64,000 nucleotides of DNA, from positions 5,117,105 through 5,181,104 of the forward strand of contig NZ_ABIZ01000001.1 in assembly GCF_000172155.1 (NCBI RefSeq), read 5' to 3'. The notes under the pieces are model-generated. The model saw only the letters and a list, made by a program, of their open reading frames with translations, ran no database searches and was not told the origin of the DNA. This stretch comes from Verrucomicrobium spinosum DSM 4136 = JCM 18804. Lineage in GTDB: Bacteria; Verrucomicrobiota; Verrucomicrobiia; Verrucomicrobiales; Verrucomicrobiaceae. This document shows positions 1 through 64,000 of the stretch, one piece after another. The position numbers and the translations under genes are program-made. How positions within the stretch are numbered: the stretch's first letter is position 1; each line of letters begins with the position of its first letter.

Positions 1-762
1 GGCCCGCGCGGCCGCAGCCTTCACTTCAGCATCGGATTTCCCGTCGAAGACCACCTCAAGCGCATCCCGCAGGATGAACGCGCCGGGATACATGAGCTGC
101 GTGGTGGTCAGGGCCATGGGGGTCCCAAGTTTCGGGAAATACTTCTGCCCAATACAGCAGAGCACAAGCGCCCGGCGAGACGTCGCGGCCGACGCTCCTG
201 CGGGAACTTCCGGCCAGTTTACCTCGAACTCCATCAGGCCGTTGTGGCCGATGTAGGCCAGCCAGCGGGCCTGTGACCCGATTGGCAGCGCGACCTCCGC
301 ACCATCCGATCCTTTCACCTGGATGGACTCCGCCGCCCCGGTCGCCCCAGCGGCATTCACAAACGCTTGCAAACACGGCTTGATCTCACGACCACGCCAG
401 GCATCGGCGACCAAATAAACGTCTTTCCGGGTGGCGTGGCGGAAGACCACCCGCTCCAGCACCTCGGCGCGGGGCGATGCCACCGCAGGCAGGGCCTTCC
501 AGGACTTGCTCGCCCGGAAGCAGGACTTCAACCCATCGGAACAGCCCCAGTAGAGATTGGCGTCTGGCTTGTCGCCGTCGCCAATCTTGGCTGGCACAGG
601 GATGATTCCCTGGGAGGCGTTGTCGCAAAGGGCCACGTACACGTGAACCACCTGCACCTCAGCCCCTCTGGCTGCCGGAGCCGACATCATGCCGGCTCCG
701 GTCAACGCCATGCCCACAAGAAACAACTTCATCACCACAGCGGTCATGGCATTGGTTTTCAT
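1..762 (-). CDS. Exported protein of unknown function (3' end beyond window)
   Basis: The frame stays open from an ATG at 762 to the first base of the window, so the C-terminus is missing. The first 30 or so residues form a signal peptide (Met-Lys start, hydrophobic core, Ala-rich cleavage region). The mature part begins with VQVVHVYVALCDNASQG, followed by NLYWGCSDG and later YLVADAWRG and YIGHNGLMEF. I associate this pattern with an uncharacterised secreted family also seen in Bacteroidota, but that is recollection and no function is known to me. A Met at 732 is an alternative start with a shorter leader. It lies co-directional with and downstream of the NIPSNAP gene, 51 bases away. Confidence 0.7.
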   Translation of the reverse strand, partial: MKTNAMTAVVMKLFLVGMALTGAGMMSAPAARGAEVQVVHVYVALCDNASQGIIPVPAKIGDGDKPDANLYWGCSDGLKSCFRASKSWKALPAVASPRAEVLERVVFRHATRKDVYLVADAWRGREIKPCLQAFVNAAGATGAAESIQVKGSDGAEVALPIGSQARWLAYIGHNGLMEFEVNWPEVPAGASAATSRRALVLCCIGQKYFPKLGTPMALTTTQLMYPGAFILRDALEVVFDGKSDAEVKAAAARA

Positions 763-813
763 GTCTGGCGTCTTCTGTCTTCAAGTCTTGTGTCTCCCGC
801 GAAGCGGGCGGGC

Positions 814-1602
814 CTACTTGATCTTGGAGAAGTCCACGGGCTTCATGTACACTGACTTCACGCCCTCGGGCTGGGGAACGGTAAGAGAGCCGTTCTTCTC
901 GCTCTCCCCTTTGGCAGCGATCCACACCGGATCCGCGCGGAAGGCACCGAAAGAAGCGAGGCCGGCCTCTTTGCTCTTGTGGGCAAGGATGTAGATGAGC
1001 TTGTTATTATGCCCCTGCTCCGCATCGATCGGCGTCCAGTAGCACAGGTTGGTCATGCCGTGCTTCTCAAAAAGCTTGCAGGTGTGGTTGGTAAACCGCG
1101 CATGCAGTTCCGGCAGCTTGCCTTCATTGGTGGTGTAGGTGCGCAGTTCAAACACCCGCTCCGGATCGCTGGCGGAGACCTTGAGTTCAGGAGAAAACTC
1201 CGTGCGGGTCATGAAGATGGATTCCGGCGGCTTGGCCAGGATCTTGCCGTTGGCCTCGCTGGCCTCCCGGACCTGCTTCCACTCGGGGTCAGCACCGAAG
1301 GCCTTGAAGGATTCCTTGGCGGCCTCGCGGCTCTTGTGCTCCAGCACATAGATGAGCGTGTTGTCCGCTCCGTTCTCCTTGTCCACCGGCACCCAGTAGC
1401 CAAGATTGGTCATCCCGTGTTTTTCAAAGAGCTTGCAGGTGTGATCGCGAAAGCGCTTCAACAGGTCGGGCAGCTTGCCTTCATTGGTGGTGTAGATGCG
1501 CATTTCATACACGGGCTCGGGCTCGGCGGCCTTCGCCGTCGTCGCACCCATTGTTGTCGCCATGGCCAGCCCAACGGCGGCTGCTTGCAAAAGTGATTTC
1601 AT
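814..1602 (-). CDS. Exported protein with two NIPSNAP domains
   Basis: This 262-residue protein starts at MKSLLQAAAVGL, giving a clear signal peptide ending near AKA. The rest is two tandem NIPSNAP domains (about residues 30-125 and 135-250). Each begins with an E-R-Y/T-TTNEGKLP motif and contains LFEKHGMTNLxYW. NIPSNAP domains have a ferredoxin-like dimeric alpha/beta-barrel fold; in bacteria their substrate is generally unknown. The two copies are close enough to indicate an internal duplication. Frame continues upstream past the chosen start, but those residues are low-complexity and overlap the nonamer repeat at 1626-1692, so the signal peptide decides the start. Confidence 0.9.
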   Translation of the reverse strand: MKSLLQAAAVGLAMATTMGATTAKAAEPEPVYEMRIYTTNEGKLPDLLKRFRDHTCKLFEKHGMTNLGYWVPVDKENGADNTLIYVLEHKSREAAKESFKAFGADPEWKQVREASEANGKILAKPPESIFMTRTEFSPELKVSASDPERVFELRTYTTNEGKLPELHARFTNHTCKLFEKHGMTNLCYWTPIDAEQGHNNKLIYILAHKSKEAGLASFGAFRADPVWIAAKGESEKNGSLTVPQPEGVKSVYMKPVDFSKIK

Positions 1603-1625
1603 AGTAGGTTTGGATATCGAAACTC

Positions 1626-1692
1626 GATTCTGTTGATTCTGTGAATTCTGTCTAAAAAAACTCCGTCTCTGTGCTCCCGGTGCCTCTGTGGT
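1626..1692. repeat. Degenerate 9-nt repeat array
   Basis: Three consecutive 9-mers, GATTCTGTT, GATTCTGTG and AATTCTGTC, lead to TAAAA. They are followed by a CTCTGTG / CCCGGTG / CTCTGTG run of similar period. The same vocabulary recurs at 34460-34570, 35568-35679 and 36141-36170. Confidence 0.75.
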
Positions 1693-1717
1693 TGTTTCAA
1701 GGTACTCTTCTCTCACC

Positions 1718-2521
1718 TCACTTTGCCACCACCCCGCGCTTCTGCTGGAAGAGCCAGTCCCACATCTCCTGGCTGTCATAGGTGACCGTCCAGGAATCGT
1801 GTTGCAGGTTGGGATACATGGTGAGTTTCACTGGCGCGCCCAGCTTGCTCAAGGAGTTGTAGATTCGCTGGGAATTGCCTGGTTCAACCACAGGGTCTTT
1901 TGCCCCGTGGAAAACCCAGATGGGCAGGTTCTTGATCTTCTGCGCCATCACAGACTTCACCCCCGCACCTCCACAGATGGGCACCGCGGCGGCGAAAAAG
2001 TCCGGGTAGGCGAAGACTGTGTCCCACGTGCCAAAGCCTCCCATGCTGATGCCGGTGAGGTAGATCCGATCCATATCCACCGGATGGCTGGCCACGACAC
2101 TGTCGGTCAGGGCCTTGACGCCATAGGGATTCCATACATCTCCAGCAGGCACCTGCGGGCTCACCACGATGGCAGGGATCTTTTTCCCATTGGCGACGAG
2201 CTTGGGCGGACCGTGCTTCTGCAAACGGCGCAGGTCATCGCCCCGCTCCCCTGCCCCATGCAGAAAGACCACCAGGGGCCACTTCTTGGCGGGGTCTTTA
2301 CCAAAGTCTTCCGGAAGGGAGATCAGGTACTTGTAGCCGACCTTGATGTTCACCTCCCCTTCGAAGGTCTTGGACTCCAGAGCGGGTGAGAGCACCTTGG
2401 GGAAATCATCGTCGGCTTGAGCGGAGGCGTCTTGAGACATGAAGGTAGTGGCTGCGACAACGGACATGGCGAGGGCGAGCAACGGCAAAGTTCGGCGGGA
2501 TCGCAGAGAGGATGGGTTCAT
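1718..2521 (-). CDS. Secreted alpha/beta-hydrolase (prolyl-oligopeptidase/esterase type)
   Basis: This 267-residue protein has a signal peptide (start MNPSSLRSRR, cleavage after QDASA). The hydrolase core shows the oxyanion region VVFLHGAGERGDD, the nucleophile elbow GISMGG (Ser), an acid within FHGAKDPVV (Asp), and a late His in LQHDSW. These are the residues of a complete catalytic triad. Such proteins in Verrucomicrobiota and Planctomycetota are usually annotated as prolyl oligopeptidase-family or PHB-depolymerase-like esterases acting outside the cytoplasm on ester-linked polymers. The real substrate cannot be told. It follows the PQQ-propeller gene on the same strand, 57 bases downstream of it. 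Confidence 0.9.
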   Translation of the reverse strand: MNPSSLRSRRTLPLLALAMSVVAATTFMSQDASAQADDDFPKVLSPALESKTFEGEVNIKVGYKYLISLPEDFGKDPAKKWPLVVFLHGAGERGDDLRRLQKHGPPKLVANGKKIPAIVVSPQVPAGDVWNPYGVKALTDSVVASHPVDMDRIYLTGISMGGFGTWDTVFAYPDFFAAAVPICGGAGVKSVMAQKIKNLPIWVFHGAKDPVVEPGNSQRIYNSLSKLGAPVKLTMYPNLQHDSWTVTYDSQEMWDWLFQQKRGVVAK

Positions 2522-2578
2522 GGTGATAATGTGAAAGTTTACACGAGGCAGTACGAGCACAAAACGGCTTCGGGACGG

Positions 2579-3898
2579 CTATCTGCGGTCTGCGACTCCG
2601 CTCTTGCGTTCACCCACACAGATCAGGGACTTGTCGCCGCGGATGAACAACTGCCCCTCACTCAGGGCGGGTGAGGCAAAGACCTTCTCCCCCACGTTGC
2701 TCTCGGCCACCAGTTGGTAGCTCTCGGCTGGTTTGACGACGCGCAGTTGACCGGGGTCATTGATGAAATAGATCCGCCCTTCCGCACTCACCGGGGAGGC
2801 ATGATGCTCACGAACTCTCTCCTCCCACACGATGCGCCCGGACTTGGCTTCAAAGCAATGAGCCACGCCGGAATCCGAGACCACCAGGCAGTAGTCGCCT
2901 TCTGAGATGGGCGACGGCACGTAGGAGACACCCTTGTTGGTGCGCCAGGCGATGTGGGTCTCCGTCACATTCCCTTTCCCGTCTGGGCGGATGGCCAGGA
3001 TGTGTTTCTCCGGGAACCCGCCGGTGAGGAAGAGGTAGCCGGACTTCTCGTTGTACACCAGAGAGGCAACGAACTGCTCCGTGGGCCCATCCATCATCCA
3101 GATGAGGCTGCCATCATCGGGATTGTAGCTGGTCACGCACTTGGTTCCGCTGAGGACCATCTGCGTGCGCCCCGCCAGCTCACGGATGATGGGAACCACG
3201 TAGCTGCGGGTGTTGTTGGGGCGCTGGATGCGCCAGAGTTCCCGCCCATCTTCCCGGGCCAGGGCCACGATGTATCCATCTCCGTCGTGGTCGCAGTTCA
3301 CGATGACCTTGTCTTTATAGACGATGGGAGAGCTGCAGAAGCCATGCTTGCTGGAGAAGAGGCCGGGGCGCACCTGCCAGATCTGTTTTCCGCTGAAGTC
3401 ATGGGCCGAGACCACCACGGTGCCTTTGGCCACCTCGCCTTTGGGGATCTCTTTGCCGTCATTGGCTTTGCGGGTTTCATCGGTCGGCGTGTTGTCTAGA
3501 AAGGCCGTGAAGACTTTCTCTCCATCGGTCGCTGGCGTGCTGGAGGCACAGCTGTTCAGGCGATGGGTGGACTCGAGGGGCGCGTTGATCACCGGCACCT
3601 GCCAGAGAATTTTGCCCGTCGCCCGGTCCAGGCAGATGAGAAGGCGCTGCTCGCCCTCTGCCACGGCCGCGACGGTAAAGAGCCGGTCCCCCCAGACAAT
3701 GGGCGAGGCATGCCCGGCACCGGGGAGTTCTATCTTCCAGCGGATGCTGCTGTCCTGGACCTCCGTAGGGAAGCCACTGTCTGCGCTTGTCCCATCCAGC
3801 CGGGGGCCCCGCCATTGGGGCCAGTTCTCCGCGTGAGCCAGAGGCACCGTCATCATGGTGGCAGCACCGGCGAGGAGGTAAAACTTGAGGAAGGTCAT
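2579..3898 (-). CDS. Secreted PQQ-like beta-propeller protein
   Basis: This is a 439-residue protein starting at MTFLKFYLLAGAATMM, with a signal peptide ending at AHA. The mature N-terminus NWPQWRGPRLDG is the hallmark of the PQQ-binding-like (outer-membrane-assembly-type) beta-propellers that are numerous in Verrucomicrobiota and Planctomycetota. Repeated blade motifs of the type ATGKILWQV, EDGRELWR, DDGSLIW and KSGRIVWEE follow. No quinone-binding cysteine pair is evident, so dehydrogenase activity is not claimed. Open frame continues far upstream of 3898, but that part is antisense to the lipoprotein gene and lacks a leader. Confidence 0.88.
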   Translation of the reverse strand: MTFLKFYLLAGAATMMTVPLAHAENWPQWRGPRLDGTSADSGFPTEVQDSSIRWKIELPGAGHASPIVWGDRLFTVAAVAEGEQRLLICLDRATGKILWQVPVINAPLESTHRLNSCASSTPATDGEKVFTAFLDNTPTDETRKANDGKEIPKGEVAKGTVVVSAHDFSGKQIWQVRPGLFSSKHGFCSSPIVYKDKVIVNCDHDGDGYIVALAREDGRELWRIQRPNNTRSYVVPIIRELAGRTQMVLSGTKCVTSYNPDDGSLIWMMDGPTEQFVASLVYNEKSGYLFLTGGFPEKHILAIRPDGKGNVTETHIAWRTNKGVSYVPSPISEGDYCLVVSDSGVAHCFEAKSGRIVWEERVREHHASPVSAEGRIYFINDPGQLRVVKPAESYQLVAESNVGEKVFASPALSEGQLFIRGDKSLICVGERKSGVADRR

Positions 3899-4144
3899 GT
3901 GAGCGGCAAGGCAGTGGTGATGAATGCGGTGGGCGACCTGTCCACAACGCCCGTGCCACGGGCCGACTTTCGCCCAAGCCAGCCGCGTGGAGCATTTACA
4001 CCGATTACATGAACTATGGCGATTCCAGCACAGACAGCCTGAATATTCAACAAGGTGGTACCTGATGGGCAAATCTTCATGACTGGGAGGTTGAATGCAC
4101 GACCTTGCTCCCCAAGATAGACCTTCCCCTCTTTTACCCCTTCT

Positions 4145-4918
4145 ATGGTTCGCGCTCGCTGGATGATGGCCGGATGGCTGATGTTGCTGACGTTGGGCAT
4201 GGTCTCCTGCTCCGGCACAAACAATCTGCTCAAGGCCAAACCGGTGCCCTTGTCGGCTTTCATCGAGCACCCAAACGAGATGAAGCCAGATCGTAAGCGA
4301 GTACCCTTTCATAAGATCTGGCGGTCCCCAGACCCGGGCGTGCGGGAGCGCGTGGCTCAAAAGACCTCCATCTACGTGGCACCGGTGACGCTGAAATACT
4401 TGCGCCCCATCCACAAGGCGCTCATTGAAAAAGAGATCGCCATGGGCAGCATCGAGCGCAAGGAACGCGAGATGGCCACAATGCTCCGCAATCAGTTCGC
4501 GATCACCTTCCAGCGTTCTGAACGGGCGAGGTACGTGTTGACCCAGAAGCCGAATGCCAGCTCCGTCACCCTGGAACTGGCGCTGGTGGAACTGAGCCCC
4601 ACCAGCCCCAAGGGGAACGCGGTCAAGACGGCGGCCAAGTTCGTCGTGGGTCCCCTGGCGGGCATTGGCGGCATGTTCACGAAGGGCAATGTCGCGATCG
4701 AAGGCAAGGTGAGGAACTCCAGCACTGGTGAACTGGTCTTTGAGTTCGCCGACAACGAAGCTGACCGGATGACCATGTACAGCCTGGCGGACTACCGCCC
4801 GTATGGGCACGCGACAGAGGCCATTCACGCCTGGGCCTCGCAGTTCGAACTCTTCACCCGAACCGCACCCGGGGACCGGATTCAGGACACCTTTGCCTTC
4901 ACGCTGGATCCCCGGTAG
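4145..4918 (+). CDS. DUF3313-like lipoprotein
   Basis: This 257-residue protein has a lipoprotein signal: a hydrophobic segment followed by GMVSCSG, with Cys near residue 22 as the lipidation site. The body has IYVAPVTLKYL near residue 77, a central VTLELALVELSPTSP segment, VAIEGKVRNSSTGELVFEF, and a C-terminal HAWASQFEL. This layout matches what I know of DUF3313 outer-membrane lipoproteins of unknown role. It runs opposite to the secreted-protein cluster on its left; the 245-base gap between them holds both promoters, and I see no other feature there. Confidence 0.75.
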   Translation: MVRARWMMAGWLMLLTLGMVSCSGTNNLLKAKPVPLSAFIEHPNEMKPDRKRVPFHKIWRSPDPGVRERVAQKTSIYVAPVTLKYLRPIHKALIEKEIAMGSIERKEREMATMLRNQFAITFQRSERARYVLTQKPNASSVTLELALVELSPTSPKGNAVKTAAKFVVGPLAGIGGMFTKGNVAIEGKVRNSSTGELVFEFADNEADRMTMYSLADYRPYGHATEAIHAWASQFELFTRTAPGDRIQDTFAFTLDPR

Positions 4919-4955
4919 CGGGCGGACCGTAGCCATGCTATGGGTACCCGCCCCC

Positions 4956-5525
4956 ATGACCCGCCTGGACCTCCGCCAACAACTCGCTGACCTTGATCTC
5001 TCCCATCCCCACCGGACCGACGAAGTGCCCCATCGGGAGAAGATGATCGCGCTGCTGGACGAGCAGGAGGACTGCTTTCACCGCAGCTGTCACCCGGCCC
5101 ATTTCACCGGCAGCGCCCTGGTGGTAAGCGCAGACGGCGCCCGCGCTCTGCTCACCCATCATCGCAAACTCGACTGCTGGCTCCAGTTTGGCGGCCATTG
5201 CGACGGTGATGACAACATCCTACAGGTGGCCCAACGCGAGGCGCTGGAGGAATCCGGTGTGGAGGGGCTCATCGTGGCCTCTACGCGCCCGTTTGATCTG
5301 GACATTCACCCCATTCCAGAGCGCAAAGGTGAGCCAGCCCACTGGCACTATGACGTACGCTACATGCTCATCGCCCCGGAAAATGCGCAATTCGTCACCA
5401 GTGACGAGAGCCACGAACTGCGCTGGTTCACCCCGGAGGAAATGCGGGATCTGCCGCTGAGTGAGGGCATGCAACGCCTGGCGACCAAGTGGGAGGCGAT
5501 TTTGGAGCGGCGTATGTCTCGGTAA
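4956..5525 (+). CDS. Nudix hydrolase
   Basis: This 189-residue protein contains a Nudix box, GHCDGDDNILQVAQREALEE followed by SGV, at about residues 80-102. The REALEE core residues that bind metal are intact. The upstream consensus Glu is replaced by Asp. Family members hydrolyse nucleoside diphosphates linked to another moiety. The C-terminal ELRWFTPEEM motif is typical of the fold. An ATG at 4935 is an alternative start. It begins 37 bases after the lipoprotein gene in the same direction and may be cotranscribed with it. Confidence 0.88.
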   Translation: MTRLDLRQQLADLDLSHPHRTDEVPHREKMIALLDEQEDCFHRSCHPAHFTGSALVVSADGARALLTHHRKLDCWLQFGGHCDGDDNILQVAQREALEESGVEGLIVASTRPFDLDIHPIPERKGEPAHWHYDVRYMLIAPENAQFVTSDESHELRWFTPEEMRDLPLSEGMQRLATKWEAILERRMSR

Positions 5526-5527
5526 GA

Positions 5528-5557
5528 GGTGAATGGTGAGTGGTGAGGCGATGATGG
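5528..5557. repeat. Degenerate heptamer array
   Basis: Heptamers GGTGAAT, GGTGAGT, GGTGAGG and CGATGAT follow one another without spacing just after the Nudix stop. This is one of several 7-nt-period intergenic arrays in the window. Confidence 0.7.
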
Positions 5558-5636
5558 GTTAGATCGCAGAAAGTTCGCAGCACGCGGGGTGTGCCACTTT
5601 GACTTGGTACGTGCGGAAGCGGGGAGCCCCCCCTCT

Positions 5637-6376
5637 GACCGCGTTTTCACAAACGCAGCCACGAGTTGCTTGTGCAGCGCTGCGGAAGGGAAAGCTCGTG
5701 GATGCATTCGTGAGAATGCGCAGCGGGGCCAAGCGGCCAGGAGATGTGGCTTGGCAGTGTTGGGCACGAGCAACCCCTCTGACCGCGTTTTCACAAACGC
5801 AGCCACGAGTTGCTTATGCAGCGCTGCGGAAGGGAAAGCTCGTGAATGCATTCGTGAGAATGCGTAGGGGGGCAAGCGGCCAGGAGATGTGGCTTGGCAG
5901 TGTTGGGCACGAGCAACCCCTCTGACCGCGTTTTGACAAACGCAGCCACGAGTTGCTTATGCAGCGCTGCGGAAGGGAAAGCTCGTGGATGCATTCGTGA
6001 GAATGCGTAGCGGGGCAAGCGGCCAGGAGATGTGGCTTGGCAGTGTTGGGCACGAGCAACCCCTCTGACCGCGTTTTCACAAACGCAGCCACGAGTTGCT
6101 TATGCAGCGCTGCGGAAGGGAAAGCTCGTGGATGCATTCGTGAGAATGCGCAGCGGGGGCAAGCGGCCAAGAGATGTGGCTTGGCAGTGTTGGGCACGAG
6201 CCCCCCCTCTGACCGCGTTTTCACAAACGCAGCCACGAGTTGCTTATGCAGCGCTGCGGAAGGAAAGCTCGTGGATGCATTCGTGAGAATGCGTAGGGGG
6301 CAAGCGGCCAGGAGATGTGGCTTGGCAGTGTTGGGCACGAGCCCCCCCCTCCGACCGCGTTTTCACAAACGCATCA
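5637..6376. repeat. Tandem array of five ~143-bp structured repeats plus a partial sixth
   Basis: Units begin with GACCGCGTTT at 5637, 5781, 5924, 6067, 6211 and 6353, giving spacings of 144, 143, 143, 144 and 142. The last copy stops after about 22 bases. Copies are nearly identical. Each unit carries perfect short palindromes: GCGTTT-tcac-AAACGC, CCACGAG pairing with CTCGTGG about 30 bases on, GCAGCGCTGC, and GCATTC-gtga-GAATGC. The unit length is not a multiple of three, and open frames across the array exist on both strands without a conserved protein, so it is not a coding repeat. Beyond the array, 6377-6429 holds an 8-nt degenerate run (ACCAAATC, ACCGACTT). Confidence 0.92.
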
Positions 6377-6429
6377 CTGGCTCACCACCCCCCTGAATTA
6401 CCGGTTTACTGAATCACCAAATCACCGAC

Positions 6430-6996
6430 TTACAGCCATTTGCTCACATCAGGCACCATGAAGTCCATCATGCGTCCAAGTAGGGCCTCGACATCGCGGT
6501 CCACCAGAAGCAGCGCATGATGCTCTGGGTGCAGGAGCTCGTTTTCCACCATGGCGTCCAGCATCTTCACGAGGGGATCGTAGTAGCCAGCCACATTGAG
6601 GAGGCCAACCGGCTTGGTGTGGAAACCGAGTTGCAGCCAGGCGAGGACTTCGAACAGCTCCTCCAGGGTGCCATAACCGCCGGGCAGCACCAGGAAACCG
6701 TCGGCGTGGTCCATCATGGCCTGCTTGCGCTCGTGCATGGTCTCCACCTCGATCAACCGGGTCACGCCGCGGTGCTCCTTTTCCAGCTCGACGAGCTTCT
6801 TAGGGATGACGCCGATCACCTCCCCGCCCTGGGCAAGGGCGGCATCTGCCACCGCGCCCATCAGCCCTATGCTGCCCCCGCCGTACACCATGCCCAGTCC
6901 GCTGCGCGCCAGCTTGGCCCCGACCTCTGCCGCCACCTCGGCAAAAACAGGATTGTTTCCGAAACTGGACCCACAATAGACACAGACGCGATGCAT
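6430..6996 (-). CDS. LOG-family nucleoside 5'-monophosphate phosphoribohydrolase
   Basis: This 188-residue Rossmann-fold protein starts at MHRVCVYCGSSFGNNP. It has GGGSIGLMG near residue 40 and the diagnostic PGGYGTLEE near residue 115, the catalytic signature of the Lonely Guy family (TIGR00730). Family members cleave ribose-5-phosphate from nucleoside monophosphates such as AMP and can form cytokinin bases in plant-associated organisms. Length is as expected. Frame extends upstream to 7167 but the Met at 6996 begins the conserved fold. The 261-base gap to the next gene is divergent; I see no other feature in it. Confidence 0.92.
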   Translation of the reverse strand: MHRVCVYCGSSFGNNPVFAEVAAEVGAKLARSGLGMVYGGGSIGLMGAVADAALAQGGEVIGVIPKKLVELEKEHRGVTRLIEVETMHERKQAMMDHADGFLVLPGGYGTLEELFEVLAWLQLGFHTKPVGLLNVAGYYDPLVKMLDAMVENELLHPEHHALLLVDRDVEALLGRMMDFMVPDVSKWL

Positions 6997-7257
6997 GGTG
7001 CAATGCATGATGATCGCTCCGGCGCGATCCGGCAACCGCGAATGCGATGCCCCCTTTCTGATCTGGCCCAAGAAAATCCCGCCGATCCGCGTTATCCCAA
7101 GTGTCGAACTGTCTCTGCCAGATGCCTCTCCCAGCCAGACTGCAAAAAGGCCAACGACCCGCGTCACAGCCGGGCGGGAAGTGACAAAAATGGGTGAATG
7201 TCTGCCATCGTCAACGACGTCAGTTTCTGCTAGGCTTTGCCAAACGCTATTTTCTCC

Positions 7258-10200
7258 ATGAAAACCCGAGCATTCTTTGCTGCGCTCTGCGCGCTTTTTG
7301 CAGGCCTCTCACCTGTTCCCGCTTCCGCCGTGGAACTTGTCATTGAGCCTGACACCCTCTCCCCGTCCTCCACCGTCGAGCTGCGATTCGACACGCCCAT
7401 GGTGGGCAAGGATCGCGTCGGCTCCGTGGAGCAGGCGTCTCCCCTGGTGGCCGCCCCGGCGGTGAAGGGCGAGTTCCGCTGGACCAGCTCTCGCAGCGGG
7501 CAGTTCCGCTTTACCCAGCCGCCCTCGTTTGCCACGAGCTACAAGTTTGCCTTGCGGCCGGGAATGAAAGATGTCGAGGGGACCGCGGTGGAGGCGACGG
7601 ACTTGGGCGAGTTCGCCACGGAGGGGCTGAAGGTGGCCGATGAATGGCGGGCCTACCCCTACTACTCCGGCGATTCCGCCCAGCGCACCCCGTTTTACAT
7701 TCTGCAGTTCAACGACCGGGTGAATCCGGCGGAGATCGCCAGGCAAGCCTACTTTGTGAGCAAGTCCAGCCCCGCACGGGTGCCCGCCACCGCCCGCCTG
7801 GCCACGGGGAAGGACTTCAAAAAGCAGTACCATGCTGAGCTGGTGCAGACCTGGGAGGAGCAGATCGCAGGCACGAAGCCCACGATCGGGCTGACCGACA
7901 CCCGGCCCAACGCGATCGTTCTGGAAACAGCGTCTCCCCTGCCCATCGGTCAGGATTGGACGCTCGTGCTGCCGGCGACAATCGCCAATGCGAGCGGCAA
8001 CGCCACCCTGGAAGGCGATGACACACGGGCGTGGGGAAGCATTCTCCCGCTGGGCATCAAGCGCCTCGTGGCCGAGCCTCACCTTGACCGGCCGCACTCG
8101 ATCGACATCCTCTTTAACAAGGCAATCAGCAGCAATGATATCCCGCCTGCCCAGGCCGCCCAGCGCATCGCCCCCTTCATCCATGTGGAGCCGCCCGTGC
8201 CGGGCCTGAAGGTGGAGGCCAGCTACCAGTCTGTCTCCATCACCGGAGAGTTCACCCTGCACCAGCCCTACACCGTGACGCTGGCCGCCGGATTCCAGGG
8301 TGCCGATGGCCTGGCTCTCGCGACGCGCTCCAGGGACACCGTGACCTTCCGGCCGAGCCCGGTCTATGTCTCCACCACCGCCACCACGAACACCCAGCTC
8401 GCCTCCGGGAAGGGCATCTTCGATGTCTATGCCGCGAACTACAAGGACCTGCGCCTGCGCGTGAAGCAGCTCTCCGACGGTGAACTGCTGAAGGCCCGGG
8501 CCCTGTACGACGAGAGCTACGATCCACACGCGACGGACACAAACAAGTCCGCCCAAAAGGTGAAGGACACCCCGTTTGAAGCCTTCCCCGGCACGGTCAT
8601 CTACGACCAGACCTATGCGAATGACAAGCCCCTCCAGCAGGCCACGTACATGGAGCTGAAGTGGAGAGACATCCTGGGCCAGCGCCCCGCCGCACCGGTT
8701 TTCATTGAGCTGCTGGCGACCGCCCAGGATCAGGCTCCGGGAGGTGCCGTGGTGAACCGGGCGATTGTGGAGTTCACCGACATTGGCCTGCTGGTGAAGG
8801 GCACGGACCAGGAGGCTCTGATTTACGCCTTCTCACTGAAGACCGGCCAACCGCTCACGGGTGTGCAACTCACGCTGGCCGATGAGCAGCGCGGATTTCT
8901 GAAAGTGGCGCAAACGGACGCGCAGGGCTTCGCCACAGTGCCCTCCAAAGGGGCGGAATGGGTGCTGGCCACCAAGGACCAGGACTGCACCTCCATGAAC
9001 ATCGGCAGCCGTGGCGACCGAATCGGCATGTGGGGCCACGGCATCAACATTGCGTGGGAATCCCCTTTCCGCGACCGGTTCGAGACCTTCATCTTCTCCG
9101 ACCGCCCGGTGTACAAGCCCGGTGACACGGCCCATGTGAAGGCCATCACCCGGCATCGCAACGGCGATTCCCTCACGCTGGGAGGCAAGCCCGCCACCGC
9201 CACCATGGTGCTGACGGACGAGCGCAACCGCACGGTCCTGACGAAGCCGGTCACCTTCACCGCCAACGGCACTTGGGCAGATGACATCACCTTCCCGGAC
9301 ACCACCACCGGCTGGTACAGCCTGCGACTGGAGTACCCGAAGATGGACGCCACGGGCAATCCGCTGCCAGCCTCGGCCAACGGGGATGACGAAGACCTGC
9401 AGATCGCCAATCTGGAACTGCGTGTGGATGACTACAAACCCAACACGTTCGAGGTAAAACTGGAGGGCACCCGCAACCGGGTCCTGGGCGACCGGGTGAA
9501 AGTGCCGCTCACGGCCAGGTACTACATGGGCAAGGCCCTCTCCTCCGCCAAGGTGAGCTGGAGCGCCGGTCTCGCGGAAGACTACGTGCCCCCTGCGGAA
9601 TGGGCGGACTATCACTTCGGCGATGCACCCGATTTCTGGCACTACGGTCAGAAAGATCGTGATGATGAGACCGCCGACAGCGACGAGGAAGAGTCCCAGC
9701 TCAGCTGGGGCGCGCACGGCGAGTTGACGCTCAATGACGACGGCACGGTGGACATCGAGATGCCCGCCCCTCCGCTGCACAAGGCCTCCCTGCCGCAAAC
9801 GGTGAGCCTCTATGCGGATGTGACCGACGTAAACCAGCAGACCATCTCCAGCACGACCGAGTTCAAGCTCCCCGGGGCCGACTTCATCGTGGGGGCCAAA
9901 AAGCATAGCTGGTACGCCACCGCAGGCAAGCCGTTCGCCTTTGAGCTGGCCGCCCTCACCCCCCAGGGCCAGAGCTTCACCGCGCCAGTGGGCCTGGATG
10001 TGAAGGTGGAACGCATGGAGTGGAACACGGTGCGTGTGGAAGGTGCAGGTGGGGCCATCACCACCAAGAACCAGTCCCGGATCATTGAGGAGCTCAAGAC
10101 CTCCGTGCAGCTCAGCAGCAGCAATGGCCGGGCCAGTGCAGGCACCCTGAGCTTCACCCCCAAGCAGGGCGGCACTTATTTCCTCACGGCCACCGCCGCG

Positions 10201-13077
10201 GATGCCCAGGGGCGCACCGTGCTCACCCGGGTGCCTTTCTACGCGGTGGGAGGCAAAGGGTTCCCCTGGTCCCTGGAAGATGGCAGCCGCATCACCCTGC
10301 AGCCGGACAAGACGACCGTGAAGCCGGGCGAAGAAGTCAGCATCGTGGTGAAGACACCCTTCGCCGGCCAGGCCTTGGTGACGGTGGAACGCAACAGCGT
10401 GCTGCGCCATCTGGTGGCCCCCGTTTCGCCCGAGAATCCGGTGGTAAAACTGAAAATGACAGAGGAAGACGGCCCGAATGTCTTCGTCTCCGTGATCGTG
10501 ATTCGCGGTGCAGCCGACAGCCCCCAGCCGGACCCCATGCCAGAGTACAAGGTGGGCTATTGCGAGCTTACCGTGCCCTCCGACAGGAAGCGCCTCTTTG
10601 TGGAGGCCAAGCCCTCCAGCGACACGGTACGCCCGGGTGAAGAGCTCAGTGTGACCGCCACCGTGACGGATGCAGGGAAACAACCTGTGGCCGGTGCCGA
10701 TGTCACTCTCTATGCAGTGGACGAGGGCGTGCTGAGCCTGATGAACTACCTCACGCCACAGCCGTTCGAGTTCTTCCACATGCCCATGGCCCTGGCCGTG
10801 AACAGCTACAGCACCCTGGACTCCCTGCTGGAAGAGGCCCTGGATGACCGCTATCGCGGGAACAAGGGCATTGTCATCGGTGGGGGGGGCGACGACGCCG
10901 ACCCCAGTGCCGCCCTGCGCAAGAATTTCGTGGCCACCGCCCTGTGGAGCGCCACGCTGACCACCGACGCCCAAGGCAAGGTGAACGCCACCTTCAAGGC
11001 CCCTGACAGCCTCACCCGCTATCGCGTCATGGCAGTCGCCGCCAAGGACGCAGATCGCTTTGGCAGTGGCGAGTCCAAGTTCGTGGTGAACAAGCCGCTC
11101 ATGGTGGACCCGGTGGTACCGCGCTTTGCCCATCTGGGCGATGAAATCCTCATCAAGGGGATCGTCCATAACACGACGCCACACGATGGCAATGTAGAGC
11201 TCGAACTGACTCTGGATGACAATGCCATCCTCATCACCGAGCAGCGTCCGTTTGCCCTCGTGGGCGTGCGGAACCGCATCACCATGAATGCCAGCCGCAG
11301 CGAGCGCCGCCCCATCACTCTGAAGGCTGGCGAAACGGTCGCTGTGGCCTTCCCGGTGCGCTTTGTGAAGACCGGCACCACCACGTGGAAGTGGCAGGTG
11401 CGGACCACCACCTGGGCCCCCGGGGCTCCAGCCCTGAGCGATGCAGTGGAGAGCAAGTTCGAGGTAAATTCCCCAATCCCGGCGCTGCGTGAGGTGCAGT
11501 ACTTTGAGCTGACCTCCGCCTCCGGCAGCCAGAACCTGCTACAACGGATCAATCCCCAGCTGCTGGAGAGCGAAGGCGATCTGAACCTGAGCTTCAGCCA
11601 GAGCCGTCTCTATGAGGCGCGGGATGCGCTGGACCAGACGCTGCACTACCCCTATGGCTGTGTGGAGCAGACCAGCTCCGCCACCCTGCCCTGGCTGGCC
11701 CTGTCCCGCTATGAGGCGATGTTCCCGGATCTGCTGCAGAAGGCCAAGGCGAATGACGCCATCAGCAAAGGCGTGCGCCGCCTCCTGGCCATGCAGACCG
11801 ACTCCGGCGGCCTCTCCTACTGGCCCGGCGGTGATACCCCCGTGTACTGGGGCAGTGCCTATGGAGCCTTTGTCCTGATGAAGGCCAAGGAATGGGGTGT
11901 CCCAGTGCCTCAGGACTCCCTGGACAAGCTCACGGACTACCTCTCCAAGGGGCTTCGGGAGTTTGACCTCGCCGCCAGCACGGAGAACGAGAAGCTGACG
12001 GACGCCGCCATGGGCCTTTACGTCCTGGCCAAGGCAGGCAAGACAGAGCCCGCCTACGCTACACTGCTCTTCCAGCGTCGTGAGAAGCTGCCAGAGACGG
12101 CGCGTCTCTACCTGGCTCTCTCCATGTGCCTCAACAATGCCGCCCCCCGCCAGATCGCGGAGCTCGTGAAGGCACCTGCCAAGCGCACCCCACAGCATCG
12201 CTACTGGGCAGCGCCAGAGCTGGCCCATCCGCTGCGCCTCCTGGTGGCCACCCACCTGGGCATGAAGGCTGAGGCACAGGCCGCCGCCACGGAACTGCTG
12301 CGCACCCGCACGGGCCGCGGTGACTGGGGCACGACCTTTGGCAATGCCTGGAGCCTGCTTGCCCTGAGCGCCGCGGAACGCCCCACCAAGGACGCAGCTC
12401 CAAACCCGCTCACCCTGGTGGCCAACTGGCAGGGCACCCCCAACCAGGTGGTACTGGGAGACAACCTGGCCAGCCAGGCCATCCAGTTCCCGCTCAAGCG
12501 CAACGGTAGCCCAGCTCCCCTGAGCGTGGCTCTGCCTGACACACGCCCGGTGATGGGCCGCCTGGAAGTGAAGGCCTACCCAGACCTGAAGACCTTCCAG
12601 CCAGTGTCCAAGGGATTCACCATCCGCCGCAAGTACGAGCGACTCACGCCCATCGGCACGCGTGAGGCGGCCAAGAACCTCCGCGTGGGCGACCTCATCG
12701 TGGTGACTCTCGACATCACCGTGGACAAGCCCAACCGCTACATGGCCATCAACGATCCGCTGCCCAGCGTGTTCGAACCCGTCAATCCGGAGTTCGTCAC
12801 CCAGAACCAGCGCCAGAATGAAGAAGGCGAGGACAATGCCTGGTTCTGCGACCATCGCGAACTGCGCAGTGACCGCGCCCTCTTCTTCACCAACGACGCC
12901 ACAGATCAGGGCCAGTTTGAGCTGAAGTACCTGGCCCGTGTCATCGCTGAAGGGGATGTCATCGTGCCGCCCACCCGCATCGAGGCCATGTATGAGCCCA
13001 ATCACTACGGCCTCGGTGAGATCCAGCGCGTCATGACCCTGCCCATGGGTGATGGCAGCGACGTGGTGGCGCGGTAA
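7258..13077 (+). CDS. Bacterial alpha-2-macroglobulin with intact thioester motif
   Basis: This 1,939-residue exported protein has a signal peptide of about 24 residues ending ASA, with no lipobox cysteine, unlike Escherichia coli YfhM. The macroglobulin repeats include the typical YKPGDTAHVKAITRHRNG and YAVDEGVLSL segments. The thioester motif CVEQ starts at Cys1468 in YPYGCVEQTSS, followed by the alpha/alpha-barrel thioester domain. Such proteins trap proteases in the periplasm. The family is classically paired with PbpC, found here 1.4 kb downstream with a RAYT gene between. An in-frame upstream ATG at 7237 would extend the leader by seven residues. Confidence 0.95.
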   Translation: MKTRAFFAALCALFAGLSPVPASAVELVIEPDTLSPSSTVELRFDTPMVGKDRVGSVEQASPLVAAPAVKGEFRWTSSRSGQFRFTQPPSFATSYKFALRPGMKDVEGTAVEATDLGEFATEGLKVADEWRAYPYYSGDSAQRTPFYILQFNDRVNPAEIARQAYFVSKSSPARVPATARLATGKDFKKQYHAELVQTWEEQIAGTKPTIGLTDTRPNAIVLETASPLPIGQDWTLVLPATIANASGNATLEGDDTRAWGSILPLGIKRLVAEPHLDRPHSIDILFNKAISSNDIPPAQAAQRIAPFIHVEPPVPGLKVEASYQSVSITGEFTLHQPYTVTLAAGFQGADGLALATRSRDTVTFRPSPVYVSTTATTNTQLASGKGIFDVYAANYKDLRLRVKQLSDGELLKARALYDESYDPHATDTNKSAQKVKDTPFEAFPGTVIYDQTYANDKPLQQATYMELKWRDILGQRPAAPVFIELLATAQDQAPGGAVVNRAIVEFTDIGLLVKGTDQEALIYAFSLKTGQPLTGVQLTLADEQRGFLKVAQTDAQGFATVPSKGAEWVLATKDQDCTSMNIGSRGDRIGMWGHGINIAWESPFRDRFETFIFSDRPVYKPGDTAHVKAITRHRNGDSLTLGGKPATATMVLTDERNRTVLTKPVTFTANGTWADDITFPDTTTGWYSLRLEYPKMDATGNPLPASANGDDEDLQIANLELRVDDYKPNTFEVKLEGTRNRVLGDRVKVPLTARYYMGKALSSAKVSWSAGLAEDYVPPAEWADYHFGDAPDFWHYGQKDRDDETADSDEEESQLSWGAHGELTLNDDGTVDIEMPAPPLHKASLPQTVSLYADVTDVNQQTISSTTEFKLPGADFIVGAKKHSWYATAGKPFAFELAALTPQGQSFTAPVGLDVKVERMEWNTVRVEGAGGAITTKNQSRIIEELKTSVQLSSSNGRASAGTLSFTPKQGGTYFLTATAADAQGRTVLTRVPFYAVGGKGFPWSLEDGSRITLQPDKTTVKPGEEVSIVVKTPFAGQALVTVERNSVLRHLVAPVSPENPVVKLKMTEEDGPNVFVSVIVIRGAADSPQPDPMPEYKVGYCELTVPSDRKRLFVEAKPSSDTVRPGEELSVTATVTDAGKQPVAGADVTLYAVDEGVLSLMNYLTPQPFEFFHMPMALAVNSYSTLDSLLEEALDDRYRGNKGIVIGGGGDDADPSAALRKNFVATALWSATLTTDAQGKVNATFKAPDSLTRYRVMAVAAKDADRFGSGESKFVVNKPLMVDPVVPRFAHLGDEILIKGIVHNTTPHDGNVELELTLDDNAILITEQRPFALVGVRNRITMNASRSERRPITLKAGETVAVAFPVRFVKTGTTTWKWQVRTTTWAPGAPALSDAVESKFEVNSPIPALREVQYFELTSASGSQNLLQRINPQLLESEGDLNLSFSQSRLYEARDALDQTLHYPYGCVEQTSSATLPWLALSRYEAMFPDLLQKAKANDAISKGVRRLLAMQTDSGGLSYWPGGDTPVYWGSAYGAFVLMKAKEWGVPVPQDSLDKLTDYLSKGLREFDLAASTENEKLTDAAMGLYVLAKAGKTEPAYATLLFQRREKLPETARLYLALSMCLNNAAPRQIAELVKAPAKRTPQHRYWAAPELAHPLRLLVATHLGMKAEAQAAATELLRTRTGRGDWGTTFGNAWSLLALSAAERPTKDAAPNPLTLVANWQGTPNQVVLGDNLASQAIQFPLKRNGSPAPLSVALPDTRPVMGRLEVKAYPDLKTFQPVSKGFTIRRKYERLTPIGTREAAKNLRVGDLIVVTLDITVDKPNRYMAINDPLPSVFEPVNPEFVTQNQRQNEEGEDNAWFCDHRELRSDRALFFTNDATDQGQFELKYLARVIAEGDVIVPPTRIEAMYEPNHYGLGEIQRVMTLPMGDGSDVVAR

Positions 13078-13138
13078 GGCCCGCTGCGCGGGGGACACAA
13101 GACTTGAACTCACAGGTGTAAGCAGACGTTATCGGCCA

Positions 13139-13169
13139 CAGTGCCCGGGTGGGATTCGCCCGGGCACTG
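13139..13169. other. Perfect 11-bp hairpin before the RAYT gene
   Basis: CAGTGCCCGGG and CCCGGGCACTG are separated by nine bases. There is no T-tract, so an intrinsic terminator is less likely than a REP-like element or a rho-independent stem of another kind. It sits between the macroglobulin stop and the transposase start. Confidence 0.75.
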
Positions 13170-13208
13170 GGTGGTTCAGGACACAACCCAATCGAAGCGT
13201 ATCTCTCC

Positions 13209-13907
13209 ATGAAACTGGACTCTTTACCCGCTGAGGAGCCGTTGGCGTGCGTGGGTGAGGGGCTGATGTCGGAGGAGGAAGGCGATCGCTCGTTTTATCT
13301 GCCACGCTTGACTGAGGACGCCTATCAGGGGCTGGCCGTGGTGCACTGGACACTCACTCTGAAGCGGGGCGACGAGTTCCAACTGGATGAGTTGTTCCAT
13401 CTGCGGCTGCGCGAATGCATGATGCATACCTTCGCCAGAGAAGAAGGCGGAGGGGTAATCTGCCCCGTGTATTGCCTCATGCCGGATCACTTGCATCTGA
13501 TCTGGATGGGTACCGATGAACGAGGTGGGGGCGTGGGGGATCAACAGAAGCTGATGGCTTTTTTCCGTACGCACCTGAAGCGAGCCATCTCCCCTGCCCG
13601 GCTGCAGCATCAGGCGCACGACCATGTGTTGAGAGAGGATGAGCGGCGTCGGAAAATGTTTGCCACCGTGTGCAACTACATCTTGGGAAATCCTGTGGAG
13701 GCAGGTCTGGTTAAGACCGCGGAAGAGTGGCCTTATTCAGGCTGTGTGGTGCTCGGATATCCGGATTTACAGCCCCTACAGGAAAACTTCTGGGGCGTGT
13801 TCTGGAGGATCTATTGGAAAAAGCGCGGCGAAGAAAAGCGGGTCAGAGATATCGCCCGAAAGTTGAAGGACAAGGAAGACAGGGATTCCGGAAAGGAGGG
13901 GCATTGA
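13209..13907 (+). CDS. REP-associated tyrosine transposase (RAYT, Y1-Tnp family)
   Basis: This 232-residue protein has the HUH-type signature YCLMPDHLHLIWMG (His-Leu-His metal-binding pair) near residue 97. It also has a downstream helix with VCNYILGNPVEAGLV carrying the candidate catalytic Tyr. These define the Y1 transposase (IS200-like) fold of RAYTs, single-copy domesticated transposases thought to mobilise REP palindromes. Length fits the family. A hairpin precedes the gene and two 270-bp copies of a palindrome-containing repeat follow it, the usual RAYT setting. The ATG at 13209 gives the conserved N-terminus; open frame upstream is non-conserved. Confidence 0.9.
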   Translation: MKLDSLPAEEPLACVGEGLMSEEEGDRSFYLPRLTEDAYQGLAVVHWTLTLKRGDEFQLDELFHLRLRECMMHTFAREEGGGVICPVYCLMPDHLHLIWMGTDERGGGVGDQQKLMAFFRTHLKRAISPARLQHQAHDHVLREDERRRKMFATVCNYILGNPVEAGLVKTAEEWPYSGCVVLGYPDLQPLQENFWGVFWRIYWKKRGEEKRVRDIARKLKDKEDRDSGKEGH

Positions 13908-13932
13908 GATGCCAGCGAACGATCCATCTCCG

Positions 13933-14490
13933 ATGGGTGGACGCGAAGGCGCCAGCCACCAGCTTGCCTACGGCCGCGTTAGCCGAGAGACATCTCCCTC
14001 TGCCCAAGCCCAAACAACACCGTCCGTAGTTGTCGACGTGAGGAGGCACTTACTTCCCCATCTGCCACCCCTCTCCCGCTCAACCGCCCCGCCTGCCCAA
14101 CGCTCGCCCCTCCACCGCGAGGCCCGCGCCATAGACGCCTCAGCTAGTGCCTCCTCACGTCGTCAACTACATGGCCGCTGGGTGGTTGGTCATCAAACAC
14201 CAGTGGGCAAGCGCACAGGCGTCAGCCACCAGCTTGCCTACGACCGCGTTAGCCGAGAGACATCTCCCTCTGCCCAAGCACCACCAACACCGTCCGCAGT
14301 TGACGACGTGAGGAGGCACTTATTTCCCCATCTGCCACTTCTCTCCCACTCAACACCGCCATCTGCCCAACGCCCGCCCATCCTCCGCAAGGCCCGCACT
14401 GCACACGCTTCATCTAGTGCCTCCTCGCGTCGTCAACTACATGGCCGCTGGGTGGTTGGTCATCCATCACCAGTGGGCACACCCCATCCC
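13933..14490. repeat. Two direct 270-bp repeats, each enclosing a long inverted repeat
   Basis: The copies start near 13951 and 14221 and align end to end with scattered differences. Inside each, GTTGACGACGTGAGGAGGCA-type sequence is answered about 95 bases later by its complement (arms 14029-14052 with 14144-14167, and 14299-14320 with 14416-14437). Because 270 is a multiple of three, an open frame from 13909 to 14508 reads through both copies, but it looks like repeat-driven noise. The array ends just before the pbpC ribosome-binding site. Confidence 0.88.
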
Positions 14491-14493
14491 CAA

Positions 14494-14502
14494 GGAGGTG
14501 CG
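14494..14502 (+). promoter_or_regulatory. Strong ribosome-binding site of pbpC
   Basis: AAGGAGGTG lies just upstream of the ATG at 14505. Such a strong site is unusual among the genes of this window and fixes the start. Confidence 0.8.
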
Positions 14503-14504
14503 GC

Positions 14505-16946
14505 ATGAACCCCGATCCCACTTCCCCAGCCTCGCCACGTCCCCCCACCTTCAAACGCCGCGTCCTGCGCGCGGCCCTCTGCTGCGCCTGCCTCTTCGCC
14601 CTCGGCTGGTGGATCCTCCCCTGGGCCGTACCGCTCCCGGAAGGACTCCTGAAACCTCAAAACGTGTCCCCCACCTTCCTGGCAGCAGACGGCACACCTC
14701 TCCGCCAACTGCTCACCGAGGATGGCCAACGCGTCGGAGCACCCGTGCCTTTTGACCAAATCCCTCCGGCCCTGCTGCACGCCACGCTCGCCGCGGAGGA
14801 CAAACGTTTCTTCAGCCACAGCGGGGTGGATCTCCTCGCCATCAGCCGGTCGGCGCGGGATAACTTTCGCCATGGCCAAGTGGTGTCGGGGGCCTCTACC
14901 ATCACACAACAGCTCATCAAGATCTCCGCAGAGAAGCGCAAGCGCCGCAACCTGCTGACGAAGATCACCGAGGCCCTGCAGGCCCGACGCCTGGAGATGT
15001 CCTGGAGCAAGGAGCAAATCCTGCCGGAATACCTGCACCGGGTGAGCTATGGCAACCTGCTCACAGGCTGCGGCGGCGCGGCCCAAGGTTATTTCAACAA
15101 ACCCATGCGCGACCTCACCCCTGCGGAGTGCGCCTTCCTGGCCTCCCTGCCCCAGGCGCCATCGCGGCTCAACCCCTTCAAGAACCTGAAGGCGCTCCGC
15201 AAACGCCAGCAGCATGTCTTGAAGAAGATGCAGGAGGCGGGCTGGCTCACGAGCGAAGCCTATGAGCTGGCCATCGCTGAGCCGCTGAAGCTGCAACGCG
15301 GCACGGGAGGGTTCAGCGCTCCGCACGCCGTGGAGTTGCTGCTACAGCAATGCAGCGCGGACGTCCCGACCGAATCACCCCCCGGCACCTTCCGGACGAC
15401 GATCGCCCCGGACCTCCAGCGTCGGGTAGAAGCGATCCTGCAGCATCGCATGAGCCTGCTGGAAGGCAAACACGTCACCCAGGCAGCGGCCGTGGTGCTG
15501 GAGAATGCCACCGGCAGGGTGTTGGCGCTGGCGGGGTCGCGCGACTTTTTCGGCACCGACAGCGGCCAGATCAATGGGGCTTGGGCACCGCATTCACCGG
15601 GCTCCGCACTCAAGCCCTTCACCTATCTCCTTGCTCTGGAGCGCGGTTTCACCACGGCCAGCATCATCCCCGATCTGCCGGTGGAGTACACCACGCCCAC
15701 GGGCCTCTACCGACCGGAAAACTACGACCGTAAGCTCAACGGCCCCGTGACGCTGCGCACCGCCCTGGGCAGTTCCCTGAACATTCCGGCCGTGAAGGTG
15801 CTGCAACAACTGGGTGGGGAGACGTTGCTTCTCAAAACCCTGCAAAACGCCGGCATCACCACCCTGGACCAGGCGGCGGATCACTACGGGCTGGGCCTGA
15901 CGATCGGCAATGCCCCAGTCCGCCTGCTGGAGCTGGCCAATGCCTACGCCACCATCGCCCGCCTGGGAAAAAACCAGCCCTGGACACTGCTCCAGCCGGC
16001 CAGCACCGCCCCGCCGGCAGCAGAACCTGCCCCGCTGTTCCAGCCCACCTGTTGTTTCCTCATTGCGGACATCCTCTCCGACAACCAGGCACGGGTGCTG
16101 ACCTTCGGCCCCCACTCCGTCATCCGCATGCCCTTCCCCTGTGCGGTAAAGACGGGCACGAGCACCAACTACCGGGACAACTGGACGATGGGCTTCACCC
16201 CGGAGTTCACCGTGGGGGTGTGGGTGGGGAACTTCGACAACACCCCGATGAACCAGGTTTCAGGAGTCACGGGAGCGGGCCCGGTCTTCCGGGAGATCTT
16301 CAGCCACCTGCATGACACCCGGGGCACCTCCTGGTACGCGCCCCCCGCAGACCTCATCCGGGCCAGGGTGGACCCTCGCAACGGCCGCCGCATCACGGCG
16401 CAGTCCCCGCTGGTGGGGATGAGCCGGGAGGAGTACTTCCTGCCCGGCACCCTGCCACCACCGGCCCTTTCTGCAGACTACCAGACGGGTACGGGCCGGG
16501 CCTACCTGCCCATGGAGTACTCCGCCTGGCTGGCAGGCAGCGACCACTGGCTCACCGGCATGGTCGCCCTGCGCCCGCGGGATCCGCTCATGACGCCCCC
16601 CCGCATCACCACCCCGCTGGACGGCACCGTGTTTTACCTCGATCCCGACCTGCGCGACCAGGGCGGGCGGCTGATGCTGGAGGCCTCCCCCGAGGGCCTG
16701 CAGTGGACCTCTCCCACGCTGGAGATCGCCCTGGACGAGGACCAGCCCTATGCCCTGCTCACCGTGGGGCACCATGAACTGGTGGCCCGCCAGCCCGGCA
16801 GCGGCGATCTGGCCAGGGTCCGCATAGAGGTGCGCCCGCCGCCCTCAGCGGCCCTGCGCCGGCCCGGGCTTCTCAGCGTCCCGATTCCCGCCCAGCCAGG
16901 CGCGCCAGTGGGGCAGCAGCCACAGGGCGAAGACCAGCGTCCATAG
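14505..16946 (+). CDS. pbpC: Penicillin-binding protein 1C (bifunctional transglycosylase/transpeptidase)
   Basis: This 813-residue protein has an N-terminal membrane anchor at about residues 24-45. The GT51 glycosyltransferase domain has AAEDKRFFSHSGVD (catalytic Glu98) and GASTITQQLIK. The penicillin-binding transpeptidase domain has SALK (Ser367 to Lys370), an SSLN motif, and KTG (549-551) in VKTGTSTNYRDNW. The C-terminal 100 or so residues fit the BiPBP_C domain of PbpC. It polymerises and crosslinks peptidoglycan. Pairing with alpha-2-macroglobulin suggests repair of the wall when invading proteases breach the envelope. Its last 102 bases overlap the oppositely oriented exporter gene. 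Confidence 0.95.
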   Translation: MNPDPTSPASPRPPTFKRRVLRAALCCACLFALGWWILPWAVPLPEGLLKPQNVSPTFLAADGTPLRQLLTEDGQRVGAPVPFDQIPPALLHATLAAEDKRFFSHSGVDLLAISRSARDNFRHGQVVSGASTITQQLIKISAEKRKRRNLLTKITEALQARRLEMSWSKEQILPEYLHRVSYGNLLTGCGGAAQGYFNKPMRDLTPAECAFLASLPQAPSRLNPFKNLKALRKRQQHVLKKMQEAGWLTSEAYELAIAEPLKLQRGTGGFSAPHAVELLLQQCSADVPTESPPGTFRTTIAPDLQRRVEAILQHRMSLLEGKHVTQAAAVVLENATGRVLALAGSRDFFGTDSGQINGAWAPHSPGSALKPFTYLLALERGFTTASIIPDLPVEYTTPTGLYRPENYDRKLNGPVTLRTALGSSLNIPAVKVLQQLGGETLLLKTLQNAGITTLDQAADHYGLGLTIGNAPVRLLELANAYATIARLGKNQPWTLLQPASTAPPAAEPAPLFQPTCCFLIADILSDNQARVLTFGPHSVIRMPFPCAVKTGTSTNYRDNWTMGFTPEFTVGVWVGNFDNTPMNQVSGVTGAGPVFREIFSHLHDTRGTSWYAPPADLIRARVDPRNGRRITAQSPLVGMSREEYFLPGTLPPPALSADYQTGTGRAYLPMEYSAWLAGSDHWLTGMVALRPRDPLMTPPRITTPLDGTVFYLDPDLRDQGGRLMLEASPEGLQWTSPTLEIALDEDQPYALLTVGHHELVARQPGSGDLARVRIEVRPPPSAALRRPGLLSVPIPAQPGAPVGQQPQGEDQRP

Positions 16947-19271
16947 GCTGCCCACGGAGCAGGCGATCCCCAGACTGGCCACCCCGCCGTTGCTGGCGAA
17001 GACGAGACTCATGAAGCCAATGATGGTCGTGACTCCACAGAAAAACACCGCCCTGCCCGTGGTGGCCCACACCTTGCTGATATCGTTGTGGTCCCGTTTC
17101 ATGGCGAGCAGCATGTGAATGCCGTAATCGATCCCCAGTCCCAACAACAGAGGCAGAGATGCCACATTCGCCAGGTTCCACGACTGGCCCAGCAGGGCCA
17201 TGGAGGCCGCCAGCGCGGCGATGCCCATGAAAAGCATGAGCAGACAGAGGGCAAAGTCCACCCCATTGCGAAAGGTGAGCGCGAGCATGATGGCCAGGAC
17301 GAGCAGCAGCGGCAGCATGAGCCGGGTGAGATCTTTCTGGATGCGGGCAGAGAGGGAGGGGCCGAGCGTCTCCCACCCGGCCAGATGCACATCCTGCCCC
17401 ACGAGGCGCTGGCTCAGCGCTTCCAGCCTGGCCAGGTCTGGACTGCCGGGCTCCCCCGCGAAACTGACGGAGCCCAGCAACACGGAACCGCCCTGGGTGG
17501 CCTGAGGATTAAAGAAGCGTCCCACCACCCCCGCAGCGACCGGCTCGCTGGGCAGGGGTTGCGCATCACCCTTCCCCTGCCCCAGTTTTTCAAGAACCGC
17601 CAGGGTGCGGTCGGAGAGCTGCAAGGCGTCTTCTGTGAATCCCGCATCCAGCACGGCTGCATTCAGCCTCGTTTTTTGACTGGCCAACTGCACCAGCCGG
17701 GGGCGGTTGGCTCCTTGAGCCGCCGCATCCGGCAGGAGCGCCACAGGCAGGGAATGCTGGCGGATCAGTCCATCACGACGGGCCTGGTCCAGCACCCTCA
17801 CCGCCGGAGCCATGCGTTCACGCGCACTCTGCCAGTCCCGCGTGGTGGCGATGAGCGGCACCGTGGCCTGGTCCGGCTTGCCCAGCGCCTGCTGCAGATG
17901 CTCCCATCCCACCATGGACTGGCTGTGTGCAGGGCGCAGCACGGCCGAGCTGGACTGGAACCCCGGGAAACCACGCACGATAAAGATGCCCCCCATCACG
18001 AGCAGCACCCCCACCGTAGCCAGCAACCCGGCACGTGGAGACACTGCCGGCTTGCGCGCAAGCAGCACGGTCGGGCGCACTTTTCCTCGAACCACCAGTT
18101 CCGGCATGATAAGCACCATGACGGCAAAGCCCGCCATCACCCCCAGGGCCACCATGAGCCCCATGTCCGCCAGACCCGGCAGGCCGCTGAAGAGCAGCGC
18201 CAGGAACACGGTGGCCGTGGTGCAGGCTCCGCCGAAGATGGGCGGCAACGCACTGCGCCGCAACTCCGCAGCAGAGAGATGCGGGTGATCCATGCCCTCC
18301 TGCAAAATAAAGACCGCGTAGTCCACCGCGATGCCCAGAAGGATGGAGGCAAACCCGAGGCTCATGATGGAGAGCTCCCCCAAGACCCAGCCACCCAACG
18401 CCAGACTGAACAACACCACCAGCGCCAGCAGCACCTGGATCCAAAGCAGCATCTTCCACCGGCGGAACATGAACCAGAAGAGCGCGGCGATCAGCACCGT
18501 GGCCAAGCCAATGGTACCGCTCAGATCCCGCTCAATGCCGGACCCGGTCTCAGCCATGAAGGAGGGCTCTCCCGTGTAGAGAAATTGCAGACGATGGCGG
18601 GCGTCGCCTCCCGCATTCTGCCATTTAAGAATCTCGCCCTGCACCTCTGCCATCCAGGCGCTGGCCCTTTTGTACCCCGTGAGCTTTTCCTTGGGCGCCA
18701 CCAGCAGCAGCCGCACCGTGCCATCGGCAGAGGCAGTGCTGAATCCCGCATCGTCCATGGAGGTCAGCCCCCCCAGGTCCACCGCCTCCAGCAGGCCCAG
18801 CGGATCATAGGACCACCGCTGCACCTCGGCGGGATCTGGGGAGCTGGCCAGCTTCTCCAGCACCCGTTCCAGATGAGCAGCCAGCTTGTCCGGCCCGAGC
18901 TGGCTTTCCAGTCGGGCGATCCGATCCGGCGGGGCGTTCTGGAGCGCCCAGGCCAGCAGCGCGGCGGCGGCATCTGGATTCTCCAGGGTACCGGCCCACT
19001 CCACGCTACGCACGAGGTGGCTGACTCCGCGGAGGTGCGCTCCCAGCCCGGCCACGCTGGCCGCCGCGGCCTCCGAATCAGGGGCCACCAGTCCCACCAA
19101 CAGCTCATCCCCACCGGAGAAACCGTCTCGCAGGATGCGCAATCCCGCTGCCTCCGGAAGGTCCGCAGGCAGCGTCCCCAGAATGTCCGTGTCCAGGTGC
19201 AGCCGCTTGATCCCACAGAAGGTCAGCACCGCCACCAGAATCAACAGCCCCAGTCGCATCCAAAATCGCAT
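16845..19271 (-). CDS. RND/MMPL-family exporter
   Basis: This 808-residue protein begins with a transmembrane helix, then a periplasmic domain of about 200 residues, a five-helix membrane block with GIAVDYAVFILQEG, a second periplasmic domain, and a second block with LLGLGIDYGIHMLLA. This is the internally duplicated RND layout of predicted exporters of the COG4258 type, which are found in aryl-polyene, flexirubin and xanthomonadin pigment clusters. The neighbouring, divergently transcribed chorismatase supports that reading. The C-terminal coding part overlaps the end of pbpC in opposite orientation. Confidence 0.88.
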   Translation of the reverse strand: MRFWMRLGLLILVAVLTFCGIKRLHLDTDILGTLPADLPEAAGLRILRDGFSGGDELLVGLVAPDSEAAAASVAGLGAHLRGVSHLVRSVEWAGTLENPDAAAALLAWALQNAPPDRIARLESQLGPDKLAAHLERVLEKLASSPDPAEVQRWSYDPLGLLEAVDLGGLTSMDDAGFSTASADGTVRLLLVAPKEKLTGYKRASAWMAEVQGEILKWQNAGGDARHRLQFLYTGEPSFMAETGSGIERDLSGTIGLATVLIAALFWFMFRRWKMLLWIQVLLALVVLFSLALGGWVLGELSIMSLGFASILLGIAVDYAVFILQEGMDHPHLSAAELRRSALPPIFGGACTTATVFLALLFSGLPGLADMGLMVALGVMAGFAVMVLIMPELVVRGKVRPTVLLARKPAVSPRAGLLATVGVLLVMGGIFIVRGFPGFQSSSAVLRPAHSQSMVGWEHLQQALGKPDQATVPLIATTRDWQSARERMAPAVRVLDQARRDGLIRQHSLPVALLPDAAAQGANRPRLVQLASQKTRLNAAVLDAGFTEDALQLSDRTLAVLEKLGQGKGDAQPLPSEPVAAGVVGRFFNPQATQGGSVLLGSVSFAGEPGSPDLARLEALSQRLVGQDVHLAGWETLGPSLSARIQKDLTRLMLPLLLVLAIMLALTFRNGVDFALCLLMLFMGIAALAASMALLGQSWNLANVASLPLLLGLGIDYGIHMLLAMKRDHNDISKVWATTGRAVFFCGVTTIIGFMSLVFASNGGVASLGIACSVGSLWTLVFALWLLPHWRAWLGGNRDAEKPGPAQGR

Positions 19272-19357
19272 GGCGGGAGAATAAACACCCCGGTCCGTAC
19301 GTCCATGAGTGACTGTGCAAGAGTTTGACTTTTCATCCTAAAAAAGCGTTAATCCCC

Positions 19358-20341
19358 ATGATGTTCCCTGATGTGCTTGCAGGCCCCCATGTCCCTCATT
19401 TTGAAGTTCATTTTGACGCGAAGACCAGCGCCCTGAGCCATCTTCCCGGCACCTGTCGGCTGGACCTCCCCGTGCCTGGGTTGCACGGGCCTTTCGAAGA
19501 AAAGTGGCTCACGACCGGAGCAGTCCCACACAGGGAGGGACCTTTCTACTTTTTAGAGTCGAGCGACCACTTGCACGGCGCTGTGGTGGTGGATGTGGCA
19601 GGTCGCCTGGAGGAGCCGATTCAGGCTGCCTACTCCCAGCTTCTAGAGATCTGCACCCGCCGCGGATTTTACCTTCACCGGATCTGGAACTACGTGCCCC
19701 ACATCAACGAGACCGATCATGGCCTGGAGCGGTACCGCCAGTTCAACCTGGGCAGATGGATGGCCTTCGAGCAGCGCTTTGGGCGGGATTTACGGGCCTA
19801 CATGCCAGCCGCATCCGGAGTGGGTGTTGGGGGCAGTCAGTTCTTCCTTACCTTCATCGCGGGGAAAACACACCCCGTCTATCTGGAGAATCCCTCCCAA
19901 GTGCCCGCTTACCACTACCCCTCTGACTACGGCCCCAAACCACCCAGCTTTGCCCGGGCCGTGCTGGTTACCGAAGGGGGCACCACCACCGGGTACCTCA
20001 GCGGAACGGCCAGCATCGAGGGACATCGCACCGTGGGTGAGGGCGATTGGCACACCCAGTTCCGTACCACCATGCACAACATCGAAATCATGTTCGATCG
20101 TATGGACATGATGGAGGCCCTGCGCGGCCCCGAGGCCGCCGCAAAGGCCGGGATCGTGCGCCGGGATTTCAAGTGCTATCTGCGTCATGCCGAGGCACTT
20201 CCGCTGATCAAAGACTGGCTCACCGAGGAACTGGGCCTGGCCAGCCACCAGGCCACCTTCCTCCAGGCAGACATCTGCCGTCAGGAACTGGACCTGGAAA
20301 TCGAAGCGGTCGTGGAAAAACGAACGTCCGGTTCCTACTGA
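19358..20341 (+). CDS. FkbO/Hyg5/XanB2-type chorismatase
   Basis: This 327-residue protein matches the chorismatase layout: HRIWNYVPHINE near residue 110, YRQFNLGRWMAFE, PAASGVGVGG, YLENPSQVPAYHYP followed by GPKPPSFARAV, and YLSGTASIEGHRTVG in the catalytic region. Family members convert chorismate to dihydroxycyclohexadienoate, 3-hydroxybenzoate or 3-/4-hydroxybenzoate plus pyruvate. XanB2 supplies the starter for xanthomonadin pigment and quinone. The subtype cannot be assigned from sequence here. A TTG at 19325 would add 11 residues; ATG at 19358 is preferred. It is divergent from the MMPL exporter. Confidence 0.85.
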   Translation: MMFPDVLAGPHVPHFEVHFDAKTSALSHLPGTCRLDLPVPGLHGPFEEKWLTTGAVPHREGPFYFLESSDHLHGAVVVDVAGRLEEPIQAAYSQLLEICTRRGFYLHRIWNYVPHINETDHGLERYRQFNLGRWMAFEQRFGRDLRAYMPAASGVGVGGSQFFLTFIAGKTHPVYLENPSQVPAYHYPSDYGPKPPSFARAVLVTEGGTTTGYLSGTASIEGHRTVGEGDWHTQFRTTMHNIEIMFDRMDMMEALRGPEAAAKAGIVRRDFKCYLRHAEALPLIKDWLTEELGLASHQATFLQADICRQELDLEIEAVVEKRTSGSY

Positions 20342-20419
20342 ATGGGCTTGCCGCCAACATGGTAATCATTATGCTGGATCAGGAGTAATTCCCTACAAAT
20401 CAGCACCCGCGCGTCTCCT

Positions 20420-21154
20420 TTGCCTGTCCGACTGTTCTCCTCACTCTCTATTCTTCCCTCACGGGCTTTCACAGCCGCCCTGCTGGCGGTGTTGCTGTTT
20501 GCCTCCAAGGACTCCTCCGCCGCTCAAGATGCGTCTCCCGAGCGGGACTTGCGCTCCATGAAGCTGCAATTGCGCCAGGATCTGGTGGGTGCGATCCTGC
20601 CGGAGAAGCGTACGCAAAGGGATGAGATGACCGCTCTGGAGAAGAAACTGGCTGCAGCCCAGGACTTTGCCGGAGCCATTCGCGCCCGGGATGAGCGCCT
20701 CAAGTTGGAAAAAGAAATCGCCACCCTGGAGAAGGAGCTTCCCGCCCTGAAAGCGCAGGCTCTGAGTCTGCTGGCCAAGACGCTGCCGGACAAGATTGAG
20801 TTCAAGCTGAGCGATGCCGTGCTCAACGGCCTTACTCTGGACGCCCAAGGTGCGGTCTTGAGTGGGTTCAGTACCCCAGGGGCCTCCGCCACGTGGAAGC
20901 TGCCCGACCTGCCCCCCGGAGGCTACGAGGTCCTGCTCCGCTACACCGCAGAAGACGGCGAGGTGGTCCTGCAAGAGTCCTTCTACTCCCTGAGCGCCAT
21001 CTGCCGCCCTCCCCTGAAGCAGGCTGAGGAGAAGTCACTGGGCACTCTGCGAATCCGCGATGGCAGCGGCATTCTCACCTTGAAGGCGAAAGCGCCTGAG
21101 AAAAGCGCCTCTCTGCGCGTTTACGGTCTGGTACTCATGCCGGCCGCCCGTTAA
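20420..21154 (+). CDS. Exported coiled-coil protein of unknown function (paralogue A)
   Basis: This is 244 residues from a TTG start. A signal peptide (cleavage near SSAAQ) is followed by a charged helical region at about residues 40-115, rich in Glu/Lys heptads and likely coiled coil. The C-terminal beta domain contains LPDLPPGGYEVLLRYTAEDG. The two following genes share this plan, and their beta domains contain the equivalent PGKYNVVVTYS and LPAGSYDLSIVFS. The domain resembles carbohydrate-binding-like beta-sandwiches, but I cannot name it. The next gene begins 22 bases later, so the three probably form an operon. Confidence 0.75.
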   Translation: MPVRLFSSLSILPSRAFTAALLAVLLFASKDSSAAQDASPERDLRSMKLQLRQDLVGAILPEKRTQRDEMTALEKKLAAAQDFAGAIRARDERLKLEKEIATLEKELPALKAQALSLLAKTLPDKIEFKLSDAVLNGLTLDAQGAVLSGFSTPGASATWKLPDLPPGGYEVLLRYTAEDGEVVLQESFYSLSAICRPPLKQAEEKSLGTLRIRDGSGILTLKAKAPEKSASLRVYGLVLMPAAR

Positions 21155-21176
21155 TCCCTTCCCCTTCCCCAAGCCG

Positions 21177-22811
21177 GTGAAAACGCGTCTTGCCCTGCTG
21201 TTGTTGCCGCACCTGACTTTCGTCAGCTCGTCCCCCGCCCAAGCTCCCCCGACGGCGGCCCCGACGCTACCCGCAGCCGTTCTCCCTGGGGAACCGGTAG
21301 AGCTTAGCCAGCTACGGCAGCAGTATGCCCTGCGCGCCCTGGCCTCCTCCAAAACTCTGGCGGAACAATACGCCGTGGCCTTGGGCAATCTGGCCCGGGA
21401 GGTGGGGGCAGAGGGCGATTACGAGCAGGCCCTGACCGCGCAGCGTCTGCGCCAGGAACTGGCGGATCTGTACGCGAGGTCTCTGGACGATCCCACCCTC
21501 TCAAACGTGATGGTGCTAAAGGCGGCCGATGCCCGGCCGAGCGGCACGGTTTCTTACGACCGGACCACTGGCGACCTCACCAACTGGAAGAGCGTGGGGA
21601 GCCTCGCCGTCTGGGATGTGCAAAAGATCGTCCCGGGGAAGTACAACGTCGTCGTGACCTATTCCGTGGCCCCCATGGGAGATCCGCCCACTCGCATGAG
21701 CATCTACACGGTGAGTGAGGACCTCATCACGGGAGGTGAGTTTGAGTTCTATGAAGATTCGAGTCTGGCAGGTGCGTCCATGAACCGTCGCGCCGGCCAG
21801 GTGGCCGACACTGGAGGCTGGGACAAGCCAGCCTACCTCCAGCTCGCCCCCATCACGCTCAACCGCACCTCTGCCAGGTTCGCGGTAAAGATCACCCGCA
21901 CCCGCGGTTCTGGCGGGGTCATGCGACTGAAGGAGGTGCGCCTCACCCCGGTCAAAGAAGGTGACACGCCTGCTTCAGCGCCCGCCGCCCCCCTGGATGG
22001 CAACGGGGCCCCTGCACCGGCCGTGGATGAGGTGACCAAGATCAACGAGACCTGGACCACCCGCATCCAGCAGATCGTCAAGCCGTACGTAGGTGCCTAC
22101 ATCGACAAGGTGAACAAAATGGCAGAGCAGGCGCACGCCCGAAATGACGAGGAGGCCGCGTCCGACCTCCAGGTGGAGATCCGCACCGCGCAGCGCCTGG
22201 TGGAACGACCAGACCGCATCATCACCATCAGCAGTGCGGCAACGCCCACCACCAGCCTGCGAGCCCAGGGCTTCAAAGAATGGGAGGGTGCGACCTACAT
22301 CTCCAGCGTGAACAACACGGGAGATGAGTTTCTGGTCAGCTACCAGGGTGAGTCGGTGCCGGTGCGACTCCTGTGGGTGACGTGCCCGCCCCTCTCCGTG
22401 CACGGTGGGGCACAGGTCAAGATGTGCAGCGACTACTTTGGCCTGGATCCAGATGACATCTATCTTCTGGGCAAGCAGGCGCAGGTCTTTACCGACGCCT
22501 TCCTCCAAGGCCGCCCCCTCAAGATTCTGACCCGCGGCAACAAGGACCCGGACGGCCATCTTCTCGTGGCCGTGCAATTGGAAGGCGTGGGCGACTTCGC
22601 CGGCATCCTGGTGGACAACGGTCTCGCCTGTGTGAACAGGCCCACCGCTCGGGCCAAGAATTCCCGACGCTTCGAGGAAATGACCCTCTCCAATCTCAAG
22701 GAACGGGAGAAACAGGCCCGGCAGCGTCCCATCCCACCGGGAGCCTGGGCCGTGTCCCCAGACCAGGAAAAGCCTGCGCCCTCCGCAAACACGAACTCGA
22801 CCGCGAATTGA
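21177..22811 (+). CDS. Exported protein with coiled coil, beta domain and SNase-like C-terminus (paralogue B)
   Basis: This 544-residue protein starts at GTG with a signal peptide (MKTRLALLLLPHLTF). A short helical segment is followed by a beta domain with VPGKYNVVVTYSVAPMG, a proline/alanine linker, a second helical segment near 290-340, and a C-terminal domain of about 150 residues. That domain carries VRLLWVTCPP, GKQAQVFTDAFLQGRPLKI and LVDNGLACVNRP. The order resembles the staphylococcal-nuclease fold, in which a VRLxGIDxPE motif, a helix and GLA recur. Canonical catalytic Arg/Glu residues are not obvious, so it may be a binding rather than a nuclease domain. Confidence 0.75.
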   Translation: MKTRLALLLLPHLTFVSSSPAQAPPTAAPTLPAAVLPGEPVELSQLRQQYALRALASSKTLAEQYAVALGNLAREVGAEGDYEQALTAQRLRQELADLYARSLDDPTLSNVMVLKAADARPSGTVSYDRTTGDLTNWKSVGSLAVWDVQKIVPGKYNVVVTYSVAPMGDPPTRMSIYTVSEDLITGGEFEFYEDSSLAGASMNRRAGQVADTGGWDKPAYLQLAPITLNRTSARFAVKITRTRGSGGVMRLKEVRLTPVKEGDTPASAPAAPLDGNGAPAPAVDEVTKINETWTTRIQQIVKPYVGAYIDKVNKMAEQAHARNDEEAASDLQVEIRTAQRLVERPDRIITISSAATPTTSLRAQGFKEWEGATYISSVNNTGDEFLVSYQGESVPVRLLWVTCPPLSVHGGAQVKMCSDYFGLDPDDIYLLGKQAQVFTDAFLQGRPLKILTRGNKDPDGHLLVAVQLEGVGDFAGILVDNGLACVNRPTARAKNSRRFEEMTLSNLKEREKQARQRPIPPGAWAVSPDQEKPAPSANTNSTAN

Positions 22812-22826
22812 CCAGCGAACCGCGCG

Positions 22827-23729
22827 ATGCGTCCCCTTTCCTCTCTTTTCCAGCCCCCTCACCTCCCGGCACTGTGCCGGGTGGCGGCATTGGTTGTTTC
22901 CTTGTCCGCGCCTTCTCTGGCCCTGCGGGCCCAGACCCCGGCACCGGCACCGGCACCGGCTCCCGCACCCGTGAGCGCCCCGGCCGTGGCCCCCGCTGCC
23001 GCAGCAGCCTCCGCATCGCCCAGCCTTCAGTCCCGGCTGGAGACGCTGGACGCCACTTACAAGTCCAACCTCCGCCGCCTGCATGCCCCGGTGCTGCAGG
23101 ACTACATGCGCCAGTTGGAGCTGCTCCGCCAGCAGCTCGGTGCCCGTGCCCGCCTTTCTGACGCCAAGACGGTGGAGAAGGAGATCGAGCAGGTAAAGCA
23201 GCTCATCTCCAACGGCGGAGCCATGCCCTACACCGCGCTCCAGCCTGCCCCTCCCGTGGCCAGCGGCACTCCCGTGGCAGCAGTGCCCGCCCCCCCTCCC
23301 CCCCCAGGCCCGCCCGGCCCCGGCCCTGGCATGAGCAAGCGCCCCAGTCTGGTGCTGCACCCCAACATGGCCAAGGTGCAAGGTGTTCCTACGGACCCCT
23401 CCGCCAAGACCCTCTCCTTGGGAGTCGCGGAGTGGTCCGTGCCCAGCCTCCCCGCCGGCAGCTATGATCTGAGCATCGTCTTCTCCGCCGCCAAGCTGGA
23501 CAACGACGCGGAGATCCGCGCCTTCTTCAATGGCAACGACCTCACCGCCACTCTCAGCGCTGATCGTGCCACAGGCTCCGATCAGACCTTCCGCATCTTC
23601 CGCATCGGCCACATCACGCTCGCTCAGGACGTGACCAACGAAGTACTGCAAATGCGCAGCAACCTCCCTCTAGGTCAGATGCAGGTGAAGAACGTGATCT
23701 TTGCCGAGCCGAGGAAGGTCAAGGAGTAG
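22827..23729 (+). CDS. Exported Pro/Ala-rich coiled-coil protein (paralogue C)
   Basis: This 300-residue protein has a long signal region, a (PA)n stretch near residues 37-60, and a helical segment (about 65-135) with DYMRQLELLRQQLG and TVEKEIEQVKQLI. A proline/glycine linker follows, then a C-terminal beta domain with VPSLPAGSYDLSIVFSAAKL. This domain is related to that of the two upstream genes. It begins 15 bases after paralogue B. Function unknown; probably periplasmic or surface-exposed. Confidence 0.72.
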   Translation: MRPLSSLFQPPHLPALCRVAALVVSLSAPSLALRAQTPAPAPAPAPAPVSAPAVAPAAAAASASPSLQSRLETLDATYKSNLRRLHAPVLQDYMRQLELLRQQLGARARLSDAKTVEKEIEQVKQLISNGGAMPYTALQPAPPVASGTPVAAVPAPPPPPGPPGPGPGMSKRPSLVLHPNMAKVQGVPTDPSAKTLSLGVAEWSVPSLPAGSYDLSIVFSAAKLDNDAEIRAFFNGNDLTATLSADRATGSDQTFRIFRIGHITLAQDVTNEVLQMRSNLPLGQMQVKNVIFAEPRKVKE

Positions 23730-23864
23730 GGGGAAGAGGCAAGGGGGGCGCGTCCAACAAGTTGCATTTATTGAGCAGATCAAACCAACCTGCACGCATT
23801 GGGTTACCCGCCTCGGAGTTTCCCATTCATTCTGTAGATGCTGAGCGGCTGCAACATCCGCCAA

Positions 23865-25553
23865 TCACTTCACACTTCGCGCGAATCGCTCAGCACTTTT
23901 TTGGAACTGCACCTGCCAAAATTCACGAACCTCCACAAGCTCCGTCACAAACTGCTTCATGTAAGGGGATCGATCTGAAGTCTTCAGGCTCGTGACCTGG
24001 CTCGCTGATCCGCTGGAAACGCTGGAGAAGAACTCTCCGTAAACAGGATTCGCTGCTGATGCTGAAATCGTCGCACCAGCACCACCGAGCCGATCATTGA
24101 CCCGGGCAATCCCCGCACTGATAACGCCACCCAAACGGTGCCTGGATCCGTCAATGACGACTTCACGGACAATGTAATCCCCCCGCTGATCAGACGGAGC
24201 CTCAAACCCTCCACGATTGTTCCTGGGTCTCAGGAAACAAGCTGCGGCCAGAGTCAGAGTGTCGCGATCAAATGCCCGAAACTCTTCGATGCCACCATAG
24301 AGCGCAGAAAGCTCCATCGTCCGCCATTTGACCACCCGCTCGGGGCGCACGGCAAACCGCCGCACCGCACCGAACTTGGTGGACTTTGCCCAAACATCAC
24401 GCATGCCACTGGCATCGAGATATGTGGATATGCCCACGACTTTCCGGCTGGCTCGGTCCACCACAGGCCCGCCACTGTTGCCCGGAACAATTTCGCAACT
24501 GATCTCGACGCGATCAGGCCCCACCCCAAGACAGGTCCCGGTCAACTCAGTGAAGACCCCTCCACCCAGGCTGTTTCCATAAGCCACAACTTCAGTGGTT
24601 GGAGCCAGCGAGTCTGCTCCAGAGGAGACGAGTTCGTAGGCACGAACCCCTTTGGGTGGCACGACCTCAAACCTGGCCAGATCCTCCAACCCGTGCGGAG
24701 CAGCCGCATTGTAGGTGTCTGATATCTGCACGAGATAGGGCATGGGAAGCACTGTGCCATTCGCAGTCGTAACTCTCACCAGCTTGGAATTGAACCCACC
24801 CGGACTTCCACAGAGAACGTGGGCATTCGTATAGGCGTAGTGCTTGCCATCCACTTTGGCAATGAACCCAGACCCAGTGCCCTTGTCCGTCGTGATAATC
24901 AGAAGCGATTCCTTCTCGAACAAGGCGCTTCCAGGTGCGGTTGAGGCGACTTGCCCTCCCCCAGGTTGACTAGCGAGCTCATCGTAATTTCCCCGCCCCC
25001 CGCTGACCTTAGCCTCCGAGGCACCCAGCCGCCCAAACAGGAATTGAAGCTCCGAGGGCAGTTGCAGAAATGACACCCGGGTAATCCCACCATCGTGACT
25101 GACCTTGACCCCGTCAGATTCCACATCCGTGATGACAACGCCCGTGAGATCGCCAGCACCCGTACGGATCGTCCCCAAGCGAAGTCCGCTTGCCAGTTTC
25201 GCAATCGCCTGCTTTTGCTGGTCAATATGCCTCTGATACGCGTCTTCGTTGGATTTCAGAGTTGCCTGTAGTTCATCTACTCGCTTGCGCAGGCCCTGCG
25301 CCTCCAGACTGTGATCGCGATTCTGTGAGCCTATTCGAGCCTGCAGGGCACGGTTCTCTTCCTCCAGACGGTAATTATGTACCCGCAGTTCCTCCGACTC
25401 CTTCTGCACCAACTCGGGAACCGAGGACGCGGCACCAAGGGGGACATCTACATTCGAATCTCCACCTCCGCGCTTTTCACACGCTGTAGACGAGACCATC
25501 AAGCACCCCACCAGCATCCATTGCCAGCGCGCCTTTGATACAGTTGCATGCAT
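23865..25553 (-). CDS. Trypsin-like serine protease lipoprotein with N-terminal coiled coil
   Basis: This is a 562-residue protein. The N-terminus has a hydrophobic segment and a lipobox-like SSTACEK. Residues of about 45-115 form a coiled coil. Next is a segment ending DGGITRVSFLQLPSELQFLF, a Verrucomicrobiota/Planctomycetota module resembling SHD1-type domains. The protease domain shows TNAHVL (His), GLEDLARFEV (Asp) and PGNSGGPV (Ser), a complete triad. The last 150 residues are unassigned. It is likely an envelope-anchored protease. Met at 25553 is chosen because it gives a normal-length lipoprotein leader; in-frame codons run up to 25628. Confidence 0.87.
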   Translation of the reverse strand: MHATVSKARWQWMLVGCLMVSSTACEKRGGGDSNVDVPLGAASSVPELVQKESEELRVHNYRLEEENRALQARIGSQNRDHSLEAQGLRKRVDELQATLKSNEDAYQRHIDQQKQAIAKLASGLRLGTIRTGAGDLTGVVITDVESDGVKVSHDGGITRVSFLQLPSELQFLFGRLGASEAKVSGGRGNYDELASQPGGGQVASTAPGSALFEKESLLIITTDKGTGSGFIAKVDGKHYAYTNAHVLCGSPGGFNSKLVRVTTANGTVLPMPYLVQISDTYNAAAPHGLEDLARFEVVPPKGVRAYELVSSGADSLAPTTEVVAYGNSLGGGVFTELTGTCLGVGPDRVEISCEIVPGNSGGPVVDRASRKVVGISTYLDASGMRDVWAKSTKFGAVRRFAVRPERVVKWRTMELSALYGGIEEFRAFDRDTLTLAAACFLRPRNNRGGFEAPSDQRGDYIVREVVIDGSRHRLGGVISAGIARVNDRLGGAGATISASAANPVYGEFFSSVSSGSASQVTSLKTSDRSPYMKQFVTELVEVREFWQVQFQKSAERFARSVK

Positions 25554-25643
25554 GTTGGTGGGGGCACTTTGGGCGTACAGCATACCCCTCTTTGTCACTC
25601 CCCCCAGAGAGAAGCAAGAAATTTCCAACTATAAGCCCATCAA

Positions 25644-25708
25644 CCAATCCCCAAGCCCCAACCGCCCAGCTCCCCCACCAAACCACCGATTCACCAAACC
25701 ACCGCCAG
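25644..25708. repeat. Degenerate heptamer array
   Basis: CCAATCC, CCAAGCC, CCAACCG and CCCAGCT run in 7-nt register, then drift into ACCAAACCACCG / ATTCACC repeats that reach the 3' end of the beta-repeat gene (its stop is at 25691). Confidence 0.7.
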
Positions 25709-28700
25709 CCTCCTCCGCCGCAATACCACCGCACCCGCCGCCACGACCAGCAACACCATCCTCCCAGGCTCAGGTACAACCGTAACCGAAATCGTGCCGT
25801 CCAGATAGAGCTTGCTGGTGTCCCATGACAATCCCCCACCCAGGGTCGGCAGCGACAGCACACTGAACTCCCCGGTGCGGGAGGTGATCCCGCTCCAGTC
25901 AAAAAGCTGCCAGGAGTCATTCGCCGTCCATTCCATCATCTGGTTGGGATTCCCCAGCACGAGGGTGGCGCCGCTCTCGATGACCAGGGATCCGTTCACC
26001 ACCATGACGTCAGACGCCGTTGCCACACCCGCGTTATTTCCCAATCCCACCCCGGTGAACAAGTCCAGCGCCAGGGTGCTGCCCGTCTTGAAGGTGAGCA
26101 CCCCGCTGCCGCTGGTGGCGATCTCCAACCGGCTGGCCTGGGCCAGGGTCAAAGCCGCATCGCCCACGGAAACGCGCCCACTGACGGAAACATGATTCCC
26201 CGCAGCGGGAGCCACGCGGCCTGTCCCCGCCAGGGTGCCGCCCGCCGCGACGGTGACCATTCCGGTGCCCGTGGCAGAGCCGGTGCCCGTGCCCACGGCC
26301 GCCGTATTGAGCGCCTGCAGAGTGCCTGCTGTCACCATAGTGCCACCACTGTAGGTGTTGCTGCCGGTGATACCCCAGGTGCCGACGCCCGCCTTCTCGA
26401 TCTGTGTCTTGATTGAAAGACTGGCGTCATCGATTCCGACAATCTCGTTGGCCCCCGCATTGGTGCCACCGAGCTGGAGCATGCGGGCGATGGGATTGCC
26501 CCCAGCGGCCGTGAAGAGCGAGGTGAACTTCACCGTGCCCGTGCCCACGTTCTCGATAATCCCCACCGCAGAAGGGATGTCTGTGGAGTTGTCCGTGTTG
26601 ATCAACCGCACTGTCCGGTTGGTGACGGAGTTCGTGGAGCCCACATACCGAAGCGTGGCCGTCACACTGATTGGAGCACCGGTGGTGGTGTGGCTCGCTA
26701 TGTCGATAATGGCGTTGTTCGGGTCCGCGTTGAAGGTGCCCGTGCCCAGGGAGCTGGTCTGCCCGGCATCCGCCAGCGTCTCCACCTCCACAATGCCGCG
26801 GTGGATGGAGGTCTTTCCGGCATAGGTGTTGTTCGCCCCGAGTTGCAGCAGCGCCCCGGTGGCAGCCACCTGGACGCCGATGTTGTTCTCATACTGCCCG
26901 CTGCCGCCGATCGTGCCCCGACGAAAATCACTCGTGATGTTGTCCGTGTCCAGAAGGATGCTGGAAACAAAAGTCCCGCCACCCACGAGCGCGTTCTGCG
27001 TGCCGTAGCCCTCAGTCCGCAGCCAGTCTCCCTGGAGCGTCAGGCTGGCGGTATTGTTCCCCACCTTGAGCTTGCCGCTGGCGGCCCCGCCGCCAATCGT
27101 GAACTGCGTGGAGGAGCTGATGCTGCCGGACTTGTAATAAAGAGTGCCCTCCACCACGCTGATGGTACCCGTGAAGGTGTGCGCCACCGTCTCCAGCACC
27201 ACGGTGCCTGCACCAGCCTTGGTCAAGGTGGTGGCGCTCGAGACGGTGGCGTTGTTCGCAATCACGGAGCTGATCACGAGGTCCCCCAGCGTGTTGTTCT
27301 GGATGATGACAAGGTCCGCTTCGTCAAAGGGCGTGCTGGTGGAGACGCTACGGAGGATGCCACCATCGATGTAGGTGGTCCTGGCCCCCACCCCCTCCCC
27401 CACCAGGATGCCGCCGGTGGTCAGGATCACGCCCGTACCCAGTCCGATGTAGCTGCTCTGCGCCGCATTGAAGCGCAGGCTTGTGGTATCGGCGTTCTCG
27501 TTCAACGCTATGATGCCCGCACCGAGCACCACATCGGCATTGCCCGCCAGCGTGGTGGATGTGCCCGCCGTGTAGCCGCCCGCGATGCTGGACAGCCCGA
27601 CAATACGTCGGCGATCACCCGACCTGGCCGTGGTGGCGGCCCAGTCGTTCTTGCCCCAGGTGAAGGAGGTGATGCCGTCGTGGCTGATGATGGCATTGTC
27701 GATGCCGCCAGTCGTGGTGACGCTGATGGGGCCGCCAGTCCCGGTGGCATCCGCCACATCCGTCACCGCATCGAACTGCACGATGCTGGCCGATTTGGCC
27801 CGGGCGAGATTTCCTAGATCCACCGTCATCCCCGCCCCGCCATTCTGCACCACCTTGAAATAAGACATGCCCACGCCAATGGAGAAGATGCCGAACTGCT
27901 GGCTGCTGTTGACGCCACTGCCAGTCTTGGCCGTCAGCTTCAGCGTGCCGCCCGCCAGCCTGAGTGCGCCGGGCGATGACAAGCCGTTGTAGAGCAGATT
28001 GGTGGGGGTGCCCAGTCCCGTGTAGTCGAGGTGCATCTCCCCGCCGTTCACGGTGGTGGCCCCGTCATAGGTGCTGGTGGCCTTGAGGGTGAGGGTGCCG
28101 GTGCCCTCCTTGGTGATGGAGAGGGCTCCGGTATTCTGGCGGGCAATCGCGTCCTGCACCACGATATCTCCCGCCCCGCCAAAAGTGAGCGCCCGGTTGC
28201 TGCTGCTGTTGTCTTTGATGATGGCATTTCCGGAGGCGACATCCAGCGTGAGGGTGCCGCTTTGAGACTCGATGCGCGAGGTGTTGTCCACCGTGATGAG
28301 TCCTGTGAGGGTGTTGTCACCGCTGCCATTCCGGATGCCGCCGCTGTTGTTGAACCCCGTACTGCCCAGCGAGATGGGCTCTGCCGAGAGTGTCAAACCG
28401 CCCGTCAGCTCCAGCGTGCCGCCGGTATTGATATCCGTGAGGCTAAAGGTGCCGGCGTTGTTGCCCAAGGCATTGGCGTGGCCCACGCGCACCACGCCAC
28501 CGTTGATCGTGACCGTGCCAGTGAAATTGTTGTCCCCGTTCAGGACTAGCGTACCGTTGCCGGTCTTGGTCATGATGCCGGTACCGATGTTCATGCGACC
28601 ATCCACGATGATATTCGACCTCCCACCGAACGTCACGGCAAACGTGCCCGTGATGGCGTTGGTGGCAGGAGTGGCGGCCAGAAGCCGCAACGTGCCAGCG

Positions 28701-30802
28701 TCTGACACGATGCTCACGGGGGTGAGAATGGTCAGGACGCTGGATACCGTGTTGTCCCCGCTCACATTCCGCAGCGCCCCTTCCACCGCCACAGAGGTGC
28801 CGATGCCGGAAAGCGTGACGGCACGGTTTAAGGTAATACCTCCGGACAGCCTCAGGGACGCACCATCCTGCACCGTGATGAGCCCCGCAGTCCCCAGCGC
28901 GGCGGCGTTGCGGATCTCCAGCGCCCCGCTGGAGATCGTGGTGCCCCCGGTGTAGCTGCTCGTTCCGGTGAGCACCGTGGTGGAGCCACTCGCACCATTG
29001 ATGAGCACGTTCACCGCACCTCCTCCGGCATTGTTCGTGATGCCGGAGTGAATGGTAAGCAGGGAGGTGGTGGAGTTGTTGGTGAGATAGAGCTGGCCGG
29101 TCCCTGCAGAGGATCCACCCGCAGAGAGGAAGCTGCCCACACCCAGCTCCCCAATCGTGAGATTCCGTGCATCTGACGCGATCTGCACGCCGCCCACGGC
29201 AGCCAGGCGCAGGGTGTTGCCGCTGGCAATCGCGACCGCCCGGTTTCTCACCGTATCGGTCATGGAGACGGTGGCGAGATAACTCACCGCAGCCTCCGGG
29301 GTGACGACGCCAGTGGAAGTGCCGCCGATGGTGAGATGCGTGGCCACATCACTGGCCTGTGCCACACCCGTGCTGTGCGCGGTGCTGCCGGTGAAGCCAG
29401 TGAGGACACCGGACGAAACCTGGGCCCAGGTGGCGTAGCCGCTGCCGCTCTTGTAGGTGGCCCAGGGTCCTAGGAAACCATCTGCCGTGGTGGTGGTGAT
29501 GCTGCCCTGTGCAGGACCGGTGAAGGAGATCATGCCCGCGCCCGTGCGGGTGATGGTGCCGAGTTGCAGCGTCATGCTACCGCCCGCACCAGAGTTCACC
29601 TGAATGTCACCTCTCAGCCCGGTGACGGACACATTGCCAAAACGCTGCACGTTATCCGTCGCCGCCTTGCCATTGAGAATGAGGAGCGAGCTGCCAATGG
29701 CGCTCGCGAGGGGGGAACCGGCAAACTCCAGCCCCCCGGCCGTGACCACACCGTTGTAGAGAATGTCCTGGACCGGTGCGCCCGTCGCAGCGAAGTCCAG
29801 GATGGTGATGCCGCCGGTATAGCCCGCCAGGTTGCGCCCCAGCACGGTCTTGCCGCTGTAGGTATTCGCGGCGGTGAGAGTGAGCGTGCCATCGTTTTTA
29901 GTGAGGGAGAACCGGTGAAAAGCATAGCCACCACCTCCGTCAGTGAGGGCGGAACTGATGAGGATGCCGGTGTTGGAAGAGTGGGTGAGAATGCCCATGT
30001 CACCCGTCATGGTGATGCCGCCAGACAGGGTGACATTGGAGCCCAGGATGCGGATGGCACCGTAGGCATTCGCGTACCCGGCAGCTGTGATCGCCTGGTT
30101 GAAAGTCGCATTGGAGGGACCGAGCGTGAGCGTACCGTTGTTCTGCACCACGATGGAGCTCACGTTGCCAATGGTCGCCTGCGCAGTCACGCCGAGATAG
30201 ATGTAGCTGCCGATGGTGAGCGTGCCCGTGAGATTCGGGTTGGACGCCATGTTCAGGTTCAGGAACTGAGTGACTGCACCGCTGCCCGTGGTCTTGCGGA
30301 TCGTCAGGTTGCTTCCTTGCATCGCAATGTTCGCGTTCAGCGCGACAAACTGCGAGCCCCCGGAGGAGAAGTCTGCCATCTCAATGTAGCCGCCGTCTCC
30401 AAAGTTCAGCACCGTGTTGGCTGCGGCTCCGTTGAGGAGATACTGGTTTCCCGCCACCGGGGTCGTGGCGCCCAGCGGGAGGAAGACCAGCCCTTTCAGG
30501 TTCATGTTGCCGGAGACGGTGACCACACTGGGGTTCACCGGCGTGGTGCTGCCAAACTGCGCCACCTCCAGGCCGCTGTTCGTCCACAGCACGTTGTTTC
30601 CAGAAACAGAGTCAATCCAGTTCGCCACCGTGGTGTTCCACGTGCCGCTGCCGTTCTGCACCCCAGGTGAGCCGGGCGTCAGATCCCATGTCAGCGTCTG
30701 CGCGCGCAGCCCGGCGGCTGGCAGGCAGAGGCCCAGGGCAAGAAGCGCCGAGTATCGAACAAGGCATCGGCAGATGGCACGGGGGTGGCGAGGGTGTTTC
30801 AT
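25691..30802 (-). CDS. Giant autotransporter-type beta-strand-repeat protein with PEP-CTERM
   Basis: This 1,703-residue protein starts at MKHPRHPRAICRC, with a signal peptide ending GLRAQ. The mature start TLTWDLTPGSPGVQNGSGTW and the recurrent LTKxGxGTLTL...NTYSGGT blocks (for example ITKEGTGTLTLK, LTKAGAGTVVLE, GSNTYSGGTMVTAGTL) are the autotransporter-associated beta-strand repeats that build a beta-helix. The C-terminus is VPEPGRMVLLVVAAGAVVLR followed by an arginine-rich tail, a PEP-CTERM sorting signal. There is no outer-membrane beta-barrel, so surface sorting probably uses an exosortase system encoded elsewhere. An upstream ATG at 30856 is possible but gives no leader. Confidence 0.92.
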   Translation of the reverse strand: MKHPRHPRAICRCLVRYSALLALGLCLPAAGLRAQTLTWDLTPGSPGVQNGSGTWNTTVANWIDSVSGNNVLWTNSGLEVAQFGSTTPVNPSVVTVSGNMNLKGLVFLPLGATTPVAGNQYLLNGAAANTVLNFGDGGYIEMADFSSGGSQFVALNANIAMQGSNLTIRKTTGSGAVTQFLNLNMASNPNLTGTLTIGSYIYLGVTAQATIGNVSSIVVQNNGTLTLGPSNATFNQAITAAGYANAYGAIRILGSNVTLSGGITMTGDMGILTHSSNTGILISSALTDGGGGYAFHRFSLTKNDGTLTLTAANTYSGKTVLGRNLAGYTGGITILDFAATGAPVQDILYNGVVTAGGLEFAGSPLASAIGSSLLILNGKAATDNVQRFGNVSVTGLRGDIQVNSGAGGSMTLQLGTITRTGAGMISFTGPAQGSITTTTADGFLGPWATYKSGSGYATWAQVSSGVLTGFTGSTAHSTGVAQASDVATHLTIGGTSTGVVTPEAAVSYLATVSMTDTVRNRAVAIASGNTLRLAAVGGVQIASDARNLTIGELGVGSFLSAGGSSAGTGQLYLTNNSTTSLLTIHSGITNNAGGGAVNVLINGASGSTTVLTGTSSYTGGTTISSGALEIRNAAALGTAGLITVQDGASLRLSGGITLNRAVTLSGIGTSVAVEGALRNVSGDNTVSSVLTILTPVSIVSDAGTLRLLAATPATNAITGTFAVTFGGRSNIIVDGRMNIGTGIMTKTGNGTLVLNGDNNFTGTVTINGGVVRVGHANALGNNAGTFSLTDINTGGTLELTGGLTLSAEPISLGSTGFNNSGGIRNGSGDNTLTGLITVDNTSRIESQSGTLTLDVASGNAIIKDNSSSNRALTFGGAGDIVVQDAIARQNTGALSITKEGTGTLTLKATSTYDGATTVNGGEMHLDYTGLGTPTNLLYNGLSSPGALRLAGGTLKLTAKTGSGVNSSQQFGIFSIGVGMSYFKVVQNGGAGMTVDLGNLARAKSASIVQFDAVTDVADATGTGGPISVTTTGGIDNAIISHDGITSFTWGKNDWAATTARSGDRRRIVGLSSIAGGYTAGTSTTLAGNADVVLGAGIIALNENADTTSLRFNAAQSSYIGLGTGVILTTGGILVGEGVGARTTYIDGGILRSVSTSTPFDEADLVIIQNNTLGDLVISSVIANNATVSSATTLTKAGAGTVVLETVAHTFTGTISVVEGTLYYKSGSISSSTQFTIGGGAASGKLKVGNNTASLTLQGDWLRTEGYGTQNALVGGGTFVSSILLDTDNITSDFRRGTIGGSGQYENNIGVQVAATGALLQLGANNTYAGKTSIHRGIVEVETLADAGQTSSLGTGTFNADPNNAIIDIASHTTTGAPISVTATLRYVGSTNSVTNRTVRLINTDNSTDIPSAVGIIENVGTGTVKFTSLFTAAGGNPIARMLQLGGTNAGANEIVGIDDASLSIKTQIEKAGVGTWGITGSNTYSGGTMVTAGTLQALNTAAVGTGTGSATGTGMVTVAAGGTLAGTGRVAPAAGNHVSVSGRVSVGDAALTLAQASRLEIATSGSGVLTFKTGSTLALDLFTGVGLGNNAGVATASDVMVVNGSLVIESGATLVLGNPNQMMEWTANDSWQLFDWSGITSRTGEFSVLSLPTLGGGLSWDTSKLYLDGTISVTVVPEPGRMVLLVVAAGAVVLRRRRLAVVW

Positions 30803-31126
30803 GGGTTGGGCGCTCCTTGCCCCCGCCACCAGCGGCACACCACACGGCTGACTCACACCTTCGCCTGGTCACGGGGGGAATGAGGATGTCCCGTCAGCAC
30901 CGCGCGTGCCGCGCCTCCCGCCGCACGGGCACATGGTCACATTTGTACTGGAACCCGTCAGGTACGAAGCTCCCGATAAGATCACATTTTCACCAGTCCG
31001 GAGGATATTCCACCCGGTTCAATGAAACCTCGTGAACACAATGAATGTACCAGGACCGGGGCAGTCTTTGCCCGCCGCCACCGACGCCCCGCCCGGGTGG
31101 AGCGGCCTGTTTTTGCCTCCACATCC
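30803..31126. other. Intergenic region without recognised gene
   Basis: These 324 bases separate the 5' end of the beta-repeat gene from the 3' end of spmAB. They should hold the promoter of the former. I see no convincing terminator, RNA or small gene. Confidence 0.5.
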
Positions 31127-32599
31127 TCAGCTGAACATCAGCCGGCCCAGCAGCACCGCCATGCCCATGCCCACCGCATCCGCACACAACCCGGCGGCCA
31201 GCGCGTGCCGGCTGCGACGGATGCTCACGCTGCCAAAGTACACCGCCAGCACGTAGAAAGTGGTCTCAGTGGAACCATAGAGAATGGCCGCCGTGTAGCG
31301 CAGGGTGTCCGTGGAGGACGGGTGCAGAATGATCTCGTTCAGGATGCCGGAGGATCCGGAGCCGCTGAGCGGCCGCATGATGGCGAGCGGCAGCAGCTCC
31401 ACCGGCATGCCGATGAAGTCCAGCAGCGGGCGCACCGCCGTCTGCAACAGCAGCAGCGCCCCCGACTCACGAAAACACGTCAGCGCCGCGAACATGACCA
31501 CGAGGAAGGGCATGATGCGCAACGCCACGCCGAAGCCCTCCTTGGCCCCCTCCACCATCTCCTCATACACGGCCACCCCTTTGAAGAGGCCCCAGACGAC
31601 GGCGACCAGCAGGATGATGGGAATGGCCAGCACCGACACCGATCTCAGCCCCTGACGCCACGCTGAAGTGTCCTTGGGCACCTCCCCTGCCGTGGCCTTG
31701 ACCGCCCCACTGGCCGCGGCGGCTTCCGCCTTCAGCACCTCCTGCCGCTCCTTGGCCTCGGCCGCCCGCTGCTCTGCAGCAGAGATCACGGCCTCCATGC
31801 CAGTGGCCCGCAGGACAGAGGCCCGGAAGTCCTTGGAGAACTCCATGGCCCCGCCCAGCGCAAAGAGGGCGCACACGAGAGAAAGCAGAACCGCCCGCGT
31901 GGGGGAAAGGCGAAAGGGCTTGGGGGCGGGAGCGGCATCCTTTGCGCCGGTCGCCGTATCCGGCTCGCCCGCGCCAGCGCTGGCAGCATCGGCGGTCACT
32001 TCATCCGGCTGCACACGAAAGGCAGGCAAACGCTGGAGGAACTTCGCCATGAGCACGGCCGCAACGGTGGCACACGCGGTGGCAATGAGCGTGGGCGCGA
32101 TCACCGCATACGGATCCTTCACCCCACCAGAGCTGAGGTAGATGATCGCCCCCATGGGGATGAGCGTGAAGCCAGCCGTATTCAGCGCCAGGAACATGCA
32201 CATGGCATTCGTCGCGCTCTGCTTCTGCGGGTTGAGCTCCTGGAGGTAGCCCATCGCCTTCAGACCCAGCGGGGTGGCCGCATTCCCCAGCCCCAGCATA
32301 TTGGCAGCGATGTTCATGGTGATCGCCCCCATCGCCGGATGCGTGGGCGGCACCTCAGGGAAGATGCGGCGCAGGATGGGTGAGAGAATCTTGGCCACCA
32401 CCTCCATGAGGCCCGCCTTTTCCATCACCCGCAGGATGCCCAGCCACAGCATCATGGTGCCCGCCAGTGGCAGGGCGATGCCCAAGACGGCATCCTTGCT
32501 GCGCTCCAGCAGCGCCGCCACCACCACGTCCAGTTTCCCAAAAAGCGCGCCCGCCACCAGGCCCGTGAGCAGCAGAAAAGACCAGACGTAGTTCAGCAT
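31127..32599 (-). CDS. Fused spore-maturation protein SpmA/SpmB (nucleoside-recognition domains)
   Basis: This 490-residue membrane protein starts at MLNYVWSFLLLTG. The N-terminal half is SpmA-like (MNIAANMLGLGNAATPLG is the conserved pore-region motif), then an Ala/Glu-rich linker of about 80 residues. The C-terminal half is SpmB-like (RPLSGSGSSGILNEII and YGSTETTFYVLAVYFG). In spore formers the two halves are separate proteins; the fusion occurs widely in non-spore-forming bacteria, where the transported substrate is unknown. It lies divergent from the B12-binding regulator. Confidence 0.9.
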   Translation of the reverse strand: MLNYVWSFLLLTGLVAGALFGKLDVVVAALLERSKDAVLGIALPLAGTMMLWLGILRVMEKAGLMEVVAKILSPILRRIFPEVPPTHPAMGAITMNIAANMLGLGNAATPLGLKAMGYLQELNPQKQSATNAMCMFLALNTAGFTLIPMGAIIYLSSGGVKDPYAVIAPTLIATACATVAAVLMAKFLQRLPAFRVQPDEVTADAASAGAGEPDTATGAKDAAPAPKPFRLSPTRAVLLSLVCALFALGGAMEFSKDFRASVLRATGMEAVISAAEQRAAEAKERQEVLKAEAAAASGAVKATAGEVPKDTSAWRQGLRSVSVLAIPIILLVAVVWGLFKGVAVYEEMVEGAKEGFGVALRIMPFLVVMFAALTCFRESGALLLLQTAVRPLLDFIGMPVELLPLAIMRPLSGSGSSGILNEIILHPSSTDTLRYTAAILYGSTETTFYVLAVYFGSVSIRRSRHALAAGLCADAVGMGMAVLLGRLMFS

Positions 32600-32650
32600 G
32601 GGGCGGCACTCAAGGCAGATCAGGCCCGGAAGCAACCGGGGATGCGGGGG

Positions 32651-32749
32651 AATCTGCAAATCCCAAACGCAAAAATCCAAACTTCAAACTCCCCCTCGAC
32701 TCCCGCGCCCCGCCAACCAAGCACCAAGAACTACGAACCAAGAACTCAT
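32651..32749. repeat. Two degenerate heptamer arrays upstream of the CarH-like gene
   Basis: First run 32651-32692: AATCTGC, AAATCCC, AAACGCA, AAAATCC, AAACTTC, AAACTCC. Second run 32715-32749: AACCAAG, CACCAAG, AACTACG, AACCAAG, AACTCAT. Both keep exact 7-nt register. The remainder of the 336-base divergent gap (32600-32935) should hold promoters for both neighbours, but I cannot place them. Confidence 0.78.
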
Positions 32750-32935
32750 CCGAACCGTATCCACCCCTGACCAGCACAGTTTTCGCCCGTTTTCCGGGCA
32801 AACTGATATTGGTGTTTGCTGTTTTGATCGCTGTCGTTTCTCATGGGGCCCCGTCTGTGAAAAAATCCGTTGTTTCCCAGTCCAGGGCCCGCACGTAAAA
32901 CGCTAGCTGTACTCTCCCCCTTCTAAATTTCCCGC

Positions 32936-33889
32936 ATGGTAGCCGCCTCTAAAGAACTCCGCCACCCCATCAAGGTTGTGTGCCACCGCACCGGCCTGAC
33001 GGCCCACGCCATCCGGGTGTGGGAGCGGAGGTACGGCCTCATCTGCTGCAAACGGACGGACTCCAACCGGCGCCTGTATTCGGACGAGGAAATCGAGCGC
33101 CTGCGCCTGCTGAAGGAGCTGACAGACTGCGGCCACCGCATCAGCCAGATCTCCTGTCTGTGCCTGGATGAACTCTATGGCCTGTATAAGAAAGAGGTCA
33201 ACCCCGCCCCGGTCACCGCACCGCTCCCGCAGGATCTGTCACACGACTCCGCAGAGCAGTGTCTGCAGCGCTGCAAGGAAGCCGTGCAGGTGTTGGACAC
33301 CGCCGTGATCAGTGACCTCCTGGAGGAGGCCCGCCTGCGCTACGGTCAGCGCACCGTCCTGCTCCGCATCATCGCCCCCCTCGTCCACGAAGTGGGCGAA
33401 GCCTGGCGACGCGGTGAGATGCGCGTCTCCCACGAGCACCTGGCCACCAGCGTCGTGCGGGATTTCCTCGCACTGGGCGCACGGAACTACCAGCTCCGGC
33501 CCAACGCCCCGGAACTCCTCGTCACCACGCCCATCGGCCAGATCCACGAGGTGGGTGCCCTCTTGGCCACCGCCGCCGCCCGGGACCTCGGCTGGCGCGT
33601 CACCTATCTGGGCCCCTCTCTGCCGGCAGAAGAAATCGCCGCCTGTGTGCAGATCCGCAAGGCCCGCGCGGTCGCCCTCAGCATGGTGTACCCCTCGGAC
33701 GATCCCAACGTCCCCAATGAGCTGACCAAGCTCCGCGGCATGTTGCCAGCGCACACCGCCCTCCTCATCGGAGGCCGCGCCGCCTACGGCTACTACCAGG
33801 CCCTCCGCGTCCCAGACGTCCGCCTCGTAAACTGCCTGGCAGAGATCGAAGCCGCCCTCGAGGAAATCAGCGTCCACAGCTGCGAATAA
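32936..33889 (+). CDS. CarH/LitR-like MerR regulator with B12-binding photoreceptor domain
   Basis: This 317-residue protein has a MerR-type winged-helix (residues 10-80, GLTAHAIRVWERRYGLI), a helix-bundle with W157 and the W-x9-EH motif (WRRGEMRVSHEH, Glu167-His168), and a Rossmann cobalamin-binding domain. That domain carries GQIHEVG, with His204 as candidate lower ligand. CarH proteins bind adenosylcobalamin in the dark as tetramers that repress carotenoid or other photoprotection genes, and light breaks the Co-C bond. The W-x9-EH motif supports adenosylcobalamin light sensing. The usual DxHxxG first Asp is Gln here. Target genes are not evident nearby. Confidence 0.88.
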   Translation: MVAASKELRHPIKVVCHRTGLTAHAIRVWERRYGLICCKRTDSNRRLYSDEEIERLRLLKELTDCGHRISQISCLCLDELYGLYKKEVNPAPVTAPLPQDLSHDSAEQCLQRCKEAVQVLDTAVISDLLEEARLRYGQRTVLLRIIAPLVHEVGEAWRRGEMRVSHEHLATSVVRDFLALGARNYQLRPNAPELLVTTPIGQIHEVGALLATAAARDLGWRVTYLGPSLPAEEIAACVQIRKARAVALSMVYPSDDPNVPNELTKLRGMLPAHTALLIGGRAAYGYYQALRVPDVRLVNCLAEIEAALEEISVHSCE

Positions 33890-33930
33890 AGCCCCCTGCG
33901 AATTCCCTTTTCCTTTACCCCTCTTCCCTG

Positions 33931-33965
33931 CTTTTCACTTTTTACTAACTACTTTTCACTTCAGT
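33931..33965. repeat. Degenerate heptamer array abutting a start codon
   Basis: CTTTTCA, CTTTTTA, CTAACTA, CTTTTCA and CTTCAGT run in register directly into the GTG start at 33964, so the array occupies the expected ribosome-binding position. Confidence 0.75.
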
Positions 33966-34434
33966 GAAGCGCCTCCTCTTCGTCTGCATGGGCAACATCT
34001 GCCGCTCACCCGCCGCTGAAGGCGTCATGAAGCACCAGCTCGCCGCCGCAGGTGCGCTGGGCAAGGCTGAGGTGGACTCCGCAGGCACCATCAATCTCCA
34101 CGCCGGCAATCCCCCTGATTCCCGCATGACCGCCGCCGCCGCGAACCGGGGCATCAAGCTCGTCCACCGCGCCCGTCAGGTGACCGCCCAGGATCTGGCC
34201 GACTTTGACCTCGTGCTCGTCATGGACGAGGACAACCTGCGCGACGTCCGCCGCCTGGACCGTGAAGGCAAATACGCCGCCAAGATCAAGCTCTTCTGCG
34301 ACTATACCACCCGCCACAGCCAGACCGAAGTCCCCGACCCCTACTACGGCGGCCCCGATGGCTTTGAACTCGTCCTCGACCTCCTGGAAGATGGCTGTAC
34401 CAACCTGGTAAAAGAAGTGCAGGGCCAGGGATAA
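33964..34434 (+). CDS. Low-molecular-weight protein tyrosine phosphatase
   Basis: This is a 156-residue protein starting at GTG. The P-loop CMGNICRSP (Cys-x5-Arg-Ser) lies at residues 8-16 and the general-acid loop VPDPYYGG near residue 121, so the active site is complete. It dephosphorylates phosphotyrosine proteins; in bacteria it often acts with tyrosine kinases in polysaccharide synthesis, though no kinase is present here. It follows the CarH-like gene after 74 bases and precedes the fructosamine kinase in the same direction. Confidence 0.92.
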   Translation: MKRLLFVCMGNICRSPAAEGVMKHQLAAAGALGKAEVDSAGTINLHAGNPPDSRMTAAAANRGIKLVHRARQVTAQDLADFDLVLVMDEDNLRDVRRLDREGKYAAKIKLFCDYTTRHSQTEVPDPYYGGPDGFELVLDLLEDGCTNLVKEVQGQG

Positions 34435-34459
34435 GGGAGGAGCGTCAAGGGAGCAGGGC

Positions 34460-34570
34460 TTTAGACAGAATTAACACAATTACCAGAATTCAAACCGCAG
34501 GCACCACAACGCCACCAACAGCCGGAGATCCGAAACCCTAATTCCGTAAATTCTGTTAATTCAGTCTAAA
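34460..34570. repeat. 111-bp palindromic 9-nt-repeat element, copy 1
   Basis: The element begins TTTAGACAGAATTAACAC and ends with the near-complement (GTTAATTCAGTCTAAA), so its ends are an inverted repeat of about 16 bp. The ends are built from 9-mers (ACAGAATTA, ACACAATTA, CCAGAATTC; AATTCCGTA, AATTCTGTT, AATTCAGTC). Copy 2 lies at 35568-35679 on the other side of the fructosamine kinase gene. A partial relative (CTTGTTAATC... CTGTCTAAA) is at 34599-34638. Confidence 0.85.
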
Positions 34571-34656
34571 CCTTCCCCACAAACGCAGTCTGCCCCATCT
34601 TGTTAATCTGACAAAAATCTTGTTAATCCTGTCTAAAAGAGGTCTCTCTCCTTCAC

Positions 34657-35544
34657 GTGACCTCTTCCCTCACAGAGCGCGTCCGCACCGCGATCACCAC
34701 CGCCACGGGTTCTCCCCTCGGTGCCTGTGAGGTCCGCCCCGTTCCTGGCGGAGACATCCACCAGAGTTATGTCCTCGTGGCCCTCACGCCCTACTTCGTG
34801 AAGGTCAACACCGCCGATAAAGTCACCTTGTTCCAAGCGGAAGCCCTGGCCCTCCAGGCCCTGGCCGCCACCCACACCCTCCGCGTCCCCAAGCCCATCG
34901 TGTGGGAGGTTTGGGAAGATTCCAGCTTCCTGGTGCTGGAGTACATCCCCCTCCAGAAGGGGGCCTCCCATCAGTTCCGCCGCATGGGCGAGCACCTCGC
35001 CGCCCTCCATCGGGCCACCTCACCGCAGGGCAAGTTTGGCTGGGCACACGCCAACTACATCGGCACCACCCCGCAGCCCAACGCGTGGACCGATTCCTGG
35101 ATCGACTTCTGGCGGGATCAACGCCTCGGTTTCCAGTTCCGCCTCGCCCGGCAGAAAGGGCTCGCCCTCCCCGGTGCCGACCGCCTGCTGGAGCAGCTCC
35201 CCGCCTTCTTTGCAGACACCACCGTGGCCCCCTCCCTCCTCCACGGCGACCTCTGGGGCGGCAACGCCGCCTTCGACGAACACGGCCTCCCCGTCATCTT
35301 CGACCCCGCCAGCTACTACGGCGACCGCGAGTGCGACCTCGCCTTCACCGAACTCTTCGGCGGCTTCACCCCCTCCTTCTACGAAGGCTACGACGCCACC
35401 TGGCCCCGCCAGCCCGGCTGGGAACGCCGCCGGGACCTCTACAACCTCTACCACATCCTCAACCACTTCAACCTTTTCGGGCGCACCTACGCTCCTCAGG
35501 CTGAGTCCCTTTTAGACAGGATTAACCGGAGCATCCAGGGGTAA
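34657..35544 (+). CDS. Fructosamine kinase-family protein
   Basis: This 295-residue protein starts at GTG. It has the FN3K layout: VPGGDIHQSYVL near residue 28, a Lys in PYFVKVN, FLVLEYIPL, GWAHANYIGTTPQPN near 128, and the catalytic loop LLHGDLWGGNAAF near 205, then VIFDPASYYGDRECDLAFTE. The family phosphorylates fructosamine or ribulosamine adducts on proteins to promote deglycation. The C-terminal codons (SLLDRINRSIQG) are read from TTTAGACAGGATTAAC, a piece of the adjacent repeat family. Confidence 0.9.
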   Translation: MTSSLTERVRTAITTATGSPLGACEVRPVPGGDIHQSYVLVALTPYFVKVNTADKVTLFQAEALALQALAATHTLRVPKPIVWEVWEDSSFLVLEYIPLQKGASHQFRRMGEHLAALHRATSPQGKFGWAHANYIGTTPQPNAWTDSWIDFWRDQRLGFQFRLARQKGLALPGADRLLEQLPAFFADTTVAPSLLHGDLWGGNAAFDEHGLPVIFDPASYYGDRECDLAFTELFGGFTPSFYEGYDATWPRQPGWERRRDLYNLYHILNHFNLFGRTYAPQAESLLDRINRSIQG

Positions 35545-35567
35545 GAGAAGAGGGTTAAGGGAGAAGG

Positions 35568-35679
35568 TTTAGACAGAATTAACACAATTAACAGAATTCA
35601 AAGAGCAGTCGCCACAGCGCCGCCACCAACCGCAAATCCGAAACCCTAATTCCGTAAATTCTGTTAATTCAGTCTGAAA
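35568..35679. repeat. 112-bp palindromic 9-nt-repeat element, copy 2
   Basis: This is homologous along its whole length to copy 1 at 34460-34570, including the inner CCGAAACCCTAATTCCGTAA stretch. Ends TTTAGACAG and CAGTCTGAAA are inverted. A partial relative (AATCTTGTTAATCCTGTCTC) follows at 35722-35741, as after copy 1. Confidence 0.85.
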
Positions 35680-35739
35680 AGTCTCATCGCTCCTCCTTCA
35701 ATCCCGTCGCGCCCCCTTCACAATCTTGTTAATCCTGTC

Positions 35740-36015
35740 TCAAGTGGTCTCTTCCTCCTCCCTGACGCCATCCACGCGCAGAGACACTTTCACCCCGTGC
35801 TTCTGGGCAGCCACGTTCACCAGGGAGCGGATGGCACTGATCGTGAACCCGTTCTTCCCGATCACCCGGCGCACATCATCCGGCGCGAGCTGAATCCGGT
35901 ACGAAATCGCCCCGGCGCTGGTCGTCCCCACAGCGATGCTCGCCTGCTTGGGGTGATCGATCAGATTCGCCACCACGTACATGAGGAACTCGCGAAGGGC
36001 TTCAGGGGCGTCCAT
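35740..36015 (-). CDS. KH-domain RNA-binding protein (KhpA/YlqC family)
   Basis: This 91-residue protein contains a type-II KH fold with RRVIGKNGFTISAIRSLV, including the invariant GxxG loop (GKNG). Length and the downstream position after rpsP match KhpA/YlqC, which is commonly encoded beside rpsP in bacteria. It is a general RNA chaperone-like protein. The gap to rpsP (262 bases) is unusually wide and filled with 7-nt and 9-nt repeats and a terminator, so the two genes are probably not one transcript here. Confidence 0.9.
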   Translation of the reverse strand: MDAPEALREFLMYVVANLIDHPKQASIAVGTTSAGAISYRIQLAPDDVRRVIGKNGFTISAIRSLVNVAAQKHGVKVSLRVDGVREEEETT

Positions 36016-36027
36016 GGGGTAAGAGAG

Positions 36028-36170
36028 AGTGAAAAGTGGTAAGTAAAAAGTGAAAAGTGCAGTTTCGCCCCAAACCCCAGCCCCACCTCCAGCCGAAGTT
36101 TGAACTTTGAGTTTTGAAGTTTGAGATTGGAAGCTTCTCCCCTCTGTGAACCTCCGTGCCCTCTGTGGTT
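36028..36170. repeat. Cluster of heptamer and CTCTGTG-type arrays
   Basis: 36028-36062: AGTGAAA, AGTGGTA, AGTAAAA, AGTGAAA, AGTGCAG. 36096-36137: AAGTTTG, AACTTTG, AGTTTTG, AAGTTTG, AGATTGG, AAGCTTC. 36141-36170: CTCTGTGAAC, CTCCGTGCC, CTCTGTGGTT. Three arrays of different consensus lie back to back. Confidence 0.8.
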
Positions 36171-36211
36171 AAACCGAAACTCCCCTTCCCGTCATCCCGC
36201 TGAACCAGAAC

Positions 36212-36260
36212 GCAAAAAATCCGCCGCGAACTGGGCAAACCAGCGCGGCGGACAAAAAAC
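36212..36260 (-). terminator. Intrinsic terminator of rpsP
   Basis: Reading the minus strand, GTCCGCCGCG pairs with CGCGGCGGA around a 15-base loop, followed by a run of six T (36214-36219). It lies just after the rpsP stop. Confidence 0.85.
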
Positions 36261-36277
36261 AGCAAAACTGCCAGCCC

Positions 36278-36529
36278 TTAGGCCTTGGGAGCAGCGGCGA
36301 CAGCCTTCTTCAGGATGCTGCGCACGGTTTCCGTGGGCTGAGCACCTTTGGCGATCCAGGCGTTGGCCTTCTCCACGTCCACTTCAGCGTTGTCCTTGCC
36401 CTTGAGCGGGTCATACGTCCCAAGGATTTCAAGGAAGCGGCCATCACGACGGAACCGCTGATCAGCGGCCACAATGCGGTAAAACGGGCGGTTTTTCGTG
36501 CCTTCGCGGCGGAGTCGGATGACAACCAT
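36278..36529 (-). CDS. rpsP: 30S ribosomal protein S16
   Basis: This 83-residue protein starts [20 protein letters not shown], the diagnostic S16 N-terminus, with [15 protein letters not shown] and a C-terminal Ala-rich tail. Length is normal for the family. It is a structural protein of the 30S subunit, needed for assembly. The usual trmD-rplS neighbours are absent; KhpA follows instead. Confidence 0.97.
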
Positions 36530-36701
36530 GGGAATCGTTACAGAATACGTGAATGTGAATGAGTGGGCGAGGAGCATGCCAGCCCCAAAATGAAAATCAA
36601 GCAGGAATTTGCTTTTCTGCTTTTCATACGCAGGACCTGCGCTAGACTCCGCCCTGCCCCAGCCGTCGGTGTTCGCACCGCGAGCCTGGGAAGCACCAAT
36701 T

Positions 36702-36790
<89 letters not shown>

Positions 36791-36858
36791 TCTAAGGCGC
36801 TGAAAATCAGCAAGATACACCGAGTTGGAAACCGCACAGGCAATGCTCACAGGGCAAC

Positions 36859-36915
36859 TTTGATACTCTCATTTAGCCTCGTTTGGATTCTTTTTCCTGT
36901 ATCAAATCGGTATCA
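36859..36915. promoter_or_regulatory. Candidate arm-type integrase sites, left end
   Basis: TTTGATAC (36859-36866), GTATCAAA (36899-36906) and GGTATCA (36909-36915) lie within 130 bases of attL. GTATCAAA recurs at 51639-51646, 45 bases before attR, as expected for attP arm sites. Confidence 0.45.
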
Positions 36916-36961
36916 GGATTGAACTCTAATTCAGGCAGTTCATCGCCCTACCTACACACAC

Positions 36962-37339
36962 ATGGACTTCAGTGATGCACCCTCGAAGCTTCAGCTTCCC
37001 AATGACACACAGATCTCCTGTATGACCGATGACGACCTGTCGGAGTTCATAGAAGAGTTTCTTGAGGAAAAGGCGGACCTGCTGCCGCTCATTGACCTTT
37101 GTGACCAAGGGGGCTCGCCTGAGCCCTACACAGCGGAATTTTACAACCTGCATCTGACTAGATATCAGACTGGAGAGATTGAAGGCGAGATCGATGTGAG
37201 CTTCACGGAATCCTTTCACGGCGGTTGCCGTGACATCAATTTGAAGGAGCGCCAAAGTGGGCTTTTGGTTATCTCAATTCCTGCCAAATCTCAGCAAATA
37301 ATCGTCAGATGCAGATCTGCCAACCGCTACCACAAATAA
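36962..37339 (+). CDS. Hypothetical protein near attL
   Basis: This 125-residue acidic protein has no recognised domain. It contains LSEFIEEFLEEKADLLPLID and a beta-rich second half (GEIEGEIDVSFTESFHGGCR). No membrane segment. It is the first gene inside element 1 and faces inward, convergent with the next operon across the hairpin at 37414-37441. Confidence 0.6.
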   Translation: MDFSDAPSKLQLPNDTQISCMTDDDLSEFIEEFLEEKADLLPLIDLCDQGGSPEPYTAEFYNLHLTRYQTGEIEGEIDVSFTESFHGGCRDINLKERQSGLLVISIPAKSQQIIVRCRSANRYHK

Positions 37340-37413
37340 GCCCTAAAGGGCCAAGTCAAGGTTTTCGCCCCCCCTAGCAAGCTCCCAATTAAAAAAAGCC
37401 CTGCCGACGTTTT

Positions 37414-37441
37414 GGCGGTTATCGGCATCCCGATAACCGCC
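37414..37441. terminator. Perfect 12-bp hairpin between convergent genes
   Basis: GGCGGTTATCGG and CCGATAACCGCC surround a CATC loop. On the minus strand it follows the stop of the 37453-37992 gene, and a T7 run is present about 25 bases further (37391-37397). A bidirectional terminator is the simplest reading. Confidence 0.7.
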
Positions 37442-37452
37442 AACCACCGGGC

Positions 37453-37992
37453 CTATGCCGCCTTCCGGGGCGTGTCCCCGAACAGCGGATGCGGACGCTT
37501 CTTCCGCCCGGGCTTGCCCCTGCCATCGGTGAGGCCCTTCTCCAGTCGGTCCGGCTCCGGGGCGGGCATCGGATTGTCTTCAGCGATCCAGGCTTCCCGC
37601 AAGCCCTTCAGCCGTATGAACTGCGAGTAGAATACCGTGGGCGGCATGAAGGGCTTCACCGTTGCCGCGGTCCAGTCCTCCGCAATTGTCGTCTCCAGCA
37701 GATCCTGAAGGAGTCCTTCGAGCCAACCGCCATCAAAGGTCGAATCAATCGCCTCAATCCGCCGGCGGGTCTTCGGGGTCAGGATATCCGGCTTGGCCTT
37801 CTTGACGCTGGGAGCGGGCGGAGAGCCATCCAGACTCAACGCAAGGGTGCCAGTCTCCTCGATCTCGTACAGGAGGCGGGTGAGGCCAATGCGCAGCAGG
37901 TCAGGCACCTTGAGGTGCAGGGCATGTGCGGCAGCGATGGAACGGTCTTCGAGGGCGCGGTACTGCTTCCCCTGGAAAATGGAGTTGGTCAT
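37453..37992 (-). CDS. Hypothetical phage-type protein, paralogue of the gene upstream
   Basis: This 179-residue soluble protein contains LLRIGLTRLLYEIEETGTL and RRIEAIDSTFDGGWLEGLLQ. The upstream gene has the related ILKTAVNRVVGEIEATGSL and RLAEINRVF, suggesting an old tandem duplication. Its ATG overlaps the upstream TGA (TGATG), indicating translational coupling. C-terminal tail is Lys/Arg/Pro-rich. Function unknown; position in a regulator operon suggests a DNA-related role. Confidence 0.68.
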   Translation of the reverse strand: MTNSIFQGKQYRALEDRSIAAAHALHLKVPDLLRIGLTRLLYEIEETGTLALSLDGSPPAPSVKKAKPDILTPKTRRRIEAIDSTFDGGWLEGLLQDLLETTIAEDWTAATVKPFMPPTVFYSQFIRLKGLREAWIAEDNPMPAPEPDRLEKGLTDGRGKPGRKKRPHPLFGDTPRKAA

Positions 37993-38735
37993 CACGCAGC
38001 CCTCCTTTCCGTCTTCTCCACCCGCTTCACACGCCAGGGCGGCAGCTTGAGCGGTGGTAGCCCGTCCTCCTTGCGCCAGCGCCCCACCATGGCCCGGTAG
38101 TCACGGCGGGCCTTCTGGGTGTCGTCGAAGTTGTAGGCATCGAACAGTAGGCCATCCTCACCGTTGAGCAGGTCACCCATGATCTCCTCCATGATCCACT
38201 GAGTGAAGCCGTTTTCCCGGCGGAGTTCGAACACGCGATTGATCTCGGCCAGGCGGGCGTGCAGCTTGGGGAAGAGTACCGGGGGCAGGTAGCCAGTGAG
38301 ATCAAGCGACCCGGTGGCCTCGATCTCCCCAACAACGCGATTGACGGCGGTCTTGAGGATGGCGGCAAAGGGCACGCCAGCGGCAGCGCAGGCCTTATGT
38401 ATCCGTTCCGCCTCCTTCTTGCGGGTCTTCGCGGGGTGGAGTTCAGCGACCGCCTCCATCAGGAATTGCTCAGACGCTGGAGCGGGCGGGAAGGCAGGAG
38501 CGGCAACGATCTCGTAGGGCACTGGGGCGTCTGGCCCCACCGGCTTCGCAGGAAGGCGAAGCATATCCTGCCTGAAGTAGTCTTCGAAGCTCTTGCCCGC
38601 CTTCCTCGCCAGACCTCTGAACATCGTTAGATGCTCCGGGCTCATTGCGATGACAATCTCCCCGGGGAGGTGATCCACATCAGGAACCTCCTGGCCAATC
38701 ACGGTGCGAATCGTGATCAGCTTGCCCGGTTTCAC
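37992..38735 (-). CDS. Hypothetical phage-type protein in XRE operon
   Basis: This 247-residue protein begins at a GTG that overlaps the stop of the XRE gene (GTGA). Early residues include GEIVIAMSPEHLTMFRGLAR and KSFEDYFRQDML, then a helical region shared with the downstream gene and a basic C-terminus. Open frame extends upstream through the XRE gene in another register, but the coupled GTG is preferred. No known domain recognised. Confidence 0.65.
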   Translation of the reverse strand: MKPGKLITIRTVIGQEVPDVDHLPGEIVIAMSPEHLTMFRGLARKAGKSFEDYFRQDMLRLPAKPVGPDAPVPYEIVAAPAFPPAPASEQFLMEAVAELHPAKTRKKEAERIHKACAAAGVPFAAILKTAVNRVVGEIEATGSLDLTGYLPPVLFPKLHARLAEINRVFELRRENGFTQWIMEEIMGDLLNGEDGLLFDAYNFDDTQKARRDYRAMVGRWRKEDGLPPLKLPPWRVKRVEKTERRAA

Positions 38736-38914
38736 TTCATTCTTTCCAGCGTCTCCAGCAGGGCTTTCAGGGTGAACCCGCGGGGTGTGCGCTGGTCGTT
38801 TTCCCACGCAATGTACGTTGGAAGCGGAGTGCCGAGTTGTTCGGCCATTTGCTTTTGCGTGAGGCTCAGGCGTTCCCTTGCCGCCTTGAGCTTGCGAACT
38901 AGCTCTTCTGACAT
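38732..38914 (-). CDS. Small XRE/HTH transcriptional regulator
   Basis: This 60-residue protein is almost entirely a Cro/C1-type helix-turn-helix: LKAARERLSLTQKQMAEQLG, then TYIAWENDQRTPRG. It heads a three-gene overlapping operon and is likely the element's regulator or an antitoxin-like repressor for the coupled genes. Confidence 0.8.
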   Translation of the reverse strand: MSEELVRKLKAARERLSLTQKQMAEQLGTPLPTYIAWENDQRTPRGFTLKALLETLERMK

Positions 38915-39123
38915 ATGCTTTCATTGTGACGATCCTCTATCCAGGATTGTTGCATGCGGGTCTGTCGGGTGTTCCACCACTCGGCAGGCCTTTTTTATGT
39001 TCCCCACGGTTGCCGTGGTTCACGAGTATGAGCTTATACATTGCATAATAATATGCAACGGAAAAGTTTCGTGGAGTGAAGATTTTTCACGGACTCGGCA
39101 CGCATGAAGCGAGGGGGCGCGTG

Positions 39124-39396
39124 ATGAACGTCGCCGACCTCCTCAAAGTCGCAGAGACTGCAACCCCTGAAGTCCAATCAGTTGGAAAGAAATGGGCCAC
39201 CATGCTCCCGGTCTTCATCCAGCTTCGTGGCAAGGGCTTTTCCCGTCGCCAGTCTATCGAGTGGCTCGTGAAGCAGGGCGCCATGAAGGCTGATGACCAG
39301 GGGCGAGCGATCAAGGCGTTCGACTCACTGCTCACCCGCCGCAAGAAGGCTGGTAAGATCATGGTGCAACAGAGTAGCGCTCTACGGGACCAATGA
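39124..39396 (+). CDS. Small hypothetical protein
   Basis: This 90-residue protein starts MNVADLLKVAETATPEVQSV. It contains LPVFIQLRGKGFSRRQSIEW and a basic C-terminus with KAFDSLLTRRKKAGKI, compatible with a small DNA-binding protein. It faces away from the XRE operon, with about 210 bases between, which probably hold the divergent promoters. An in-frame start at 39076 is possible. Confidence 0.55.
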   Translation: MNVADLLKVAETATPEVQSVGKKWATMLPVFIQLRGKGFSRRQSIEWLVKQGAMKADDQGRAIKAFDSLLTRRKKAGKIMVQQSSALRDQ

Positions 39397-39406
39397 AATC
39401 ACCGTT

Positions 39407-39802
39407 TCAGGATCTGGACTGACGCACTGGGGAGGGCATCTTGCCGTTTACCCATTCTGGCTCATCGTGCTCAGCGAGCCACGCGACAAGACTCGCTCGA
39501 TCAATGAGCACCACTCCGCGGAGAGCGCCCTTGCTACGGATGTGATGCACCTTGATAGCAGTCCCGTACTTGCGGCTGTCCCGAATGCGCTCAATAAGCC
39601 AGGTGCGAGACATGCCAGTGACCGAGCAGCGCTCTCCATTGTCAGGCAGGCGAATGAACTCCGGTGGGAACGCATCAGGAGGCACCATAAGGACCGTCAC
39701 GCCAGAGGGCAGCTTGTCCGCGCAGAGCTGGAGAGCGCGGCGGGGGATCTTGAGGATGATATGGGCAGGGTCTGATTTGGATTCCATGTCGAGGAATCGC
39801 AT
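39407..39802 (-). CDS. HTH/excisionase-like protein
   Basis: This protein is 131 residues from MRFLDMESKS (or 126 from Met at 39787). The C-terminal part, MSRTWLIERIRDSRKYGTAI to VLIDRASLVAWLAEHDEPEW, has the pattern of MerR-like excisionase/HTH_17 proteins. The N-terminal half (IILKIPRRALQLCADKLPSG) is unassigned. Likely regulator of element 1. Confidence 0.55.
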   Translation of the reverse strand: MRFLDMESKSDPAHIILKIPRRALQLCADKLPSGVTVLMVPPDAFPPEFIRLPDNGERCSVTGMSRTWLIERIRDSRKYGTAIKVHHIRSKGALRGVVLIDRASLVAWLAEHDEPEWVNGKMPSPVRQSRS

Positions 39803-39834
39803 GCTGATCAACTTCGGAGCCTGCCCCTTCACGC

Positions 39835-40362
39835 CTATCTCGCCTCGTAGGCGTACTTGGCGTAAGCTGTGGTGCTGCCACATGTCCCTACAATGTTCCC
39901 GTTCGCATCAATGGCTCTTGCCGCCCATCCCACATACCGCTGCCCCGTCTTCGCCTGAGCCCCCAGGGCAATATACTTGTCGTAGGTGTCTTCGGTAATG
40001 ACATCAACCGTGAGGATAGCAGGTTTGCCATTTTCGGCAGTCGCCTCTTTCGCGTCGGTAGATTCAATCTCCAGATCCTTCGAGCCCTGGTTGCGGAAAA
40101 GAAAGAGAACCTGAACCTTGGCCTTTTGGGGAGCCCTGGCAACGGTGGACATTGTGATCGCAAGGCATCGACGGCTTGTAGCCTCTTTGTTGAAGCTGCC
40201 CCACGGGGCTTGCCAGGTGGTTGTGACATCCCGACTCATGCCAACAGTTTTGCCGGTCAGGGTGATTGACGGGGAGACCGTCACCGGCTCGGCTGTGGTT
40301 TGCGCGCGCAACGAGGTGAGCGACAGTACAAGAGCTGCAGCAGCGAAGAAGACGTTTTTCAT
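39835..40362 (-). CDS. Small exported protein of unknown function
   Basis: This 175-residue protein starts MKNVFFAAAALVLSLTSLRA, a clear signal peptide. The mature part is beta-rich, with LTGKTVGMSRDVTTTWQAPW and a C-terminal Tyr/Ala segment. I do not recognise it. A secreted cargo protein within a phage-like element is unusual and may be a moron gene. Confidence 0.65.
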   Translation of the reverse strand: MKNVFFAAAALVLSLTSLRAQTTAEPVTVSPSITLTGKTVGMSRDVTTTWQAPWGSFNKEATSRRCLAITMSTVARAPQKAKVQVLFLFRNQGSKDLEIESTDAKEATAENGKPAILTVDVITEDTYDKYIALGAQAKTGQRYVGWAARAIDANGNIVGTCGSTTAYAKYAYEAR

Positions 40363-40495
40363 GCGCGTAGAGTAACACATTCGTCAACACCCACCCTCAT
40401 TTTTCGGGCTCGCCGCCAGAAACTCGCCCACCTGCTTTCCAGCGAGAGCCTGTCGGGCACTGAAAGTTTCCTGCAACCTTGCGGATATCGAAACG

Positions 40496-40705
40496 CTACC
40501 TGGGGACGTTCACCCGGCCATTAGCCTCAACACGCTTGATGTCCACAAGATCAAAGCGGATGGACCGCCCAAGCTGAATGTAAGGCAGCAACCCGCTTCG
40601 CATCATGCGCTGCACCTTCATCGTCGAGCATAGCCAACGCTTGGCCAGCTGCGCCTTGGTGAGCATCGTGATGTCGTCGGCATGGGCTTCAGTCGTCTTG
40701 GTCAT
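40496..40705 (-). CDS. Small HTH (excisionase-like) protein
   Basis: This 69-residue protein starts MTKTTEAHADD. It has LTKAQLAKRWLCSTMKVQRM then GLLPYIQLGRSIRFDLVDIK, the typical HTH_17/excisionase arrangement of a winged helix that reads a primary helix and a hairpin. In-frame Mets at 40720 and 40756 exist. Confidence 0.7.
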   Translation of the reverse strand: MTKTTEAHADDITMLTKAQLAKRWLCSTMKVQRMMRSGLLPYIQLGRSIRFDLVDIKRVEANGRVNVPR

Positions 40706-40740
40706 GTGGCGCTCTAGCATTTGGTGGCCATATAGGCAAA

Positions 40741-40776
40741 CAAAAACCCCGCCCACGCCAAAGCGCAGACGGGGTC
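40741..40776 (-). terminator. Intrinsic terminator after the 40819-41379 gene
   Basis: On the minus strand, CCCCGTC pairs with GGCGGGG around an inner GCGC/GGCG region, followed by TTTTTGTTT. Confidence 0.75.
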
Positions 40777-40818
40777 CCTGACGGCTGAATGGTCCCTCGG
40801 GAACCGCCAGGAAATGGG

Positions 40819-41379
40819 TCAGCCAGCCGTCTGGAGGCGGGCAAGCTCGGACTCGGCGGCGTCGATGGCCCTGCCTACCTTCTCAACTGAGTCGGAATCT
40901 TCCGCCGTCTGTGCCGCGCTCCGAGCCTGAATAACGGTGGGGTGCAGCTTCGCAAGTTGCAGGACCAGCTTCCCAGCCGGAGACGTCTGGAAATCGCTGG
41001 CTCCGATCACGCAGGGAATGCCGTGCTTGGCCACCGCCTTGGAAATGTCGTCTCGCACCCGTTGCTCGTGCTCATCGGCTTGGGCCTTCAGCGCCCCGGT
41101 CAGTTCGGCGATGGTTCGATAGGCCACCGGGAACGACTCATCAAGAATGCGATTCGCTTCAGCCTCGGCGGCTTCAATCCGGCGATCCATGATTTTGACG
41201 CCCCATTCAACATGGGGCATTTCAGCGGCAATGACGGAAACGTCTTCTTCCGAGTTGGCGAGATGGTTTTGACGTTCGAGAAGCTTCGACTTCTCGTCTT
41301 TAAGCTCCTGAACCTTGAGGCATGCGGCTGCATGGTCTTTCTGTGATTGGCGATACGCAGGGAGGGTAGGTGTGATCAT
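40819..41379 (-). CDS. Coiled-coil phage protein, tandem paralogue
   Basis: This 186-residue protein starts MITPTLPAYRQSQKDHAAAC. Residues 15-100 are a predicted coiled coil with ELKDEKSKLLERQNHLANSE. The gene directly upstream encodes a 193-residue protein of matching layout (SKAELIQKRTDLLNSDGEAS), so the pair is probably a diverged duplication. Location in the structural gene order suggests a head/tail scaffold or completion role, but that is speculative. Confidence 0.65.
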   Translation of the reverse strand: MITPTLPAYRQSQKDHAAACLKVQELKDEKSKLLERQNHLANSEEDVSVIAAEMPHVEWGVKIMDRRIEAAEAEANRILDESFPVAYRTIAELTGALKAQADEHEQRVRDDISKAVAKHGIPCVIGASDFQTSPAGKLVLQLAKLHPTVIQARSAAQTAEDSDSVEKVGRAIDAAESELARLQTAG

Positions 41380-41396
41380 TTTGAGGGACGCTGAAG

Positions 41397-41978
41397 TTAC
41401 TTTGCGGTGATGATCGGGGCGAGGTCGGCCACGGTGGCGGAGCACGAATTGATGTGCTGGATGAGGCTGGCTGTGTTGATATCGCCGCTGGAGCGAACCG
41501 CCTTGGCACCCTCAGCTTCACGCCACGGACGGACTACCAGCGGATGATGTCCGGCGATCTCATTGGCGCGGCCCAACATGCTCTCGGGGTCCACTCCCCA
41601 GCCCGTCACAACGGCCATCAGTTCGTTGCGGCGCTTGTCCTGCTCGATGTCACTGAGCCGGGTGAGCTCGTCAATCAGACCGGACAGGACGCCGCGGGCG
41701 GGCTCACGCAATGCCTTCCAGAAACCATCGCGCTCAGAGGTGGCAGTACGGAGGCGGTGCTCCTGGAGCTCGATTTCGCTGTCGGTGGTGGAAAGCCCCT
41801 TGGCGATTTTCGAGGCCTCGCCGTCAGAGTTCAGGAGGTCGGTACGCTTTTGGATCAGCTCCGCCTTGGAAGTCTCCAGGCGCTGGACTCTGCCAACGGC
41901 GGCAGTGTACTCTTTGGTGAGGCGGTCATAGGCTTGCTGGGGCGTGGCGGTTCGAGGAGCATCTTCGAGGGTATTCAT
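41397..41978 (-). CDS. Coiled-coil phage protein, tandem paralogue
   Basis: This 193-residue protein starts MNTLEDAPRTATPQQAYDRL. An N-terminal coiled coil (LETSKAELIQKRTDLLNSDG) is followed by a helical body ending with INSCSATVADLAPIITAK. It matches the downstream gene in length and helix pattern. Eighteen bases separate the two. Function unknown. Confidence 0.65.
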   Translation of the reverse strand: MNTLEDAPRTATPQQAYDRLTKEYTAAVGRVQRLETSKAELIQKRTDLLNSDGEASKIAKGLSTTDSEIELQEHRLRTATSERDGFWKALREPARGVLSGLIDELTRLSDIEQDKRRNELMAVVTGWGVDPESMLGRANEIAGHHPLVVRPWREAEGAKAVRSSGDINTASLIQHINSCSATVADLAPIITAK

Positions 41979-42102
41979 TGGGACCATTCTGTTTGCTTGA
42001 GTCGGCCAAGGTCAGACGTTCCCGTCCACCTGGTTCCCTGACCTATGTTCAACGGACATCTCGGGAACTGCCGGCGCACCCACTCGGGGACCGGACGGAA
42101 AT

Positions 42103-42630
42103 TCACCACGTGAAAGCGGCCATCCAGCCTATCCGCGGACCATCGGTGAGTGCGCGGATCTCCTCCTTGTGCAGGGTCCAGAGAGCTTTTCGGCCAAACT
42201 TCGTGTTGCACTGATCGAAGCCATGGGCGAGCTCGGCAAGGCGCTCGTTCTTCTCGGAGTCGGTCATGTCCTTGACTGCCTTCTTTGCAGCAGGCTGAGG
42301 GGCAGGCGCGACAACGGAGGCCTTCAGCGTCGCGTTCTCCGTTCGCAAAGCGGCAATGTCCTTCTCCATGGCGCTCAGTCGAAGCTGAAGGGCTCCGATA
42401 GTGGCGGAGTGATCCACGGCCACGGGGGCGGGCGCAGACGTTGGCTTGGCTGTTACCGCAGGCGCGGGGGTTGGAGCTGAAGGAGTGGACGCGACAGGCG
42501 GCGGGGCTTCTGCCTGAGTGACGGACTTGTCACGTTCCAGGATCAGGGCACGAGCTTCTCCCACCTTGCCCTGCTTCTTGAGGGCAGCGATACGAGAACC
42601 GAACGAATGGAAGATGTCTGAGAGTTTCAT
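42103..42630 (-). CDS. Pro/Ala-linker hypothetical protein
   Basis: This 175-residue protein has an N-terminal helix (MKLSDIFHSFGSRIAALKKQ), a Pro/Ala/Thr linker at about residues 40-70, a short coiled coil (LRLSAMEKDIAALRTENATL) and a basic C-terminal segment. No domain recognised. It lies downstream of the S49 peptidase and may be its substrate or scaffold, by position only. Confidence 0.6.
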   Translation of the reverse strand: MKLSDIFHSFGSRIAALKKQGKVGEARALILERDKSVTQAEAPPPVASTPSAPTPAPAVTAKPTSAPAPVAVDHSATIGALQLRLSAMEKDIAALRTENATLKASVVAPAPQPAAKKAVKDMTDSEKNERLAELAHGFDQCNTKFGRKALWTLHKEEIRALTDGPRIGWMAAFTW

Positions 42631-42664
42631 AGGACCAATTCAACAAGGTTCACGGTGTCAACGC

Positions 42665-43495
42665 TCAGTGCAGAAGCCTGCCTGCATACTCCTCCAGGCT
42701 GTCCGAGGTGAGCACATCCACCAGCCCGAGCTTGAGCGCCGTCTTGCCGTCGAAGCTCTGGCCCTGCATGGTGGAGTCTGCGATGCGGCGGGAGGCGGTG
42801 ACGGCCTTCTTGAAGTCGGCATAGATGGAGTCAACCTGGCCTTGGAAGATGGCGCGCTCTTCATCGGTGAGCTTCTGGAAGCTGGCACCCATCGCCTTGT
42901 GTTTCCCGGCCTTGATGAGGTTCACAGTGTAACCCTCCATCTCAAGGGCGCGCGTCTCATCGAGCAGGGCCATGTACACGCCGATGGAGCCGATACAGGA
43001 GGATGGCGCGGCGGCGATCACATCAGCCTGTGAGGCGAGCCAGTAAGCTGCGCTGCAAGCCTGGCAGTTCACGAAGGCGTGAACCTCCTTGGTCTGGGCG
43101 AGTCGGGCGATGCGGGCAGCAGTCTCCGGTGTGCCAGTGACCCCGCCACCGGGAGAATGGATGTCGAGAACAACATGCGTGACAGCGCGGTCGTGCTCCG
43201 CCTGCTGCAACGCTTCGTCGATCACTTCGAGATCCACGCCCCCAAAGCACTCGGCCTCCAAGGCAGCCAGGCGTTTGTCAATCACCCCGTCAATCCGGAT
43301 GATGGCCACATTCTGGAAGGTGCCGTAGATGTCGGCAGTCCTGGAGTCAGGGGCCTTCCCCTCCAAGGCAGACGACTGCGCCACAGCGGCACCCATGCGC
43401 GCCAGCAAGGCAGTTTCAAAACTCCACCTCACACCGGCGTCGAGGAGAAGCGGTGAACGAAAGAGCTTTGCGGCAAGGCGAGGGTAAGCGTGCAT
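42665..43495 (-). CDS. S49-family (SppA-like) phage peptidase
   Basis: This 276-residue protein has a ClpP/crotonase-fold signature: VAIIRIDGVID near residue 66, VVLDIHSPGGGVTGT near 108, VNCQACSAAYWLAS with the nucleophilic Ser near 148, and SSCIGSIGVYMALLD after it. Phage S49 peptidases mature the prohead or release the scaffold. Its presence implies a head-assembly gene set that is otherwise missing from this element. No signal peptide, unlike host SppA. Confidence 0.87.
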   Translation of the reverse strand: MHAYPRLAAKLFRSPLLLDAGVRWSFETALLARMGAAVAQSSALEGKAPDSRTADIYGTFQNVAIIRIDGVIDKRLAALEAECFGGVDLEVIDEALQQAEHDRAVTHVVLDIHSPGGGVTGTPETAARIARLAQTKEVHAFVNCQACSAAYWLASQADVIAAAPSSCIGSIGVYMALLDETRALEMEGYTVNLIKAGKHKAMGASFQKLTDEERAIFQGQVDSIYADFKKAVTASRRIADSTMQGQSFDGKTALKLGLVDVLTSDSLEEYAGRLLH

Positions 43496-43497
43496 GA

Positions 43498-43806
43498 TCA
43501 GACAGTGAAACGGAAGGTTGCGGTGATGATCTCAGGGCGGCGAACACACGGATGCAGCTGCACCGCGCACTGGTCCCCGGGCCGGATGTTGAGCTCATTG
43601 GTAATCATGGCGTGGGCACTGTCCGGGGTTTGCAGTTCGTTGAAAAACACGTGGCCACCGATCAGCCGACAGTCTTCACCGAAGTAGGCAACGAACTCGT
43701 GAAACGGTCCCCACGCTGCGCCGTCGTCTTCATCGAGTGGCAACACCGCGGTGACAGCTTCGCGGGGCTGGCCAGCGAGTGAGAGGAGATCAATGGGCGT
43801 CTGCAT
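43498..43806 (-). CDS. Small hypothetical phage protein
   Basis: This 102-residue protein ends two bases before the S49 gene begins. It has an acidic first half (LPLDEDDGAAWGPFHEFVAY) and a beta-rich second half ending TATFRFTV. No recognised domain. Packed with its neighbours in one transcription unit. Confidence 0.6.
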   Translation of the reverse strand: MQTPIDLLSLAGQPREAVTAVLPLDEDDGAAWGPFHEFVAYFGEDCRLIGGHVFFNELQTPDSAHAMITNELNIRPGDQCAVQLHPCVRRPEIITATFRFTV

Positions 43807-43818
43807 GGGCGTGGTGGT

Positions 43819-43968
43819 TCAGTCGTCAGGAAACAAGGTCGCCATCAGCCACAGCCAAGCCAGGGTTGGCGCGAACGTGATCATTTTCCAGAGTGGGGAC
43901 CAAATCGGGATGTAGCCGTTTGGGTAGTCGCGCCGGTCGCGGTCGATTGGGAACTTGCGTTGTTTCAT
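43819..43968 (-). CDS. 49-residue single-membrane-span protein
   Basis: A short open frame, MKQRKFPIDRDRRDYPNGY then IPIWSPLWKM and a hydrophobic stretch ITFAPTLAWLWLMATLF before PDD-stop. The basic N-terminus and single helix fit a small phage membrane protein. It fills the gap between the tape-measure gene and the next gene on the same strand. Confidence 0.5.
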   Translation of the reverse strand: MKQRKFPIDRDRRDYPNGYIPIWSPLWKMITFAPTLAWLWLMATLFPDD

Positions 43969-43996
43969 AGTGAGATGTCCTTTTTGCTGATGGCCA

Positions 43997-45979
43997 TTAC
44001 ACGCTCGGTGGTGCCGCCTGGGGGGCGGATGTCACGCCTAGTTGCTGCCTCACGAGAACGACCAACTCTTGCAGGGACTGGGTCTGACGCTGGTTCTCGC
44101 GTAGGACTGGATCAGAGCTGCTCGACGGGCCAGCACGCCCGCCGCCGCCCACTGCCTGTAGACTGGACACTGGCACGGATGCCGCCGCCTGCTGGCGTGC
44201 GGTCATTGCGTCCTGGCGCTTCTTGGCTTCCTCGTCAGCTTTAGACTTGATGTCATCCGCCTTGCGGGTCTCGTCATCTGACAGCTTCTTCTGCTCCTCG
44301 CGCAACTTGCCACCAACAGCGATGGCCTCGGTTCTCTTCTTCGCAGCCTGCTCCGGGTCGGATTCTTCCAGTCTTGCGGCGTCGGCATCAAGTTGGTTTT
44401 TCTCCTGTTGCAGCGCGGCAATCTTCTGGATCGGCGTCATTTGCTCGAACTCCGCCTCCTTGCGCGCCTTGGCCTCCTCTTCGCGGGCCTGAGCAATGGC
44501 AAGGATGTCGGCCTCGTCTTGCTTGCGCTGGTCCTCCGCTTTGCGCTTTGCTTCCTCCTGCTGCTTCACTGTCTCCTTCTCGATCTCTCTCCGGATCTTC
44601 TGCTCTTCCTCCATGGCATCGATGCGCTTGTCGTCATCCGGGGCGGTGAGAGCCTCTTGCATAAGGCGGGCGCGCTCCTGCATCAGAGCATTGATCTTCG
44701 CCTCTCCTTCCAATCGGTCTCGCGCGGCGTCGGCTTCGTTCTTCTGGAGGCGCTCCATGCGCTCGCGGATCTTCGCTTCCTCTTTCGACACCTCGGCTTG
44801 GGCCTTTGCGGGTTCTGCCGCTTTGGTAGCCGCCTCGGCTTCCTTCTTTTTGATGGGCGCGGGATCAAGCCCGTTCATCCTGGCCATTGCCTTCTGAGCT
44901 TCATCGCCGCTCTTCATGGCTTCAGCAAGGTTCTGCTGAAGAGTCTCCCCGAACACCTTGCCCAGATCCTCCGCGGTCTTTTTCGCAGTGGCGGCCGCAT
45001 CGCTAAAGTTGCCAGTGAACAGCTCGGACATGGCCTTGCTGAGTCCACCGACGCCTTGCGCGGCCACTGCAATCGCACCCGTAAAGGTGTTGCCCAAAAT
45101 CATGGCGATTCCGTTGATGCCAATCGCGGCCAGGTCCACCAGCTGAATGACGAAATTGAGCGCTTTACCAAACGAACTGGACCGGCCCTCCCAACGCTCC
45201 ATGGATTCCGATGCCTTGTCCGCCTGCTTGCCAAATGAGTCCAGCAGCGGACTGGCGAATGCCACCAACAAGCGGTCGAAGGCGTCTTCCAATGCGGCAA
45301 GCTTGCCAGGCAGCGTTTTAGCCTGCTCGGCCATCATGCCCCCCCAGTCGCCCCCAGCGCCGGTGAGCTTGCGTAGTGCAGCTTCGAGGTCGGCAAACGA
45401 GACCTTGCCCTCACTGGCCATCTTCTTCACAGCCGCTTCGTTAACCCGGTACTTATCGGCCAGAAGCGAGAGAATCGGAACGCCGCGGTCGAGCAGTTGG
45501 TTCAGGTCCTCTGCATACAAAGTTCCTTGAACCCGCATTTTTCCATACATCGCCGCGATTTCATTCAACGGCGCGCCTGTGCCGGCGGCGACATCGCCCA
45601 GCATCTCCAGGGTTTGAATCAGTTCGCCAGGTGCGGTGCCAAACGCCAGCAGCTTTTTCGCGCTCTCAGCCAACTCATTCAGGCCAAGCGGCGTTCTCCC
45701 TGCCAGGTCGGCAAGGTCCTTCATCATCGCCTTTGCTGCCTCACCAGATCCCAGCAACACTTTGAAGCTCGACAGCAAAACCTGCATGTTGGCGGCCTTC
45801 TCAATCGCCTTCTTGAACAAGGTGACCGCACCAGTCAGCAGGCCAAAGGAGGCAATCGCGCCAGTGAGCTTCGTTCGTAGGTCGCTGGTGAACCTGCTCG
45901 TTGATTGCCCCATTGCTGCAATCCCGCTTTGGAACTGCGCGCTATTGACCCCGACGTTGATCTGGATTTGATCGGCCAT
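43997..45979 (-). CDS. Phage tail tape-measure protein
   Basis: This 660-residue protein starts MADQIQINVGVNSAQFQSGI, the typical tape-measure N-terminus. It has hydrophobic helices at about 40-60 and 280-330, and the conserved tape-measure block RTPLGLNELAESAKKLLAFG through MRVQGTLYAEDLNQLLDRGV (about 95-165). A very charged Ala/Glu/Lys coiled coil of about 250 residues follows. It sets tail length and is injected with DNA. No tail tube, tail assembly chaperone or baseplate genes flank it, which is abnormal. Confidence 0.88.
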   Translation of the reverse strand: MADQIQINVGVNSAQFQSGIAAMGQSTSRFTSDLRTKLTGAIASFGLLTGAVTLFKKAIEKAANMQVLLSSFKVLLGSGEAAKAMMKDLADLAGRTPLGLNELAESAKKLLAFGTAPGELIQTLEMLGDVAAGTGAPLNEIAAMYGKMRVQGTLYAEDLNQLLDRGVPILSLLADKYRVNEAAVKKMASEGKVSFADLEAALRKLTGAGGDWGGMMAEQAKTLPGKLAALEDAFDRLLVAFASPLLDSFGKQADKASESMERWEGRSSSFGKALNFVIQLVDLAAIGINGIAMILGNTFTGAIAVAAQGVGGLSKAMSELFTGNFSDAAATAKKTAEDLGKVFGETLQQNLAEAMKSGDEAQKAMARMNGLDPAPIKKKEAEAATKAAEPAKAQAEVSKEEAKIRERMERLQKNEADAARDRLEGEAKINALMQERARLMQEALTAPDDDKRIDAMEEEQKIRREIEKETVKQQEEAKRKAEDQRKQDEADILAIAQAREEEAKARKEAEFEQMTPIQKIAALQQEKNQLDADAARLEESDPEQAAKKRTEAIAVGGKLREEQKKLSDDETRKADDIKSKADEEAKKRQDAMTARQQAAASVPVSSLQAVGGGGRAGPSSSSDPVLRENQRQTQSLQELVVLVRQQLGVTSAPQAAPPSV

Positions 45980-46142
45980 TCCCCACGGGCGGGGTGTCAA
46001 CGCTTGGCCAAAGGGCACGACGGCCCCTCAACTCCGGGGTGGGAGCGGGCTCATGGGGGCAGTGTCAACGGGTGTTGCGTGTCACGCGCGGCTGTGGTGC
46101 AATTCAGCTTGCGGAGCCAACCGGATTCTGAATCATGGCCGC

Positions 46143-46832
46143 ATGGAGACAAAAAAGATCGCTTGGCTTTTAACCGGGGGTATTGGCGTGGCCTGGGGTG
46201 CAGCCTTTGCCTTCTCCAAATGGAACGAGCACGCCTTCCACTCGATGAGCGACCGTGGCACTTTTGGCGACAGCTTCGGGGCGTTCAACGCTGTGGTGGG
46301 TGGACTGGGTTTCGCGGCTGTGGCCTACAGCCTCTATTGCCAGCAGAAGCAGATCTCCCAGGAAACGGCAGATCGAAAGGCGCAGGATGACAAGGAAGAC
46401 AAAGCAAGGAAGGAGCAGGACAAGAAAGTGGACCGTCAGATAGAGGCGATGAGCACCCAGGCTGCGGCCATGACGAAACTTGCGGAAGCGATGGCCGCGG
46501 ACGCCGAGTTGGCCCGGCTGGTCGCTGAGTTCGAGGTGGTGGAGAGAAGCATTGTGATCCGAAGCAAGGAGGTGCCGAGCATTGCGGACCGAACACCAGA
46601 ACCACCTGAGTACTTCCAAGAGCTGAGGGACTATGACTTGGAAACCATAATTGAGTCAATACCTCAAAAGGGACTGAGGGGTCCAAGGAGAAGAGTCTCC
46701 GCTCTCGCCCGCCCCAAGGTAGATACCGCCGAAGAATACGTAGATGCACTGCAAGACATCCTTCGGCTGCGTCGCCGGAGGCGAGATTTGATCGAACGCA
46801 TAAGTAAGCACGGCAGGCGGCAAGAAGAGTGA
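46143..46832 (+). CDS. Membrane-anchored coiled-coil protein (possible phage-exclusion moron)
   Basis: This 229-residue protein starts METKKIAWLLTGGIG. Two transmembrane helices flank GTFGDSFGAFNAVVGGLGFA, a motif I associate with the N-terminus of putative abortive-infection (putAbiC-like) membrane proteins. A long Lys/Glu coiled coil and a cytoplasmic, Arg-rich C-terminal region follow. It is the only plus-strand gene between the tail and replication modules, and has its own promoter space, typical of a moron. Abi function is inferred from resemblance only. Confidence 0.65.
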   Translation: METKKIAWLLTGGIGVAWGAAFAFSKWNEHAFHSMSDRGTFGDSFGAFNAVVGGLGFAAVAYSLYCQQKQISQETADRKAQDDKEDKARKEQDKKVDRQIEAMSTQAAAMTKLAEAMAADAELARLVAEFEVVERSIVIRSKEVPSIADRTPEPPEYFQELRDYDLETIIESIPQKGLRGPRRRVSALARPKVDTAEEYVDALQDILRLRRRRRDLIERISKHGRRQEE

Positions 46833-46836
46833 CGTT

Positions 46837-46953
46837 GGGAATGGGAAGCAGGTGGGCAAGTTCCCAATGGTTATCAGTCATCCAGGGGCCCTCACGGCTG
46901 ACGGCAGTGGGGCGGGACGACCGCCGGGGGACCGTAGGGAATGGGAACTTGCC
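46837..46953. repeat. Inverted and direct repeats in a 296-base gap
   Basis: GGCAAGTTCCCA (46855-46866) is the exact complement of TGGGAACTTGCC (46942-46953). GGGAATGGGAA occurs at 46837-46847 and 46937-46947. The gap 46833-47128 lies between a convergent gene pair (moron and helicase) and otherwise shows nothing I recognise. Confidence 0.65.
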
Positions 46954-47128
46954 AATATGCCCATTCGCGCATAAATGACGCTGGATACTAAAACCCCACG
47001 ATTTAGACGCGAGCGGAAGCCTTCCTGCCAGGGGTACCCCTAAACAGCGCCTACCCCGTCCAGGACGCCCTGTGCCTGTGTCGGGTTCAATGATGGGGTG
47101 TTGGAGGTCTTCATGTAAAGGGTGACGT

Positions 47129-48451
47129 CTATGATGCCCTTTGCCGCTCAATGAAACGGAAGGTGGGACCATGGAAGTCGTAGTTGATCCAGACGCCTCG
47201 CGCGCCTCCTCGAACTTTAACCAACTCGATCAACCTCTTATCCTCCATCCTCACCTTATCGTTTCCTTCTGCGCGTTCTGGCACATGCAATGTAGCCACC
47301 ACATCTGAGTCTTGGCCGATGGCCCTGGACTCCCGCAGCTTCCCCTCATCATTCAACTGCGATAGATTGATCACAGTCACGCCGAGCAACTTCGCGTCAG
47401 CCTTCATGGCACCACTCATCTCGGCAACTTCACGTTCACGTGTGTGACCGCGCTGGTCGGCAGTCACAAGTTGCAGGTAATCCAGGAAGAACACCCGCAC
47501 ACCATGACGGCGGACCTGGGATCGCATATCCGCCCGCAGCGCAGAAAGCTTGATGCCGGATACGTCGCGCACATGCAAAGGCCATCCCCGCATTGCGCTG
47601 GAAGCCGCCGCAAAACTCTTCATCACCGCCGGAACGCGGAGCCCTTGAACCAAGTCACTGCAGGGAATGCCGGAGAAAATGGAAACGAGGCGATCCGCGT
47701 TTTCATCGTCAGTCATTTCAAGCGAATAGATGCAGGTTGGCACCTTCTCACGCCCGAGGTGAACCACAAGGTTCTGAGTAAACGCCGACTTCCCGTCAGA
47801 TGTGCCGCCGCCAATCGTCCATACATGCCCCTTCCGAAAGCCGCCCGTTGCTGCGTCCAAGTGAGGATAGCCTGTAGACATGCCAGGAAGCTGGCCAGGG
47901 TTCCTTATAGCCTCCTCGTAGCGGTCTGTGGCATCACTGAGAAGCTGAGCCCAAGATCTACCCGCGCCAGTGCATTCCCCCTCCTCCCGAATCCGGATGA
48001 TTGCCTGCTCAAGCTCTGCAAGCGTATCAGTGACGGGGGCGGCCGGGTCGTGTGCAGCAATCTTCCCGAGGCCATCGTGGCAGGCCTGCTGCATCTTGCG
48101 GAGCATGAATTTGCTCTTGAGGATGCCCTTGTAGTACTCGTAGTGCGCCGGGGTCGGCACAAAGGACAGCAGGTCCGCCAGCGTGGCAGGTCCGCCAACT
48201 TTGTCCATATCCCCACTGTCCAGGAGATGATGAGATAGGGAAACGAGATCAATAGGACGGCCTGCTGTGTGAAAATCCCTGAGAACGCCGTACAAAAGCC
48301 GATTAGAGCGTTGGTGAAAAACCTCTTGAGGTAACGTGCGGATGGCATCGCCAATAAGCTCGTCAGGGGTCTGCAGGAAGCAGGAAAGGAGGCCCTTCTC
48401 TGCATCTTCACTGTAAGGAAGGGTGTCGGCGGGAATGGTGCGGTTGCTCAT
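47129..48451 (-). CDS. DnaB-like replicative helicase
   Basis: This 440-residue protein starts MSNRTIPADTLPYSEDAEKG. The N-terminal DnaB domain has LLSCFLQTPDELIGDAIR and LVSLSHHLLDSGDMDKVGG. The RecA-like domain has a Walker A variant GGGTSDGKSAF and Walker B RVFFLDYLQLV, with LSQLNDEGKLRESRAIGQDS downstream. It unwinds element DNA at the fork. Its ATG lies one base after the stop of the initiator gene, so the two are coupled. Confidence 0.9.
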   Translation of the reverse strand: MSNRTIPADTLPYSEDAEKGLLSCFLQTPDELIGDAIRTLPQEVFHQRSNRLLYGVLRDFHTAGRPIDLVSLSHHLLDSGDMDKVGGPATLADLLSFVPTPAHYEYYKGILKSKFMLRKMQQACHDGLGKIAAHDPAAPVTDTLAELEQAIIRIREEGECTGAGRSWAQLLSDATDRYEEAIRNPGQLPGMSTGYPHLDAATGGFRKGHVWTIGGGTSDGKSAFTQNLVVHLGREKVPTCIYSLEMTDDENADRLVSIFSGIPCSDLVQGLRVPAVMKSFAAASSAMRGWPLHVRDVSGIKLSALRADMRSQVRRHGVRVFFLDYLQLVTADQRGHTREREVAEMSGAMKADAKLLGVTVINLSQLNDEGKLRESRAIGQDSDVVATLHVPERAEGNDKVRMEDKRLIELVKVRGGARGVWINYDFHGPTFRFIERQRAS

Positions 48452-48452
48452 G

Positions 48453-49157
48453 TTAGATGATGTTGAGTTTGCTAATGCCTGGGGGAGGTTTGGTTCCTTG
48501 ATGTTGTTGATTCCTTGAGTAATCAGGCTCCTCGAAGAGTCCTTGATAGTTCTTCTCAATGCTGAAATTGATCGCAGCGATGGCGCGCGCCTCTCCCCAT
48601 CCTTGGGCTTTCTTGAGTTGCTTGCTTCGACAAGAAGGCGTCAGGGGCTTCCGCTTCTCTTTGAGGTGTTGTTCCCACTCCTGCCACGCGTTTGCAAACC
48701 CGGTAGAGGTGAAGGGCAGGATTACTGAATTCAACAATTCATTATTCCTGTTCTTCCTGTTACTGTCCCGAACCTCCTTCGGGGGTAGGCGAACCTCCTT
48801 CGGGGGTTCCTGAATTGACCCCCGAAGCAGGTTCGGGGGTTGATGGCCCGCCACCCCCGAAGCAGGTTCGGGGGTCAGGAGTTGAGCATGCCGCCCTTTG
48901 TGAACCTGCGGGTGAAGTAGGTATGAAGACTTGCAGCCAGAGTTCCTAACAATTTTGAGATGCCCGCCTTCCTCCAATTCCGAGAGCGCGTTGCAGATTG
49001 CGCGATCTGAATAGCCTGTATCCAGTTGCATGCGACCGATAGAAGGATTGCATTGGCCGGTCCTCTCATTGTACCGGGCCGCGAGCGCGTTGAGCACTCC
49101 CTTTTGGGTAGATGACGCGTCCACGTCCAGGCACAACATTACCATTTGTCCTCCCAT
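48453..49157 (-). CDS. Phage-type replication initiator (HTH) with internal palindromes
   Basis: This 234-residue protein begins MGGQMVMLCLDVDASSTQKG. The N-terminal winged helix (NPSIGRMQLDTGYSDRAICN) resembles Rep/phage O-type helix-turn-helix initiators. The middle encodes a Pro-rich stretch, EPPKEVRLPPKEVRD, across four palindromic repeats, as in lambdoid O genes whose origin lies inside the coding sequence. An AAGGAGG site in the upstream small gene fixes the start. Confidence 0.75.
   Translation of the reverse strand: MGGQMVMLCLDVDASSTQKGVLNALAARYNERTGQCNPSIGRMQLDTGYSDRAICNALSELEEGGHLKIVRNSGCKSSYLLHPQVHKGRHAQLLTPEPASGVAGHQPPNLLRGSIQEPPKEVRLPPKEVRDSNRKNRNNELLNSVILPFTSTGFANAWQEWEQHLKEKRKPLTPSCRSKQLKKAQGWGEARAIAAINFSIEKNYQGLFEEPDYSRNQQHQGTKPPPGISKLNII
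48768..48875. promoter_or_regulatory. Candidate replication origin (iteron-like palindromes) inside the initiator gene
   Basis: Four related palindromes of the form CCCCGAA-N5-TTCGGGG: 48768-48784, 48791-48808 (variant GAACCTCC core), 48818-48840 and 48853-48875 (the last two are identical, ACCCCCGAA and TTCGGGGGT arms with GCAGG between). The spacing is close to regular, and an A/T-richer stretch (48721-48760) lies beside them. Confidence 0.6.
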
Positions 49158-49265
49158 CTACGCAGCCTCCTTTCCGGCCGCGGCCTTTGTGTGAGTGGTC
49201 ATCAGCGTGGTTTCATCAACCCAGCGCTTGCGTTCACGATTGACACGCTTATCTTGAGGTACCAC
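49158..49265 (-). CDS. 35-residue basic protein upstream of the initiator
   Basis: From GTG at 49265 the frame reads MVPQDKRVNRERKRWVDE then TTLMTTHTKAAAGKEAA-stop. The composition (Arg/Lys-rich start, Ala tail) and its stop overlapping the spacer before the initiator ATG, with that gene's ribosome site inside its last codons, suggest a coupled leader peptide or small phage protein. No family recognised. A CCCGC/GCGGG hairpin followed by GTTTCTTGTTT (plus strand, about 49289-49315) lies just upstream. Confidence 0.45.
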   Translation of the reverse strand: MVPQDKRVNRERKRWVDETTLMTTHTKAAAGKEAA

Positions 49266-49465
49266 CCATCAAGATTTATGTGCCTCGCGTGCCCGCAAAG
49301 CCGCGGGGTTTCTTGTTTAAAGAGTGAAGGTGTTCATGGTCTCAAGTTCCCGTCAGCCGCCGCAAACACAGGCGTCGGGTTTGTGTCGCGATCATGAGGA
49401 AAGGTGGCCCTGGTCTGGCCAGAAATTCCCCTTACTGCGGCGTGTGCCGCTAAAATGTGCACCGG

Positions 49466-49705
49466 TTAGCCAACAGACACAGCAGAGGGAACCCTCTCCC
49501 CTGCTCCGGCGATGCGGCGGTTTGCGATAGCCTGCATGACCTCGCGGCGGGAGAATCGGAGGCACCGGGCCCCGAGCTTGTAGTGAGGCAGCCAGGATGC
49601 AGCCCAGCGGTAGGCGGTCACAGTTTCAACAACTGCGATCTTGGCGACTTCCTCGACTGTGATGAGGTCGTCCGGCAGCATGGTGGCGGTAGGTCGTGTT
49701 TTCAC
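49466..49705 (-). CDS. Small HTH (excisionase-like) protein
   Basis: This 79-residue protein starts at GTG (an ATG at 49681 is possible). LITVEEVAKIAVVETVTAYR and YKLGARCLRFSRREVMQAIA give the HTH_17 excisionase layout. One of several similar small regulators in element 1. Confidence 0.7.
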   Translation of the reverse strand: MKTRPTATMLPDDLITVEEVAKIAVVETVTAYRWAASWLPHYKLGARCLRFSRREVMQAIANRRIAGAGERVPSAVSVG

Positions 49706-49731
49706 GGGTTGGCTTTCATTGGGGTTGCCAA

Positions 49732-49953
49732 TCAGGCGTTGTGGGATTCGATGTAGGCCACCAAGCTCTGCCGATTGATGAGGCGACGTCCCTTCAGGCT
49801 TCCGGACACCTGGACGCAGTGAGAGCGAACCTTGCCTTCACGCATCAGTTGATATAGACCGCTCCGGCTGATGGAGGAGAACCGGATAGCGTCATCGACG
49901 CTCAGGTATGCAGGTGTGACCTGTACTTCTGCCTGCTGATAATGTGCTTGCAT
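49732..49953 (-). CDS. Small HTH (excisionase-like) protein
   Basis: This 73-residue protein starts MQAHYQQAEVQVTPAYLSVD. SVDDAIRFSSISRSGLYQLM then GRRLINRQSLVAYIESHNA is the excisionase/HTH_17 pattern. It lies closest to the integrase on the minus strand besides the integrase itself, and is the best candidate for the true excisionase. Its promoter region is shared with the divergent 49987 gene. Confidence 0.72.
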   Translation of the reverse strand: MQAHYQQAEVQVTPAYLSVDDAIRFSSISRSGLYQLMREGKVRSHCVQVSGSLKGRRLINRQSLVAYIESHNA

Positions 49954-49986
49954 ACATAGGGACACCGTGTCAATCTCTAGCAGCAC

Positions 49987-50445
49987 ATGGCACATAAAAA
50001 CGGTTCAACGCCAACGGTTAGTCGCGATGAGCTCGCCATGATGGCGGGATACCATCCCCGTCGCATTTCTGCCTTGGCGGCAGCGGGACTCTTGCCGGGT
50101 GTGACGCCGCAGAAGTTTGGTCGAGTGACCAGATTTTTCCCCACGGAACTCACTGACACCCTTCTGAAATGGGCGCAAACTGAGAACGAAAGGAGTAGCC
50201 AGGCCAAGGCTCAAAAGAGGCGGGTGATTCGTCGAAAGTGGAGGCAGATTTCCCCTTTCACCGCACTGGTACGCCTCGAGAACGCAATCCTATTGAACCT
50301 TGAAATTGATTCGATGACCCAGCGTGAAGCGCGGGAATGGAGAGAAAGCTTTCGTAGAGTGTCGGAGTTCTGCAAAAAGCTGGAGATGCGGGCAAATGGC
50401 ACACTGTCTCCAGAGGCGCGCAACAAGCTTCAGGAGATAACTTAA
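49987..50445 (+). CDS. HTH phage protein of unknown function
   Basis: This 152-residue protein starts MAHKNGSTPTVSRDELAMMA. The N-terminal part GYHPRRISALAAAGLLPGV then FGRVTRFFPTELTDTLLKWA looks like a MerR-like helix-turn-helix. The C-terminal half is a charged helix. Divergent from the 49732-49953 excisionase-like gene, and convergent with the integrase (stop codons two bases apart). Confidence 0.6.
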   Translation: MAHKNGSTPTVSRDELAMMAGYHPRRISALAAAGLLPGVTPQKFGRVTRFFPTELTDTLLKWAQTENERSSQAKAQKRRVIRRKWRQISPFTALVRLENAILLNLEIDSMTQREAREWRESFRRVSEFCKKLEMRANGTLSPEARNKLQEIT

Positions 50446-50447
50446 CC

Positions 50448-51599
50448 CTAAGGTCTCGGTGAGGTGTTGAAATAAGCCTGTGCATCCGTCTTTGTGGCGC
50501 GCTCCCGGTAATGGCGGAACACCACTCCCGGCGACGACTGCCCCAGCCACAAGGACACCTTCGGGGCGTCCTCGTGCAGGGCCAGGGCATAGGATGCGAA
50601 ACTGTGGCGCATGCCATTCTGTTTCCAGGGAAGCCCCTTCTTTGCAAGTGCGATGCGGAACTGTCTTGAGGCGTGGGATTCCAGCCCGTGGCGGGTCACA
50701 GCCCCTCCCCTGTCCTCGATCCTGAGCAGCCACATTTTGGCAGCGTCAGGGAGGGGTACAAATCGACGGGCTGCAGTTTTTGATTGTTCGGGTGACACGC
50801 TGACAAGGGCCCGCTCGAAATCCACGTCCGACCACTTGAGCCGCTCGAGCTCCGCGGTGCGGATCCCGCAGAATGCCCCGAGCACATGGAAGGCCAGAAG
50901 CTCTTGGGGACAGGTCTCCAGAATCAGGCGGAGCTCAGCAGGGGTGAAGATCTCCACCGGCCGTGCCGCGGTCTTGTTCCTCTTGGTATTGGCCCGCGGG
51001 ATCGCGGCGGGGTTCTCCTCACAATAGCCGCGCTCCTTCCCCCACTCGAAAAACGTGTGCAGCACCCTCTGGAAGTTCCGCTGCGTCTGCGCCGCCAGCC
51101 CCAAGCCTTCCAGCCAGCTCCGGACGTCGGAGCGCTCTAGGTCGCTCACTCGGCAATCCGCCGGCATGTCCCCGTAGAATCGACGAAGGCGGGCGCGAAC
51201 GTCCCCTAGCGACCGAGGGGCCAAGTGATTCCCCTCCCGCGCCTCAAGGTAGCTTTCCGCCGCGTCCTTGAGGTTCACACTCCGCTGGGTCAGGTTGTGC
51301 CTACGGAGATAGTCGGCCACCACGGTACGCAGATCGGCCCCCACCGGTTCCAGCTGTTCCCACGCCCAGGTGGCATCTCGCACCCATTCCTCCGGAAGCC
51401 CTGCCCCGCGCCGCCCCCGGTTGAGAACCTCCCGCATCTTCTCATCAAAGAAGTCCTTGGCCGCCTTGTGGGTGGGAAACCTCCGCCGGAGACGGTCTTT
51501 CCCAGGCTGGGGGTGCTTCCAACGTACTTCCCATTTCAAGTCTGGACGGGCTTCCCATGTGAATTCGTGCAGGGATACCGGGGCTTTGGGCATGAGCAC
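50448..51599 (-). CDS. int: Tyrosine integrase of element 1
   Basis: This 383-residue protein has an N-terminal Arm/SAM-like region (KWEVRWKHPQPGKDRLRRRF) and a catalytic domain with the first Arg in LGAFCGIRTAELERLKWSDV, MRHSFASYALALHE as box II (the usual HxLRH is NGMRH here), LGQSSP, and VFRHYRERA with the nucleophilic Tyr. It ends 91 bases from attR. ATG at 51593 is an alternative start. It should recombine attP with the tRNA-Ser 3' half. Confidence 0.93.
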   Translation of the reverse strand: MLMPKAPVSLHEFTWEARPDLKWEVRWKHPQPGKDRLRRRFPTHKAAKDFFDEKMREVLNRGRRGAGLPEEWVRDATWAWEQLEPVGADLRTVVADYLRRHNLTQRSVNLKDAAESYLEAREGNHLAPRSLGDVRARLRRFYGDMPADCRVSDLERSDVRSWLEGLGLAAQTQRNFQRVLHTFFEWGKERGYCEENPAAIPRANTKRNKTAARPVEIFTPAELRLILETCPQELLAFHVLGAFCGIRTAELERLKWSDVDFERALVSVSPEQSKTAARRFVPLPDAAKMWLLRIEDRGGAVTRHGLESHASRQFRIALAKKGLPWKQNGMRHSFASYALALHEDAPKVSLWLGQSSPGVVFRHYRERATKTDAQAYFNTSPRP

Positions 51600-51638
51600 A
51601 TTTTACACTCTTTTGCCCTCAATTCAACCCGAAAAGCT

Positions 51639-51646
51639 GTATCAAA
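51639..51646. promoter_or_regulatory. Candidate arm-type integrase site, right end
   Basis: GTATCAAA, identical to 36899-36906 near attL, sits between the integrase start and attR. Confidence 0.4.
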
Positions 51647-51690
51647 ACTGTACCACTATCATCCTTCCCTCGCCGTTCCTAGGTCTGCTT

Positions 51691-51750
<60 letters not shown>

Positions 51751-51812
51751 TCCCGTTTCCGAGCACCTTAGATGCTTGGACGGCCTTGGTGATCAAGGGT
51801 TAAGGTAGTGAC

Positions 51813-53651
51813 ATGTCACCCCAGACTGTCACACCTGCCCCCTTTCAAGACATGCCCCGCCAACAGGGTTTGCTGCTTCGCCGCAATCGCTACTACACCA
51901 ACTTCAAGGTGCCTCTCGACCTCCAAGCCGCCCTTGGAAAGGAGATGATTCGCGAGGCGCTGGGAACATCCGACTATCGGGAAGCGTGCCGAAACGTCGT
52001 CTATGAGCGGGCGAGGGTTGCGGCCCTCTTTGAGGATGAACGCCGCAAGCTGGCGGTCTTGAACCCGCCACAGGCCAAGGCAGAAAAGCGGCTGCTCACG
52101 GTCATTTCTGAACGGGAAGCCTATCAAATGGCAGCCCGCTATCTGGCGACGTTTGAACACAAGTTCGGAAAATGGATGCAGGATGAAGGCCGCTTCCTTG
52201 AACCGCATGAACGCGAGGAAATGCGCTCCAATGTTCAAGAGGACGAATACGATTTGGCGCGGGGAGAGGAATACAAAGGCCAGCCGCTAGACGGCACCCG
52301 TGAGTTGCTGCAATTCCTAAAGGACGAAAACATTGAATGCGCTGTCACCAGTCCCGCTTTCCAAACGCTCCGGCCTTTGTTCTTCGCCGCGCATCTTGAG
52401 TATTTGGGACGCTCTCAAGACATCCTCAAAGGCGACGTAGCAAGAGAGCGAAACCATCAGTTCAAAGGCGTGCATTTTCATTCGCCGGCGATTGTTGAGC
52501 AGAAGAATGGGAAAACGATCAACGATCTTTTAGAACTGCGGAAGCAGACCATTCAGGAGTTCAAGCTGTCCCAAAAAAGCGCCGATGCCTCACAACTGAC
52601 AGCCCGCCTTCTTCGCGAAGTTTTCGGCGGTGATCGGCAGCTTTCCACTATTCAGCCGGAAGACATCCGGCAACTCTTTGATTTGCTGCGGAGGATTCCC
52701 CCGAACGCGACAATGCGCTACAAAGGAATGACGTTGCCGCAGGCTGTAGCGGCAGCAGACAAGGCCGAAGATCAGCGGCGGTTGAGTCCGAAAACGCTGC
52801 GCAACAACTACATTCAAATCACTGCCCTGTTCAATCTGGCGATGGGGGAAAAATGGATCAGCGAAAACCCAGTTAAGAGCAAAAGACTGAGCCGGTCATT
52901 TGAAGACAATGCTGATACCCCGCCCCGCCCACAGTTCACGATTGAGGAACTGAACCGCCTTTTCCGCTCGCCGCTTCACACGGAATGCAGCCAAGGGAAG
53001 GAACGTGGCGGGCGCTTTTGGGTTCCGCTGCTGTCCCTGTTTCACGGCTTCCGCTGCAATGAAGCCTGCCAGCTCTACAGCGAGGATGTGAAGACAGTTG
53101 AAGGCATCACCTTCATTGCCATCCGCGAAGAACGGGAAGACGGCAGCAAATGCGAAAAGAAGCTCAAAACAAAGCAGAGCAAGCGCGACGTTCCTTTGCA
53201 TCCTGAATTGATCCAGCTTGGCTTCATGGATTTAGTTCAAGAGCGCATGGCAGACCGTTCATGCCCTCGCCTGTTCCCAGAGCTTAAGCCCGGCAATAAG
53301 GGCTATTTTTCCGATTCTTTCTCCAAGTGGTTCGCCCGCTTCGTGGAATTGACCGTTGGCAGCGGATGCCGGGCCACCATGCACAGTTTCAGGCATCAGT
53401 TCAGAGATGCCACACGGGCCGCAAGGCTCCCCGCTGAATCGGTGGCACGTCTAGCAGGCTGGGAAGACGGTGAAGGCCCGGCAAGTCGTCAAATGAACCA
53501 CTACGGCAGAGGCGCGGGCTACCTCCGCACGCTGGCGGAAGACATCACCAAGATCGAATACCCCGGCCTTGATTTGTCGCACCTTCACGCAACACCCGAA
53601 AGAGCAAGGCGAAGCCGCAACCAGTGCCCCGCGAGGATTGAGGCAAAGTGA
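51813..53651 (+). CDS. DUF6538-type tyrosine integrase of element 2
   Basis: This 612-residue protein starts MSPQTVTPAPFQDMPRQQGL. The N-terminal DUF6538-like module reads RRNRYYTNFKVPLDLQAALG. A long linker precedes the catalytic domain with Arg in LFHGFRCNEACQLYSEDVK, HSFRHQFRDA (HxxR), a Trp-containing LAGWEDGEG and NHYGRG with the catalytic Tyr. This subtype is common in large integrative elements. It begins 62 bases after the attL copy. Confidence 0.9.
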   Translation: MSPQTVTPAPFQDMPRQQGLLLRRNRYYTNFKVPLDLQAALGKEMIREALGTSDYREACRNVVYERARVAALFEDERRKLAVLNPPQAKAEKRLLTVISEREAYQMAARYLATFEHKFGKWMQDEGRFLEPHEREEMRSNVQEDEYDLARGEEYKGQPLDGTRELLQFLKDENIECAVTSPAFQTLRPLFFAAHLEYLGRSQDILKGDVARERNHQFKGVHFHSPAIVEQKNGKTINDLLELRKQTIQEFKLSQKSADASQLTARLLREVFGGDRQLSTIQPEDIRQLFDLLRRIPPNATMRYKGMTLPQAVAAADKAEDQRRLSPKTLRNNYIQITALFNLAMGEKWISENPVKSKRLSRSFEDNADTPPRPQFTIEELNRLFRSPLHTECSQGKERGGRFWVPLLSLFHGFRCNEACQLYSEDVKTVEGITFIAIREEREDGSKCEKKLKTKQSKRDVPLHPELIQLGFMDLVQERMADRSCPRLFPELKPGNKGYFSDSFSKWFARFVELTVGSGCRATMHSFRHQFRDATRAARLPAESVARLAGWEDGEGPASRQMNHYGRGAGYLRTLAEDITKIEYPGLDLSHLHATPERARRSRNQCPARIEAK

Positions 53652-53696
53652 CTTTTCACAGTTGCGCGTTTTCCGCTGACTCTGTAGTTTCGCAGT

Positions 53697-53856
53697 GCTG
53701 GCAGAGATGCCAGCCGAGACTTTAGAACCTCGCGTAAACCGGCGGGCGTGTGCCGCAAACACGCCGCTTCCTGCCATGAACAATGGCCGGGAGGCGGCGG
53801 TTATGTCCAAGCCTCCGGCTAAAGGCCGTCGCGGTCGTGTTTACGCGGCTTCTAAA
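53697..53856 (+). ncRNA. Candidate multi-branched structured RNA or DNA element
   Basis: A 5' hairpin GCTGGCA-GAGA-TGCCAGC (53697-53714) is followed by a long closing stem: CGCGTAAAC (53731-53739) with GTTTACGCG (53839-53847), extended by TTTAGAA (53721-53727) with TTCTAAA (53850-53856). Inside are three hairpins: GGCGTGT with ACACGCC (53745-53765), GCCAT with ATGGC (53773-53787), and GGAGGC with GCCTCC (53790-53816). It lies between the integrase and the PDZ gene, with no convincing protein. It could be an ncRNA, a recombination site or a regulatory leader; strand is assumed. Confidence 0.5.
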
Positions 53857-53918
53857 CTCTCCGGCCACCCGTTCGGATTCATTCGAGCGTGGTGGAGGAA
53901 AGTTTATCAGCCCCCACC

Positions 53919-55337
53919 ATGACCACCGCAAATTTTCGCATTGCCCTTGTTTTCTCCTGCCTCTTTTGGGCGTCACACGCATTCTCCGCAGACGATTCCA
54001 TTTTCAAAGAGGCTCAAGACGCGACTCTCAAGACCCTTGATTTACCCCTTGGAGTCTCAGGCAAGCAAACGCTCCATATTCGGCTCAAGAGCAAAGGGGC
54101 AAACGTGACGTATGAACTTTGGAACGCCAAGCTACACATGCGCTTGAGTGAAGCGGCAGAGTTGAGCGTTGCCGACAAGCTAAACGGACTAGAGCAAGCC
54201 CTTTGGCAAGGTGAAGCCGTGCTAACAGCAGGAGCATACAGAATGCTCACGAATCCCGATTCTATCGGACAGGGTGAATTGAAGTATCAGCATTGGAAGG
54301 AGACGCCTTCCACCTTTGGCAAAGATGCTTTTTTGGGCTTCGCGCTGCTCAAAACCGCCCAAGGATGGAAGATCAACCCGGCCAAACGTGGAGCGACAAG
54401 CAGCAGCGAGCCGCCCTATGACAAGGTGATTTCGCTTTTCACAGAAGCCGCTGAATCGCCAGCCTCGGCTTGTTCTGAAAACGAGGTTGAGGCGGCATTC
54501 AGCCAATTGATTCACAGCCAAACCGCAGACATGCTTGTTTTGGTTGAACGAACTTTGCCGACATTCGCCGATTTCATCAATGAGGATAAGCATCACGAAT
54601 TTCACACCCCATCACTGCAATTTGAAATGCTGCCTTTGACCACAGCTCAAGCCCTGAACGGCGATGCAATGGCGGTTATTCGGGTGGCTTGCCAAGCGCA
54701 TCGGTTCCCCAAGACGGTCAAATCAAAGACGGCAAAGACGCCCGTGCCCTTGCCGCAAACGAACGAACGGTGGAAAGAGGAAGACGCTGGATTGAAATGG
54801 GAATCCGGCCCCTCTCCCGACATGAAGCAGAAGGGCGATTGTGATTACGTCGGCATACGCAAAGACGGCAAATGGACGTTCACGACTTCGGCTTTTTTGT
54901 TGAATCCCGTATGGCTTGAAAAAATCGTGCTCATTCCAAAAGGGGAGATTCCAAAACCAGAGGATGAACTGCCCGTTGGTGGCAACGTCGCTAAGCGTTC
55001 CCTGACAGGCATAGGTGCTGGGCTGGCAGTGAAAGGGGGCTTCGTAGAGATCGAAAGTCTTGTGACAGGAGGCCCGGCAGAGAGAAGCGGTGAACTCAAA
55101 ATTGGGGACAAGATTGTGGCTATCAGTGCGGATGATCCGCCTAGCGTTTGGGGCAGAATTGAAATTTCCGACACAGCACCGAAAACCGAGCGCGACTTGC
55201 TGTTAAGCGAGGTGGTAAAACAGGTTCGCGGAGCGGCGGGCACGGCTGTTCACCTCAAAATTCAGCCCGCTGGCAGCAATGCCCCCTCACAAATCAAGCA
55301 GGTGAAAATCATTCGGGCCGAGATCAAGGTGAAGTGA
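53919..55337 (+). CDS. Exported PDZ-domain protein
   Basis: This 472-residue protein starts MTTANFRIALVFSCLFWASH, a signal peptide ending AFSA. The body (30-340) is unassigned and contains LLKTAQGWKIN, a phrase common in DUF4440/lumazine-like secreted folds but not decisive. The C-terminus (about 355-470) is a PDZ domain of the tail-specific-protease type: GIGAGLAVKGGFVEIESLVT then GGPAERSGELKIGDKIVAIS. No protease domain follows, so it is a binding PDZ. The nearby structured element lies in its 5' region. Confidence 0.75.
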   Translation: MTTANFRIALVFSCLFWASHAFSADDSIFKEAQDATLKTLDLPLGVSGKQTLHIRLKSKGANVTYELWNAKLHMRLSEAAELSVADKLNGLEQALWQGEAVLTAGAYRMLTNPDSIGQGELKYQHWKETPSTFGKDAFLGFALLKTAQGWKINPAKRGATSSSEPPYDKVISLFTEAAESPASACSENEVEAAFSQLIHSQTADMLVLVERTLPTFADFINEDKHHEFHTPSLQFEMLPLTTAQALNGDAMAVIRVACQAHRFPKTVKSKTAKTPVPLPQTNERWKEEDAGLKWESGPSPDMKQKGDCDYVGIRKDGKWTFTTSAFLLNPVWLEKIVLIPKGEIPKPEDELPVGGNVAKRSLTGIGAGLAVKGGFVEIESLVTGGPAERSGELKIGDKIVAISADDPPSVWGRIEISDTAPKTERDLLLSEVVKQVRGAAGTAVHLKIQPAGSNAPSQIKQVKIIRAEIKVK

Positions 55338-55348
55338 GCATCCCCATT

Positions 55349-55367
55349 TTGAACACATGTGCGAGCC
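55349..55367. repeat. Left 19-bp inverted repeat
   Basis: TTGAACACATGTGCGAGCC is the exact reverse complement of 56916-56934. The core ACACATGTG is also seen at 58834-58847 (GCACATGTGTTCAA) before the serine recombinase gene. The pair bounds the replication-like gene. Confidence 0.85.
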
Positions 55368-55440
55368 TACTAAAGAGAGAAGTCACACGCGCAAAAACCA
55401 CAGAACATGGCACTTTTGAAGGAGTTCCCCTGTTCAAGCC

Positions 55441-56211
55441 TTGAATCCATCGCCCTTTTCTCTCGATACACAGTTTCTTCCCGATGACGCCGGGGAAGAC
55501 AAGATTGATTTGGACTTGGGAAAGTGGCGAGTGTTTGGCCTGACTCCCGGTGATGGCGTGGTTGATGAGTTCAAAAGCTACCTGAGTTCCCCGCCCGAAG
55601 ACGATGCAGATTTTGCATGGGAATCATCAGCCGTTCCGGGTAGCCCGCCTCTGCATGGAGCTTTTCTTTGCCGCCTATCTGGGAAAGAAGACCGGAAGTT
55701 CTGGCTACGGAAACAGGCACTCGTTCACCCCACTGATTCACGCCGCATTGAACCGCCTCTTTGCTCCGGCTTCTGCCGTTTCCGGCTGGATAGCCAACGC
55801 CTGCCCATCACGGGAGATTGCATTCATAGCGCCAAGTTGCGCCTCTCCCTCAATCTCCAACGATTCATCCGGCATCAGCCCCCGTATGACGATCTGAGCA
55901 AGTCGTTTCGCCCTCGCCTGCAAAAGCGGAAGGATAAACGCTCCATACATGATGATGAACAGTCCTTTGATGGAGAAGACAACTGGCTGCCCGACACGCC
56001 CGAATGGCGAAAGTTCGCAGCGAAGAAGCACTTGGCGAAGTATTTGGAATTGATCGGAGACCAAATGGGCAAGGAATTGTCCCGCGCCTGCTCTGTAATC
56101 GAAAAGGGCGTGCTACAGCCTAAGCCGGGTGGAAACACTCTGGGAGTTCCGCGCAGACAACCCGATTACCACCGTTTGGGAGCTTGGAACGAAGCTAATG
56201 CACCTCTCTAA
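55441..56211 (+). CDS. Replication-protein-like gene, first reading frame
   Basis: These are 256 residues from TTG. The tail part includes LRLSLNLQRFIRHQPPYDDL near residue 130 and a helical segment KKHLAKYLELIGDQMGKELS near 200. This frame overlaps the next one by 83 bases, and after about QPKPGG the sequence in this frame loses character while the +1 frame becomes protein-like. I read the two frames as one gene of a phage gene-II/X-type (rolling-circle) replication protein interrupted by a frameshift; identity of the family is a tentative call. Confidence 0.5.
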   Translation: MNPSPFSLDTQFLPDDAGEDKIDLDLGKWRVFGLTPGDGVVDEFKSYLSSPPEDDADFAWESSAVPGSPPLHGAFLCRLSGKEDRKFWLRKQALVHPTDSRRIEPPLCSGFCRFRLDSQRLPITGDCIHSAKLRLSLNLQRFIRHQPPYDDLSKSFRPRLQKRKDKRSIHDDEQSFDGEDNWLPDTPEWRKFAAKKHLAKYLELIGDQMGKELSRACSVIEKGVLQPKPGGNTLGVPRRQPDYHRLGAWNEANAPL

Positions 56212-56899
56212 GGTGGAAGGCACTGCCGCTATGCACGAAATGGAGGTCAAAGAAGCGGGGCGCGTCTTGAACTCGCCCTGTTTTAGCATCCCAATAGCCG
56301 AAAACGTGCGATTGAAGCTCTACGCAAAAACCAACAAGCGCATTCGATTCGAGATTGTGCATTCTGAACTCTGGAATCAGCGGGCCGCGCTGCTCAAAGA
56401 GGCAGGATTGAAGCCGGAAACAGGCGGGCGCTCATGGAATGAAGTTCCGCACTTGCTCAAAGCACTCCGGCAGCGTGCGGCAAAGCACATGAACAACGTC
56501 ATGGAGCATTTGAGGGCTGTTCCAACGCCGGAATTGAAGCCCAAAAGGCTCTTGGAACTCCTTGTGGAAGTCGCTTCCGCTGTTCGCCCCACGCTTTCAG
56601 CACAAACGCGCATAGACCGGATTCAAACCTTGCTTATCTGGCTCTGTTTTCACAAGGGCTATCGCGGCGGCATCAACAAAGGGCCTTATTCTGATGCCCT
56701 CAAGACGCTTGCGGAGCGTGGAATCATCCGATTTGACCACAAACGGAAATTTTACGTTCTCTCAGATGCCTACAAAGACGCCGCAGCCGCACTTTCCTCG
56801 ATAGCGGGTGATCCGCTTTTGGCCCTGATGGGCGTTGATCCGTCTGAATTCGTTCTGCAACCCACTAGCCTATTGCCTCCCGTCCGTGTCCGTGAGTGA
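56129..56899 (+). CDS. Replication-protein-like gene, second reading frame
   Basis: These are 256 residues from GTG. It begins METLWEFRADNPITTVWELG and contains ENVRLKLYAKTNKRIRFEIV followed by HSELW, which resembles the LKLYxK...RxE core of gene-II/X-family replication proteins. A helical C-terminal domain follows. It overlaps the preceding frame by 83 bases (+1 relative). Either a programmed frameshift joins them, or this is a broken gene, or translation is coupled. Confidence 0.5.
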   Translation: METLWEFRADNPITTVWELGTKLMHLSKVEGTAAMHEMEVKEAGRVLNSPCFSIPIAENVRLKLYAKTNKRIRFEIVHSELWNQRAALLKEAGLKPETGGRSWNEVPHLLKALRQRAAKHMNNVMEHLRAVPTPELKPKRLLELLVEVASAVRPTLSAQTRIDRIQTLLIWLCFHKGYRGGINKGPYSDALKTLAERGIIRFDHKRKFYVLSDAYKDAAAALSSIAGDPLLALMGVDPSEFVLQPTSLLPPVRVRE

Positions 56900-56915
56900 C
56901 CTTCACCTCCGCCAA

Positions 56916-56934
56916 GGCTCGCACATGTGTTCAA
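56916..56934. repeat. Right 19-bp inverted repeat
   Basis: GGCTCGCACATGTGTTCAA, exact reverse complement of the left copy at 55349-55367, 17 bases after the second frame stops and 12 bases before the stop of the convergent HNH gene. Confidence 0.85.
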
Positions 56935-56946
56935 GCCGCTATCGAA

Positions 56947-57771
56947 TCACCTTAAAGCTCGCCATTCATCAAAGGAACTGCACAGGCGTTGCCCGTTACG
57001 AAGATGTTTTTGCCCAACTGGTGTCTTTGCCAGTTTCTCGTGAATCAGATACTCCGTAAGCGCATCAAATTTTTCTGCGGGAAGGTCATTGCGACTGCGT
57101 TTTCTAAGGCGAAATCGGTCTTTGATATGCTTTCCTAACCTCGCCCAAAGAGCGTTTTCGTCCTTCTCGATTGGGGACATGAATTTCACATACAAGTCAC
57201 ACAAGTATTCGATGTAACCGGACAAATTGGCGTCTGCACCGATGCTGTTTGCAGCGTGTCCCTTTTTTGACTTCCCGCCTTTGCCATCAACACGAATGTT
57301 GATATTGCCCTGATTGTGCCCTGCAACTGAAACGGCAACCGAACCGTGCGAAGCTGTAGCGGAGGCGTTGCCTTTGACAGGTGAGCTTCTGACAGTGCGC
57401 TTCGATTTTGCAGAGTTTTTGGCATGAATGCGGGCAGCTTGCTCTGCGATTTCGGAAGTAATTTCGCTTCCTCCGCCGCGCTCGTGCATGTCCTTGATTT
57501 CAGTGAGTAGTTCTGCCGTAAACTTGGAAGGGTTCTTGTCCGCCTCCGTGTGATGGGTTGGACAGAGCAGCAGTAGATTCTTGAATTCGTCTCGTGCCTC
57601 TGCGGTCAATGTCGGATCATATCGCGGCCCGCCCTTGCGCCTCGCTCTGATATGGCAGATTTCCGCGAGAACCAAATCCCCCACGATGAGAGGAGACTTG
57701 CACCAGTGGAAAGCGCACTTGTTGCCTGACTTTGCAAAGAGGCGTTTGATAACGGTGAGGCTAACGGGCAT
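56947..57771 (-). CDS. HNH endonuclease-domain protein
   Basis: This is a 274-residue protein. The N-terminal HNH domain has GNKCAFHWCKSPLIVG, AEICHIRARRKGGPRYDP and NLLLLCPTHHTEADKNP (zinc Cys pairs and His residues present). A middle region with SVAVSVAGHNQGNINIRVDG, a repeat-like linker also found in some defence effectors, leads to a C-terminal helical domain. The HNH unit should cut double-stranded DNA. The tail may sense or multimerise. Antiphage function is possible but unproven. Confidence 0.8.
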   Translation of the reverse strand: MPVSLTVIKRLFAKSGNKCAFHWCKSPLIVGDLVLAEICHIRARRKGGPRYDPTLTAEARDEFKNLLLLCPTHHTEADKNPSKFTAELLTEIKDMHERGGGSEITSEIAEQAARIHAKNSAKSKRTVRSSPVKGNASATASHGSVAVSVAGHNQGNINIRVDGKGGKSKKGHAANSIGADANLSGYIEYLCDLYVKFMSPIEKDENALWARLGKHIKDRFRLRKRSRNDLPAEKFDALTEYLIHEKLAKTPVGQKHLRNGQRLCSSFDEWRALR

Positions 57772-57789
57772 AATTTGTGAATGGTTGGA

Positions 57790-58743
57790 TTAATCCTCCT
57801 CGCCAAAGTCTCCTTCTGTTGACGGGTAGAATCGGCGAAAGCGAGGCAGTTCCTTTCGAGGCCACCACGGCTTCAAGACATCCATCCAAAGCAAAGCAGG
57901 CGGGATTGGCCTATGTTCACCCCACGACAGGAATGCAGGCCGTTTGCGTGGTTTGAATGCGCGAAGGATGGGAATGGTAGTCTCGAATTCTCGTGGCTTG
58001 CGAATGACCTTGTATGGCCGTTCATCCCAACCAGCCTCTTCCCAATATCCGTTTTCATTTGTCCTAAACGGCACCATCCGAGTTGCTGGCCCAAAATGAA
58101 CAGGCAGGACTTCCCCACCCATACCGTGGAGCCAGTAATAGACACGCCCGAAATAAATAGCGTGTAGGTATCGCTCAATCAGTCGGGGCTGAAAAATGTC
58201 TTTTCCAAGAGGCTCTTTCAGCGGCACAACCCAAAGGATGGAAATGCCGCGCTCGTTGTAATCGCGTGTGCGAGCGATCAACTCACGAATTCCGAGTGCT
58301 GATTTTTGGATTTCAATCACCACCGGTTTCCCGTTGATTCTACCTCCAATATCCGGCTTCCTCGCTTTCCTCCCGCGAGGCGCATTCGCTTTCAAACGAC
58401 GCGAATCACAAATCCATCCTCCTTGCGGGCAAGTTCTCCGCAGAGCCGTAAAGATTTCCATTTTGCATTCAAAATGCAGTCTGGATTCTCGTGAAGTATC
58501 GAGTGGAGAATGTCGGGGATGATGAGCGAAGTGATGCCGCATTCTCCACGGGTGCCGGACAATCACGTCAGCCAAACACGCCGGACAAATGAACGGGCCA
58601 TCTCCCTTATGAACACTCGTAGCATGAACAAGGGCACCTGATGTGCTCTGAACAGCATATCCCCGAAGCAATCCAGCACAGCCCGACTCTCTCGCCTCAC
58701 GAGTGGGCGAAAATCTGGGAGGAAATTCTGGATCGTCATCCAT
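57790..58743 (-). CDS. CoiA-like protein (competence/nuclease-like)
   Basis: This 317-residue protein starts MDDDPEFPPRFSPTREARES. Features shared with the CoiA family (PF06054): a zinc motif FICPACLADVIVR then RHHFAHH (HFAH), ESRLHFECKMEIF, a nuclease-like KPDIGGR...VVIEIQKSALGIRELI (the D...ExQ pattern of a restriction-type fold) and NERGISILWVVPL. CoiA promotes recombination during transformation; in mobile elements relatives may act on DNA. The HNH gene follows 18 bases later in the same direction. Confidence 0.8.
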   Translation of the reverse strand: MDDDPEFPPRFSPTREARESGCAGLLRGYAVQSTSGALVHATSVHKGDGPFICPACLADVIVRHPWRMRHHFAHHPRHSPLDTSRESRLHFECKMEIFTALRRTCPQGGWICDSRRLKANAPRGRKARKPDIGGRINGKPVVIEIQKSALGIRELIARTRDYNERGISILWVVPLKEPLGKDIFQPRLIERYLHAIYFGRVYYWLHGMGGEVLPVHFGPATRMVPFRTNENGYWEEAGWDERPYKVIRKPREFETTIPILRAFKPRKRPAFLSWGEHRPIPPALLWMDVLKPWWPRKELPRFRRFYPSTEGDFGEED

Positions 58744-58833
58744 CACAGTTCTCACTCTTGGGTTTTCCTTAGCACACCGCAAACAAATTTGGAAAACTTA
58801 ACAAAATACTGCGACTCCCTCAATACCGTCGCC

Positions 58834-58847
58834 GCACATGTGTTCAA
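58834..58847. repeat. Third copy of the GCACATGTGTTCAA motif
   Basis: Fourteen bases shared with the inverted repeats at 55349 and 56916. It sits in the divergent promoter region between the CoiA-like gene and the serine recombinase gene. Confidence 0.7.
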
Positions 58848-58910
58848 AAAGCCCCGTTAGGGCATACTTCCCCCTTGTGGACACACATTAACGCCCGTAG
58901 ATATGTGTCC

Positions 58911-59561
58911 ATGAACGGGAAATTTGTCGCCTATTATCGAGTTTCAACAGTCCAGCAGGGCCAAAGCGGTCTTGGACTGGAAGCACAGAAGACAGCCGTT
59001 GAATCCTACCTCAATGGCGGCAAGTGGAACCTCATAGGTGAATTCGTGGAAGTGGAGAGCGGCAAGCGCAAGAACCGCCCGCAGCTAAACGCCGCCCTCG
59101 CTCTTTGCAAAAAGCAGAAAGCCACGCTCATCATTGCCAAGCTGGACAGGCTGGCCCGCAATCTTCACTTCATTTCCGGCCTTATGGAGTCGCGGATTGA
59201 GTTCTTGGCAGTGGACAACCCAACAGCCAACCGCCTCACGGTGCAAATTCTCGCAGCCGTCGCGGAAGAAGAAGCTCGCGCCATTTCCTCCCGAACCAAA
59301 GCGGCGCTTGCCAGCGCGAAAGCTCGCGGCGTGATTCTCGGCAAGCATGGCGCGAAGCTTGGGAAAGCCAACCATGAGAAGGCCATGCAAGGAGCACAGG
59401 ATTTAAAGGCAACGATAGCCAGCCTCCAAGCGAACGGAATCAGTTCTACGCGAGGAATTGCGGATGCCCTCAATGCCCAAAAGATCGTCACGCCGCAAGG
59501 GAAGCAGTGGCATAAGACCTCTGTTCTCCGCCTTTTGAAGCGCCTCGAAAAAGCCTCTTAA
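58911..59561 (+). CDS. Serine recombinase (resolvase/invertase family)
   Basis: This 216-residue protein starts MNGKFVAYYRVSTVQQGQSG. The catalytic Ser is in the RVST motif (residue 12). The fold is supported by LIIAKLDRLARNLHFISGLM and AAVAEEEARAISSRTKAALA. The C-terminal recombinase-type HTH is ISSTRGIADALNAQKIVTPQ. It may resolve or invert DNA within the element. It is the second recombinase type in element 2. Confidence 0.9.
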   Translation: MNGKFVAYYRVSTVQQGQSGLGLEAQKTAVESYLNGGKWNLIGEFVEVESGKRKNRPQLNAALALCKKQKATLIIAKLDRLARNLHFISGLMESRIEFLAVDNPTANRLTVQILAAVAEEEARAISSRTKAALASAKARGVILGKHGAKLGKANHEKAMQGAQDLKATIASLQANGISSTRGIADALNAQKIVTPQGKQWHKTSVLRLLKRLEKAS

Positions 59562-59681
59562 ACTCCGGCCTTTCGTTGCCCTTCAACGTCTTGAGCTAGC
59601 CAAGTAAAGTGCTACTGTAATCATGCCTTGGTTTGGCTTTTGCGCATTGATAGTTCCGGGCACCCCCCTGAATGCTTCACC

Positions 59682-60287
59682 ATGCCCAAGCCCGCTTACA
59701 TCCATAAAAAGCCAGCCAAAAGGCCCGGCAGGCCAACGCTTTTGAACCCCACACGGCAAGCCGCGCTTTTGGAAGCAATTGAGCAGGGAATGCCACTGAA
59801 ACACGCTGCCGCAGTCGCGAGCATGTCTTACGATACGCTCAACCACTGGCAGAAGCGGGGAGAGAACGAAAGCGCCCCAGAAGAATATCGCCAGTTTTGC
59901 CAGCTACTCCGGCGCTCTCAAGCCATCGCAATGCAGGTGCATCTCTCCTCAATTTGCGATGCGGCAAAACGGGACTGGCGGGCCGCTGCATGGATGCTGG
60001 AGCGCCGTTACCCGGAAGACTTCGCCAGACAACAGCAGTTTGAACATAGCGTATCGGATGGAAAACCTTGGATGCCAGCCCCGGACTTACAGCATGAGGT
60101 TTTGATTCGGATGCAGAAGCAAAGAGGGATTGTTGAAGTCTTTAAAAAGTTGGGAGGCATCATCCAAGAAAAGCGAATCCAAAGGGAGGAAGCCGCCAAT
60201 GCCGAAAGAGAAGCCGCCACACTGCAAACGCCGCTCGCTTTGAACACCAAAGTGGCGAAGCCCAAGCGTGCTCCTTTGCGAGAGTGA
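59682..60287 (+). CDS. Terminase-small-subunit-like HTH protein
   Basis: This 201-residue protein starts MPKPAYIHKKPAKRPGRPTL. It has a helix-turn-helix (QGMPLKHAAAVASMSYDTLN) and SICDAAKRDWRAAAWMLERR then YPEDF, a pattern common in phage small terminase or terminase-associated proteins. A charged coiled tail follows. No large terminase lies next to it. Function could also be a DNA-binding regulator. Confidence 0.7.
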   Translation: MPKPAYIHKKPAKRPGRPTLLNPTRQAALLEAIEQGMPLKHAAAVASMSYDTLNHWQKRGENESAPEEYRQFCQLLRRSQAIAMQVHLSSICDAAKRDWRAAAWMLERRYPEDFARQQQFEHSVSDGKPWMPAPDLQHEVLIRMQKQRGIVEVFKKLGGIIQEKRIQREEAANAEREAATLQTPLALNTKVAKPKRAPLRE

Positions 60288-60368
60288 GCCGCAAGGAAGT
60301 GCCGGTTTAAGCCCCATGCCAGAAATTTAGAAGCACCAACCTCTACGCGCTTGGATTTTATGTGATTC

Positions 60369-61535
60369 GTGCTCCTTTATCGCATGATTGGAAAGTGCGT
60401 TTACCTGAAAGAGTCTTTTACCCCTGGGTCCGAAGAGCATGTGCTTCAAGCCGCATTGGGCGCACGTTGGAAAAACGGAGACTTCATTTCGCCAAAGGCG
60501 AACGCAAAATTTTCGGTGATGGATGCTCAACTCATCGAGACAGTTCATCCGTTCCGTGTGCTTCTCGGAGCGGAGGGGCAATATGGTCCGGGGTCACCGC
60601 TAAAAAACATACCGGATAAAGAAGGTAGGAAATATCGGGTAGAATCAGGTGGCGACATTTCCCTTTCGGAACCGTTTGTTGAAGTGGAGTCCTTACCGGA
60701 TGGAAGCACCAAAATTCACGCTCAAATTGCCAACTCTAGCCAAGCACAGTGGGCTGCGGCAAAGATTGTGACCTTGGCAGAACAAGCCAATCCGGGAAAG
60801 ACACTTTGTCAAAAATCGCTTGCTGAGGCGATCCATCAACAGGGTGAAAAGGTGCGAGCGCGTCTCACTTCGCCACTGCATTTTCAGCTTAAACTTGGTG
60901 GACTGGACGCATTGAGAGCAATCACAAAGTCTGCATTTAATTTGCTAGCTGTTTCAGCCCCACATCTAGCAATAAAGGACTGTTTCGATCCCGTGCGGCG
61001 TTTCATCTTGGATGGAGATGGCAATATGGAAGACTTCATCAGGTGGGGAACGGGCGATGCTTTGAATCAGCCTAGTATTGGCCCAGTCGATCACTTTCTG
61101 GCAGTTTGGTCTGACCGAAATGGAGTGTGGGGACACTGTCAGCTTTACGGAGCATTACTGCACCCGATTAAGCTCAGCAGTGAGGATGTGGGGGAGGAAT
61201 TTGCTTTCAGCTACTTGGTTGATCCTTTGCGTGAAGCAAAACCTGCCGAGCATCGCAACTTGAGCTTTCAACCCTCAAACCTACAACGTTTCGACCAAGC
61301 CGAAGAAAAACCCGGTCCTCCTGTTTGGGCCGGTGTTTCCTCACGCACAGAGAAGATTCTAGCACATTCGCAGCTTCGTATGGCGATGAAGGAGGTGGAG
61401 AGAATCATTGAAGAGATGCTAACTCCACATGATGGCAAGGTCTTGACTGCCCACATGATGAGTGAGGTGAGTGAGGCCGTTGCCTCTTACGTCGCTAGTC
61501 TTTTTGAACCTCGTGATCAATCAGAACTGAACTGA
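60369..61535 (+). CDS. HNH-like protein of unknown function
   Basis: This is a 388-residue protein from GTG. The N-terminal stretch GSEEHVLQAALGARWKNGDF then FRVLLGAEG has the look of a divergent HNH_5-type domain (EEHVLP-like) but the usual zinc Cys pair is reduced to one Cys. Later regions (IGPVDHFLAVWSDRNGVWGH) are unassigned. It ends near the probable right end of the element. Confidence 0.6.
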   Translation: MLLYRMIGKCVYLKESFTPGSEEHVLQAALGARWKNGDFISPKANAKFSVMDAQLIETVHPFRVLLGAEGQYGPGSPLKNIPDKEGRKYRVESGGDISLSEPFVEVESLPDGSTKIHAQIANSSQAQWAAAKIVTLAEQANPGKTLCQKSLAEAIHQQGEKVRARLTSPLHFQLKLGGLDALRAITKSAFNLLAVSAPHLAIKDCFDPVRRFILDGDGNMEDFIRWGTGDALNQPSIGPVDHFLAVWSDRNGVWGHCQLYGALLHPIKLSSEDVGEEFAFSYLVDPLREAKPAEHRNLSFQPSNLQRFDQAEEKPGPPVWAGVSSRTEKILAHSQLRMAMKEVERIIEEMLTPHDGKVLTAHMMSEVSEAVASYVASLFEPRDQSELN

Positions 61536-61979
61536 CAAAACACGAGCAACAAGAGGGGCGGTGAGGAAAACGCTTGCGGATGTCACACCGAAGCGGCACA
61601 CTAACGCCCGATGTCACTGGCGTAAGCCCTTGATTCTCAAGGAAAAAGCGGCAGATGGGTATTCTCCCACCCTCTCCGCCAGGGTGGCAAAAACGAGGCG
61701 CCTCCCGCGCGAGATACTCGCCGCCCTTTGCGGACGCGACCAGGCTTCCGACAGCCAGTCCGAGCCTGGTCGCCCTGTCGCCAGTTTTCATGGCTCGATA
61801 CGGCGGCCTCTGGTTTGAAAGCCTCTACGAAGTGGAGGACGATATCCTGCCCAGTCTCCCGCCGCCCCGGGTGTGGATAGGCCAGGAAGATATTGGGGGG
61901 CACAGATCGTTTTTCCCAGGGCAGGAACCACGTCTGCTGCCACGCTTTGCAGATTGACAATCCTCTGGTCAACAGAATG
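61536..61979. other. Boundary region with candidate attR2
   Basis: Of these 444 bases, 61621-61681 resemble a tRNA 3' region (CCTTGATTCTCAAGG hairpin, then CTCTCCGCCA). The rest up to the AraC stop holds no convincing gene; open frames here are short and low-scoring. Confidence 0.5.
61672..61681 (+). repeat. Candidate attR of element 2
   Basis: CTCTCCGCCA matches the last ten bases of the tRNA-Ser copy at 51741-51750. The identity is short, so the call is weak. Confidence 0.35.
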
Positions 61980-62912
61980 TTATTCCTTAAACCCGACCAC
62001 TCCCCTCCTGCCGCTTTCCATATAAGCCTTCGGGGGCAGACCCAGCTCCCGGCTGAAGGCAATGCTGAATCCGCTGGCTGATTCATAGCCGACGGCGAGC
62101 GCGGTTTCTCCGACGGTCAGCTCTCCCCGGCTTAGCAGATCCTTGGCCAGGGCAAGACGCCACTGCAGCAGATACCTCAGGGGCGTGACCGTCATCACCC
62201 GCAGGAAGTGCTCGGCAAACGAGGAGCGCGACATCGAGGCTTCGCGAGCCAGCGTGGCGAGCGTCCACGGATGGTCCGGATGGGTGTGAATGGCTTGCAA
62301 GGCGGCGGCAAGCCGGGGATTCCGCAGGCCTGCCAGCAATCCCGTCGGGGCCACTTCCTCCGGAACGGATCGCAGAGACTCCACCAACAGGACTTCCACC
62401 AGACGACTTAACACAAGCGACTGGCCAGGACGGGTCGTAAGAGCTTCCCGCTTGATCAGCTCCACCAGAGCCGTGACCCCCTCCGCAGCCGGGTCCCCGG
62501 CGCGCAGATGCAGCATCCTGGGCAGCAGCCCCGTGAGCACCGAAGAGTTGGCGGGATCAAATTGGAAATAACCTCCCAACAGACTCGCCGTGGGCTCTGC
62601 TTCGGGATCGCCATGAATGGCCACCTCCACCTGCTGCCCGGAGGGAACGGGCTCAAGCAACTTGGGCCGAACCTTCGGGTCACTGGCCAGGGTGAAGCGG
62701 GGCGTCGCCGGAAAGAGCACAAAGTCCCCGGTGCCCAGCATCTGCGCGGGCTCGCCATCCGCCGCCAGCCAGCAGGCCCCCTTCAGTACGAGGGCATAAC
62801 TAGGATGCCCAAACGCGGAGTAGCGTACACCCCAGCGGCCCGCGCCGTGCACGAGCTTGGCGGCGACAGCCTGGGGTTTGAGGAGGGTGACGATGGCGGA
62901 AAGGGCATCCAT
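61980..62912 (-). CDS. AraC-family transcriptional regulator with cupin sensor
   Basis: This 310-residue protein has an N-terminal cupin-type sensor (residues 1-140; YALVLKGACWLAADGEPAQM, TGDFVLFPATPRF). The C-terminal AraC DNA-binding domain has two HTHs: WTLATLAREASMSRSSFAEH and LTVGETALAVGYESASGFSI, followed by FSRELGLPPKAYM. It lies divergent from the short-chain dehydrogenase, 99 bases apart, and probably controls it. Confidence 0.92.
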   Translation of the reverse strand: MDALSAIVTLLKPQAVAAKLVHGAGRWGVRYSAFGHPSYALVLKGACWLAADGEPAQMLGTGDFVLFPATPRFTLASDPKVRPKLLEPVPSGQQVEVAIHGDPEAEPTASLLGGYFQFDPANSSVLTGLLPRMLHLRAGDPAAEGVTALVELIKREALTTRPGQSLVLSRLVEVLLVESLRSVPEEVAPTGLLAGLRNPRLAAALQAIHTHPDHPWTLATLAREASMSRSSFAEHFLRVMTVTPLRYLLQWRLALAKDLLSRGELTVGETALAVGYESASGFSIAFSRELGLPPKAYMESGRRGVVGFKE

Positions 62913-63011
62913 CTGGACGATCTACAATGCAAAGTGGACTCCGCATTATAGAAAGTCCACCCCACCTTTGCTAATTTGGTTCCGTTAATCAAACCAAAAC
63001 TGCAAACCAAT

Positions 63012-63860
63012 ATGCCCTCCACGATTCTCATCACTGGCTGCTCCTCTGGCTTCGGCAAAGCAAGCGCCTCCCTCTTCCTCGCCCGCGGCTGGAACGTCAT
63101 CGCCACCATGCGCACGCCGCAACCGGGTCTGTTTGAAGAGAGCGACCGGCTCCTGATCCTGCCGCTGGATGTGACGCAGCCAGCCACCCTCACCCACGCT
63201 ATCGAGGCGGGCATCGCACGATTCGGCAAGATCGATGTCTTCGTCAACAACGCTGGCATTGGCTACTTTGGCGCGCACGAGGCGGTGTCGGATCAGGCGA
63301 TCCGACAGCTCTTTGAAACCAACACCTTCGGCGTGATGGCGGCCAACCGCGCCATCATTCCCCACATGCGCGAGCGCGGAGCCGGAACGATCATCAATGT
63401 GACCTCCAGCGTCGGCATCGCGCCGATGCCACTGGTGGCCGCCTACACTGCCAGCAAGTATGCCATCGAGGGCTTCTCCGAATCGCTGGCCTACGAGGCC
63501 GGCATGCTCGGCATCCGGGTGAAGATCGTGCAGCCCGGACTGGCCCCCACCACGCATTTTTCCGCGAACTCCGGCGCTCTGGGCGACTATCCCGTTCCCC
63601 CTGCCTATGCCGGGCATGCTGCACGTTATTTTCAATCCATGCAGGAGTATCCGACGAACTACACGACGGAAGACGACGTGGCAAATGTGGTGTATGCTAC
63701 AGCCACCGATGGCACAGACAAGCTCCGCTATCCCGCCGGGGACGACAGCGTGATGCTGGCCGAGCTCAGGGCTGCTTTGCCAGAACAGGAATTTATTGGC
63801 AGGATTCGCTGCATGACTGCGAGCGAGCCCGGGAAAATTGAGGCTTCCAGCGAGGAATGA
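63012..63860 (+). CDS. Short-chain dehydrogenase/reductase
   Basis: This 282-residue protein starts MPSTILITGCSSGFGKASAS. The NAD(P)-binding motif TGCSSGFG, the structural NNAG in VFVNNAGIGYFG, the catalytic Ser in NVTSSVG and YTASK (Tyr-x3-Lys) are all present. It belongs to the classical SDR family; the substrate is unknown. A start at 62976 in frame is less likely. The divergent AraC gene is its likely regulator. Confidence 0.92.
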   Translation: MPSTILITGCSSGFGKASASLFLARGWNVIATMRTPQPGLFEESDRLLILPLDVTQPATLTHAIEAGIARFGKIDVFVNNAGIGYFGAHEAVSDQAIRQLFETNTFGVMAANRAIIPHMRERGAGTIINVTSSVGIAPMPLVAAYTASKYAIEGFSESLAYEAGMLGIRVKIVQPGLAPTTHFSANSGALGDYPVPPAYAGHAARYFQSMQEYPTNYTTEDDVANVVYATATDGTDKLRYPAGDDSVMLAELRAALPEQEFIGRIRCMTASEPGKIEASSEE

Positions 63861-63937
63861 GTCTCGATAGAGTGGTCAGCACACCGTTAGGCGTCCCATG
63901 CACCATCCCTCCGCTGCCTGAGCCGACGGGGATCGTC

Positions 63938-63972
63938 GGACTACTCCTGTGGCGTCGCCGCGGGAGTAGTCC
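63938..63972. other. REP-like or terminator hairpin at the window end
   Basis: GGACTACTCC and GGAGTAGTCC (perfect 10-bp arms) enclose a 15-base GC-rich loop that can form a smaller stem. No T-tract follows. It lies 78 bases after the dehydrogenase stop; nothing else is recognisable from 63861 to 64000. Confidence 0.7.
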
Positions 63973-64000
63973 GGATGTGCCAATGAAGCGGTGCCCCTTC

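Follow-up and report, generated by a model that had tools for sequence, protein, structure and literature searches.

A tandem array of five nearly identical 143-bp units lies between two genes that face each other in Verrucomicrobium spinosum DSM 4136, within the 64,000-nucleotide stretch of DNA analyzed here (the window). The question raised by this locus is what these units are and how they came to stand in a row. The array very probably consists of REP dimers that were spread by a RAYT, were locally expanded and homogenized, and survive mainly between convergent genes.

The repeat unit and its REP element

TRF placed the array at 5630-6373 (period 143, 5.2 copies, 96% matches, 1% indels), and copies of its first stem start at spacings of 144, 143, 143, 144, and 142, in agreement with the initial annotation, which had described five copies at 142-144-base intervals. 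All three perfect stems named there were located: GCGTTT/AAACGC and GCATTC/GAATGC form hairpins within the unit, and CCACGAG/CTCGTGG is a pairing between the tails of two adjacent hairpins. The two hairpins of each 143-bp unit are the same element in opposite orientations. The array and its neighbors are composed as follows.

4956-5525, + strand: left neighbor, probable Nudix hydrolase gene, pointing into the array (ORF; weak NCBIfam match, E 0.0094)
5630-6381, no strand: tandem array with a period of about 143 bp, in which a leading REP is followed by five head-to-head REP dimers and their spacers (TRF, repeat search, model matches)
5635-5669, + strand: single leading REP with its tag facing outward, to the right (model R1, 53 bits)
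5691-5813, no strand: head-to-head REP dimer 1, REPs 5691-5725 (-) and 5779-5813 (+) (model R1, 42 and 53 bits)
5835-5956, no strand: head-to-head REP dimer 2, REPs 5835-5869 (-) and 5922-5956 (+) (model R1, 41.5 and 52.3 bits)
5978-6099, no strand: head-to-head REP dimer 3, REPs 5978-6012 (-) and 6065-6099 (+) (model R1, 45.2 and 53 bits)
6121-6243, no strand: head-to-head REP dimer 4, REPs 6121-6155 (-) and 6209-6243 (+) (model R1, 42 and 53 bits)
6264-6381, no strand: head-to-head REP dimer 5, REPs 6264-6298 (-) and 6351-6381 (+), the second of them without tag region (model R1, 46.2 and 26.3 bits; sequence)
6430-6999, - strand: right neighbor, TIGR00730/LOG family gene, pointing into the array (TIGR00730, E 4.9e-59)

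The array sits in a convergent gap, with the Nudix (+) and LOG (-) genes facing each other; the left neighbor presumably carries a Nudix motif. A covariance model of the single hairpin (R1), built from fetched loci that include the window array, found 11 copies in the window, all of them inside the array (E 2e-13 to 2e-5), and its best match elsewhere in the window had E 0.16. The fold energy of the entire unit is unremarkable (z about -1.2 on either strand, as DNA), and the structural signal resides in the individual hairpins and not in a whole-unit fold. The array had been described as neither coding nor CRISPR, and both statements hold. A coding repeat was rejected on the TRF period of 143 and the stem spacings. 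Regularly spaced palindromic units are common to this array and to CRISPR arrays, but here the entire 143-bp unit is repeated and the spacers are alike within the array, unlike the unique spacers of a CRISPR array.

The hairpin proved to be a well-defined element. Altogether 251 REPs from 28 fetched loci conform to one consensus, which on the tag strand reads as a 5'-GTRG tag, an 8-bp stem, and a GTNA loop. The tag is GTGG in 197 of the 251 copies and the canonical GTAG in a minority of 40. Among 82 distinct REPs, the six inner stem pairs are paired in 96.7% of cells, and compensatory change was seen in 85 double-change cells, compared with 28.3 in shuffles and at most 6 in slid controls. The outermost stem pair covaries as well (CG 69, AU 10, GU 1, UA 1, other 1; n = 82). 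The pair just inside it is C.A on the aligned strand in 78 of the 82 REPs, which corresponds to a T.G wobble at the second pair on the tag strand, and this conserved wobble is a fixed strand asymmetry of the stem.

Neighboring REPs follow each other in a regular manner, with head-to-head steps of 78-93 nt in 105 of 106 cases and tail-to-tail steps of 44-83 nt in 91 of 92; same-orientation neighbors account for 16 steps, 12 of these in a single locus (L075). The head-to-head dimer, two REPs pointing apart across about 50-65 nt, was taken as the element because solo pairs are of the head-to-head kind with their tags outside. The array unit is taken as one such dimer together with a short spacer that is largely specific to its array; most arrays differ in the unit body and have the REPs in common. 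Thus the palindrome is of the 20-40 nt kind and kept by base pairing, has an unpaired GTRG tag at one foot (GTAG is also found in RAYT-linked repeats of relatives), occurs in many extragenic copies (78 REPs in 1.194 Mb), and has two inverted REPs as its unit. By these sequence features, the hairpins are GTAG-superfamily REP elements in head-to-head dimers of the REPIN/BIME type.

BLAST of one unit against the V. spinosum genome gave 132 matches, only 6 of them in the window array. Tandem arrays were present in 23 of the 28 fetched loci, all of which had been selected for matching the window-array unit, and their period is 129-176 bp (292 in one); in the array of L072, the motif scanner recognized no REP within the array itself. 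Additional arrays came from the model search, one of them with 19.8 copies. Since this genome-wide model search scored 150 of 3565 candidates, the copy number rests on a systematic sample, drawn to avoid selection bias, of sixty evenly spaced 19.9-kb pieces (1.194 Mb, 14.5% of the genome). Here the motif scanner found the 78 REPs mentioned above in 12 blocks, with 69 of the REPs in 7 blocks of at least six, and no REP in the same sixty stretches reversed without complementing. Scaled from this sample, the whole genome is estimated to hold about 540 REPs in about 80 blocks. A total of 42 blocks was located, 41 plus one from the systematic sample.

Several other repeats were observed alongside. 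Six arrays (L034, L037, L072, L075, L080, and L086) show a double or triple period (263-453 bp) with alternating unit types, like higher-order satellite repeats. Simple repeats of 7 and 8 bp, with about 14 to 76 copies, lie near several REP arrays (L037:3263-3406, L074:1974-2113, L075:16597-17164, and L078:4351-4464). A second GTAG-tagged hairpin family (GTAGGGCRASCG) forms tandem arrays of 106-142-bp units at G000:C1:2751448-2752489, 7811409-7811878, and 145602-145800, and gave 42 pattern matches in the 14.5% sample compared with 2 in the reversed control. At 48799-48875 of the window lies a short tandem repeat with 2.3 copies of a 35-bp unit, which contains GGTTCATGAACC.

RAYT genes and the arrays beside them

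The V. spinosum genome gave 39 Y1_Tnp matches. One of the genes, at 4.877 Mb (G000:C1:4876782-4877120), lies between two arrays of the window-array REP family, of 5.6 and 3.1 units, and from this position it is likely to be the cognate RAYT of the family. The protein matches NCBIfam REP_Tyr_transpos (NF047646) with E 1.8e-16 and 60.3 bits, below the equivalog cut-off of 80 bits, and PF01797 (Y1_Tnp) with 29 bits, above the cut-off of 23; it shares 34-43% identity with six aligned relatives, three of which fall below the PF01797 cut-off and two of which have no PF01797 match. The HUH motif PDHxH and the tyrosine motif YIxxNP are kept in all seven aligned proteins, and a profile of this seven-protein clade matches TnpA-REP 4er8 (E 5.5e-9), the other five structures listed for it being far weaker (E 0.047 to 0.096) and called transposases. 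By its motifs, best solved match, and context, we call the 4.877 Mb protein, a divergent relative, a RAYT. A RAYT substrate was among the identities first proposed for the array, and the position of this gene argues for it, the probable partner being the 4.877 Mb RAYT and not the RAYT within the window. The array may also bind a protein, another of the identities proposed at first.

The arrangement is not confined to this gene. Two further RAYTs of the V. spinosum genome, at 2.186 and 1.981 Mb, each have an array on either side, built from a different dimer of their own:

L044:763-1413 and 2208-2441; L046:152-970 and 1767-2256: arrays of the two further array-flanked RAYTs (96/97-bp and 144-bp units)

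RAYTs between two arrays of their own repeat were also found in G023 and G005; that of L091 (genus g8) lies between two arrays of about 90-bp units, the unit having 80 matches in its own genome. Repeats with GTAG-type tags, inverted or tandem, occur near the gene in all six aligned relatives. From a scan of named genomes, 80 of 425 RAYT relatives were retained, mostly from Verrucomicrobia and Planctomycetes, and 65 of the 80, those with at least 800 bp on both sides, were used for flank counts. GTRG inverted repeats within 500 bp were found upstream of 46, downstream of 37, and on both sides of 31 of these 65, compared with 5 of 92 control windows. For tandem arrays within 800 bp, the counts were 14 upstream, 14 downstream, and 5 on both sides, compared with 3 of 92 control windows.

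At 13209-14461, the window itself contains a second RAYT, 34% identical to the 4.877 Mb RAYT over the alignment, and behind it two 270-bp tandem copies. Each copy has a 23-25 nt inverted repeat with GTAG or a variant at its start (14026-14050/14146-14170 in one copy, and again in the second). This RAYT and its repeats are located between two genes (7237-16946), a very large ORF of 1946 aa, which we take to be alpha-2-macroglobulin-like from its GCVEQ motif, and a second gene, presumably encoding penicillin-binding protein 1C. A link of the window array to the repeat beside this RAYT, suggested earlier from a shared CAGCCAC-AG-TTGC stretch, was rejected, as the likeness is at chance level (model match at 13926, E 1.9).

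We propose that the cognate RAYT, an HUH/tyrosine single-strand nuclease, cuts and joins the folded tag strand and has in this way spread single dimers through the genome. Once inserted, the dimer and its adjoining spacer would be amplified at the site, with unequal recombination or replication slippage, favored by the hairpins, as the most likely cause. Recombination or slippage is preferred for this step because array edges miss the hairpin feet and only moderately respect dimer boundaries. Contrary to expectation for RAYT-type cut sites, only 15 of 54 edges lie within 12 nt of a hairpin foot (random 0.50), and 29 of 44 edges lie outside complete dimers (expected 0.44, p 0.006; 10 further edges without recognizable REP nearby were dropped).

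These edges weigh against a different origin, in which the RAYT builds the arrays itself. It would cut equivalent REPs in neighboring units, release a one-period single-stranded circle, and join this into another array REP, array growth then being transposition. The period, dimer plus spacer, is as this would have it, and direct array building keeps some credit because arrays are so common at RAYT genes: each of the three RAYTs at 4.877, 2.186, and 1.981 Mb is flanked on both sides, as are those in G023 and G005, and an array adjoins the gene on one or both sides in 23 of the 65 relatives. The array-specific spacers imply that exchange between arrays must be rare, and three other RAYTs examined in the genome (L047, L049, and L062) have no such array alongside. 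We regard direct building as rather doubtful. Just as tentative is the wider notion that a RAYT clade of the Planctomycetes-Verrucomicrobia group is an array-making enzyme, which would both scatter REP dimers and turn them into satellite-like tandem arrays, those flanking its own gene included. If true, a domesticated single-strand transposase would shape convergent gene junctions across the chromosome.

Gene gaps and sister species

The surroundings of the 41 REP blocks were classified with genes called by a purpose-written codon-usage script, and called ORFs lying mostly within a REP block were dropped before the count. No block lies inside a called gene; 26 are between convergent genes, 8 between two + genes, 6 between two - genes, and 1 between divergent genes. 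Convergent gaps make up 12 of 122 nearby control gaps and 87 of 519 in the systematic sample. The bias depends on block size. Blocks of at least four REPs are between convergent genes in 22 of 26 cases (p 5e-13 against the 87 of 519 control gaps), blocks of three or fewer in 4 of 15 (p 0.30), and the two classes differ with p 0.0005, the cut at four REPs having been selected after the table had been seen. The systematic sample alone, which overlaps the 41-block set, gave 5 of 5 larger and 0 of 5 smaller blocks in convergent gaps, with two blocks at piece ends unclassified. The restriction to convergent gaps of long arrays, but not of short clusters, separates landing sites from growth sites. 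Long arrays would persist mainly between convergent genes, where they avoid separating a gene from its promoter, and selection would filter the sites.

The REP model was searched with E up to 1e-4 in the congeneric drafts G001 and G003, in G007, and in 34 other relatives. With at most 150 candidates scored per genome, it matched at least 141 times in G001, at least 15 in G003, and at least 91 in G007, and 0-4 times in each of the other 34. Ten locus pairs were compared between V. spinosum and G001 (L075 and L085 yielded nothing to compare), and the dimer counts were 4 and 2, 3 and 4, 1 and 1, 7 and 1, 4 and 3, 4 and 3, 1 and 3, 7 and 2, 1 and 2, and 4 and 1, respectively, the last being at a G001 contig end. 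Identity within V. spinosum arrays exceeded that between species at 0.865 versus 0.790, 0.994 versus 0.835, 0.931 versus 0.792, 0.936 versus 0.807, and 0.934 versus 0.734; it was not clearly higher in the second array of L084 (0.823/0.766 versus 0.764) and in L073 (0.929 versus 0.927). Where V. spinosum has a single dimer and G001 an array, identity was 0.949 within the G001 array and 0.883 between species, and 0.853 and 0.694 at another such site; at the L087 site, the two G001 units share an identity of just 0.652. The copy-number differences, and an identity that is mostly higher within arrays than between species, support the recent amplification or gene conversion suggested by the initial annotation. 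Array copies would continue to homogenize one another.

The window array itself is absent from G001, where the same two conserved neighbors are separated by 3.3 kb of other sequence that contains ORFs and no REP, and G003 likewise diverges at the array edge. Among the solo dimers, that of L160 is common to V. spinosum and G001 and absent from G003, where the flanks are altered; that of L082 is common to the same two and replaced by other sequence in G003; and the L076 site has a decayed form in G001 and is not alignable in G003. An exact empty site of one dimer, sought at these three solo loci, was not cleanly obtained; the observations that bear on dimer mobility are copy-number and presence differences between species. 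One orthologous solo dimer shows a compensatory stem change, GCGTTT/AAACGC in V. spinosum and GCGTTC/GAACGC in G001. The two species also have an 8-bp simple repeat of unequal length at the L160 site.

No close relative of the 4.877 Mb RAYT was found in the sister drafts G001 and G003. A G001 contig begins at the place corresponding to this locus, so that loss of the gene and an assembly gap are indistinguishable there. Six fetched G001 contigs (C24, C174, C123, C23, C143, and C173) begin or end within about 330 bp of window-family REPs; one of these six ends adjoins the RAYT locus, and the gene may be missing there through assembly only. REP arrays seem to break draft assemblies in this manner.

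The convergent-gene bias could also reflect a function for which the arrays are retained where two genes end face to face. They might stop transcription in both directions, protect mRNA 3' ends, or relieve supercoiling where transcripts collide, and roles of these kinds have been proposed for E. coli REPs. The 22 of 26 larger blocks in convergent gaps are consistent with this, and so are the compensatory changes that preserve the hairpins, one of them seen at an orthologous solo dimer. The same bias is expected if arrays are merely harmless at such sites, simple consensus scans found no terminator-like site in the window array, and that array is missing from the sister species despite both neighbor genes being conserved there. 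We consider such a function unlikely. A processed noncoding RNA array with the 143-nt unit as its functional product, one of the identities initially proposed, is very improbable: the unit is regular with small stable hairpins, but a search of Rfam 15 at gathering score found only a tRNA in the window and nothing in the array, which rejects a known structured RNA, the consensus scans showed no promoter-like site either, the fold energy is as given above, and the unit body, unlike the REPs, differs between most arrays. Local slipped duplication of an ordinary sequence with no tie to a repeat family, to which the array was to be reduced had neither other copies nor conserved structure existed, can be dismissed despite the 96% identity of its units, as both genome-wide copies (132 BLAST matches, just 6 in the window array; 78 REPs in the 14.5% sample) and covariation were found.

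Relation to known REP systems and significance

Arrays of E. coli BIME-2 are tandem alternations of inverted REPs in extragenic space. The window-family arrays share this alternation and differ by long bodies and spacers that are specific to each array. The REPINs/RAYTs of Pseudomonas and E. coli (PMC3116915, PMC8266576) resemble this family, in the parts of the sources covered, by a unit of two inverted REPs, by an HUH/Tyr RAYT that presumably moves it, and by a recognition of tag and hairpin that in this family would likewise be strand-specific, whereas the RAYT here belongs to a divergent clade and lies between tandem arrays of its dimers.

The closest description is that of the GTAG superfamily (Di Nocera et al. 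2013, PMC3733652). According to the passages covered, its REPs are short palindromes that bear an unpaired tag of the GTAG type on one foot, form head-to-head dimers, and lie mostly between unidirectional and convergent genes; RAYT genes are flanked by repeats, and tandem clusters of REP dimers were already known. The window-array family agrees with these passages in the tagged palindrome, the head-to-head dimers, the extragenic sites, and the repeat-flanked RAYT. It differs from the REPs described there in that its tag is mostly GTGG, most sampled copies are in regular long-period arrays, and restriction to convergent gaps is far stronger for the arrays than for the solos. That study includes a "... 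terrae" species, assigned there to Verrucomicrobia; "spinosum" gave no match in its text, and the window-array family does not appear in the passages covered. A search of the open-access literature, in which subscription papers are mostly missing, returned only this study for RAYTs with Verrucomicrobia and no report of REP arrays or RAYTs in V. spinosum. Nor did the text covered by that search describe a recurrent placement of RAYT genes between two tandem arrays, or a restriction to convergent gaps that holds for arrays and not for solos. The window-array hairpins are a new REP family with a divergent RAYT, and the split between arrays and solos in gene-gap bias is an addition to the site preference published in the passages covered (PMC3733652).

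V. spinosum bears on how REP dimers spread and why some of them become arrays. It offers one genome with three RAYTs, each between two arrays of its own dimer type, and some of the arrays are present at other lengths in a sister species. Because of these three array-flanked RAYTs and the sister arrays of other lengths, array growth, homogenization, and their dependence on the RAYT are directly testable.
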